Positions 1 to 37,831 of a stretch of 37,831 bases of DNA are shown here, one piece after another (the stretch's first letter is position 1; each line of letters opens with the position of its first letter). The notes beneath the pieces are model-generated. The model worked only from the letters and a program-made list of their open reading frames with translations. It was not told where the DNA came from and made no database searches. Both the position numbers and the translations under genes were made by a program. This DNA comes from a virus. The stretch lies in the IMG/VR virus record IMGVR_UViG_3300046171_000019, positions 1-37,831 of that record. One strand, given 5' to 3'.

Positions 1-1
1 T

Positions 2-478
2 ACTGGTGGTGTAGCTGAAACAACTGCTTCTGTAGACTTAGGTGTCGCTTCTGAAGTTGACCCTCTAGACTTAATGGCTAGAATGGCTAGACTTCTTGAC
101 GACCAATCAGTCCCAGAAGAAAACAGATGGTTCGTTGCATCTCCTGATTTCTACGAAGAACTATCACAAAGTAGTTCTAAGTTGTTATCAGTAGACTATA
201 ACGCTGGTCAAGGCTCAATCAGAAATGGTTTAGTTTCAAGTGGAAAATTAAGAGGCTTTGATATGTATAAGTCTAACAACGTACCTTCAGTTTCGACTGC
301 TACAGGTCAATGTTTAGGCGGACATATGTCATCCACAGCAACTGCTAACACAATTTTATCAACAGAAGTAATTAGAGACCCTAGTTCTTTTGGCGATATT
401 GTTAGAGGTTTACATGTCTATGGTGCGAAAGTACTTAGAGATGATGCTATGGTTAAAGCTATCTACACAATTGACTAA
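2..478 (+). CDS. Major capsid protein, C-terminal part (5' end outside the window)
   Basis: The reading frame is open from the first bases of the window, so this is the C-terminal part of a larger gene; the methionines near position 74 are internal. The visible 158 residues include the segment VPEENRWFVASPDFYEEL and the stretch GFDMYKSNNVP, both of a type I know from major capsid proteins of tailed phages with the HK97 fold. The protein would form the icosahedral head shell. It is followed by a terminator-like hairpin and then by tail tubular genes, the usual order in T7-like phages. The portal and scaffold genes that normally precede it are outside the window. The capsid assignment is fairly sure; the exact subfamily is not. 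Confidence 0.85.
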   Translation, partial: TGGVAETTASVDLGVASEVDPLDLMARMARLLDDQSVPEENRWFVASPDFYEELSQSSSKLLSVDYNAGQGSIRNGLVSSGKLRGFDMYKSNNVPSVSTATGQCLGGHMSSTATANTILSTEVIRDPSSFGDIVRGLHVYGAKVLRDDAMVKAIYTID

Positions 479-488
479 TAATCAATAC

Positions 489-516
489 GGGGGGTCTTAA
501 TTGACCCTCCACTTTT
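489..516 (+). terminator. Rho-independent terminator after the capsid gene
   Basis: Six G, T, C (489-496) pair with GACCCTCC (503-510) around a 6-nt loop TTAATT, giving an 8-bp stem with one G-T pair, followed by ACTTTT. It lies 11 bases after the capsid stop codon. A partial terminator here would let capsid mRNA end while some polymerase reads on into the tail genes. The T-run is short, so termination is probably incomplete (inference). Confidence 0.6.
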
Positions 517-531
517 ACAGGGAGATAAAAA

Positions 532-699
532 ATGAAAAAAGGCGATTACAAAAACGATATGGGAAATAAAGCTGCTAGACGTGAAAAACTTTATGGTGGT
601 GGTAAACCTACTATGAAACGTAAAGGTTATAAGCATGGTGGAATGGAAGGATGTCAACCTACATATTCCGAAGATATGCCTAAAGCTAAAGCTAACTAA
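532..699 (+). CDS. Small basic hypothetical protein (55 aa)
   Basis: A complete frame starts at ATG 532 behind a good Shine-Dalgarno (AGGGAGA, 519-525) and ends at TAA 697-699. The product is rich in Lys, Arg and Gly (for example GGGKPTMKRKGYKHGGM) and has no hydrophobic segment. I do not recognise a family. It lies between the capsid and tail-tube genes and is followed after 2 bases by another tiny gene, so a structural or head-completion role is possible but unproven. Support comes from the ribosome-binding site and the tight spacing. Confidence 0.6.
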   Translation: MKKGDYKNDMGNKAARREKLYGGGKPTMKRKGYKHGGMEGCQPTYSEDMPKAKAN

Positions 700-701
700 T
701 T

Positions 702-848
702 ATGAAAGTTCCAGCACCTAAAGGTTATCACTGGATGAAGTCTGGTAACTCTTATAAATTAATGAAAGACCCTGCAGGTGGTTACAAACCTCACAAAGGT
801 GCAACCAAGTCTGCTAATTTTAAAATTCAAAAGGTACATAAAAAATAA
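702..848 (+). CDS. Small basic hypothetical protein (48 aa)
   Basis: ATG 702 to TAA 846-848. The stop codon overlaps the ATG of tail tubular protein A as TAATG, which suggests translational coupling. The product starts MKVPAPKGYHWMKSG and is Lys/Gly/Tyr-rich with no membrane segment. I have an impression of similar short KGYHWMK-type proteins beside tail-tube genes in marine phages, but I cannot name a family. The function is unknown; gene reality rests on the overlap and on full use of the space between neighbours. Confidence 0.6.
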   Translation: MKVPAPKGYHWMKSGNSYKLMKDPAGGYKPHKGATKSANFKIQKVHKK

Positions 849-1614
849 TGGCTACTACATATTTAGATTTAACTAACGAAGTATTAAGAGAACTTAACGA
901 GATTCCATTAACGTCTGCAAACTTTGCAAACGCTACAGGTCTTCAAAAGTTTGTAAAAGATACTGTTAATAAATCTATATTTGATATAGCTAATGAAGAA
1001 CCTCAACTACCTTTCTTTTCTGCTAAAGTTAGTGGAGCTACTGACCCTTTCTATGGTAACGTAACAGTTCGCTACAGTAGCAGGACAAAGATGGTACACT
1101 TAAAGTCTGATAGTTCTAGTATTACTACAGACTATGCATCAATAGATTGGGATGATTTTTATGTCACAACAATTAACGTAGATGGAGAAACAAGCTCCTT
1201 ATGTCTCTAAAGGTTTAAGTTTCTTACACTAGATGATTGGAAAAGATACTACAGAGACAGTGAGAATGCAGATGATGCAGATACTCAAAACCATGGAGAA
1301 CCTAAATTTGTTATTAAGTCTCCTGATAATAGAAAGTTTGGATTAAGTCCAATACCTGATAAAGTTTATAATGTACACTTTTATGCTTTCGTAAGACCGA
1401 CTGCATTATCAGCTTATGATGATACAATCGTTTTACCAGAGCAATACAGTAAAGTAATAACAGCTAGAGTTCGTTATTATATTTGGCAGTTTAAAGAAAG
1501 CCCACAACAAGCAGCTTTCGCATTAGATGATTATAAGAAAGGTATGAAGTATATGAAATCAAACCTAATGATCCAGCTCCAAAGTATATGACAGACGATA
1601 GAACTTACTTTTAA
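848..1614 (+). CDS. Tail tubular protein A (T7 gp11-like), frame broken by three 1-base indels
   Basis: The N-terminus (MATTYLDLTNEVLRELNEI...) is typical of tail tubular protein A, the adaptor ring that joins the portal to the nozzle in T7-like phages. The uncorrected frame stops at 1210. The rest of the family continues: FLTLDDWKRYYRDSE from 1220, then NVHFYAFVRPTALSAYDD, ending KPNDPAPKYMTDDRTYF with TAA 1612-1614. The frame is restored by removing about one A near 1190-1193, adding one A near 1216-1218 (back to APYVSKGLKFLTL) and adding one A in the A-run at 1561-1563. The net is -1, giving 255 residues, a normal family length. All three are homopolymer-type changes, so sequencing error is more likely than decay. 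Tail tubular B follows 2 bases later. Confidence 0.85.
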
Positions 1615-1616
1615 AT

Positions 1617-3240
1617 ATGGCACGTTCACAACCTTTTACCGTAGCATGTGCAGGTGGCTTAGTAACATCAGCTAACTCTATAGACTTGTTGCGTACACCC
1701 GGAGTTGCTACAGTTATACAAAACTTTGAAGTATCTATTGAAGGTGGATACAGACGTATTAATGGTTATAGTAAGTTTGGTGCAGGAAGTGCTGTTCAAC
1801 CTACAGGTAGCACAACAACTATATTAGGTACTCAACCTTATGCAGATGGTGTTGTAGTGACTGCAGGTACTAACATATACTTTACACAAGATGGTATTAC
1901 TTGGCTAACAATAAATAGATTATCTGCAGGTGGTGGAGATAACTATTCAACCTTTACAGGTAAAAGTATTGCAGCAAGAACTGGACAAGGGCAATGTCAG
2001 TTTGCAATGTTTGAAGGTGCTGGACAAGATTATGGTACAGTATTTATAGCTGATGGAGTCTAATAGAACCTTTTAGTTTTAGAATGGAAGGAACAGGAGC
2101 TTTAAGTACTAGAACTTTTTATACAGAAGAAATAACCAGTAACAGGAGCTAATACTCCTGCTAAAGTTTATTACTTCACACGACCATCACTTAATTGCTG
2201 CTGGTGTTGATGGAGAACGAAACATACTGTTTATTATAGTGTTTATAACGACCCTAATAGACTTTACAGGTGGACTGGAGCAGGTTCTGTAGCTATCTCA
2301 GATAAAGTAGTAGGTATTAGAGGTTTCCGTACAGATTTATTTAGTATTTTGTGAAAACAGTTTACATAAGCTTAATAAACATAAACGATCAGTCAAATAT
2401 AGCAGTTGTACCCGTATAGCAGAAAACGTAGGATGTTTAAGTGGCTATAGTATTCAAGAGATTGGTGGTGACTTAGTATTTTTAGCACCAGATGGATTAA
2501 GAACAGTTGCTGGTACAGCGAGAATTGGTGACGTTGAGTTAGGTACCGTTAGTAAAGCTATACAGCCTTTAATAAACGACTTAGCTAGAAATGTTAATGA
2601 CTATGTTATCAGCAGCATGGTACATAGAGATAAGTCACAATACAGATTATTTTATACAGATACCACTAATATAAATAAAAGTGAACAAAGAGGTATCATA
2701 GGAACACTAAGACCAGATGGGTTTCAGTGGTCAGAAACAAGAGGAATAGAAGTAACAGAAATAGGAACAGGATTTAATGAGGCGGGAGTCGAAGAACATT
2801 TTCATGGAGATACTGATGGTTATGTTTATCTACATGATTCAGGTAACGACTTTGATGGCTCTAACATCTTAGCAAGATATGCTACACCTGATTACGATTA
2901 TGGTGATTTAGGAACTTTAAAAACTTTACACTACTTTAAAGTTTCTGCAAGTGCTGAAGGTGTTGTAGAACCTGATGTACAAGTTAGATTTGAATATGGT
3001 AATACGGATATACCGCAACCACCAGAGTTATTTGACTTAGGAACAATAGACCCACCATCTATATTTGGTGATGCTTTGTTCGGTACTAACGTATTCGGTG
3101 GAGCAGAGAATCCTATGATTAGAGTAGCTTTACAAGGAAGTGGAACCAGTAATAATTTTACATTTATAAGTGAAGATAACAAACCTCCATATACAATTAA
3201 TGGATTATATGTAGACTTTATACCTTCAGGTAGGAGATAA
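1617..3240 (+). CDS. Tail tubular protein B (T7 gp12-like nozzle), frame broken by multiple indels
   Basis: The first 148 residues (MARSQPFTVACAGGLVTSANSIDLLRTPGVATVIQNFE...) and the last 207 residues (from about 2617, ending in DFIPSGRR) are both typical of tail tubular protein B, which forms the tail nozzle. Between 2058 and about 2450 the coding sense jumps between frames at least six times. Recognisable pieces are EPFSFRMEGTG (about 2066), ANTPAKVYYFT (about 2150), TVYYSVYNDPNRLYRW (about 2225) and ENVGCLSGYSIQEIGG (about 2426). The joined product would be near 540 residues. Most disruptions can be repaired by single-base changes, so I treat this as one gene with dense errors. True decay is less likely because a tail nozzle is essential. 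Confidence 0.85.
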
Positions 3241-3246
3241 AAACAA

Positions 3247-5025
3247 ATGGCAATAACAAAAGTAACAAGTAAAGTATTAGAAGATAACGTAACTGTTGCA
3301 GGAAATTTAGACGTAAGTAGTGGAACAATTAAACTTGATGGTAATTATCCAACTGGTACAAGAAATGTAGCTTTAGGTGATACAGCTTTAGATAGCGTAA
3401 CAAGTGGTATAAACAATGTTGCGATTGGTCATAATTCTGCAACAGCTTTAACAGATGGTAATAATAATACAGCATTAGGTGCTTTTACTTTTGCAGCAAA
3501 TACTTCAGGTACATCAAATACAGCTTTAGGAAAAGATGCACTTGAAGCTAATACAACTGCTGATTCTAATACTGCTGTAGGTGCTTTTTCTTTAACTGCA
3601 AATACTACAGGTGGCGAAAATACAGCAGTTGGTAGAGATTCTTTAAAATCAAATACTACAGGTGCTGAAAATACAGCAGTTGGTTATTTAGCCTTAAGTG
3701 CAAATACTACAGCAGATGCTAATACAGCTTTTGGTGTTCAATCTTTAATGGTAAATACTACAGGTACACTAAATTCAGCATTTGGAGCAGCATCACTTGA
3801 TGCTAATACAACTGGTTCTAATAATACTGCCATGGGTTATGGTTCTTTAACAGGAAATACTACATCCGATAACAATACCGCAATTGGTTATTTATCTTTA
3901 GCAGCAAACACTACAGGTGCAGGAAACACCGCAGTTGGCTCACTAGCCTTAGATGCTAATACAACTGGTACTCAAAATACTGCTGTCGGTTATTTAGCAG
4001 GTACGTCTATTACTACAGGAAACTACAATACTGCGGTTGGAGTTGTTGCACTACAAAATTATAACGTAACAGACTGTGTAGCTGTAGGTACTGAAGCTCT
4101 AAGAGATTGTCAAGGCAATCGTAATATAGGAATAGGTAATGAAGCTGGTCGTTTTATTACTGGTTCTGATAACGTAATTATAGGTGATTTAGCTGGAGAT
4201 GCTTCTGGCTTTAGTGGTAGTAACAATGTTGGTATTGGTTCAGCAGCTTTAGGTAAAATTACTACAGCTATATATAACACAGCAGTTGGTCAAAATGCTT
4301 TAAAAAGTAACACTACAGCCGGTTCTAATACTGGTATTGGTTCTAGAGCATTAGAAGATTGTACTGGTGGTTTAAATACTGCTGTAGGTGATGCTTGTTT
4401 ATTTAACGTGACTACAGGTGCTTCTAATACTGGTATTGGTCAATGTGGTTTAGGAATGACTACTGGAAGTAATAATACAGTCTTGGGCAGTAATGCAGGT
4501 AATCATATAACTACTGGTAGTAACAATCTTTGTGTTGGTAGAGGTGCAGGAACAGACTCTTTAGCAAATATAACAACTGGAAGTAACAATATTGTTCTTG
4601 GTAATAATTCAATTACAAATTTTGAAGCAAAAGTTGCTTTAACTGTTGGTTCTGATAAGAGAGATAAAACGGATATAGTAAACTTGCCTGACAATGCAGG
4701 ATTAAATTTTGTAAAACAAATGAGACCTGTGACTTATGTTTGGGATAATAGAGATAATTATTATCCACATACACATGAAAAATATGGTGAAAGAGACCAT
4801 AGTAAAAAATCATCAGATAAACAACTAGGATTTATAGCACAAGAAATTAAAGAAATAGAAAACTCAATAGGATGGACTGATGATTATATAGTAAACACAT
4901 CAAATGAGGACTCTTTAAAATTAACAGAAACCCAATTAATACCAATTTTAGTTAAAGCAATCCAAGAAATATCTACAACAGTAGATGAATTAAAAGCCGA
5001 AATACAAACTTTAAAAGGAGAATAA
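3247..5025 (+). CDS. Tail fibre / adhesin with 17-residue repeats and C-terminal S74 chaperone domain
   Basis: The product has 592 residues. Residues 1-39 are a short N-terminal region. From residue 40 to about 460 there are roughly two dozen repeats of about 17 residues of the form NTAVGxxxLxANTTGxx, a YadA-head/haemagglutinin-like beta-roll that should trimerise. Residues 469-592 are an intramolecular chaperone (peptidase S74, as in endosialidase tailspikes). Motif SDKRDK places the expected Ser-Lys pair at S469 and K474, then come RPVTYVW and LGFIAQEI, and a C-terminal coiled coil. The family folds the trimer and then cuts itself off just before the serine, which would leave a fibre of about 468 residues. 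A strong ribosome-binding site (AGGAG) precedes the start. The receptor is unknown. Confidence 0.85.
   Translation: MAITKVTSKVLEDNVTVAGNLDVSSGTIKLDGNYPTGTRNVALGDTALDSVTSGINNVAIGHNSATALTDGNNNTALGAFTFAANTSGTSNTALGKDALEANTTADSNTAVGAFSLTANTTGGENTAVGRDSLKSNTTGAENTAVGYLALSANTTADANTAFGVQSLMVNTTGTLNSAFGAASLDANTTGSNNTAMGYGSLTGNTTSDNNTAIGYLSLAANTTGAGNTAVGSLALDANTTGTQNTAVGYLAGTSITTGNYNTAVGVVALQNYNVTDCVAVGTEALRDCQGNRNIGIGNEAGRFITGSDNVIIGDLAGDASGFSGSNNVGIGSAALGKITTAIYNTAVGQNALKSNTTAGSNTGIGSRALEDCTGGLNTAVGDACLFNVTTGASNTGIGQCGLGMTTGSNNTVLGSNAGNHITTGSNNLCVGRGAGTDSLANITTGSNNIVLGNNSITNFEAKVALTVGSDKRDKTDIVNLPDNAGLNFVKQMRPVTYVWDNRDNYYPHTHEKYGERDHSKKSSDKQLGFIAQEIKEIENSIGWTDDYIVNTSNEDSLKLTETQLIPILVKAIQEISTTVDELKAEIQTLKGE
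3364..4650 (+). repeat. Tandem coding repeats of about 51 bp inside the first tail-fibre gene
   Basis: Successive 51-bp units encode NTAVG...NTTG. In the first half the register is exact for more than ten consecutive units; in the second half units vary in length (for example NTGIGSRALEDCTGGL). Synonymous bases differ between units, so this is an old, selected protein repeat rather than a recent slippage product. Such arrays can gain or lose units and change fibre length. Confidence 0.8.
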
Positions 5026-5026
5026 T

Positions 5027-5308
5027 ATGACTATAGAACCTAAAACAGTAGCATCAATTTTAACAGCAGCAACAGATAGCGTAACACTTATAAACGGTGT
5101 AAACGCTGGAACTTGGGATGTTGAAAGCATGGAGCAATCAGAAATCAACGATATGGTACAAAGAAACGTAGACCATTTGGAAATCGTTTTAGCGTATGCA
5201 CCTGTTGATGAAGATGATGATACACCTGATGTAGCTGGTAGTTCAGATGATAAAACATCTTATACAGATGCTATTACAACTGGAAATGCATATATTGCAG
5301 CAAACTAA
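5027..5308 (+). CDS. Hypothetical acidic protein between the fibre genes (93 aa)
   Basis: It starts 1 base after the first fibre stop, behind AAAGGAGAA. The product (MTIEPKTVASILTAATDSVTLINGV...) has an acidic middle (EDDDTPDVAG) and ends in NAYIAAN; there is no signal peptide or membrane segment. Short acidic proteins like this are often found beside fibre genes in marine phages, where a fibre-attachment or chaperone role is a guess. I do not recognise a named family. Confidence 0.6.
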   Translation: MTIEPKTVASILTAATDSVTLINGVNAGTWDVESMEQSEINDMVQRNVDHLEIVLAYAPVDEDDDTPDVAGSSDDKTSYTDAITTGNAYIAAN

Positions 5309-5334
5309 AAAAATTTTAAACGGAGAACAATAAC

Positions 5335-8300
5335 ATGGCAGGTTATACAAGACAAAGTACATTCGCAGATGGAGATACAATCACTGCTGCTTTATTCAAC
5401 AATGAATATAACCAATTAGTAAATGCTTTTAGCAATACTACAGGTCATAGCCATGATGGTACAGCAGCTAATGGACCAGTTATAGGATTAATTGGTGATG
5501 CTGGTGAAACTTCTCCAAACAATAAAGTCTTAATAGACACAACAAATAACTACATAGAATTTTATGTTGAAGTATCTTCAGCACCTGTACAACAATTATA
5601 CATAGCTGATGGTGCTATAATACCGGTAACAGATAGTGATATAGATTTAGGTACAACAGGTTTAAGATTTAAAGATGCTTACATTGACACAGTAACAACA
5701 ACTGGTAATGTAGACATAGGTGGTAATCTTACAGTTACAGGTAACGCAACTATCTCAGGTAATCTTACATTCGGTGATGCAGATACTGATAGTATTAATC
5801 TAGCTGCTGAAATAGATTCAGATATTATTCCTAACACTGACGGTACATATGACTTAGGAAGTGCTACAAAAGAATGGCAAGACCTTTACATAGATGGTAC
5901 AGCTAACATAGATAGTCTTGTAGCCGATACAGCAGACATTAACGGTGGTACTATAGACGGTGCTACAATTGCTACATCAGATATTACTGTAGGAGCTGGT
6001 AAAACTTTAAACGTTTCATCAGGAACACTAACTTTAGCAGATGACCAAATTTCAGGTGATAAAGTTGAAGGTGGTACAATTGCTGCTACAACAATTACAA
6101 GTTTAACAGCAACAAGTGCAGACATAAATGGTGGAACTATTGATGGTGTTACTATTGGTGGTACTACTGCAGGTGCTGTTACTTTTACAGATTTATCAGA
6201 CGGTACTATAACTATAACAGCTTTTGCAGATGAAGATGATATGTCTTCAAACTCTGCAACGCTTGTACCAACTCAACAATCTGTAAAAGCTTATGTAGAT
6301 AGTCAAGTTACTGCACAAGATTTAGATATTACAACAGATAGTGGAACTATTGCAATTGACTTAGATAGTGAAACTTTAACTGTAACAGGTGGTACAGGTC
6401 TTGATAGTTCTGCAACAGGTAATGCAGTTACTCTTGCAATAGATTCTACTGTAGCTACTTTAACAGGCTCTCAAACTTTAACAAATAAAACAATAGATGT
6501 TGATAACAATACAGTATCTAACATAGAAGTTGATAACTTAAAATCAGGTGTACTTGATACAGATTTAACTTCTGTTGCAGCTACAGATACTACTCTTGCT
6601 TCTGCTAAAGCTATTAAGACTTATGTAGATGCACAAGTTACAGCACAAGATTTAGACTTTGCAGGTGATACAGGTGGTGCATTATCTATAGACTTAGATA
6701 GTGAATCATTAACTATTGCCGGTGGTACAGGTATAGATACTGTTGGAGCTTCTAACACTTTAACAATAAACATAGACTAGTAGTGTAGCAACTTTAACAG
6801 GTTCTCAAACTTTAACAAACAAAACTTTAACAAGCCCTGTAATTAATACAAGTGTTTCAGGTACAGCTTTCCTTGACGATGATACTTTTGCAACTGCAAG
6901 TGCTACAACATTAGCTTCTTCAGAATCTATTAAAGCTTATGTAGATGCACAGATATTAACAGAAGATACATTAGCTGAACTAAACGATACAAACATTACA
7001 AGTCCTGCTGATGGTGCTTTATTGTTTTATGATACAGGTACATCTATGTGGATTGACAATGTAGTATCTGGAGATATTACTATTGCTGATACAGGTGTAG
7101 CTGCTATTAGTTCAGGAGTTATTGTTAATGATGATATTAATGCTAGTGCAGCAATAAGTATAAGTAAGACTGCATTAGTAGACGGAACAGGTTTAACACT
7201 TACAGGTGATACATTATCTGTAGATGCTGCTCAAACACAAATAACTTCTGTAGGTACTTTAGGTTCTTTAACAGTTTCTGGAGACCTTACAGTCGATACA
7301 AGCACTTTAAAAGTAGACTCTACAAACAATAGAGTTGGTATACTTAATGCAACTCCAGATGTTACTTTAGATATTGGTTCTGCTACAGATGCTATACATG
7401 TACCGGTAGGTACTACAGCTCAAAGACCAACATCTCCAGCAGCAGGTTACTTTAGATATAATACTACTACAGGTGGTTTTGAAGGCTATACAGATGCTTG
7501 GGGTGCTATTGCTGGTAGTGGTAGTGGTGGTGGAACTGCTCCTGCTGTAGATACTATGACAGGTGATGGTAGTGATACAACACTTACACTTACTTCTGCA
7601 CCAGTTAATGAAAATGCTACAGTAGTTACTATTGATGGTGTTGTTCAACACAAAGATACTTATTCAGTTTCCAGTAATACTTTAACATTCTCTGAAGCTC
7701 CTCCAAGTGGTTCAGCAGTAGAATGTATTACATGGGTTAATACAACTATTAACTCTGCATTACTTATGCAAGATGCTGACGGTGATACACAAATACAAGT
7801 AGAAGAAAGTTCAGACGAAGATAAAATCAGATTTGATACTGGTGGTACTGAACGAATGATAATTGACAGTACTGGTGTTGGAATTGGAATCAGTAGTCCT
7901 TCAGCAGGATTGCACGTTGAAACAGATGTAAATCCAGTCTTAAAACTTGATAGAGGTAGTGCAAATAATACTAATGCTAATTTATATTATAATGGAACAC
8001 TTACTGGTCAATTATCAGCAGCAAATGCTGAGTTTCAAATAAGTGCAGCAGGTTCTAGCACCCCAACTACATTTTTTACTAATGGCTCAGAAAGAATGCG
8101 TATCGACTCATCAGGCAACGTAGGAATTGGTCACACATCTTCATTTGGTAAGCTATCAATTAATTCTAATGGTCAACCAGCATCTAGTGGGAACATGACA
8201 ACAGGTTTAACTGTTTCTAATGGACCTGGCGGAACAGCAATTAATATAGGTACTTATGATGCAGGTGGCTATAGTTATATTCAATCAGCCTATGTAAATA

Positions 8301-9313
8301 GTGCAGGTGTTGCTAGAGAATTAGCTTTTTTAACGGGTTCATCAGAAGCCATGCGTATTGACTCATCAGGCAATGTTGGAATTGGCACGAGTAGTCCAGT
8401 AGCACCTTTACATATAGAAGGCAAAGACCAAACTGAGGGTACTGCAAGATTTACGCCACACTCAAACAAAGGAAATGAAAGTTCACATATACACTTTGGC
8501 TCAACTGGTGATTGGTACATAAGGTCAGCAGATACAGCAGGTAAAGTAGTAATAAATGATGGTGGGGGCAACGTTGGAATTGGAACGAGTAGTCCTTCAG
8601 AAAAACTAACAGTCAATGGTGCTTTAGCTATAACAGGTGCTTTAACAGATGACAGAACATCTACTGCTGCTATGGACTTTTCAGGTGGCGTAACGAGATT
8701 TGTTTCTTATGGTGCTAGTGGAACTGGTGGTATTTTTGCATTTAGAACAGCATCAGGTGGTGCTAGTTCAACAGAAAGAATGCGTATTAATTCTTCAGGC
8801 TTCGTTGGTATTGGGACAAGTTCCCCCACTACAAATTTAACCATTGGTGGAACAAGTAGTACAGCAAGAATAGTACCAGCGACAGACAACGTAGGTTATA
8901 TAGGTGAAGGTACTCATAGATGGGAGGCGATATATGCTGTTAATGGTTCTATACAAACTTCTGATGAAAGAGAAAAAACAGAAATTAAAGAAACCATTTT
9001 AGGTCTTGATTTTATAAAAGACTTAAAACCAGTTAGCTATAAATGGATTGATGGAAAACAGCAAAACAAAGGTAAAGATGAAAGAGAACATCAAGGTTTA
9101 ATAGCACAACAAGTAGCTGAAACAGTTGAGAAACATGGTATAGATAAAAATACTTTTGGTGGTTTAGATATACAAAAAACAGAAAAGTATGATGACTTTC
9201 ATGGTATGTCTTATGACCAATTTATAGCTCCACTTATAAAAGCTATACAAGAACAACAAGCACAGATTGAAGCCTTACAATCTGAAATTAACTTACTTAA
9301 AACAGGAGAATAA
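5335..9313 (+). CDS. Large tail fibre with S74 chaperone domain; split by one inserted base at 6778
   Basis: Uncorrected, the first part stops at TAG 6778-6780 and the second part is open to 9313. Removing the single T at 6778 restores INIDSSVATLTGSQTLTNKTL, the same phrase found about 300 bases earlier, and yields one protein of 1325 residues. N-terminus: MAGYTRQSTFADGDTITAALFN, a virion-anchor type seen in marine phage fibres. The middle holds beta-rich repeats (ADINGGTIDG, SVKAYVDSQVTAQDLD twice, SSGNVGIGTSSP several times). C-terminus from about residue 1209: S74 intramolecular chaperone with SDEREK (S1209, K1214), PVSYKW, GLIAQQV and a final coiled coil. It probably forms the second receptor-binding fibre. 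Ribosome-binding site CGGAGAA. Confidence 0.85.
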
Positions 9314-9314
9314 T

Positions 9315-9659
9315 ATGGCAATTGGATATACTTGGGACGTTTCAACAGTTGATACTTACCCAACACTAGATGGTAATGCAGACGTTGTTTATAACGTGCA
9401 TTGGCGATTAAACGCAGAAGATGATGCTAATCAGGATGCTGATGGTAACAACTGGACAGCTACTGTATATGGCACACAAGCTGTAGACACAGCAGATATA
9501 TCAGACTTCACAGCCTTTGCAGACTTAACAAGCTCTGACGTACAGGGCTGGGTAGAAGCTGCTATGGGTGAAGATGCTGTTGCAGATTTAAAAGCTGGTC
9601 TAGATGCACAAATCGCATTACTAATTACACCAACATCTGTTACTAAAACTATAGGATAA
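9315..9659 (+). CDS. Conserved phage protein downstream of the fibre (114 aa, DUF7936-like)
   Basis: The start is ATG 9315, because AGGAGA (9304-9309) sits at the right distance and the ATG is one base after the fibre stop; an upstream in-frame ATG at 9267 would overlap the fibre gene. The product (MAIGYTWDVSTVDTYPTLDG...) has a patterned core, VVYNVHWRLNAED, and TAFADLTSSDVQGWVEAAMG. I recognise it as a conserved small phage protein, possibly the family labelled DUF7936, with no established function. It is probably a fibre- or tail-associated protein, judging by position. Confidence 0.7.
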   Translation: MAIGYTWDVSTVDTYPTLDGNADVVYNVHWRLNAEDDANQDADGNNWTATVYGTQAVDTADISDFTAFADLTSSDVQGWVEAAMGEDAVADLKAGLDAQIALLITPTSVTKTIG

Positions 9660-9663
9660 TATC

Positions 9664-9906
9664 ATGGAACTAACACCTTATTTATTTTGGAATATATTTA
9701 TAACTTTGGTGTTAGCACCAATCCTTTATAGCATTAGACAGAACTCTGATGAAACTAAAAGAATTGATATACTTATAAATAAAACTCGTGAAGAGTTAGC
9801 AAGAGAGTATGTAACGAAACAAGAGTTAAAAAATGACTTTGATGTTCTTATAAGTAGAATAGATAAATTAGGTGAAAAGCTTGACAAACTGTTCGAAGTC
9901 AAGTAA
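9664..9906 (+). CDS. Small membrane protein with coiled-coil tail (80 aa)
   Basis: Residues 7-24 (LFWNIFITLVLAPILYSI) form one transmembrane helix, followed by a charged alpha-helical, probably coiled-coil region (RIDILINKTREELAREYVTK...). The topology fits a small phage membrane protein such as a spanin-like or holin-accessory protein, but it lies 10 kb before the lysis genes, so this is only a guess. Ribosome-binding site AGGATAA. The stop codon overlaps the -10 box of a promoter-like site. Confidence 0.65.
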   Translation: MELTPYLFWNIFITLVLAPILYSIRQNSDETKRIDILINKTREELAREYVTKQELKNDFDVLISRIDKLGEKLDKLFEVK

Positions 9907-9909
9907 AAT
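9881..9909 (+). promoter_or_regulatory. Candidate sigma70 promoter for the internal virion genes
   Basis: TTGACA (9881-9886), a 17-base spacer and TAAAAT (9904-9909) match the sigma70 consensus at 11 of 12 positions. The site overlaps the end of the 80-aa gene and ends 20 bases before the next start codon, where a promoter would be useful. Transcription would start near 9916. It is the only well-placed plus-strand promoter I found. Confidence 0.5.
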
Positions 9910-9928
9910 ATACATATAGGTATTTTAA

Positions 9929-12637
9929 ATGAGTAAAAAGAAAAAAACATATAAAAAGAAATATTATACCGGTGGTAGAGTAGATATGTCTAAAGGTGGT
10001 AGAGTTAAAGCTCAAACAGGTGGTAAGTTTGCTAAAGCTCCTGTAAAGTCTAAAGTACCTCCTATGTCTATAGAGAGAGAAGAAGAAATTAGACCTACTG
10101 TACAGCCTACAAGACCTATACAGCTTAAACCTGTTCTTTCACCTCCCCCAAAAGGTTCTAATGGAAGAATGACTGCTAAACAAGAAGCAGAGTTAGCTAA
10201 TTTAAATGTAAGTGGTAATCAAATAATACCTAATGTAAGTACAGGTAATCAACAAACTGCTACAACTCCTGAAGAAGCTGCAGCAGCAAAAGCGGGTTTA
10301 ACTTTAGAAGAGTATAGAGCAAGACAACTAGAAAATCTTGATAATAAAATTACTAATGTTTTTCCTAGAAGACCTAATTTTATAGGTGAAAAAGGCTCTG
10401 ACCAAATGTTTATTGGTAGAGAAGGCGAAGTTAGACCTCAACAAGCTCAATCTAAAGGCTCTGGATTGTTTGGTACGATGGCAAGATTAGCCAGAGAACA
10501 AGCTCAAACAACTCAAGCTGCTCAAGCTCAAGCTCAATCTCGTCAAGCTTCTACCACTCCTATGTCTCAAGCAGACTTTTTTAAACAATATGGAAAGTTT
10601 GAAGGAAATATAAGACAAAGAAAAACATATGAAAACTGGCAAAATAATAGACAAAAAGCTTATGAAGATTATATAAATAGTTTTTTTAATTCAATAGGCG
10701 GTGGTGCTGGTGGTTCAGGTGGTTCAGGTGGTTCAGGTGGTGCTGGTGAAACACCTACTACTCCAACTCCAGAAGAGTTAGCAGCTCAAGAAAAAACTAG
10801 ACAACAAGATGTTGCTAGACAATCTGTAGAAGCTGCTGCAAGAGGTGAAGTTCCAGAAGCTGCACAAATACCAGATGCAGTCCAAGTAGGTTATCAAAGA
10901 GATGCACAAGGACAATTACTTTTAGATGACCAAGGAAATCCTATTCCTTTAAAAGAACAACAGGTTACAACAATGGACCCTGTTACTAGAGCTAGAACTG
11001 ATATAAGAGCTGAAGGTCAAGCTCCAGAACAAGTTACTACAGTAGGAGAAGCAGCAACTGCAAAAACTCCAGAACAAATTAGAGCTGAAACAATAACAGA
11101 TGATGACCTTACACTGGTACCTGAAGAAGCTCAAGTAGAAGCTGCAACTGGTGAAGTGTCTGACCAAGCTATTGCAGAAGCTGCACAAGTTGATAGAGTT
11201 GCACCTATAGAAGGAGCTGAAGTTGAAATACCAGAAGGTGCTTTAGCTGAAAGAGTTGTAGGTACTATTAGTGAAGGTGCTAAAGCTACTGCAGCTATGA
11301 ACGTAGGTACAAGCTTATCAAGAATTACAAGAGCTAAAAAACAATTAAGTAGAGCTGGATTATCTGATGCAGATATAGAAGAGATAGGTAATGACCCAGA
11401 AGCATTAGAAGATAGATTAGCAGACTTTAGTGAAGAACAAAGAGGTATCATAGAAGGATTACCTCAAGAAGCTTTAGTATCTACACAAATGAATAACTTG
11501 CTTGAAGGTATTGAAAGTGGAGAAATACCTACATGGGCTAGACCTGCAGTTGCACAAGTAGAGCAGATGTTAGCACGTAGAGGTATGTCAGCTTCAACTG
11601 TAGGACGAGATAGTTTATTTAATGCTATCATTCAATCAGCTATGCCTATAGCTCAAAGTAATGCACAAGCTATACAACAAAGTGTTAGTCAACAAAAAAC
11701 TATAGAAGCTCAGACTGCTGAAGCAAATGCACAAAGAATGCAACAGACAGCTTTGACTAATGCACAGAATGTATTTCAAATGGATATGTCTCAGTTTAGT
11801 GCTGACCAACAAACAGCATTATCTAATAGTAAATTTTTACAAACTGTTGGTTTGGCAGAAGCTAGTAACGAACAACAAGCTACAATTCAAAATGCTGTAT
11901 TAATGTCTCAAGCTAATTTAGCTGAAGCTGATTTTTATCAGAAAGCACAGATACAAAATGCTCAAGCTTTTTTACAAATGGATGTACAAAACTTAGCAAA
12001 CGAGCAACAAGCTAATGTATTAAAAGCTCAACAAACTCAACAACGTATGTTATCTAATCAGTCAGCTCAAAATGCTGCTGCTCAGTTTAATGCTGCTAGT
12101 GAAAATCAAACACAGCAGTTTATGACAAGTCTTAATGCACAAATTGACCAGTACAATACTTCACAAATGAATGCAGTGGCACAGTTTGATGCAGCTCAAA
12201 AAAATGCTGCTGCTGCTAGAGATGCTCAAAGAGCTGCTGATGTTGAAAAGTTTAATACTCAACTTGAAACACAGATAGACCAGTTTAATGCTAATCAAGA
12301 TTTTGCAAGGAATCAATGGAACGCACAAAACAGAGCAGTAGTAGAACAATCTAATACTCAATGGCGTAGAAATATGAATACTGCAAACACTGCAATGCAA
12401 AATCAGATTAATGCACAGAATGCACAAAATGCATTTGCTATGTCTCAAACAGCTCAATCATTTTTATGGCAAGAGTTAAGAGACCAAGCAGATTATGATT
12501 TTAGAAATAGTGAAAATGAAAAGAACAGAATTGCACAGCTTGTAAATACTGCATTAGCTTCAGACCCTAAAAAGTATGGTGGAAGTGTTGCAAGTATTGA
12601 AGCATTAATAGGTGCAATAACTGGAGATATATTTTAA
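9929..12637 (+). CDS. Large Ala/Gln/Asn-rich coiled-coil virion protein (902 aa), probable internal or tail protein
   Basis: Layout: a very basic start (MSKKKKTYKKKYYTGGRVDM), a low-complexity region, a Gly-Ser linker around residues 255-272 (GGAGGSGGSGGSGGAGE), an acidic Glu/Ala-rich middle, and from about residue 560 to 860 a long helical region rich in Ala, Gln and Asn with phrases such as FNAQ, NAQNA and QFDAAQ repeating at helical spacing. There is no enzyme motif and no signal peptide. In marine podoviruses such proteins occur between fibre and lysis genes, which suggests an ejected internal virion protein or tail component; I cannot name a family. It follows a candidate promoter, and the next gene starts 13 bases downstream. 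Confidence 0.65.
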   Translation: MSKKKKTYKKKYYTGGRVDMSKGGRVKAQTGGKFAKAPVKSKVPPMSIEREEEIRPTVQPTRPIQLKPVLSPPPKGSNGRMTAKQEAELANLNVSGNQIIPNVSTGNQQTATTPEEAAAAKAGLTLEEYRARQLENLDNKITNVFPRRPNFIGEKGSDQMFIGREGEVRPQQAQSKGSGLFGTMARLAREQAQTTQAAQAQAQSRQASTTPMSQADFFKQYGKFEGNIRQRKTYENWQNNRQKAYEDYINSFFNSIGGGAGGSGGSGGSGGAGETPTTPTPEELAAQEKTRQQDVARQSVEAAARGEVPEAAQIPDAVQVGYQRDAQGQLLLDDQGNPIPLKEQQVTTMDPVTRARTDIRAEGQAPEQVTTVGEAATAKTPEQIRAETITDDDLTLVPEEAQVEAATGEVSDQAIAEAAQVDRVAPIEGAEVEIPEGALAERVVGTISEGAKATAAMNVGTSLSRITRAKKQLSRAGLSDADIEEIGNDPEALEDRLADFSEEQRGIIEGLPQEALVSTQMNNLLEGIESGEIPTWARPAVAQVEQMLARRGMSASTVGRDSLFNAIIQSAMPIAQSNAQAIQQSVSQQKTIEAQTAEANAQRMQQTALTNAQNVFQMDMSQFSADQQTALSNSKFLQTVGLAEASNEQQATIQNAVLMSQANLAEADFYQKAQIQNAQAFLQMDVQNLANEQQANVLKAQQTQQRMLSNQSAQNAAAQFNAASENQTQQFMTSLNAQIDQYNTSQMNAVAQFDAAQKNAAAARDAQRAADVEKFNTQLETQIDQFNANQDFARNQWNAQNRAVVEQSNTQWRRNMNTANTAMQNQINAQNAQNAFAMSQTAQSFLWQELRDQADYDFRNSENEKNRIAQLVNTALASDPKKYGGSVASIEALIGAITGDIF

Positions 12638-12650
12638 TTAGGAATTTATT

Positions 12651-13694
12651 ATGGGATTATTTAGTAAAATTAAAAAAGCATTTAAAAAAATTACAGGTGC
12701 TGTAAAAAAAGTCGTAAAGAAAGTAGTAAAAGGAGTTAAGAAAGTAGTCAAAAAAATTGGCTCTAGTAAAATTCTTAAAGCTTTAGCAATTGCTGCTGCA
12801 GCCGTAGTCACGGGAGGTGCTGCTCTTGGAGCAATGGGTGCAACAGCAGCTAGTGGTGGTTTTACTGGATGGATGGTAGGTGCAAGTCAGGCAGTAACTG
12901 GTGGTACACTATTTGGTACTTCTACAGCTCTAGCAAGAGGTGCAGGTACAGTAGCTAAACTTGCTGCTTCACCTTTTAAAGCTTTAGGAACTGGAATTGG
13001 TACAGTTGGTTCTAAACTTGGTGTTAATTTAGCTCCTGCTTCTAGTACAGCAACTCCAGCACAGTTAAGTGCTGCTGTAAAAACAAATCCTGCTGCTGCT
13101 GCTAGAGCTAGTACTGCAGCATCAAGAGGAGCTTTAAATTTACCAAGTACACTTCCGGGAGCTTCTACTGCAGCAAGTGCTACAGGAACCGCAGCACAAC
13201 AATTAGCTGCTACTGCAGGTTCTCTTCCGGGTGCAACAGTAGGTTCTTTTGGAACATCTGCTGGTATGGTAGGTACGGTTTCTGGAACCGCAGCACAACA
13301 ATTAGCTACTACTGTTCCTGCTGCTTTAGGAACAAGTAGTATTGGAACTGCTGCTACTACTGCTGCTACTGCTGCTACTGCTGCTCCTCAAGCAAGTTGG
13401 TTTGCTAGACATCCTAAACTTACTTCTGCTGCTACTTTTGTAGGAAAAACTGTAGGAGGTGCTGCATTAACTGGAATGACACAACAATACATAGCTGGAG
13501 ACCCTGAACAACAAGGTTCTATGGCTGGTGCAGCTTATGAGGGTGAATCAAACTTAGACCCACTAAGAGTTTATGCAGCTCAGCAAGGAATTAATACAGA
13601 TAGTATTTATCAGAATATGATGTATGGGAATGTAGACCCAAGTACACAATATAGTTCTGAATTATTTAGACAACAAACATTTGGAGTAGCTTAA
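12651..13694 (+). CDS. Virion protein with Lys-rich amphipathic N-terminus and hydrophobic Ala/Gly core (347 aa)
   Basis: The first 45 residues are strongly cationic (repeats of KKVVKK), followed by a small-residue hydrophobic stretch (LKALAIAAAAVVTGGAALGA, about residues 43-62). Then comes an Ala/Thr/Ser/Gly-rich body with the phrase GTAAQQLA twice. Charge plus hydrophobic helix resembles membrane-active peptides, so a role in penetrating the host membrane or binding DNA during ejection is conceivable (inference). It has no known catalytic motif. Its stop overlaps the next start as TAATG, so it is translated together with its neighbour. Confidence 0.65.
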   Translation: MGLFSKIKKAFKKITGAVKKVVKKVVKGVKKVVKKIGSSKILKALAIAAAAVVTGGAALGAMGATAASGGFTGWMVGASQAVTGGTLFGTSTALARGAGTVAKLAASPFKALGTGIGTVGSKLGVNLAPASSTATPAQLSAAVKTNPAAAARASTAASRGALNLPSTLPGASTAASATGTAAQQLAATAGSLPGATVGSFGTSAGMVGTVSGTAAQQLATTVPAALGTSSIGTAATTAATAATAAPQASWFARHPKLTSAATFVGKTVGGAALTGMTQQYIAGDPEQQGSMAGAAYEGESNLDPLRVYAAQQGINTDSIYQNMMYGNVDPSTQYSSELFRQQTFGVA

Positions 13695-14422
13695 TGAGTA
13701 CACCTAAAAGATTACCTAATCCTATTATATCTTCAAGTTTAAGTGAAGCTGCTGCTTCTGGTGTATTAGATGGATTAGATGCAGGTTTTACTATTGATGA
13801 AATAGCACCTGATACAGGTCCTAAAATAAGAGGCGAAGCTAAATTTAGTCAGAAAGGATTAGATGAACTTGTAAAATTATCAAGTCAAGGAGCTGTTATT
13901 CCGGGACAATCTCTTACAAATAATCCAGAGCAACCATATCCTTGGGAAACTCCACCAGAGTTTGCAAATCCTAGAGAAGCTTTAGATGATATTGTAGGTT
14001 CTATAATGCAACCTGAAGCTATGAAAAATATTGTAGCTGCTTTGGCTCAAGGAGCAGCAGTAGCAGATTTAGGGACTGCTATTTTATATGCAAAGTTTAA
14101 TGAAGGTAAAATAAATCCTGATGTTATGATGATGTTAGCCGAACCAGTTATGTATACGATTATGGCTATTGGTGAAGAAGCTAACATTAAATATAATATA
14201 GAAGGTGATGACTTAGATGAATTTGATGAAGAAGACGAACAAGAAGAATTTGATAAGAGAGTAGATGAATTTAGAAATGCACTAACAGATATTAAAAAAG
14301 GAGCTACTAAAAATATAGAGACTTCTAAAATTGATACTAATGTAGTTCCTGAAAGTATATTAGCACAAGTAAAAGAAAAAGGTCCAGAAATAAAAAGTTT
14401 ATTAAGTAAAGGAGAGGAGTAA
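13694..14422 (+). CDS. Hypothetical acidic virion-region protein (242 aa)
   Basis: The start overlaps the previous stop (TAATG) and its own stop overlaps the next start the same way, so it belongs to one coupled operon. The product contains a very acidic stretch near residues 175-192 (DDLDEFDEEDEQEEFD) and a helical C-terminus. It lacks membrane segments and known motifs. Acidic proteins encoded beside internal virion proteins often act as assembly partners or scaffolds, but nothing here proves it. Confidence 0.6.
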   Translation: MSTPKRLPNPIISSSLSEAAASGVLDGLDAGFTIDEIAPDTGPKIRGEAKFSQKGLDELVKLSSQGAVIPGQSLTNNPEQPYPWETPPEFANPREALDDIVGSIMQPEAMKNIVAALAQGAAVADLGTAILYAKFNEGKINPDVMMMLAEPVMYTIMAIGEEANIKYNIEGDDLDEFDEEDEQEEFDKRVDEFRNALTDIKKGATKNIETSKIDTNVVPESILAQVKEKGPEIKSLLSKGEE

Positions 14423-16605
14423 TGGCTATAGAAGATTATTTTAAAGGTAGTAGTCAAGCATACGGTCAGTTAGCTGGTTCGTTATTAGCTGGTAGAAGAA
14501 AAGAAGATAAGAAAGAAGCTAAGAGAGCTTTACTAGCTTCTACAATTATGGCAACTTTTGGAGCTTTACAAAATCAACAAAAACAAAATATTGTTGATGG
14601 TATAAATGATGTTAATACAAAGTATAAAGAAATATTTAATTTAAATAAATCAGAGTTTGAAGCTTATGATGATGAACGTGCTTTACTTAAAAGATATAAT
14701 GATAATGAAGAAGTATTTTTAAATGAAGAAGTTTCTAGAATTATTAATAATACTGACGAAGCAAAAACTGCAGGTGTAACTTGGGAAAATAAAGATAACG
14801 AACCTGAAGAATTAAGAAAACAGTTAGAAGCTTCTTATAATGCTGAAAGAGAAAAATTAATAAATAGAATGGAAGGTTTAAAAGCTGACCCTCGTGCAAC
14901 CACTAAAACTTTTGAAAAGTTTAATCAAAGAGCTACTGAAGAATATAAAGCTGCATTATCTTTAGTAGAAGATGACCCAACCAAAAAAGGTTTAATAAAA
15001 GCTGCATGGAACAGAATATTTAAAAGACAAGAAGACCCTGAAAGACTTAAAGAATTACAAGAAGCTGGTATAGATGTTAGAGGAGATTTAGTTACAACTA
15101 ATGCAGAACTAATAGAGTTACAAGATGCTTTAATTAAAGCTAAACAGAATAGAACAACTTTTAGAGATTCTATTGAAGACCAAGTTAAAGTAGAAAAATT
15201 ATATGAACCTTTAGTGTTTAAACCTAAACCAAAAGATTTATCAGAAGTGTATTATAGTGTTATACCTAGTTTAAAACAAGTAGTTTCTCAAAACGAAAAT
15301 TATAAAAATCTTGATGATAAATTTTATGTAGAAATTATTAATGATGTTATAGAAAAAAATCCTTCATTAAATACTCAACAAATTGGTCAAAGAGCTTACA
15401 TGCAATTGGTTCAAGGAGATATAAATACAGAAAGTTATTTAACAAAAGAAGGAATTAAAATAGCTAACGGTAAAGCTTTAATAAATGCATTTGAAGAAAC
15501 AGAAGATAAAGATTCCTTTATTGTAAATAATCCTTTTAAATTATTACAACTTATGGATGCTTATGATAGAGAAGGAGAAACAAAAATGAGTTCAGGTTTA
15601 GCTGTTAGGTATAAAGATATTTTAGAAACTAATCAAGATTTTACACCTACTGAACAAGATAAATTAAATAATGTTCAAAGAATTAGACTAAAATTAAAAC
15701 CAAATGCAAAACAATATAAAAGCTTATTAAATGATAATGATGCTCTAGCAACTTTAGCTTCTAATTCAGCTTATGCTTTAAATTATTATAAACAAAATAA
15801 TAGAAACTGGAGTGATGAATATACAGAAGTTGACCTTCAAGAAGCTTCTATAGATTTTGTTTTAAGAAATACTTTTGTTCACAATAGTCCTAATGAAATT
15901 AGAATGACTAAGGCAGATACTATGGGAATAAAAGGTTTTGATGTTTCATTAATTGATAAATTGCCAGAAATAGTAGAAGAACTGACTAATATTAATGTTA
16001 ATGAAGAAAAACTACAAGTAGTTAGAGATTCTTTTATTGCAAATATAAACAATCCTTCTCTTGAATTAGAAGAAGATGAAATTTTAGAATTAACTAACAA
16101 AGTTAATAATGCTTTTAAAGATACTAATTTAGAAAAAGAAGAATCAGAACAAAAACCAATTATTAAAAAACCTAACATTACAGATATGTATAAAGAAAAA
16201 GGTGTTATAAAAACACACTCTGGTAGAAAACTTACTTATCTTACTAATTGGGAAGATAGTGTAGATGAGTTAGATTTATCAAATTTATCTATAGATGATT
16301 TAGGATATTTAGCAACTATAAGCGGAGAAGACCTTTATAATTATTTAGGTTTAGATAATAATATAAGCTTAACTCCTTTTAGAGTTCAGGGTTTAGGATA
16401 TAAAGGTGGTATAAAAAGTTTACGTTCAAAAGCTAAAAAAGCTATGGAACAAAAATTAATGAATAAAGAAAATATAAGCAGTTTTAAAGCTAGTGGTTTA
16501 GTTTCAGGAATGTTTATGAATAAAGATAATGATTTTAACATTTTAAAAGATGATGAAAATATAAATAAACTTTTTGAAAACTTAAAAAATAACATACTCT
16601 CATAA
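14422..16605 (+). CDS. Large helical, charged virion protein (727 aa), probable internal virion protein
   Basis: The protein starts MAIEDYFKGSSQAYGQLAG and is rich in Lys, Glu and Asn, largely alpha-helical, without membrane segments or recognisable enzyme motifs. The start overlaps the previous stop, and the next gene begins immediately after the stop codon. Position, size and the following 1056-aa protein match the place where T7-like phages keep the proteins of the inner core that are ejected into the host (gp14-gp16). The sequence itself does not show a family I can name. Confidence 0.6.
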   Translation: MAIEDYFKGSSQAYGQLAGSLLAGRRKEDKKEAKRALLASTIMATFGALQNQQKQNIVDGINDVNTKYKEIFNLNKSEFEAYDDERALLKRYNDNEEVFLNEEVSRIINNTDEAKTAGVTWENKDNEPEELRKQLEASYNAEREKLINRMEGLKADPRATTKTFEKFNQRATEEYKAALSLVEDDPTKKGLIKAAWNRIFKRQEDPERLKELQEAGIDVRGDLVTTNAELIELQDALIKAKQNRTTFRDSIEDQVKVEKLYEPLVFKPKPKDLSEVYYSVIPSLKQVVSQNENYKNLDDKFYVEIINDVIEKNPSLNTQQIGQRAYMQLVQGDINTESYLTKEGIKIANGKALINAFEETEDKDSFIVNNPFKLLQLMDAYDREGETKMSSGLAVRYKDILETNQDFTPTEQDKLNNVQRIRLKLKPNAKQYKSLLNDNDALATLASNSAYALNYYKQNNRNWSDEYTEVDLQEASIDFVLRNTFVHNSPNEIRMTKADTMGIKGFDVSLIDKLPEIVEELTNINVNEEKLQVVRDSFIANINNPSLELEEDEILELTNKVNNAFKDTNLEKEESEQKPIIKKPNITDMYKEKGVIKTHSGRKLTYLTNWEDSVDELDLSNLSIDDLGYLATISGEDLYNYLGLDNNISLTPFRVQGLGYKGGIKSLRSKAKKAMEQKLMNKENISSFKASGLVSGMFMNKDNDFNILKDDENINKLFENLKNNILS

Positions 16606-19600
16606 ATGAAATACGACATTTTTCAACAACCTACGTTTGGTTCCTTTTCTTATGGTAAAAAGAAAACTTTAGACGATTTAGAAAAAGATGAAAAATTTTT
16701 AGAAGTCTCTGAAAGATTTTTAGAATCTGTTGGTGAAAAATCTGATGATGTATTTGAATACTTAAGAGATTCAGATTTTAATTTAGCATCCGGTATGAGT
16801 CGAGCCATGCAAAGTGGTAAATTTACTGACCAACAAAAAAAAGATTATGCTTATTTAAGAAGTGAGTTTGATAATGCAGACTTAGGTAGTCTCAAACAAT
16901 TTGCTGGTTTAGTTAAAGATGCAGGTATTGATATAGCAACTGACCCAACTTTAATCGTTGCAGCCTTGGCAGCACCTTTTACAGGTGGAACTTCATTAGC
17001 TGCTAGACAAGGATTAGCTACCACAGGATTACAAGTTGCTAAAAACTTTGTAGGACCTACACAACTTGCAGCAGGAGCTTTAAAATCTCAAGGTACACAA
17101 ACTGTAAAAAAAGCTGCTGCAGTTGCTGGAGTTGAGGCAGGAGCTTGGTTAGGTCTTGACAATCATTTTAGACAAACAACAGAACTAAATACAGATTTAA
17201 GAAAACTATATTCTACTCCTGAATTAGTAGGCTCTACAGCTATTGGTGTTTTAACTGGTGGAATTGTTGGCGGAGGAATACAGAAAGCTAATTTATATTA
17301 CAGTAAAATGAATAGGCTTTATTCAGATGATGCGTATTTAAAAACTGAAGAAGGTTCTTTAGCTGATAAATTTTATAAAACTTTAGAAGCTGCAGATGCA
17401 GCAAAAGCTGTTACTATTGGTTCACCAACATCTATACTAGATACTAAAGCTAAGTTTTCTCCAATTACTAGACAGCTTGGTAATTTAATGAGAGAAGATT
17501 TTAGTAGGGGTTTTACTACAGTAACAAGAAAAAAAGTAGAACTTGGTCACGGTGAAATGCTTGACAATCTTAGGTCAGAATATCATAGGGTATTTGACGA
17601 AGCTACTGCACCTATTAGAAAAACAGGGACATTTAAAGAATCAGATGAGCTAGGAGTAATAAGACTTTTAAGAGGAGATAATCCTAATAAATATAGTGAA
17701 GAAGTACAACAAGTTGCTAAAGATTTAGAATCTTTTTTTGGTAAAATATTTGATGATGCTATTGATGCTGGTCTTATAACAGAAGAAAGAAGATTAGCTA
17801 ATTACTTTCCTAGAAGCTGGAATAGAAAAGCTATAGAAGATAATAGACCAGCTTTTGAACAAAAATTAATAAGTGAAAAAATTGTAAAAGATGATGCTGA
17901 AGCATCAAGACTTGTTGATGAAATGTTAAATAAGAGAAATGAATTGTTTGCTTCTCATTCTATTTTATTAACACAGTCAAGAGCTTTTAAAAATTTAAAT
18001 GATAATGCTTTTGAAGAATTTTTAACTACTGATTTAAATACTGCTATTAATTATTATATGAATGCAGCTAATACTATTCAACATAAAAAAAGTTTTTTAC
18101 TTCCCGGGATAAGTAGAAAATCAAACGTAGAACAATTTAAAGAAAGATGGTTAGAACCAATGGATGCAGAACTTAGAGCAGCTAGAGGTCAAAATAGAGG
18201 TTTAAGTAAATCAGATAGAGCTAAAATAGTAAAACTATATAAATCTATAACTGGTCAAGTAAACTACTTTGATAGTGGTTTAATACAAGGTATTTATGAC
18301 GGAACAAAACTTGCAAATGCTATGGCTTACTTACCACTTGCTACAGTTTCATCATTGACAGAAGCTATGATACCTCTTACTAAAACAGGTGCTTCTGTTT
18401 CTGGTCCTGTTAAAGATGCACTTAAAGGTGTAAAAGAAGGTCATAAAATATTTGTACAAGACATACCTATTCTTCTTAGAAAGAAACATAAAATGTCTGA
18501 TTCAGATATACAAAAAGAAATGCAACAAGTTTTTATGGCAATGGATGAAGCTTTTGCAGAATCTACAAATAGATTAACTGGTGAAGGATTACAAAACGAA
18601 GTACTTAAAAAAATAGGTAGAGGATTTTTTAGACTTAACATATTAACACCTTGGACAAAAACTGTTCAGTTAGCTTCTTTTAATATAGGTAAAGGTTTAA
18701 TAAGAGAAAACTTAGAATCACTTGACAAGCTTTCTAAAGAAGGTGTAGATATATTTAATGAAACTGCTGTTAGAGAATTAACAAGGTCTGAAGTTAGAAA
18801 CGTACAAAAATTAAAAAGTGAACTATTTGATTTAGGTATAGATATACAAGACGGTTTAAGATGGTTAAACGATGGAGCTAAAACATCTTTTGGTCCTGCT
18901 AGAAAAGAAGGAGTGCTAACAGGAGAAATAGAATACGCTGATGACTTTTATAAATCTGTAATACAAGGAGCTGGTAGATTTGTAAATGAAGTTATAATGC
19001 CAGTAGGTAGAGATAGAGCAAGAATACCTGTCTTTATGACCAATCCTAAAGTAGATATATTTACACAGTTTTTAAGATATCCTGCTGTGTTTAGTAATAC
19101 AGTATTAAAAAACTATGTAAGAAATACTATTGTAAATCCAAAAGTAAACGGTGCTAAACTAGGTGCATTTGCTTTAATGTCTACTAACATTGCTCTTGCT
19201 ACAAACTATTGGAGGTCTAATCAAGAAAATAAAGATAGAATAGTTGAAGAAGGTTTTTCAAAAGAAGATGTAATTAAAGCTTTTCAAAGGGTAGGATTAA
19301 TGGGACCTATTGAATATGGATTCAGATATGGTGATTCACTAGAGTATACAAAAAATCCTTACGTATCTGCAGCAGGATTAGGTGGTCCAGTTATGTCAGA
19401 TATAATGCAATTGATTTTAGGAAGATATGGATTAACAGAAACACTAGCTAGGAAAGCTCCTTTGATAGGCACAAAAGGAATAACAGAAACTTATTTTGGT
19501 GGTAATCTTTACGATGAACTTGTTGCAAAAGCTAGAGAAATAGATAAAGAAACTGGATATCTTTTAGGTATTAAAGATAGACCAAAAGATAGAAGATATA

Positions 19601-19776
19601 CTCGTACTTACGAACAGTTTTATAGTAGACAATATGCAAAAGGCGGATTAGTAGAAGGTAAAGATGACGTACCGTACACTAAAGAAAACCCAGCAGATAG
19701 AGTTGACCCTTTTACAGGACAACCTTATTCTGACCAAATGGAGGAATTAGGATTAGATGTTTTTCAAGAAAGATAA
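16606..19776 (+). CDS. Very large internal virion protein (1056 aa), gp16-like by position
   Basis: ATG follows the previous TAA directly. N-terminus MKYDIFQQPTFGSFSYGKKK. Residues 100-220 contain hydrophobic Gly/Ala-rich stretches (TLIVAALAAPFTGG, STAIGVLTGGIVGGG) and later regions are charged helices. The C-terminus (YAKGGLVEGKDDVPYTKENP...DPFTGQPYSDQM) is a tail I associate with internal virion proteins of marine podoviruses. No lytic transglycosylase motif was found by eye, unlike T7 gp16. It is likely to be ejected with the DNA to form a channel across the envelope (family-position inference). The lysozyme gene starts 4 bases later. Confidence 0.7.
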   Translation: MKYDIFQQPTFGSFSYGKKKTLDDLEKDEKFLEVSERFLESVGEKSDDVFEYLRDSDFNLASGMSRAMQSGKFTDQQKKDYAYLRSEFDNADLGSLKQFAGLVKDAGIDIATDPTLIVAALAAPFTGGTSLAARQGLATTGLQVAKNFVGPTQLAAGALKSQGTQTVKKAAAVAGVEAGAWLGLDNHFRQTTELNTDLRKLYSTPELVGSTAIGVLTGGIVGGGIQKANLYYSKMNRLYSDDAYLKTEEGSLADKFYKTLEAADAAKAVTIGSPTSILDTKAKFSPITRQLGNLMREDFSRGFTTVTRKKVELGHGEMLDNLRSEYHRVFDEATAPIRKTGTFKESDELGVIRLLRGDNPNKYSEEVQQVAKDLESFFGKIFDDAIDAGLITEERRLANYFPRSWNRKAIEDNRPAFEQKLISEKIVKDDAEASRLVDEMLNKRNELFASHSILLTQSRAFKNLNDNAFEEFLTTDLNTAINYYMNAANTIQHKKSFLLPGISRKSNVEQFKERWLEPMDAELRAARGQNRGLSKSDRAKIVKLYKSITGQVNYFDSGLIQGIYDGTKLANAMAYLPLATVSSLTEAMIPLTKTGASVSGPVKDALKGVKEGHKIFVQDIPILLRKKHKMSDSDIQKEMQQVFMAMDEAFAESTNRLTGEGLQNEVLKKIGRGFFRLNILTPWTKTVQLASFNIGKGLIRENLESLDKLSKEGVDIFNETAVRELTRSEVRNVQKLKSELFDLGIDIQDGLRWLNDGAKTSFGPARKEGVLTGEIEYADDFYKSVIQGAGRFVNEVIMPVGRDRARIPVFMTNPKVDIFTQFLRYPAVFSNTVLKNYVRNTIVNPKVNGAKLGAFALMSTNIALATNYWRSNQENKDRIVEEGFSKEDVIKAFQRVGLMGPIEYGFRYGDSLEYTKNPYVSAAGLGGPVMSDIMQLILGRYGLTETLARKAPLIGTKGITETYFGGNLYDELVAKAREIDKETGYLLGIKDRPKDRRYTRTYEQFYSRQYAKGGLVEGKDDVPYTKENPADRVDPFTGQPYSDQMEELGLDVFQER

Positions 19777-19780
19777 TAAA

Positions 19781-20230
19781 ATGGATATAGAACTTTGTAA
19801 AGCTGAAATAAAGCGACACGAAGGAGAAGTTTTAGAAATCTACTTGGATAGTCTAGGCTATAAAACTTTAGGAGTTGGACACCTTTGCCAACCTAACGAC
19901 CCTGAATATAGTTGGGAAGTTGGCACACCTATCACACAAGAAGTTGTAGATATGTATTACGAGGATGACTTTAAAAAGCACTACAAGGAAGCTATAGATG
20001 TATTTGGTAGAGAGGAAGACTTTGAAAAGCTACCAGAAATTATACAGAGAGTGTTAGTAAACATGTGTTTTAACCTAGGAGGTTCAAAGCTTTCAAAGTT
20101 TCGTAAAATGTTGAAAGCTTGTAGAGAACATGATTGGACAAAGATGGCTATTGAAATGGAAGATAGTCGTTGGTTTAAACAAGTGGGCAGAAGAAGTATT
20201 GAATTACAAAAAATGGTATTAGGAGCCTAA
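19781..20230 (+). CDS. Endolysin, T4-lysozyme-like (GH24)
   Basis: A muramidase of 149 residues that would cut peptidoglycan glycan strands for lysis. The catalytic triad matches T4 lysozyme in spacing: E14 (KRHEG), D23 (YLDSLGY) and T29 (KTLGVGH), against E11, D20 and T26. The C-terminal helical lobe has NMCFNLGGSKLSKF. An upstream in-frame ATG (19757) would overlap the previous gene by 20 bases; I chose ATG 19781 because it leaves a 4-base gap and gives the usual length. There is no signal peptide, so export depends on the holin encoded next. Confidence 0.9.
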   Translation: MDIELCKAEIKRHEGEVLEIYLDSLGYKTLGVGHLCQPNDPEYSWEVGTPITQEVVDMYYEDDFKKHYKEAIDVFGREEDFEKLPEIIQRVLVNMCFNLGGSKLSKFRKMLKACREHDWTKMAIEMEDSRWFKQVGRRSIELQKMVLGA

Positions 20231-20231
20231 G

Positions 20232-20603
20232 ATGATAGATAAATTAATACAGCCCGTGAGTAAGTTATTAGATAAATTTATTCCTGATGCTGATACTAAA
20301 CAAAAGATTGCACATGAGATTGCAACTATGTCGCAAAAGCATATTCACGAAATTGCTAAAGCACAAATAGATGTAAATAAAGAAGAAGCTAAAGGTAACT
20401 GGTTTCAATCATCTTGGCGACCAGCAACAGCTTGGGTATGTGTTGCAGGTTTCGCAGTCAACTTTTTAATTAGTCCTTTACTTGCACCTTTTGGTATTGA
20501 AGTACCACAAGCAGATACATCTACTATGCTACCTGTATTAATGGGTATGTTAGGATTAGGTGGTATGAGGTCTTTTGAAAGAATTAAAGGAGTAGGTAAG
20601 TAA
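20232..20603 (+). CDS. Holin, 3TM / gene-transfer-agent type
   Basis: The product has 123 residues. A polar helical N-terminus (KQKIAHEIATMSQKHIHEIAKAQ) leads into a conserved GNWFQSSWRPATAW block and a transmembrane segment (WVCVAGFAVNFLISPLLAPFG, about residues 73-93), then a second hydrophobic stretch (TMLPVLMGMLGLGGM) and the ending RSFERIKG. This pattern is that of the 3TM holin family (PF11351-like) known from gene transfer agents and marine phages. It starts 1 base after the lysozyme stop behind AGGAG, and its stop overlaps the next start (TAATG). It would open the inner membrane for the lysozyme. Confidence 0.8.
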   Translation: MIDKLIQPVSKLLDKFIPDADTKQKIAHEIATMSQKHIHEIAKAQIDVNKEEAKGNWFQSSWRPATAWVCVAGFAVNFLISPLLAPFGIEVPQADTSTMLPVLMGMLGLGGMRSFERIKGVGK

Positions 20604-20890
20604 TGACTAGGATAGCTAAAGTTGATGATAAGTCAAGTTTAAATATATCACTTAGCTATCTTCTGCAAATCATTGGTGTGATAGCTGTAGCTGTTTGGGG
20701 TTATGCATACACTACTGAAAAAATAGATTTCAATGAAAGAGAAATACAAAACCTAAGAGCCAATCAAAATAAGTATATATTTCCTGATATAAGAGTATTG
20801 GAAGAACAGGTAATACAACTAGAAAAAGACGTTATTATATTAAGAACAGAACTGGAGGCGTACAAGAAACAAAATGCAAATAATAAATAA
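20603..20890 (+). CDS. Small membrane protein with coiled coil, possible spanin-like lysis protein (95 aa)
   Basis: One transmembrane segment (residues 19-36, LLQIIGVIAVAVWGYAYT) is followed by a long heptad-rich helix (VLEEQVIQLEKDVIILRTELEAY). This is the topology of inner-membrane spanins (Rz-like), which span the periplasm at the last step of lysis. It sits directly after the holin with an overlapping stop/start. No partner lipoprotein was found, so the spanin idea is only topological. Confidence 0.65.
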   Translation: MTRIAKVDDKSSLNISLSYLLQIIGVIAVAVWGYAYTTEKIDFNEREIQNLRANQNKYIFPDIRVLEEQVIQLEKDVIILRTELEAYKKQNANNK

Positions 20891-21236
20891 AATAAAAAAC
20901 ACAGAGTTCTATCAAAACTGGACAAAGGCATTTGCTGTTTGTTACCCAATGATGGTTGAAGGTGATTTATCAGCATTAACCTTTACACATTTTTGGAAAG
21001 CTAATGTTACTGGTATTATTGCAGCTACTCTAGCTTCACTAACTAAGAAGTCTTGGTATCAAAACTTTATGCAACATAAATATGCACCGGCAATTATTCT
21101 AGGTGTTTGTACTTTTGTAGCAGATTTATTAGTACATCCAACTCACTTTGGTCCGTTTTGGACTGAAGCTCTAGCAACAGGAGTTGGTGCAGGTTTGTTA
21201 TCGGCTTTCTTTATTTACAAACCTTTATCAAAATAA
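20874..21236 (+). CDS. Polytopic membrane protein in the lysis cluster (120 aa)
   Basis: It overlaps the preceding gene by 17 bases. Hydrophobic stretches lie near residues 44-58 (NVTGIIAATLASLTK), 70-88 (YAPAIILGVCTFVADLLVH) and 98-116 (EALATGVGAGLLSAFFIYK), suggesting two or three membrane helices. I do not recognise the family. Its place among lysis genes makes a second holin or an antiholin possible. The ribosome-binding site (GGAGG near 20854) is rather far from the ATG, so translation may depend on coupling. Confidence 0.65.
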   Translation: MQIINKIKNTEFYQNWTKAFAVCYPMMVEGDLSALTFTHFWKANVTGIIAATLASLTKKSWYQNFMQHKYAPAIILGVCTFVADLLVHPTHFGPFWTEALATGVGAGLLSAFFIYKPLSK

Positions 21237-21238
21237 AT

Positions 21239-21325
21239 ATGAAAGAAAAGATTAAATTAGAAATACCTGTTATAACTATATTTATATTCTTATTTATAGT
21301 AAGTATACTAGAACAACTACAATGA
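21239..21325 (+). CDS. 28-residue single-pass membrane peptide
   Basis: ATG 21239 begins 2 bases after the previous stop, and the stop overlaps the next start as ATGA (21322-21325). The peptide is MKEKIKLEIPVIT followed by IFIFLFIVSILEQLQ, a charged head and one hydrophobic helix. Coupling on both sides makes it credible despite its size. It is perhaps a holin-accessory peptide; the function is unknown. Confidence 0.5.
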   Translation: MKEKIKLEIPVITIFIFLFIVSILEQLQ

Positions 21326-21498
21326 AGATAGACGATAAAAAAATATTACAAGTAGTTAATCTTTCTCCGAGTGAATCTTGGATAGAAAAGATTGTAGATA
21401 TACATCCAATGAAACAAATTACTATAGCTTCTATAGTTCAAGTAGCTGTATTTGGTTTTATGTTGTTAGCTTTTTGGATAAACGATAAACTATTATAA
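21322..21498 (+). CDS. 58-residue membrane protein, last gene of the late operon
   Basis: It starts within the ATGA overlap and ends at TAA 21496-21498, just before the terminator. A soluble head (SPSESWIEKIVDIHPMKQ) is followed by a transmembrane helix (IASIVQVAVFGFMLLAFWI). I do not recognise it. Together with the four genes before it, it makes a run of five small membrane proteins after the lysozyme. Confidence 0.55.
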   Translation: MKIDDKKILQVVNLSPSESWIEKIVDIHPMKQITIASIVQVAVFGFMLLAFWINDKLL

Positions 21499-21525
21499 AA
21501 TTAAAACCAACATTTAAAAGTTAAA

Positions 21526-21560
21526 AGCTCTGCATTATTTTTAATACAGAGCTATTTTTT
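21526..21560. terminator. Bidirectional intrinsic terminator between the converging operons
   Basis: AGCTCTG (21526-21532) pairs with CAGAGCT (21547-21553); after one mismatch ATTA/TAAT adds four more pairs below a TTTT loop. On the plus strand the stem is followed by ATTTTTTT. On the minus strand it is followed by TTTTAACTTTTA. It lies between the last plus-strand gene and the last minus-strand gene and can stop polymerase from both sides. Confidence 0.85.
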
Positions 21561-21778
21561 TAGTTTAAAGAATTAAGTTCTCTTTGAAAATAATCATGTA
21601 AGTTTTCTAACTTAGCTTTACCGTTTCTAATAATAGTTTTCATAAGAGGTCTATCCTCAATAGGAAAAACCTCATCAACCATATCTTCCGGTAACAAACT
21701 AAACTCTGTTACTATTTTATTATCTCTTGTTAAAAGTATTTTAAAGCTTACTAAATTAGCTTCTGATTTATTAATCAT
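21560..21778 (-). CDS. Hypothetical protein, last gene of the replication operon (72 aa)
   Basis: The start overlaps the end of the ribonucleotide reductase small-subunit gene by 8 bases, and the stop abuts the terminator. The product (MINKSEANLVSFKILLTRDNK...) is mixed charged and helical toward the C-terminus, with no membrane segment or metal motif. I do not recognise it. Operon membership behind nrdB is the only functional hint. Confidence 0.6.
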   Translation of the reverse strand: MINKSEANLVSFKILLTRDNKIVTEFSLLPEDMVDEVFPIEDRPLMKTIIRNGKAKLENLHDYFQRELNSLN

Positions 21779-22756
21779 TTGACTCCTCTAAGTTTGTAAA
21801 TTTAATATTGTCTTGTCTACCACGTAACCCAGCTTTCATATAAGTAGTGGCTCGTCCTTCAAAAAAGTTCTGATGTTCTACTCCGGTAACTTCATCAATC
21901 CAACCAAGAGGATTTTCTCTTTGGTCATAGTTAGTCTTAAGACCAAGTTGAAGTAACCTTCTATCAGCTATGTATCTATTGTAAGCATACATATCTTTTT
22001 TAGTTAGTCCTTGAATGTCTCCCATATCAAATACTAAATCTAAAAACTTATCTTCAAGTTCTACCATATGTCTACATATCTCATATAGTTCTTTCTTGAA
22101 ATCATCTGTCCATATTTCTATGTTCTCTTTTATAAACTCTCTAAACAACTTTGTCATTGCTTCAACGTGCATAGACTCATCACGGATAGAATAGGTAACT
22201 ATCTGACCCATACCTTTCATCTTACCGAACCTTGGAAAGTTTAACAAGATTGCAAAGCTACTGAACAACTGTAGTCCTTCTGTAAAAGCTGAATAGACTG
22301 CTAAAGTTTTTGCAATGCTTTCTTTCTTAGCTTTAGAAGGTTTAAAGTTACCAACATAATCATGCTTGTCTGACATCTCTTCATACTCTGCAAAAGCTTT
22401 GTACTCTATCTCAGGCATTCCAACTGTATCAAGTAATAAGCTGTAAGCATGTTGATGTATTGATTCCATGTTTGCAAAAGAACCCATCATCATTCTTGCT
22501 TCAGGCTTTCTTAAACAAAGGCATATACTTATCTATATATCCTGCACCTACATCTACATCTGACTGTGTAAACAATCTGAAATATTTGTGTAAGTAAATT
22601 CTTTTCTATATCTGTAAGTTCTTGCCAAGTCTTAACGTCTGTATGTAATGGAACAGACTCAGGCATCCAATGCATTTGATTCTGTAATACATAGTAGTCA
22701 AACATCCACGGATATTCAAACGGTTTATAGTAGTCTCTAGTTTTTAGTAAGCTCAT
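21771..22756 (-). CDS. nrdB: Ribonucleotide reductase class I, small (beta) subunit; two 1-base insertions
   Basis: It carries the iron centre and tyrosyl radical that drive reduction of ribonucleotides. Visible motifs: EKNLLTQIFRLFTQSDVDVGAGY (after correction), MESIHQHAYS, which gives the ExxH metal ligands with the radical tyrosine four residues after the His as in E. coli, and SIRDESMHVEAM for the second metal pair. The uncorrected frame breaks twice: an extra base in TTTCAG (about 22580) and an extra base in AAAGCC (about 22509). Removing both gives 327 residues, a normal viral size. It overlaps the small gene upstream by 20 bases, and the large subunit lies just beyond. The enzyme supplies dNTPs for phage DNA synthesis. 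Confidence 0.9.
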
Positions 22757-22868
22757 TTTTCTTTTCCTTTTTCTTTTTGTTGTTAAATATTTTATCCCAA
22801 TTCTCTTTGTATTTTTTCTCGTTAGGGTTCCTACGTCTAGAACCTTTTCCTCCGTGCCACTGACTCAT
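22737..22868 (-). CDS. 43-residue basic protein between nrdA and nrdB
   Basis: ATG 22868 overlaps the end of nrdA, and the stop lies inside the start of nrdB, so all three are coupled. The sequence begins MSQWHGGKGSRRRNP and continues with a Trp-containing helix (YKENWDKIF) and a Lys-rich tail. Short proteins with this GGKGS...NWDKIF pattern are familiar to me from many phages, often near nucleotide or DNA-metabolism genes, but have no known function. Confidence 0.7.
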   Translation of the reverse strand: MSQWHGGKGSRRRNPNEKKYKENWDKIFNNKKKKEKKNELTKN

Positions 22869-24763
22869 TATCCCTCACAAGCAAGACACTCAGTATCTTC
22901 TAAATTAATTCTAGGTACTTTAACATTTACATTCTCTACAGTTCTTGCTGCATTAGAACGGAAATAGTAAAGCGATTTCAGTTTGTTCATACCATACCAA
23001 TGAACATCATTTACATACTGCATGTATTCATCATGTACTTCTTGAGGTTCTGTAGCTTTTGGTAAAGTAAAGAATAGATTAACTGACTGTGCTTGACAAA
23101 TAAACTCTTGTCTTTTGTAAGCATGTTCAACAATCCATATTTGATTTATCTCATTAGCTGTTTTAAATATTTCTTTCTCATCATCAGTAAGAACATCTAA
23201 ATGTTGAACAGAACCATCACTACCTGATATATCTTTCCAAAGATTCTCTAACTCTTTACCTTTTAATCCTTTAGATTTTAAAAGCTTTTCAAGGTATTTA
23301 TTTTTTACTTGATAGCTTCCGGATAAAGTTTTGTGAGTATAGCAGTTAGCACGATAAGGCTCAATGCTAGGAGAAGTCCCACTACAAATGATACCGCTAC
23401 TAGCATTAGGAGCAATAGCAAGGAGATTAGCATTCCGCTTACCGCTACCATGGATATCAGGAGCCTCGCCCCTTTCAATAGCCAACTCTTTAGTTGCTTC
23501 TGTCGCTTTGAGTTTAATGTAAGTAAATGCCTTAAAGTTAAACCCAGTTGCGTAAATGCCCTCAAAAGGAAGTGACCTACGTTGAAGATAAGCATGGAAA
23601 CCCATAGCACCAAGACCGAGACTTCTTTCTCGATACGCTGAGTAGGCACTCTTGGTAAAGCCTTCTTTACCTTCTTTAACATATTTTTGAAAGCGTTTAA
23701 AATTCGCACTATATTCTCCTAGTTGTGTTGTATCTATTGCATTGTCAATATAATGTTGGATTATATTATCAAGCATGGTTATTAAATCTTGTATAAAGTT
23801 ATCGTCCTTTGACCAGTCATCAAAGTGTTCCAAGTTTACAGAAGATAAACAACATACTGCTGTTCTTTCTTCATCAGTTGGTAAAGTTATTTCAGAACAT
23901 AAGTTACTTTGACGTATCTTAAGTCCTAAATCTTTTTGTTGTTTAGGTAAAGCTTCATTACATTTATCAATGTTGACCATGTAAGGCTCACCTGTTTCAG
24001 CTCTAGCATTTATTATCTGCCACCATAGTTCTCTAGCATTAATAGTCTTAACAGCTTCGTTAGTCTTAGGGTCAATCAATCTCCAGTCTTCATCATTTTG
24101 TACAGCTTGTAAAAATGCATTAGTAATATTTATACCGTTATGAAGATTAAGATTCTTTCTGTTTATATCTCCACCAGATTCTTTTCTCATGTTAATAAAC
24201 TCTTCAATCTCCGGATGAGATATATCCATGTAAGCTGCATAAGAACCACGTCTTGTTGTGCCTTGATTAAAGGCTAACATCTGTGAGTCTACTACGTGGA
24301 TGAAAGGAATAGAACCAGTAGAACGACTGCCATGAGTAGTTGAAATACCGTTGCTCCTAATATCGCCCCAATATCCACCGATGCCTCCACCCGAACTTGC
24401 CAACCATATGTTCTCATCATAGTGAGCAGATAAACCACCCCTGCTGTCAGGAACATAATTGAGGAAACAACTGATAGGAAGCCCACGAGTGGTACCCCCG
24501 TTACTAAGAATAGGAGTGCTGAACATGAACCAACGAGAGGAAGCGTAGTTATAAAGTCTTTGAGCCAACTCAAAATCGGTCTCTCCTTTGAATGTTGCTC
24601 CGAAGACGGAGGCTCTTGCGAATGCTTCTTGTGCATGTGTTTCTCCTTCCCAAAAATATCTATCTTTGAGTGTGTCTAAACTAAATTTATCAAATTCTTT
24701 TTCTTTATCATAGTTTATTTCAATTCCTAAGTAAGGCTTAGTTCCTATCTTATCTTCAACCAT
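22868..24763 (-). CDS. nrdA: Ribonucleotide reductase class I, large (alpha) subunit
   Basis: The catalytic subunit (631 residues) reduces ribonucleoside diphosphates. Seen directly: first active-site Cys in LPISCFLNYV (C99); N287-C289-E291 in SNLCSEI, the standard Asn-Cys-Glu triad; a second active-site Cys in CCLSSVNL (C304 or C305); PNASSGIICSGTSPSIEP; the radical-transfer Tyr pair in LYYFRS; and a C-terminal redox pair ECLACEG. The protein begins directly in the catalytic domain, so the regulatory ATP-cone is absent, a common feature in phages that escape dATP inhibition (family knowledge). Ribosome-binding site AAGGA. The start overlaps the DUF3310-like gene. Confidence 0.95.
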   Translation of the reverse strand: MVEDKIGTKPYLGIEINYDKEKEFDKFSLDTLKDRYFWEGETHAQEAFARASVFGATFKGETDFELAQRLYNYASSRWFMFSTPILSNGGTTRGLPISCFLNYVPDSRGGLSAHYDENIWLASSGGGIGGYWGDIRSNGISTTHGSRSTGSIPFIHVVDSQMLAFNQGTTRRGSYAAYMDISHPEIEEFINMRKESGGDINRKNLNLHNGINITNAFLQAVQNDEDWRLIDPKTNEAVKTINARELWWQIINARAETGEPYMVNIDKCNEALPKQQKDLGLKIRQSNLCSEITLPTDEERTAVCCLSSVNLEHFDDWSKDDNFIQDLITMLDNIIQHYIDNAIDTTQLGEYSANFKRFQKYVKEGKEGFTKSAYSAYRERSLGLGAMGFHAYLQRRSLPFEGIYATGFNFKAFTYIKLKATEATKELAIERGEAPDIHGSGKRNANLLAIAPNASSGIICSGTSPSIEPYRANCYTHKTLSGSYQVKNKYLEKLLKSKGLKGKELENLWKDISGSDGSVQHLDVLTDDEKEIFKTANEINQIWIVEHAYKRQEFICQAQSVNLFFTLPKATEPQEVHDEYMQYVNDVHWYGMNKLKSLYYFRSNAARTVENVNVKVPRINLEDTECLACEG

Positions 24764-25028
24764 TGTCTTGTTCCTTATTGTTTACGTAGATTGCTATTAT
24801 AGCATAGTGTATTATTTTATATAAGTCTAAGTTGTTCTTTCCGTCTTTCTTTCCAAACCTCATAGCATACTTCATAATGTTTCCAAGACAGAATCCTTCT
24901 CCGTATCCAGAATCAATTATCATATCAGTTGCTTGGTACTTACCGTTAGCATAGTGTTGAGCATATGTATTACCTACGTATGCTTTTAGTTCATTTAGTA
25001 TTTTATCTTCGTTAAATTTATAATTCAC
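24756..25028 (-). CDS. DUF3310-like small protein (GTG start)
   Basis: After frame correction of the gene upstream this is a separate gene of 90 residues. I chose GTG 25028 because GGAGG lies 8 bases before it and it overlaps the endonuclease stop by 11 bases. The body YQATDMIIDSG...GFCLGNIMKYAMRFGKK...LYKIIHYAIIAI matches the DUF3310 pattern seen in many phages, sometimes labelled nucleotide kinase without proof. Without correction the frame reads as a C-terminal fusion to endonuclease I, which I consider an artefact. It sits next to nrdA, so a nucleotide-related role is plausible. Confidence 0.7.
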   Translation of the reverse strand: MNYKFNEDKILNELKAYVGNTYAQHYANGKYQATDMIIDSGYGEGFCLGNIMKYAMRFGKKDGKNNLDLYKIIHYAIIAIYVNNKEQDNG

Positions 25029-25451
25029 TTTTCCATTCCTCCGGTAATGTCTCTTCACTATACCATGTAAAATTATTTGTCTCTGCCCATTCAGCATGAG
25101 TTCTTTTTGTTTTATCTTTCTTACCTTTGCACCCGGCATAGGTGAGTAAGGTTTTTGAAAAAGAAAAACTAACTCATAATTATCAGGTAAAGCTTTTCTA
25201 ATATGTAAGTACTTACTATACTCTGCATAGTCCCAGAACCTACCTTTAGCTTCTAGTAATATTGTTTTACCATCTATAACTTTTACAAAGTCTGCTTCAT
25301 ACTTATGTTGAACAACATACTCTATAGTATCCCAATGATGTTTCCAATCCTTGAGAAGTGTTTGATGTATATCATATTCCCAAGCACTATCGTATCCTTT
25401 AGGTACGTTAATCTTTTTAGGTCTTGGCTTTCTTGGTACTCTTCTAGGCAT
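25018..25451 (-). CDS. Endonuclease I, Holliday-junction resolvase (T7 gp3-like); one base missing
   Basis: It resolves branched DNA and degrades host DNA in T7. The PD-(D/E)XK core is complete: E25 (AWEYD), D54 (YEADFV), E67 and K69 (LLEAKGRF), matching T7 E20, D55, E65 and K67. The frame is right up to SPMPG. Restoring one G in the GGG run at 25132-25134 then gives GCKGKKDKTKRTHAEWAETNNFTWYSEE with an ending EEWKSEL and TAA at 25018-25020, the expected endonuclease I C-terminus. Total 144 residues, against 149 in T7. Lys/Arg-rich N-terminus. Confidence 0.9.
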
Positions 25452-25692
25452 TCAAATCTTCCAAAGTAATGTTTGGATTATTCTTTACCTTTTTATAAAA
25501 CCATCTAAGACTATATGCACTTAACATAAATCTATTGTTAGCAAAGATATGTGTTTGTTCTGGTAGAAACTCATGTAAGTTTTTCTTAGTAATCTTAGTA
25601 GCATCTTCTCCTTCAGGTACCATAGTTCTTATCCAACTAATAAGAAGTTCTTCTGCTTTTCTTCTTAAGGCTTTTGCTTTTCTACCATTCAT
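25444..25692 (-). CDS. Hypothetical basic protein (82 aa)
   Basis: It overlaps both neighbours by a few bases (ATGA type on the upstream side). MNGRKAKALRRKAEELL starts a helical basic segment, followed by ITKKNLHEFLPEQTHIF and SLRWFYKKVKNNP. I have seen similar RKAKALRR proteins between nuclease genes in T7-like marine phages, but no function is established. A nucleic-acid-binding helper of the flanking nucleases is possible. Confidence 0.65.
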   Translation of the reverse strand: MNGRKAKALRRKAEELLISWIRTMVPEGEDATKITKKNLHEFLPEQTHIFANNRFMLSAYSLRWFYKKVKNNPNITLEDLNA

Positions 25693-26564
25693 ATCTGTGT
25701 AACCTCTATAACATTAGGTGGTTTAGGTACTTGAGTTAAGTATCTATAACCTGTTGAATATTTAAACACCCTTAAACCTTTACCATCGTTAGCATCTTTA
25801 TGACATTCAAACTTATGTCTACAGTATACACAACCTCTAGCAAGTTTCATGTTACCAGACTTACCATCTGGTTCGTCATCATAACATTTATCAGGAGGAG
25901 TAGATAACTTAACAGCTTTTTTAATATCAGTTATTTTCTTTTTGATATTAGGCTTATCAAAGTTATCAGGTTTAAACATAGCTAACTCCCCAGACTCTTT
26001 GTTGAGAGCAAGGAAGCCACCGTTCTTAGTTCCTTCTGCTTGTTCGTATCCTGCAAGTTGAGCCATGTAACCAAAAGCATCATCCTCTGCTAGTGTTCCG
26101 TCTCTAAACTTTTTAAATGCAAAACCAGAAGCAGTCTTTACATCTACAACTTCTCCATCAATAACACAGTCCATGTGTCCTTTGATTCCGGATACAGTTA
26201 TTTCTTTTTGTTCATTAGTAACTTCATGTCCAGATAACTTAACAAGAAATAAAACTATCTCTTCAAGTAAGTGTCCGTATAAGAACTTAATAAAAGTAGG
26301 AGGAGATATAACCTCTGTTGAATCAGATTCAGAGTTCATCTCATACCATAACTGTCTAGGCTGTTTGCCTATGTTAGACATACGTAAAGAAGGTTTACCT
26401 CTAGGAGAAGGGTGAGACCAAGCGTAGAGAATCTCTTTCATGGACTCTCCAAACTGCTCAATAGTATCCTCATCTATGTCAAGATGTTCTCCTTTTCCTA
26501 GAGCCGACAATTTATTATATATATCTTCTACTAATGTGTCAAGTGTTTTTGATTTCTTTTTCAT
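25689..26564 (-). CDS. Cas4/RecB-like PD-(D/E)XK exonuclease with Fe-S-type cysteines
   Basis: The product has 291 residues. Nuclease core: H98/E101 region (YGHLLEE), D132 (KGHMDCV), D141 and K143 (VVDVKTA), and the QxxxY motif Q169-Y173 (QLAGY). Four cysteines, C227, C245, C248 and C254 (GCVYCRHKFEC), fit the 4Fe-4S cluster of Cas4/AddB-type exonucleases, although all four lie C-terminal to the core here. In T7-like marine phages this enzyme stands where T7 has its gp6 exonuclease, so it probably removes primers, degrades host DNA and aids recombination. Its stop overlaps the next gene (ATGA). Confidence 0.85.
   Translation of the reverse strand: MKKKSKTLDTLVEDIYNKLSALGKGEHLDIDEDTIEQFGESMKEILYAWSHPSPRGKPSLRMSNIGKQPRQLWYEMNSESDSTEVISPPTFIKFLYGHLLEEIVLFLVKLSGHEVTNEQKEITVSGIKGHMDCVIDGEVVDVKTASGFAFKKFRDGTLAEDDAFGYMAQLAGYEQAEGTKNGGFLALNKESGELAMFKPDNFDKPNIKKKITDIKKAVKLSTPPDKCYDDEPDGKSGNMKLARGCVYCRHKFECHKDANDGKGLRVFKYSTGYRYLTQVPKPPNVIEVTQI
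26514..26542 (-). promoter_or_regulatory. Perfect-consensus sigma70-like site inside the exonuclease gene
   Basis: On the minus strand TTGACA (26542-26537), 17 bases and TATAAT (26519-26514). It lies about 20-50 bases inside the exonuclease coding sequence, so it could drive the nuclease/RNR genes downstream, but the coding constraint means the match may be partly accidental. Confidence 0.35.
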
Positions 26565-26565
26565 A

Positions 26566-26883
26566 TTATTTTCTATGTTTTACAAATTTAAGTTTACGAG
26601 TCTGTGAATTAAACATTAACAACTGTACTCCTGCTTCAACTTGTTCACGAGTTCTACCTGTACACTTAGTTAAATTATTACCTGTATCTTTATGTAATTG
26701 AGGCTGTGCTGTTTTAACATCTATTAAAATTATATCTCCTTTAGAATCTCTTGCTACTAAATCAGCAAGACCTGTACATCCACAATTTTTAAATACTTCA
26801 TAACCGTTGTCCCATAACCAAGTTACTGCATAGAACTCAGCCATGTCTCCTTTTCTACTATCGCAATGCTTAGTGGGTTTCAC
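26566..26883 (-). CDS. PD-(D/E)XK endonuclease-like protein (105 aa)
   Basis: The short protein shows a Holliday-junction-resolvase-like nuclease core: RKGDMAEFYAVTWLWDNGYEV (E16 in a helix after KGD), GLADLVARD (D41) and ILIDVKTAQ (D55, K57). The rest is helical with a basic C-terminus. Its start lies inside the 3' end of the polymerase gene (14-base overlap), which places it in the replication operon. It may act on branched or damaged DNA alongside endonuclease I; the substrate is unknown. The nuclease fold call is good, the subfamily is not determined. Confidence 0.75.
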   Translation of the reverse strand: MKPTKHCDSRKGDMAEFYAVTWLWDNGYEVFKNCGCTGLADLVARDSKGDIILIDVKTAQPQLHKDTGNNLTKCTGRTREQVEAGVQLLMFNSQTRKLKFVKHRK

Positions 26884-28601
26884 TCCAGTTACCTCCTATT
26901 TTATATTCACCATCAAGAGGACATCTAAGATTAAAATGTTCTCCTGCTTTTATAATACTATCAACAGCAAACTCACCAATAAAATCTGCTTGTTCTTTAG
27001 GAACTTCTATCTGCCATTCATCGTGGATGTTAGCAACAAACTTATAAGGTACTGCATTTAATTTTAATACATCATCAAGTATTGATAATGCTTTCTTCAT
27101 AACGATAGCACCTGCTCCTTGAAGCAAAGTGTTCAATGCAGAATGAGCATTACGTATGTAAAGCTTTCTACCATCTATACCTTTGAGATATTTCTTTGAA
27201 GCTGCTCTCTGTACTCTATCTCTAAGAGATTTAAATGCAGGGTTATTATCGAAGAAATGTTCTCTAGCTCGTTTACCATCTGCTGTATTTCCTTCAACCA
27301 CTTTTCCAAGCTTCTCATCTCCTGCTCCGTACATGAGTGCATAGATGAATGTCTTCGCCTGATTTCTTGATTTAAGTTTTGCAGCTCTTTGATTAGCTGT
27401 GTGTATGTCTCCATCTAAAATCTCCTTGATATAAGTTTCATCATTCATATAGTGTGCTAACATTCTTAGCTCTAAACCACTAGCATCAACTCCGAGTAAT
27501 ACATTACCCTCATCAACAATCCAACATGCTCTACATTCTGAACCATAAGGACTGTGAACTGAAGGTACTTGTGCCATGTTAGGACTTCTGTGTGTCATTC
27601 TACCGGTGATAGCACCGTTAGGTATAACAAAACCATGCACACGTCCATCCTCTTGCACCGCTTCAACCCAAGAATCAACTTGAGCTATACGTTTTTGTAT
27701 TAATAAAAAGTCTGCTATAAGTTTAGCTTCACGGATATGAGTAACTTCTGATAGAGTTTTCTCATCTACAATAGGCTGACCTGTAGGAGTAAACCTCTCA
27801 GGTTTCCAACCAAAGTCAACAAGATATTCACCAATCTGTTTACGACTACCAAGATTAAACTCTTGTAAAGTCTGTCTCATAAAAGGCTCAAAGTTATTAG
27901 TATCTATACATCTTTGATACTCATCATCAGTAAGTCCACGTTTAGATAAGTCACCATCTTTTTTAATGTAAGGTGTAACTAATTTATCATCTACCCATTT
28001 AGGTTTGAAAGTACTTGTGAACTTCATCTTCAATCTGTTGAGACTTTTCTCTAAGTTCTGCAAGTAATACTAGTGCAGATTCCATGTCAAACATGAAACC
28101 GTTTTCTTCTTGTTGTTTAATTATTCTTGCAACGTCTTGTTCAAGTTCAATAGATTGTTTACTAAAACCTTTTGACTCATTACGAAGTGAGTTATAGACA
28201 AGAGTATTTAACTGAACATCACGAACACAATAGTCTAACATCTGTGTAGAATAATTCTGATAGTCTTCAAAGTCTATCTTAGAAAGACCAAGCTTATATC
28301 CCCACTTCTCTAAACTATGACCACCCTCTCTTGTAGGGTTAAACAATCTAGAAAGAACAAGTGTATCAATAAGTTCTTTGTCTCTAAGTTTTATACCTGC
28401 AAACTTTTCTACCATAGGAATATCAAATCCTATAATGTTATGACCTATCAGCCTATCTGCTTTAGATAAAAGCTCGTAGCCTTCTTGCAAGTTGCTTGGA
28501 GGAAACTTAAATATCTCTCCAGAGTTTGCATCTTGAGCTACAAGACAATGTATCTTAGTGGCTTTAAGGTCATCAGTTTCTATGTCAAATACTAAATCCA
28601 T
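26870..28601 (-). CDS. DNA polymerase, family A (T7-like), with 3'-5' exonuclease domain; one inserted base
   Basis: It replicates the phage genome. Exonuclease motifs: D6-E8 (FDIET), D60 (HNIIGFD), Y124-D128 (YCVRD). Polymerase motif A VDASGLELR, motif B RNQAKTFIYALMYGAG, motif C NIHDEWQ. Uncorrected, the frame breaks where an N-terminal part (ending VHKYFQT) meets a C-terminal part. Removing one T from the TTT at 28004-28006 (plus strand) restores YFQPKWVDDKLVTPY and one protein of 576 residues. It is shorter than T7 polymerase (704) and lacks an obvious extended thioredoxin-binding insert, as in several marine podoviruses. It starts 3 bases after the helicase stop. Confidence 0.95.
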
Positions 28602-28603
28602 AA

Positions 28604-30268
28604 TTAAAATGCCTCGTCTAAACTATCATCAAAAGTAATATCTTCATCTGTTAGTTCAGATAGTCTACCGGTTTCTGAATCATAAATAACTCTACAAGCC
28701 ATACCAACATCACCTGTGTATCTTGATTTCAAGACTCTCATTCTTGTTGTTCTAGCTTCTTCAGGGTCATCTGATTGTTGGTTACGTTCTAGTGCTATCA
28801 CACAATCACTAAGTTGTCCAATACTATTTGAACCTCTTAGATGAGATAGTGATACTTCAATACCATTCTCATGTCCTTTGTTACCATCAACACGTCTCAA
28901 GTGTGAAACCAAAATTATTCCTGCACCTGTCTCTTCTACTAAACTTCTAAGTCTAGTCATGATAGTATCAATAGCACGTCTTTCATCTCCTTCATGTACA
29001 GCACTAACTAACATATGTAAATGGTCCACGACCACCCACTTACAATCACAGCCTATAATCATGAAGCGAAGCTTAGTAAAGATATCATCAATGTCGTTGG
29101 TTCCGAAGTGGGAATGTACCCATACTCTGTTTCGGTTATCACCATCGTATAACATGTCAAACATCTTATCTAATTCTTCTTTAGAAAACTTCTCACGTTC
29201 TTGGTCAACGTATAATCTAGCATTAGCTTCAATAGATAAGATACCATCAATGGTTCTTCTCCAATCTTCTTCTAATGCAATGATACCTACGTTGTCTTCT
29301 GTGTTCTTGATAAGATGATGTTCAAGTTCTCTTGTAACACTTGACTTACCAAGTCCAGTACCACCTGTAAGTGTGACCAGTTCTCCTGCTCTAAGACCAT
29401 ACAACTTCTTGTTAAGTCCTTCATAAGGATAAGGTACGCTTTGTTTCTTCTCACGATTATGAAACTTCTCACGTTGTTCAGTAACATTTATAACACCTGA
29501 TGGTGTATAAACTTTACTAGCCCACCAAGCTTCAACAAACTCTTTATGCTTGTTGTTTCTTAGCATGTCGTTAGGGTCTTTCCATCCGTTAGGTAAGGTA
29601 ACTATCCTTGCTTTCCCGGGTTTGAAAAGTCTAGCAACTTTAATACTAGCTTCTTGTCCTGCCTTATCTTTATCAAAAGCAATGATAACATTTTCAAAGT
29701 CATCAAAGAACTCTAAGCTTTCTTTAACATCTCTGACTGCACCATTGGCACCACGTTTGATAGATACTACAGCCCACTTAGAACCAAGCAGTTCATAAGC
29801 AGCCATAGCATCACACTCACCTTCAGTAATGGTAACGTACTTACCACTCTTGAAAAGTTGTTGACCAAACAAACCTGTATCATTATAAGTACCAGAAATA
29901 TAGAAGTCTTTATCTCTACAGTTTCTAGTCTTAGTAGCTGATAGCTCATGCCCATTGTAATAAGGGTATAAATGCTTAACGACATTACCTTGTAAGTCAT
30001 GTACACATTTCACCCCATACTTCTGAGCAGTTTGTACAGAAATTTTTCTGTCAGTTAAGGCTGAAAACTTTCCTTCGTTTACCATGTCAGGTTGTTTAGT
30101 TTGTGTTGTAGTTGATTGCATATCCTTTCCTCCACATGCTTTAGTATAGCTAGGCATAAACTCTCCACAACTGAAACACTTTGCTGAATCATCTTCGTTG
30201 ATTCCAACAGCATCACTACTGTCACAAAGTGGACAAGGTTGATGTAACTTATCCCAAGTTTTATCCAT
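28604..30268 (-). CDS. Bifunctional primase-helicase (T7 gp4-like)
   Basis: The product has 554 residues. Zinc-binding domain C12, C15, C31, C34; Toprim primase domain with TEGECDA (148-154) and FDKDKAG (198-204); DnaB-type helicase with Walker A GGTGLGKS (302-309), Walker B VVVDH (D415), and LRGSNSIGQLSD near the end for the sensor region. The C-terminus is acidic (DDSLDEAF), which in T7 contacts the polymerase. I use ATG 30268 rather than the in-frame GTG at 30280, because GAGGG sits 6 bases before this ATG. It unwinds the fork and makes primers for the polymerase encoded next. Confidence 0.95.
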   Translation of the reverse strand: MDKTWDKLHQPCPLCDSSDAVGINEDDSAKCFSCGEFMPSYTKACGGKDMQSTTTQTKQPDMVNEGKFSALTDRKISVQTAQKYGVKCVHDLQGNVVKHLYPYYNGHELSATKTRNCRDKDFYISGTYNDTGLFGQQLFKSGKYVTITEGECDAMAAYELLGSKWAVVSIKRGANGAVRDVKESLEFFDDFENVIIAFDKDKAGQEASIKVARLFKPGKARIVTLPNGWKDPNDMLRNNKHKEFVEAWWASKVYTPSGVINVTEQREKFHNREKKQSVPYPYEGLNKKLYGLRAGELVTLTGGTGLGKSSVTRELEHHLIKNTEDNVGIIALEEDWRRTIDGILSIEANARLYVDQEREKFSKEELDKMFDMLYDGDNRNRVWVHSHFGTNDIDDIFTKLRFMIIGCDCKWVVVDHLHMLVSAVHEGDERRAIDTIMTRLRSLVEETGAGIILVSHLRRVDGNKGHENGIEVSLSHLRGSNSIGQLSDCVIALERNQQSDDPEEARTTRMRVLKSRYTGDVGMACRVIYDSETGRLSELTDEDITFDDSLDEAF

Positions 30269-30286
30269 GTTAGCCCTCACTATGAA

Positions 30287-30544
30287 TTAAGATTCGTCTG
30301 ATTCTTCTACAGTTTCTTCAGTCTCAGTTTCTTCTTGTTCAACTATAGCTTCAGGACTATCCTTTAGTACAGCTTCAAGATTATTCTGATGTCCTTGCGA
30401 AGCAAAGTTTAAAGCTTCAACTAATACATTTAATGTACCTATCTTATTGATAGAAACACTTGCATTAGTTCTTTTCTGTTCGTCTTCAATCATTGAAACA
30501 TCATAGACTGATTCACCGTCATCATTTTTAATAGTAATAATCAT
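30287..30544 (-). CDS. Hypothetical acidic protein between ssDNA-binding protein and helicase (85 aa)
   Basis: I place the start at ATG 30544, one base beyond the ssDNA-binding-protein stop, with GAGGA at a workable distance; an upstream in-frame ATG (30586) would overlap that gene by 41 bases. The product MIITIKNDDGESVYDVS... ends in a long Glu/Thr-rich acidic tail (VEQEETETEETVEESDES). I do not recognise it. The acidic tail and position suggest a replication-complex accessory or DNA-mimic-like protein (inference). Confidence 0.65.
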   Translation of the reverse strand: MIITIKNDDGESVYDVSMIEDEQKRTNASVSINKIGTLNVLVEALNFASQGHQNNLEAVLKDSPEAIVEQEETETEETVEESDES

Positions 30545-30545
30545 A

Positions 30546-30959
30546 TTAAAATTCCTCGTTGTCTGAATCTTGTTCAGCGTATTCAATTAAGTTATCTACT
30601 TTAACAGCCATAAGCTCTGCAAACCTACCATAATTATTTTTATATGGTTTAATTTTAACAGTAACTTCTGAACCATTACCTATTGCAACATCCATAGGAT
30701 TACCATCACCATCAACTAACTTAGGTGCAGGATTAGCTGACCCATCATTCCTTGATGCTCTCTTACTAAAAGTAAAAGCAGGTTCTTCATACTTCAGTTC
30801 ACCTGTTCTAGTTCTAACTTGATTCAGTCCTAAGTCTTCAAGCTTAGTAGCTGTATCAGAATCAGTAAGAACAGTTATGCCATATTTGTGAGGTTCAAAC
30901 CTCGTGTTAGGGCTAGTAATGTTGGCATACATTGCCTTCCCTTTTACATACTCATACAT
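30546..30959 (-). CDS. Single-stranded DNA-binding protein (T7 gp2.5-like)
   Basis: The product has 137 residues, beta-rich (GKAMYANITSPNTRFEPHKYGITVL, VTVKIKPYKNNYGRFAELMAV), and ends in an acidic tail closing with phenylalanine (EQDSDNEEF). That tail is the hallmark by which T7 gp2.5 contacts polymerase and helicase. It starts behind GGAGG and directly downstream of a perfect-consensus promoter. It should coat ssDNA at the fork. The family assignment is from pattern and context and is moderately firm. Confidence 0.8.
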   Translation of the reverse strand: MYEYVKGKAMYANITSPNTRFEPHKYGITVLTDSDTATKLEDLGLNQVRTRTGELKYEEPAFTFSKRASRNDGSANPAPKLVDGDGNPMDVAIGNGSEVTVKIKPYKNNYGRFAELMAVKVDNLIEYAEQDSDNEEF

Positions 30960-30993
30960 AAATAACCTCCATTAGTTTGTATTAAGTTGTGCA

Positions 30994-31022
30994 ATTATAT
31001 CATGTTTGATTCTTTTTGTCAA
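30994..31022 (-). promoter_or_regulatory. Perfect sigma70 promoter driving the replication genes
   Basis: TTGACA (31022-31017), a 17-base spacer and TATAAT (30999-30994) on the minus strand, an exact consensus. It overlaps the end of the 84-aa gene upstream and would start transcription near 30987, 28 bases before the ssDNA-binding-protein ATG. It points to use of host RNA polymerase for middle genes. Confidence 0.8.
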
Positions 31023-31254
31023 GTCTTTTTTGTCTTCTTCTTGCATTGTTTCTATCTCGTGTAAATTGTATAGCACTTTGCAAGTCTTCCCAAAGTTCAT
31101 CCAGTACTTGTTTCTTTTGTTCTTTGTTAAGTCTTGTAATGATTTTGATATCAGACTTCTTAGGTATCCACGTATCCCAATAAGCTTTGTCCATGTCTTT
31201 CCATGTCCAACCTATCTGCTTGTCTAATGTTGTTGATTTAAAATATAAATTCAT
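31000..31254 (-). CDS. Hypothetical basic protein, first gene after the structured leader (84 aa)
   Basis: ATG 31254 follows a strong ribosome-binding site (CTGGAGGG) at the end of the roughly 300-nt structured leader. The product MNLYFKSTTLDKQIGWTWKDMDKAYWDTW... has a Trp-rich front, then basic helices (LNKEQKKQVLDELWEDL, ARRRQKRLDKK). I do not recognise it. A nucleic-acid-binding regulator is possible, given its basic tail and its place directly under the leader RNA. The stop codon lies inside the downstream promoter spacer. Confidence 0.65.
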   Translation of the reverse strand: MNLYFKSTTLDKQIGWTWKDMDKAYWDTWIPKKSDIKIITRLNKEQKKQVLDELWEDLQSAIQFTRDRNNARRRQKRLDKKNQT

Positions 31255-31562
31255 ATAACCCTCCAGTTAAAAGGGTGGCTAGTCACGTGGTGGTTTAGTA
31301 CTCATTCGTGTTTTATCCTTAACTTCTTCAAGGCGACCTAATCGTTCCAGAAAAGCTTTTACAAAGGCTCACTCCTAGCCACGAGTTTTGTTGTTTAAAG
31401 TCTGTACAAACTATCTCGCATCGAGAAAAAAATCAGACTGTTTTTGGTGTTAATATTTTAAGTCGTACACCCGAGCCACTCGCCCAACCACCGACTTAAA
31501 CAGTATGCCTTCAGGTTCAGGAAGGTTAGTTGAGGGCTACACCCTACAGCATACTAGAATAA
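31255..31562 (-). ncRNA. Candidate structured leader RNA / non-coding RNA (about 300 nt)
   Basis: Between a perfect promoter and the 84-aa gene lies a gene-free stretch that folds by eye into four successive domains (minus-strand sense). (A) AGTATGC 31555-31549 with GCATACT 31508-31502, enclosing hairpins AGGG/CCCT and CCTTC/GAAGG, a three-way junction. (B) TTTAAGTCG 31500-31492 with CGACTTAAA 31465-31457, enclosing CGAG/CTCG. (C) AGTCTG 31439-31434 with CAGACT 31404-31399, enclosing TCTCG/CGAGA. (D) GTGGCTAG 31382-31375 with CTAGCCAC 31282-31275. The motif GGGTGTA occurs in A and B. It could be a riboswitch, a protein-binding leader or an independent small RNA; it matches no RNA family I can name. 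It is not a tRNA. Confidence 0.55.
31279..31305 (-). CDS. Possible 8-residue leader peptide
   Basis: ATG 31305 encodes MSTKPPRD and stops at TAG 31281-31279, preceded by AAGGA (31320-31316) at a 10-base distance. The stop codon lies in the 3' arm of leader stem D, so a translating ribosome would open that stem and could affect the ribosome-binding site 15 bases further on. This is a small target and may be chance. Confidence 0.25.
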   Translation of the reverse strand: MSTKPPRD

Positions 31563-31568
31563 GTGGCT

Positions 31569-31597
31569 ATTATACCACATCTAGTTCTCCCTGTCAA
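31569..31597 (-). promoter_or_regulatory. Perfect sigma70 promoter for the structured leader
   Basis: TTGACA (31597-31592), 17 bases and TATAAT (31574-31569), an exact consensus on the minus strand. The -35 box lies in the last codons of the preceding 65-aa gene. Transcription would begin near 31562 and run through the leader RNA into the replication genes. Confidence 0.85.
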
Positions 31598-31778
31598 CCT
31601 TTAAGTTTAATAATTTAACTTTATATTCATCCTTGTTCCAAGTAAGTTCATAACATATTTGGTCTTTAGGATTATCCTCGTTGTATTTAATAACATAATC
31701 TTCCCATGCTCTAAATTCGTTCTTGCTTAGTTCTTTATCTGTACTAAACTTTATCATATCTTTTTTTATGTCCACCAT
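31581..31778 (-). CDS. Hypothetical charged protein (65 aa)
   Basis: The preferred start is ATG 31778 (MVDIKKDMIKF...), with GGAGA 7 bases upstream; a further in-frame ATG at 31805 would lie deeper in the previous gene. It overlaps that gene by 13 bases. The product is charged and mixed alpha/beta (ELSKNEFRAWEDYVIKY, CYELTWNKDEYKVKLL). I do not recognise it. Its last codons contain the -35 element of the downstream promoter. Confidence 0.6.
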   Translation of the reverse strand: MVDIKKDMIKFSTDKELSKNEFRAWEDYVIKYNEDNPKDQICYELTWNKDEYKVKLLNLKVDREN

Positions 31779-32248
31779 GTAGGTTTCTCCCTGTTCTTGT
31801 TCCATTGTGCATAGTGCTTCTCATGTATCACATAGTCCCTGTACGCTACGATAGGGTCACTATCTTTGTATACATCAGGCATAGCCTGTGCAAGTGGTGT
31901 CATACTTGTATGTGTAATATTATCTGGCATCTTGCTTAAAGGCTCTTCAAGTTTTATAATACTTGCATGGGTCTTACCATACCTATAGTTGTATTCCATT
32001 CCAAGTGCTAAGAAATGTCTGTACAACCATGAGTAATTACTGCTTGACTCTCTTGCCCATATAGTACAAGGATGATTCTTGTATGCAGTTTTGTAAAGTC
32101 CTACACTATCTGCATACTCATCACCGTCTAACACTCTATGAGCTGTGCAAAGCATCTGAGCTGTTTCAAGTGGCATCTTCACTAACATCTTATCTGGCTG
32201 TGCTTCTGCTGATACAACAGGACACTCATCAAAATAAAATATGTTCAT
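31766..32248 (-). CDS. Conserved phage protein, often labelled pyrimidine-dimer DNA glycosylase-like (160 aa)
   Basis: A familiar conserved pattern: MNIFYFDECPVVSAEAQ, DKMLVKMPLETAQMLCTAHRVLDG, YKNHPCTIWARESSSNYSWLYRHF, YRYGKTHAS, LAQAMPDVY, and a final PTWW. Proteins with this layout are common in phages of many hosts and are variously annotated as hypothetical or as a DNA lyase/pyrimidine-dimer glycosylase; I do not regard the enzymatic label as proven. Invariant-looking residues are the His of KNHPC, the Glu of RES and the KTH motif. The start is coupled to the small gene upstream (TAATG). Confidence 0.75.
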   Translation of the reverse strand: MNIFYFDECPVVSAEAQPDKMLVKMPLETAQMLCTAHRVLDGDEYADSVGLYKTAYKNHPCTIWARESSSNYSWLYRHFLALGMEYNYRYGKTHASIIKLEEPLSKMPDNITHTSMTPLAQAMPDVYKDSDPIVAYRDYVIHEKHYAQWNKNREKPTWWT

Positions 32249-32424
32249 TACTTACTCCACGTTTCTTGTTCAATAAATTCTACTACCTTATTTCTAAGAT
32301 TGCAAATACTATTGAACTGTGGATGTTCAATATCAATCTTACCAACTCCATACTTTTCTAAAAGATTATAGAAATCATCTTGAAAGTTTATAAAATTATT
32401 ATCTGTCATTTCTTTTGCTGTCAT
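32248..32424 (-). CDS. Hypothetical small protein (58 aa)
   Basis: ATG 32424 to TAA 32250-32248; the stop overlaps the next start as TAATG. The product MTAKEMTDNNFINFQDDFYNLL... is helical and has no membrane segment. I do not recognise it. A second ATG at residue 6 is an alternative start. Tight coupling to the conserved 160-aa gene supports it. Confidence 0.55.
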   Translation of the reverse strand: MTAKEMTDNNFINFQDDFYNLLEKYGVGKIDIEHPQFNSICNLRNKVVEFIEQETWSK

Positions 32425-32455
32425 ATTATTTCTTTCCCTCTCTATCCATAAGTAT

Positions 32456-32594
32456 TTATCCTACACCTGCTATACAGAATAACATAAATCCTATTACAAA
32501 TGCCAAGTCCTATAGTTCGCCTATCATTTGACCTCCTCTTGCACAACCAATTATAGTTATCACTACTCCAACCAAGTCCAAGCAAATCAACCAT
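32456..32594 (-). pseudogene. One or two tiny membrane-peptide genes with broken frames
   Basis: From ATG 32594 the coding sense fits a hydrophobic peptide if one base near 32575 is dropped (MVDLLGLVGVVITIIGCARGG..., ending IGEL and TAG 32512-32510). A second ATG at 32527, behind a very good AGGAGG, reads MIGEL, then an in-frame TAG, then DLAFVIGFMLFCIAGVG and TAA 32458-32456. Both look like single-pass membrane peptides. Either two overlapping genes or one gene with errors is possible; read straight, the frame from 32594 gives an unconvincing 50-residue Arg/Cys-rich product. Confidence 0.35.
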
Positions 32595-32811
32595 TTTCAT
32601 ATTGCAAATTATTCAAGTGTTCAGCATCTAACATCTCTATCAGTTCCCATTTAATACTGCTTAAATTATGAACATCAGACAACCATAAATCATTTGTCTC
32701 GTGTAAAGTATTTAACATGCTTTCAAGTTTACCTATGTATTTAAACAAAGTGTCATACTCACTAACACTCATATCAATAACTACTTTACTTTTTAATATT
32801 TTAGTTTTCAT
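32587..32811 (-). CDS. Hypothetical helical protein (74 aa)
   Basis: The start overlaps the upstream stop (ATGA). MKTKILKSKVVIDMSVSEYDTLFKYIGKLESMLNTLHE... is a short basic strand followed by amphipathic helices, with an acidic C-terminus. It has no cysteine motif or membrane segment. Unknown function; one of a run of coupled early genes. Confidence 0.6.
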   Translation of the reverse strand: MKTKILKSKVVIDMSVSEYDTLFKYIGKLESMLNTLHETNDLWLSDVHNLSSIKWELIEMLDAEHLNNLQYENG

Positions 32812-32963
32812 TTTCCCTGCCCTCTATATTTCTTATGGTTAGCTTTTGTATTCTTGTTCATAGTAGAGTAGCCAACATTCCTTCTACCTTGACTCGTTCT
32901 CTTACCTCTAACACCAGTAGCTGAAGTATGAGTTTGTTTAAATGCTTTTGATTTAACTGCCAT
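32808..32963 (-). CDS. Small basic protein, possibly nucleic-acid binding (51 aa)
   Basis: ATG 32963 to TGA 32810-32808, behind AGGAGG. The sequence (MAVKSKAFKQTHTSATGVRGKRTSQGRR..., NKNTKANHKKYRGQGK) is very rich in Lys, Arg, Gly and Asn, with no hydrophobic core, like a disordered RNA- or DNA-binding peptide. It overlaps genes on both sides by a few bases. Unknown family. Confidence 0.6.
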   Translation of the reverse strand: MAVKSKAFKQTHTSATGVRGKRTSQGRRNVGYSTMNKNTKANHKKYRGQGK

Positions 32964-33126
32964 ATCTTAATATCCTCCTGTATTCTTTGTACTCCTTTAC
33001 AAGTTCTATAATGTTATCATCTTTCCAAGCTTGAAAAGTCTTTTGAATATCATTATATCTTAAAGATTCATCACAATAATCTCCATACTTTCTCATGATA
33101 AACATATCTATTCTTCTTAGTCTCAT
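32953..33126 (-). CDS. Small basic helical protein (57 aa), first gene after a promoter
   Basis: ATG 33126 to TAA 32955-32953, overlapping the next start by 11 bases. MRLRRIDMFIMRKYGDYCDE... is followed by FQAWKDDNIIELVKEYKEYRRILRY, an amphipathic charged helix. It is the first gene downstream of the promoter at 33200-33228, with AGGAT as ribosome-binding site. Not recognised. Confidence 0.6.
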   Translation of the reverse strand: MRLRRIDMFIMRKYGDYCDESLRYNDIQKTFQAWKDDNIIELVKEYKEYRRILRYGS

Positions 33127-33199
33127 AATTGTTATATCCTATTATAAATTATTAATATAATTAATTATTAATTTTGTTTATGTTTAAAAAGTTATAAAG

Positions 33200-33228
33200 A
33201 TTGTATCATAAAAAATTGTAAAAGTCAA
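33200..33228 (-). promoter_or_regulatory. Sigma70 promoter for the 33126-to-31581 gene group
   Basis: TTGACT (33228-33223), 17 bases and TACAAT (33205-33200), 10 of 12 consensus bases, in a gene-free AT-rich gap. Transcription would start near 33193. The -35 box sits in the phrase ATTGACTTTTA, which recurs in other promoters near the right end. Confidence 0.75.
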
Positions 33229-33239
33229 TACAAATTATG

Positions 33240-33262
33240 AAAAAATCTTAACTAATTCTAAG
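33240..33262 (-). terminator. Weak terminator-like hairpin after the 85-aa gene
   Basis: In the minus-strand sense CTTA...TAAG (33262-33247, 4-5 bp) is followed by ATTTTTT. The stem is short, so it may only attenuate. It separates the upstream early genes from the promoter at 33200-33228. Confidence 0.35.
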
Positions 33263-33515
33263 CTCCTGTAATGAACTGTTCTTCCATACTAATACCCTCA
33301 TATGGTTTGGTTAGATAACTGCTCAACATGTAGCTCATATGCTCTTCTATCCTATGTATAATATCTACTTCTGATACATTCATTGGTTCGTCCCATGTTC
33401 TTATGTCATCATAAAGAAAGTCAACAAATGTTCTAAACTTAGTTGCTGATAATTTATTTAGGATATATTCTCTTGCACATATGTCCTCTAGTTTTTTGTA
33501 TAAAGTTCTGTTCAT
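33258..33515 (-). CDS. Hypothetical acidic protein (85 aa)
   Basis: ATG 33515 behind AAAGGAGAG, overlapping the previous stop by 4 bases. MNRTLYKKLEDICAREYILNKLSATKFRTFVDFLYDDIRTW... looks all-helical and ends acidic. No motif was recognised. It is the last gene before a weak terminator. Confidence 0.6.
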   Translation of the reverse strand: MNRTLYKKLEDICAREYILNKLSATKFRTFVDFLYDDIRTWDEPMNVSEVDIIHRIEEHMSYMLSSYLTKPYEGISMEEQFITGA

Positions 33516-33913
33516 GCTACTCTCCTTTTAAATAATTTATTTCTTAATTCTTCAGCATCTTCTGGATTAAACTCACTTAGATGTTGTAAAATATTATTCC
33601 ATATCTTATCTGCTTGTTGTTGATATCCTCTATCAAAAGGATATTCCCTCAACATTACTGCCATTTTTACAGCTTGGAAATCTCTCAACAACATATTTAC
33701 TGAGAAATCTGTTCTAATATTAATAGCTTCAACACCAACCTTACTAGCCCAATCACTTATTCCCTTACCATGAATATTAAAAATACCAATCTGTACTAGC
33801 ATAGCATATGTCTTAGCCGGAACTCTTACTTCAACATACTTACTAGCATCTACATCAACACCAAATTCCTCTATCCACCATTCATTTAATTCTTCTTTTG
33901 TATCAACTATCAT
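33512..33913 (-). CDS. Hypothetical protein (133 aa)
   Basis: It starts in the ATGA-type overlap with the gene above. MIVDTKEELNEWWIEEFGVDVDASKYVEVRVPAKTYAML... continues with GKGISDWASKVGVEAINIRTDF and a basic helical C-terminus (AEELRNKLFKRRVA). It is soluble with a mixed fold. Not recognised, although it is larger than most early genes here and well conserved in reading frame. Confidence 0.6.
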   Translation of the reverse strand: MIVDTKEELNEWWIEEFGVDVDASKYVEVRVPAKTYAMLVQIGIFNIHGKGISDWASKVGVEAINIRTDFSVNMLLRDFQAVKMAVMLREYPFDRGYQQQADKIWNNILQHLSEFNPEDAEELRNKLFKRRVA

Positions 33914-34167
33914 CAGTTCAATCCCTCCACTAAATCATAATCTTCTGTAAATATACTTTCTTGTTCTGCCCATTTATAATCAGGGTCTCCAATGTCTCCG
34001 TCATATTGTCCTGAGTTTCCATCTTTAAACTCAACATATAAAGTTCCATACTTTACATGATAGTTTTTAACATTGTCCCAATCAATACCTAGTTCTTCTA
34101 AATCAAAAGTAATAGGTGCTTCATAGATACACTCTATGTATCTTGGTTTATCGCTATCAACATTCAT
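33913..34167 (-). CDS. Hypothetical acidic protein (84 aa)
   Basis: It overlaps its neighbours by 1 and 11 bases. The product MNVDSDKPRYIECIYEAPITFDLEELGIDWDNVKNYHVKYGTLYVEFKDG... is very acidic with alternating strands. Small acidic early proteins of phages often imitate DNA or inhibit host enzymes, but no specific target can be read from it. Confidence 0.6.
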   Translation of the reverse strand: MNVDSDKPRYIECIYEAPITFDLEELGIDWDNVKNYHVKYGTLYVEFKDGNSGQYDGDIGDPDYKWAEQESIFTEDYDLVEGLN

Positions 34168-34462
34168 AAGTCTCCTCCTCTAAATCTTCGGTAGGATATC
34201 CCATATATCCTAATTGTTTTATAATTCTATGTTTGCTTTTAATAGATAGTTCGTCCCAAACATCGTTAGTTACCCATTGAATAACCTCATCTAATCGTTG
34301 TTCAATAGTAAAATTTTTAAACATTTCTTTAGTATCTTTTTCTTCTTGTATGCAATCGTTACAAGTAATAACTATTCTAGGCTCTTCACCTATCAATAAA
34401 TTACCACACTCATTACACTCTAAAGTAGTACCGTCTGACTCATGTATTAGTATTGTCATCAT
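34157..34462 (-). CDS. Zinc-ribbon protein (101 aa)
   Basis: Two CxxC pairs, CNEC (with GNLL after it) and CNDC about 17 residues later, form a classical zinc ribbon in the first 40 residues. They are followed by a helical region (IEQRLDEVIQWVTNDVWDELSIKSKHRIIKQLGY) and a Glu-rich end. The start is ATG 34462 or the adjacent ATG 34459, both close to GAGGA; an in-frame GTG at 34471 is less likely. Zinc ribbons in phage early proteins usually contact nucleic acid or RNA polymerase; which applies here is unknown. Confidence 0.65.
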   Translation of the reverse strand: MMTILIHESDGTTLECNECGNLLIGEEPRIVITCNDCIQEEKDTKEMFKNFTIEQRLDEVIQWVTNDVWDELSIKSKHRIIKQLGYMGYPTEDLEEETYEC

Positions 34463-34577
34463 TTTCCTCACTTATGTCTGCAAGATACTCACTCTCATCT
34501 GCTTCTGTGCCTATGAGATGTTGTCTCCTGTAATGGTTATCAATTAAATCATCTATCATTTTTTCTAGTTCGTCCAT
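34440..34577 (-). CDS. Hypothetical acidic peptide (45 aa)
   Basis: ATG 34577 lies 2 bases after the previous stop; the end overlaps the zinc-ribbon gene by about 20 bases in another frame. MDELEKMIDDLIDNHYRRQHLIG... ends in an acidic/Asn tail (ADISEENDDNTNT). It fills an otherwise empty gap between coupled genes. Unknown function. Confidence 0.5.
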   Translation of the reverse strand: MDELEKMIDDLIDNHYRRQHLIGTEADESEYLADISEENDDNTNT

Positions 34578-34579
34578 GC

Positions 34580-34807
34580 TTAGTCCTCATCAGGGTATTG
34601 TTCTTCATAACTTTTGAATCTTACAACTTTTGCTTCATGTTCAAACTCTTGAAAGTTATGAAAGTAGTCCTCGTTTCTATTCGCAATGTGCTGATTCTCT
34701 TCAGAATATGCGTATCTAATTGCTTCTCCTTCTCTCTCTGCATCAACCTCAATTGTTGCAATGTAATGTCTCTCTATCTCTATTAGATAGGTTCCTTCTT
34801 TACTCAT
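34580..34807 (-). CDS. Hypothetical acidic protein (75 aa)
   Basis: ATG 34807 behind AGGAGG at ideal spacing. MSKEGTYLIEIERHYIATIEVDAEREGEAIRYAY... has a strand-strand-helix start, an aromatic/His-rich middle (DYFHNFQEFEHEAKV) and an acidic end. Not recognised. The first half resembles small phage proteins that begin with a two-stranded sheet followed by a helix. Confidence 0.6.
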   Translation of the reverse strand: MSKEGTYLIEIERHYIATIEVDAEREGEAIRYAYSEENQHIANRNEDYFHNFQEFEHEAKVVRFKSYEEQYPDED

Positions 34808-34824
34808 ATTTCCTCCTTTTAAGT

Positions 34825-35016
34825 TTAAGTAAATTGCTCATAAAATTCTTTCTCTGCGATAAACTGTAGTATCTCGTCTCTGTCATCATCTTCATGCAGT
34901 CCATACAAGTATGCTACATTGCTTATCACATCATCAATCAGTCCTGCTTCATCATCTGCAACAACATCTTCATAGAGTCGTTGTAATGTCTCATCATTTA
35001 TTTTGTTTGTCATCAT
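34825..35016 (-). CDS. Small acidic early protein, related to the 35100-35309 product (63 aa)
   Basis: MMTNKINDETLQRLYEDVVADDEAGLIDDVISNVAYLYGL ends in EDDDRDEILQFIAEKEFYEQF. The block DDDRDEILQ(F/L)IAE is shared with the protein encoded at 35100-35309, and the helical segments before it align in length. The two genes are separated only by a 34-codon gene, pointing to an old tandem duplication. Function unknown; strongly acidic. Confidence 0.65.
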   Translation of the reverse strand: MMTNKINDETLQRLYEDVVADDEAGLIDDVISNVAYLYGLHEDDDRDEILQFIAEKEFYEQFT

Positions 35017-35098
35017 CTTCCCTCTCTAATAATTCTAATATCTTGTCCAACTTTTTCTCGTTGTCTCTTATCATATCATATATATCTTCTATTGTCAT
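34994..35098 (-). CDS. 34-residue charged helical peptide
   Basis: ATG 35098 lies 1 base beyond the upstream stop, and its end overlaps the next gene by about 23 bases. MTIEDIYDMIRDNEKKLDKILELLEREDD is a heptad-like charged helix, probably a coiled coil. It is credible because of tight packing and helix quality. Confidence 0.5.
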   Translation of the reverse strand: MTIEDIYDMIRDNEKKLDKILELLEREDDDKQNK

Positions 35099-35099
35099 A

Positions 35100-35309
35100 T
35101 TAATCATACCTCTCATCATGTATTTCTTCAGCTATAAGCTGTAGTATTTCATCTCTATCATCATCAGGGTTCAAGTTATACTGAAACTGTATATCTCTTA
35201 TCTGATTTTCTAATAGTCCTTTAGAGTCTAAGTCTAACACTTCGTCCCATATTCTGTCAAACACTTGCTCATTTATCATATCTACATCAGGCTCTATTTC
35301 ACTTATCAT
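35100..35309 (-). CDS. Small acidic early protein, paralogue of the 34825-35016 product (69 aa)
   Basis: ATG 35309 behind AGGAGATATA. MISEIEPDVDMINEQVFDRIWDEVLDLDSKGLLENQIRDIQFQYNL ends in NPDDDRDEILQLIAEEIHDERYD. The C-terminal block is nearly the same as in the neighbouring 63-aa protein, while the N-terminal half has diverged. No known family; acidic and helical. Confidence 0.65.
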   Translation of the reverse strand: MISEIEPDVDMINEQVFDRIWDEVLDLDSKGLLENQIRDIQFQYNLNPDDDRDEILQLIAEEIHDERYD

Positions 35310-35317
35310 TATATCTC

Positions 35318-36022
35318 CTATATTTGTATTGCATCAATTACAAAGCCTGTATAATCTTTTCTAGCTTTGCCCTTTGCCTTTAGTCCTACTACGCTGTTCG
35401 GTTTATCTAGGAATCTCATATCGTGTTCGTCTCCATTGATAACTTTGAGTCCCTTGAACATGCTCGGCAGTTCTTTGTCTCTGAATACTACTGCTTTGTT
35501 GTTCGGTACTTTGTCGAACATCTTAGCGTATTTCTCGTTAGCTTCACTATAACTCCATGTTAAATGATAGTTGGGTATATTGTCAACCTTTCTCGTTGGT
35601 ATCTTTGTATAGTCATAGAACTGCACACTCGGAAACATCTCAAAGATATTCTGTCCGTCTATGTCTATCTTCTCCCATTGTATATCACTCGTACCATTAA
35701 GCCTTATAGCTGGTTTCTTGTCTTTTCTCTCACATGCTCGGATAAACTTCTCGATGTCTTGAATCAGTTGTCGCATGAACTCGTCCCTGTCATTTAGGAA
35801 TAAGTCCGTCTTCCTCTGTCTCGCATCTTGAATAGATGAATAAACACCACCCAATCCGGCTGTATTCAAACATGCTTCCTTACATTTTGCTATGTCTTGA
35901 TAAGGACATATCTTAGTATTTACTGGTCTAAGATGCATTATCACAGACCAGTATTTACTCGATACTTTATTACTCTTATCAATCTTAGGATTTTTTCCTA
36001 CGCTTAATAAGTTATAACTCAT
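35318..36022 (-). CDS. GP88-like conserved phage protein (234 aa)
   Basis: The layout matches the family named after mycobacteriophage gene product 88. The sequence runs NLLSVGKNPKIDKSNK, then a Cys cluster (C39, C47, C51 in KICPYQDIAKCKEACL), ARQRKTDLFL, RLNGTSDIQW (about 107-116), VQFYDYTKIP, NYHLTWSYSE, AVVFRDKELP, INGDEHDMRFLD and GLKAKGKARKDYTGFV. The family is widespread in phages and has no established function; the cysteines may bind a metal or Fe-S cluster (inference). It follows the first early gene with an overlapping stop/start region. Confidence 0.8.
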   Translation of the reverse strand: MSYNLLSVGKNPKIDKSNKVSSKYWSVIMHLRPVNTKICPYQDIAKCKEACLNTAGLGGVYSSIQDARQRKTDLFLNDRDEFMRQLIQDIEKFIRACERKDKKPAIRLNGTSDIQWEKIDIDGQNIFEMFPSVQFYDYTKIPTRKVDNIPNYHLTWSYSEANEKYAKMFDKVPNNKAVVFRDKELPSMFKGLKVINGDEHDMRFLDKPNSVVGLKAKGKARKDYTGFVIDAIQI

Positions 36023-36023
36023 A

Positions 36024-36224
36024 TCAACTCCTCGTTATTAAGCAAAGGTATCTACTCGGTATAAGATTAAAAACTATTCCTCTATCAGTAGAGTATAGAA
36101 TCTTATTACTAAGTCTTTTACTTCGCTTGTTATTAGCAACTCTAAACCTCAACCCCATCAAATTTACATGATGAAATTTTTTGTTATTGTTGTATCTATC
36201 TTCAAAAGTTTTTATGCTTAACAT
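36024..36224 (-). CDS. Small basic early protein under the tandem promoters (66 aa)
   Basis: ATG 36224 follows AGAGGG and a leader hairpin, below two tandem promoters. MLSIKTFEDRYNNNKKFHHVNLMGLRFRVANNKRSKRLSNK is strongly basic; the C-terminal part is more hydrophobic. It ends 1 base before the GP88 start. As the first product of a strong early transcript it could be a host-takeover protein, but nothing in the sequence shows a target. Confidence 0.6.
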   Translation of the reverse strand: MLSIKTFEDRYNNNKKFHHVNLMGLRFRVANNKRSKRLSNKILYSTDRGIVFNLIPSRYLCLITRS

Positions 36225-36241
36225 AATAGCCCTCTCAAATT

Positions 36242-36266
36242 GTCTTATACATAAAGGCTATAAGAC
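36242..36266 (-). other. Leader hairpin before the first early gene
   Basis: GTCTTATA and TATAAGAC form a perfect 8-bp stem with a 9-nt loop (GCCTTTATG), ending 10 bases before the ribosome-binding site. 5' hairpins of this kind protect T7-like early mRNAs or regulate translation; it is not followed by a T-run, so it is not a terminator. Confidence 0.5.
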
Positions 36267-36298
36267 TTATTTTCGGTTATCCCTAATCAATTAAATCT

Positions 36299-36327
36299 AT
36301 TGTTTCATAAAATAAAAACATTGTCAA
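36299..36327 (-). promoter_or_regulatory. Early sigma70 promoter, gene-proximal copy
   Basis: TTGACA (36327-36322), 17 bases and AACAAT (36304-36299) on the minus strand. Predicted start near 36292, about 68 bases before the first early ATG. It is one of two tandem copies. Confidence 0.7.
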
Positions 36328-36383
36328 CACTTTTATTTTATTTTTTTAGTTTTTCGATATCCTCTAATCAACTAATTAAATCT

Positions 36384-36412
36384 AGTATTTCACAAATTTA
36401 ATTCTTTGTCAA
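36384..36412 (-). promoter_or_regulatory. Early sigma70 promoter, distal copy
   Basis: TTGACA (36412-36407), 17 bases and AATACT (36389-36384) on the minus strand, in the same repeated context as the promoter 85 bases downstream. Two stacked promoters would raise early transcription of the GP88 operon. Confidence 0.65.
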
Positions 36413-36489
36413 CACTTTTTATAAAAAAAGTTTTAAATTTTTTCTATAAAAAATGTAGTCAGTTTTAAAACAATGACTAGGTTTAGGGG

Positions 36490-36788
36490 TTATGTTCTTT
36501 TTTCTTGTTCTCTTATGATATGTGCTTGTTGCCATATTGGGGCTGTTGCTTGTTTGACTGTATGCCATTGACTAGGTAACAACCCATTTTTATTATTTGC
36601 TTTTCTATTGTAATGTTTACCGTTCATAATAGAAGTTAACATTGCTACATGTTTTTCTTTGAGTAGTAACCTTTTAATAGTTTTCTTTTTTGATTCTTGC
36701 TAAGTTTCTTAGGCTCAACAGTCTCAACATGTTTTAGTTTTACAGTCGTGCCACCTAAAGGGTGGTAACTATTACTTTTTCTATACAT
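36490..36788 (-). CDS. Small basic early protein with a 1-base deletion (99 aa when repaired)
   Basis: Uncorrected, ATG 36788 gives only 47 residues (MYRKSNSYHPLGGTTVKLKHVE... to TAG). Restoring one A in the AAAA run at 36684-36681 joins KNQKRKTIKRLLLKEKHVAML to SIMNGKHYNRKANNKNGLLPSQWHTVKQA and ends REQEKRT with TAA 36492-36490. The repaired 99-residue product is basic and looks like a coherent protein. A ribosome-binding site (AGAGGA) precedes the ATG, and a promoter lies at 36845-36873. Not recognised. Confidence 0.55.
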
Positions 36789-36844
36789 AATATAATGTCC
36801 TCTTGTCTTTTCATTAACTTAATTGCTAATTACTCAATAATCAT

Positions 36845-36873
36845 ATTTAAACAAAAGAATATATAAAAGTCAA
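36845..36873 (-). promoter_or_regulatory. Candidate early promoter for the 99-aa gene
   Basis: TTGACT (36873-36868), 17 bases and TTAAAT (36850-36845), within GGTTGACTTTTATA. A second TTGACTTTTA box at 36981-36976 has no good -10 partner. The 36789-37222 stretch has no convincing gene: it holds this promoter, palindromes and the terminator of the next gene. Confidence 0.55.
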
Positions 36874-36917
36874 CCCCAATTAGAAAAAAAGTATATAGAA
36901 TTTATATATTAAATAAC

Positions 36918-36933
36918 TTGCAAAGCTTTGCAA
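36918..36933. other. 16-bp perfect palindrome TTGCAAAGCTTTGCAA
   Basis: A perfect inverted repeat whose half CTTTGCAA resembles the CTTTACAAAG-type repeats at 37517-37736. It lies upstream of the promoter at 36845-36873, so it may be an operator or part of a replication/packaging repeat set. Confidence 0.5.
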
Positions 36934-37011
36934 AGTATGTTAAATAAAACTTTAACTATCATAAACAGATTTAAAAGTCAATAGAAAATATTAATTATTT
37001 TAACTAAATTA

Positions 37012-37054
37012 CTGTATAAATATACAGCGTTTAAAATGCCTTGTATTGCATTTT
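37012..37054. other. Two adjacent inverted repeats in a gene-free patch
   Basis: CTGTATA-AA-TATACAG (37012-37027) has 7-bp arms and AAAATGC...GCATTTT (37033-37054) has 7-bp arms with an 8-nt loop; GTTAG...CTAAC follows at 37072-37087. No gene covers the area except a doubtful 18-codon plus-strand frame at 37094-37150. It could be protein-binding sites or RNA hairpins. Confidence 0.4.
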
Positions 37055-37178
37055 CTAAGGGTGGTTAAAGTGTTAGCATCAACTAACCAATCAATGGCTA
37101 GAAAAGGCTTAGAATTGATGTTTATAAATGAAAGTTATAATAGATTATAAATTAAGGATAGTCTAAAAAAGACTAAGC

Positions 37179-37202
37179 AAAAAAAACCCCCAATTAAGGG
37201 GG
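37179..37202 (-). terminator. Intrinsic terminator of the rightmost gene
   Basis: In minus-strand sense GGGGG... reads as CCCCC-TTAATT-GGGGG (37202-37187) followed by eight T. A 5-bp pure G-C stem and a long T-run make a strong terminator 20 bases after the gene ending at 37223. It isolates that gene from the next early promoter. Confidence 0.8.
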
Positions 37203-37222
37203 CTATTGAAGTTTATGAAGTT

Positions 37223-37453
37223 TTAACAGCTTTGTAATTCTAGGATTTCTCCAAATCTGTCTAAATCAATTAAATATTTAACTGCTTCTGTCCAATTCTT
37301 GAAAGCTTTATCAGTTTTATGATTCCAATTGTCAACAATATCCTCGAAATCTCCGCCTTCATAAATCATGACAATATTATCATCATCTTGCAAAGTTCCG
37401 CCCCAACAATCAACAGACTGCCCTTTATATTGTACTGTAATATAATCTTTCAT
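37223..37453 (-). CDS. Hypothetical acidic protein, rightmost gene, with its own promoter and terminator (76 aa)
   Basis: MKDYITVQYKGQSVDCWGGTLQDDDNIVMIYEGGDFEDIVDNW... is acidic and mixed alpha/beta, with no known motif. It is a single-gene transcription unit: promoter 37495-37523, leader hairpin GCC-GAAA-GGC (37465-37474), AGGGA-type ribosome-binding site, terminator 37179-37202. In T7-like phages genes at this position are expressed first and tend to block host defences or enzymes; that is only an inference from place and composition. Confidence 0.7.
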   Translation of the reverse strand: MKDYITVQYKGQSVDCWGGTLQDDDNIVMIYEGGDFEDIVDNWNHKTDKAFKNWTEAVKYLIDLDRFGEILELQSC

Positions 37454-37494
37454 AATAATCCCTCGCCTTTCGGCTAAATGTTTAATATGTTCTC

Positions 37495-37523
37495 ACCATA
37501 GCATAAATTTAAAATAATGTAAA
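37495..37523 (-). promoter_or_regulatory. Candidate promoter of the rightmost gene
   Basis: TTTACA (37523-37518), 17 bases and TATGGT (37500-37495) on the minus strand. Predicted start near 37488, about 35 bases before the ATG, leaving room for the GAAA-tetraloop hairpin. The -35 box is part of one of the AAGCTTTACA repeats. Confidence 0.55.
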
Positions 37524-37736
37524 GCTTATCAAGATTAAAAAGTTTACAAAGTGTAGATATATTATAAATTTATAACACTTTATAAACTTTTCAAGGCTCA
37601 TAAACTAGATTGTGAAACTTTGCAAAGCTTGACAAGTTTAAAAAGTGGCGAAAAAAAAATTAAAAAAAACTTTACAAAGCTTGTAAAATGTGCTATAGAA
37701 AAAAGTTTTAAAAAAAGCTTTACAAACTTTGTAAAG
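37517..37736. repeat. Cluster of CTTTACAAAG-like palindromic repeats (iteron-like)
   Basis: Related copies: TGTAAAGCTTATCAAG (37518-37533), GTTTACAAAG (37542-37551), ACTTTATAAACTTTTCAAG (37578-37596), ACTTTGCAAAGCTTGACAAG (37617-37636), CTTTACAAAGCTTGTAAA (37670-37687) and GCTTTACAAACTTTGTAAAG (37717-37736). The last is a near-perfect 20-bp inverted repeat. Apart from the promoter at its left edge I see no gene in 37454-37831. Such a set near a podovirus end could be terminal-repeat/packaging signals, an origin, or operator sites. Confidence 0.6.
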
Positions 37737-37812
37737 TATGATAAGCGTGGGACATTCATGGCTTTTATAAAGTTTTATAAGTTCTAGTGATGGGGCAGGT
37801 AGGAGGCACATA

Positions 37813-37824
37813 GGGGGTACCCCC
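37813..37824. other. 12-bp GC palindrome GGGGGTACCCCC at the right edge
   Basis: A perfect palindrome in an otherwise AT-rich region, seven bases from the window end and next to a purine-rich GGGGCAGGTAGGAGG patch (37793-37806). It may belong to the terminal repeat or cleavage region; this cannot be decided from one end only. Confidence 0.4.
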
Positions 37825-37831
37825 ATACATA

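Follow-up and report, generated by a model that had tools for sequence, protein, structure and literature searches.

Comparison with related genomes shows that the stretch at 31255-31562 of the window (the whole 37.8-kb record of a marine phage analysed here) is an array of non-coding RNA cassettes on the minus strand, each predicted to fold independently, behind a conserved consensus promoter. The same comparison, made at the level of sequence, shows that the cassettes are exchanged between related phages and that one of them, cassette E, has been passed on whole between distantly related phages. Such exchange is visible only when related genomes are set side by side. A sequence-only reading had taken the stretch for a single RNA of four domains; it is instead a row of cassettes, each of which is seen elsewhere beside other neighbours. 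As to function, the reading that we favour, with a probability of about 0.4, is that the cassettes are trans-acting RNAs that bind host factors as decoys or antitoxin mimics and are exchanged in an arms race.

The array and its surroundings

The plus strand of the window holds the structural genes and the minus strand the replication genes, namely a primase/helicase, a DNA polymerase, a Cas4-like exonuclease and a ribonucleotide reductase. The polymerase is present as two overlapping ORFs (26870-28601, minus strand) that match consecutive parts of one PHROG profile. Upstream of the array lies a sigma-70 promoter with an extended -10 (TTGACA-17-TATAAT, TG; 31597-31569, minus strand), whose 12/12 match bears out the perfect promoter noted by the sequence-only reading and whose transcription start is expected near 31562. 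It is equally perfect in 43 of the 57 distinct related leaders and matches at 11/12 in the remaining 14. The roughly 300 nt behind it had been described as free of genes, and no ORF of at least 50 aa was found within 31255-31562 on either strand.

Directly behind the array, at 31254-31000 on the minus strand, is a gene for an 84-aa protein with a basic C-terminal helix. The protein has no Pfam, PHROG or PADLOC match, and its AlphaFold2 model (pLDDT 82.6) has no PDB fold match at E <= 0.001. A second sigma-70 promoter (31022-30994, minus strand, 12/12), also found at 12/12 and at the expected place in 22 of the 57 relatives, lies 3' of the array and the 84-aa gene and 5' of the replication genes, so that the array and the 84-aa gene appear to make up a short separate unit. 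The stretch had earlier been placed between a consensus promoter and the first gene of the replication operon. It does stand behind such a promoter, but it leads into the 84-aa gene, while the replication genes proper have a 12/12 promoter of their own. A third 12/12 sigma-70 promoter (26514-26542, minus strand) overlaps the region in which the gene for the Cas4-like exonuclease begins. No terminator was found between the array and the 84-aa gene, and from the array as far as 21553 the minus strand has no strong intrinsic terminator.

The window carries the arrangement A2-B2-D-E, where A2 is its form of cassette A, and the same arrangement recurs in several other contigs; the boundaries of the smaller cassettes were set by recurrence and by eye. 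All four long stems reported earlier are present, one in each cassette. Cassette A (31555-31502, minus strand), which comes first in every full array, is enclosed by AGTATGC:GCATACT (7 pairs), a closing stem that differs among relatives, and holds an AGGG:CCCT hairpin with the first GGGTGTA as well as a CCTTC:GAAGG hairpin. Cassette B2 (31500-31441, minus strand), whose position is taken in relatives by cassette B or C, has the stem TTTAAGTCG:CGACTTAAA (9 pairs, 31500-31492 with 31465-31457) and an inner GCGAG..CTCG hairpin. A pseudoknot between GGTGT (31471-31467, within the second GGGTGTA) and ACACC (31450-31446) is proposed for B2 on the basis of complementarity and a few relatives, one of which has lost an end pair. 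GGGTGTA does occur in the first two domains, as had been pointed out, but its pairing in A differs from that in B2, and it does not seem to be a motif common to the two. Cassette D (31439-31383, minus strand) combines the stem AGTCTG:CAGACT (6 pairs) with an inner CTCG-ATG-CGAG hairpin and a proposed pseudoknot of AGTTTG with CAAAACT behind an A-rich linker; it recurs in other arrays with altered inner hairpin and pseudoknot partners.

Cassette E (31382-31275, minus strand) is the largest, with four helices drawn from a covariance model and covariation. P1 is GTGGCTAG:CTAGCCAC (8 pairs, 31382-31375 with 31282-31275), P2 is CCTT:AAGG (31367-31364 with 31320-31317), P3, which has an exchangeable tip, lies at about 31355-31323, and P4 is CACG:CGTG (31310-31307 with 31287-31284), all on the minus strand. 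The minus-strand linker that follows (31274-31255), delimited by sequence and relatives, includes the Shine-Dalgarno GGAGGG (31264-31259), and the arrays share the constant 3' end TTTTAAC(TG/AC)(G)GAGGG, then ATG.

Two further features of the window lie outside the array. A second conserved non-coding stretch on the plus strand (36995-37190) has the hairpins CTGTATAAATATACAG and AAAATGC..GCATTTT, then AAGGGTGGTTAAAG..TCAACTAACC; it resembles cassette A and has a homologue in two contigs (L050/L051), and an Rfam search of it returned no match. The A/T-rich end of the record (37480-37831) contains the repeated palindrome-like words CTTTACAAA..TTTGTAAAG, possibly iterons or binding sites.

Comparative evidence for structure

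Fold energy by itself gives no support for a structured RNA: the predicted fold of the minus strand has -83 kcal/mol (z = -1.41), a value that 13 of 100 shuffles also reach. On the energy test named by the sequence-only reading itself, the proposal of a structured RNA would thus fail. Comparative evidence does give such support. RNAfold cannot represent pseudoknots, and since several of the elements are predicted to be pseudoknots, comparison with relatives is needed. Compensatory changes in homologues, which the sequence-only reading would lead one to look for, are seen as covariation in cassettes E, R and B. The suggestion that the promoter drives a structured RNA of no known family is likewise upheld by this covariation and by Rfam, where covariance models of 4227 families at the gathering threshold gave 0 hits in the window or nine related loci; permissive thresholds gave chance hits only. 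A tRNA/tmRNA search found none.

Cassette E was aligned alone and with attention to register over 27 distinct sequences, the variable P3 tip being excluded. Its four helices are paired in 96.6% of cells, and 15 of the 20 pairs change on both sides. The covariation score is 0.468, compared with 0.193 for shuffled alignments (0/500 reach it) and <=0.094 for slid versions, the latter being the only phylogeny control for the covariation counts. G-U pairs occur on the minus strand (pair 52-74 in 14 of the 27 sequences, pair 10-79 in 7), as expected for RNA made from this strand. The unpaired core of GAGTGAG, TGTAAAA and AATGAGNACTAAACC is nearly invariant. The E covariance model matches the window at 31384-31273 (87.2 bits, E 1.5e-19), with no other confident match there. 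Built from E only, the model recovers two sister types as well, F with E values of about 1e-7 to 1e-5 and G weakly, at 0.006-0.06. Judged from these alignments, E/F/G is a new RNA class with a conserved core. RNAalifold run on mixed E/F/G sequences returned P2 only, because the closing stem was misaligned.

The P3 tip is swapped too, with several unrelated tips found on the same core, so that even sub-parts of a cassette appear to be exchanged. One tip, GTCTGA-stem-GTGACGA, found in cassettes E and G of four contigs (L060, L111, L121, L192), has a covarying stem and by eye resembles a box C/D k-turn.

Several other cassettes have the shape of small H-type pseudoknots. For instance, cassette R (ACTCAC..CCCTA..GTGAGT-ATAAA..-TAGGG) is present in 50 contigs and its crossing stems covary (0.226 vs 0.076 shuffled, 0/500), with only three pairs varying on both sides. 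Cassette B covaries in both stems as well (0.253 vs 0.086 shuffled, 0/500, from six distinct sequences), and for R and B alike neither the score nor the percentage paired was reached by any of 500 shuffles. Cassettes C and S share the H-type shape and show pair changes in one or both stems. A strict descriptor of small H-type pseudoknots with an A-rich third loop matches 38 times in 50 arrays, compared with 1.5 +/- 1.2 times when the dinucleotides are shuffled; the arrays are related, hence the 38 are not independent events.

Exchange and movement of cassettes

Known phages gave no DNA match to the window, and by primase protein the nearest of them are Pelagibacter phages at 47% identity. Relatives were represented by the best 80 of hundreds of IMG/VR matches by primase, all of them metagenome contigs, which yielded 61 array loci, some of them duplicates of one contig. 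In about 60 related contigs the promoter and the first cassette stay the same, while the variable part is drawn from about 15 swapped cassette types, giving 28 arrangements in the 61 loci. Each array begins with A, followed by B, B2 or C and then by up to several more units, one arrangement consisting of A-B only. No type is repeated within any of the 28 arrangements; an apparent G-O-G is a single G with O inserted in its tip. Turnover is fast even among close relatives. At a primase identity of >=98%, the mean Jaccard index of variable cassettes is 0.52 and 29% of pairs share none; at 90-95% the mean falls to 0.17 and 53% of pairs lack a common variable cassette. Since every relative comes from a metagenome assembly, individual arrangements may in some cases be chimeric, but those that are common turn up in several independent metagenomes. 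Arrays of other phages (L141, L138, L157, L168, L234) contain types absent from the window (for example TTGTCCGAG..GGACAA; GATCCTGAATGGCGGATC), and the cassette pool thus exceeds the roughly 15 named types.

Movement over longer distances is seen with E. The copy in one distant contig (L093) is 98.3% identical to that of the window over 116 nt, whereas the alignable genes of the two agree at 56-71% as protein, which argues for a recent transfer of E as a unit. Further contigs were pulled with the E core pattern, with some chance matches lacking the closing stem mixed in. In these phages, E precedes many kinds of gene, including distinct primases and various small unknown early genes, and the replication genes of its carriers include a T7-like primase/polymerase, Erf/exonuclease, a methyltransferase and other helicases. 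It occurs at several places per phage type, many of them intercistronic. Among the contexts scored, 76 of E lead into a gene start and 1 into a terminator, and the corresponding numbers for R are 30 and 2. The E exception (L192) is flanked by two intrinsic terminators that enclose no credible gene; a -10 box stands just 5' of E, its -35 is weak, and the promoter scan passed none. In two contigs (L210 and L226; L221 likewise by eye), R sits in a 3' UTR, after a stop codon and just before a terminator. These contexts suggest that the cassettes can do without a downstream gene, although in most cases one is present.

Outside this set of phages, neither 50,697 phage records nor 72,556 plasmids contained a cassette match, and a search of 84,980 prokaryote species with the exact E core pattern, able to detect exact-core copies only, gave no credible copy. 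Four prokaryote matches to the core had flanks without the closing stem and read as coding sequence, and they were set aside as chance. A search of the open-access literature, which leaves subscription papers and preprints uncovered, found no description of the cassettes.

Possible functions and known RNA systems

If the cassettes do act in trans on the host, the array would be transcribed early in infection by the host RNA polymerase; that its RNA is made at all, we infer from the conservation of the promoter. Each cassette would fold as a pseudoknot or a four-helix RNA and bind one specific target in the host, which would most likely be a protein (a defence ribonuclease, a toxin or an RNA-processing enzyme, for example) and would be blocked by decoy or antitoxin mimicry. 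The cassettes needed would differ from host to host or strain to strain; this would account for the fast turnover and for the lack of any repeated type per array, and the place before a gene would mainly ensure early and strong transcription. This reading is favoured because the turnover resembles that of anti-defence genes, the unpaired cores are conserved, the arrays are non-redundant and some cassettes occur without a gene. It takes in two of the roles put forward by the sequence-only reading, a leader that binds a protein or host factor and a separate small RNA. Phage anti-defence islands are known as protein genes. More tentatively, the cassette arrays, including the four-helix class E/F/G, may be an RNA counterpart of such islands, in which each cassette would neutralise a different host RNA-handling defence and the set would be reassorted by recombination. 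A possible precedent for action in trans is phage PhiTE, which escapes the ToxIN suicide system via pseudoknot antitoxin mimics, its pseudo-ToxI RNA blocking ToxN (PMC3475682).

The main alternative, to which we give a lower probability, is that the cassettes act in cis on how stable the mRNA is or how well it is translated. Here the cassettes would shield the early mRNA from host ribonucleases, as a folded 5' end or as blocks to 5'-3' decay, or keep the ribosome site free; any compact fold would suffice, hence their interchangeability. The positional bias favours such a leader, given that a gene start follows 106 of the 109 E and R places that were scored and that the last cassette usually ends 20-30 nt 5' of the start codon; many of the pseudoknots are also compact. 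That nearly all places are 5' UTR or intercistronic is what a cis element would show, and to that extent it counts against trans-acting RNAs, although compact phage genomes would yield much the same bias anyway. A plain barrier, in turn, would not need the long conserved unpaired cores of E, the L192 and L210/L226 cassettes have no gene directly behind them, and it makes no difference to the same gene which cassette comes last. Should the cassettes act in cis alone, their exchange would still be a new kind of leader evolution. If host binding is correct, phages would have, in a swapped row of different structured RNAs, a new means of storing functions for interaction with the host and of exchanging them. 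The arrays yield at least one new predicted RNA class (E/F/G) and several pseudoknot classes.

The remaining explanations are all improbable. An element working at the DNA level as folded single-stranded DNA, be it a replication origin, a recombination site or a packaging signal, would suit an array that adjoins replication genes and recombines often, but the G-U pairs on this strand are A-C mismatches on the opposite one, each phage type has E at several places, L192 has it in a stand-alone unit, and the consensus promoter is conserved. About as improbable is processive antitermination, in which the 5' cassettes would modify the host RNA polymerase like HK022 put RNA for reading the early operon. 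The constant cassettes A-B directly behind the promoter and the terminator soon after E in L192 would fit it, but put-like elements would not need such variety and many places are intercistronic. With no strong intrinsic terminator before 21553 and an array-free second promoter serving the replication genes, antitermination is unlikely for this operon. Similarly low is the probability that E is a new self-cleaving or catalytic RNA trimming phage mRNAs just before ribosome sites: like small ribozymes, E has a closing stem that varies and an enclosed unpaired core that is strongly conserved, and its places between genes would agree with this, but no known ribozyme family in Rfam matched. Least probable is a small-molecule riboswitch, one of the roles suggested by the sequence-only reading, since for all its leader position, conserved core and preQ1-I-like pseudoknot shape there is no Rfam match, freely swapped and unrelated cassettes precede the same gene in close relatives, E precedes many unrelated genes, and no single aptamer class was found that goes with related genes and an expression platform.

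Structured RNAs at transcript starts are well known, as in HK022 put RNA, the T4 gene 32 leader pseudoknot and the preQ1-I riboswitch, the latter two being small pseudoknots. Each of these is a single fixed cis element without cassette exchange, and none is matched here in Rfam. Among phage and prophage RNAs, GOLLD and ROOL are ornate, large and of unknown function (PMC12286853); they span several hundred nucleotides in one particle-forming fold, in contrast to the small shuffled cassettes described here, which have no Rfam match. RNA anti-CRISPRs (Racrs) are small non-coding RNAs with which phages disable the immunity of the host through mimicry (PMC10651486). They mimic CRISPR repeats; the cassettes differ from them in their predicted pseudoknot or four-helix folds.

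A close likeness is to the RNAs of type III toxin-antitoxin systems (ToxI, TenpI, CptI) and to the pseudo-ToxI of PhiTE, the phage example in which a suicide ribonuclease is blocked; there too, non-coding RNA is made up of small H-type pseudoknots that have A-rich loops and stand in a row (PMC5086642, PMC3475682). Cassettes B and R, with their covarying crossing stems, have the H-type unit of these systems, while E differs in shape. In type III systems, tandem copies of one unit are followed by a terminator and a toxin gene, whereas here the units all differ: tandem near-identical repeats occur in none of the 28 arrangements, and no terminator with a ToxN/TenpN/CptN-like toxin was recognised downstream, where the window has its 84-aa protein without matches. 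With no tandem identical repeats, no toxin gene and no Rfam match, the cassettes are not type III antitoxins by membership, and their non-redundancy and fixed order, unlike those of type III antitoxin arrays, count against trans-acting host-binding RNAs. A further difference from type III systems is that the arrays also carry the four-helix class E/F/G.
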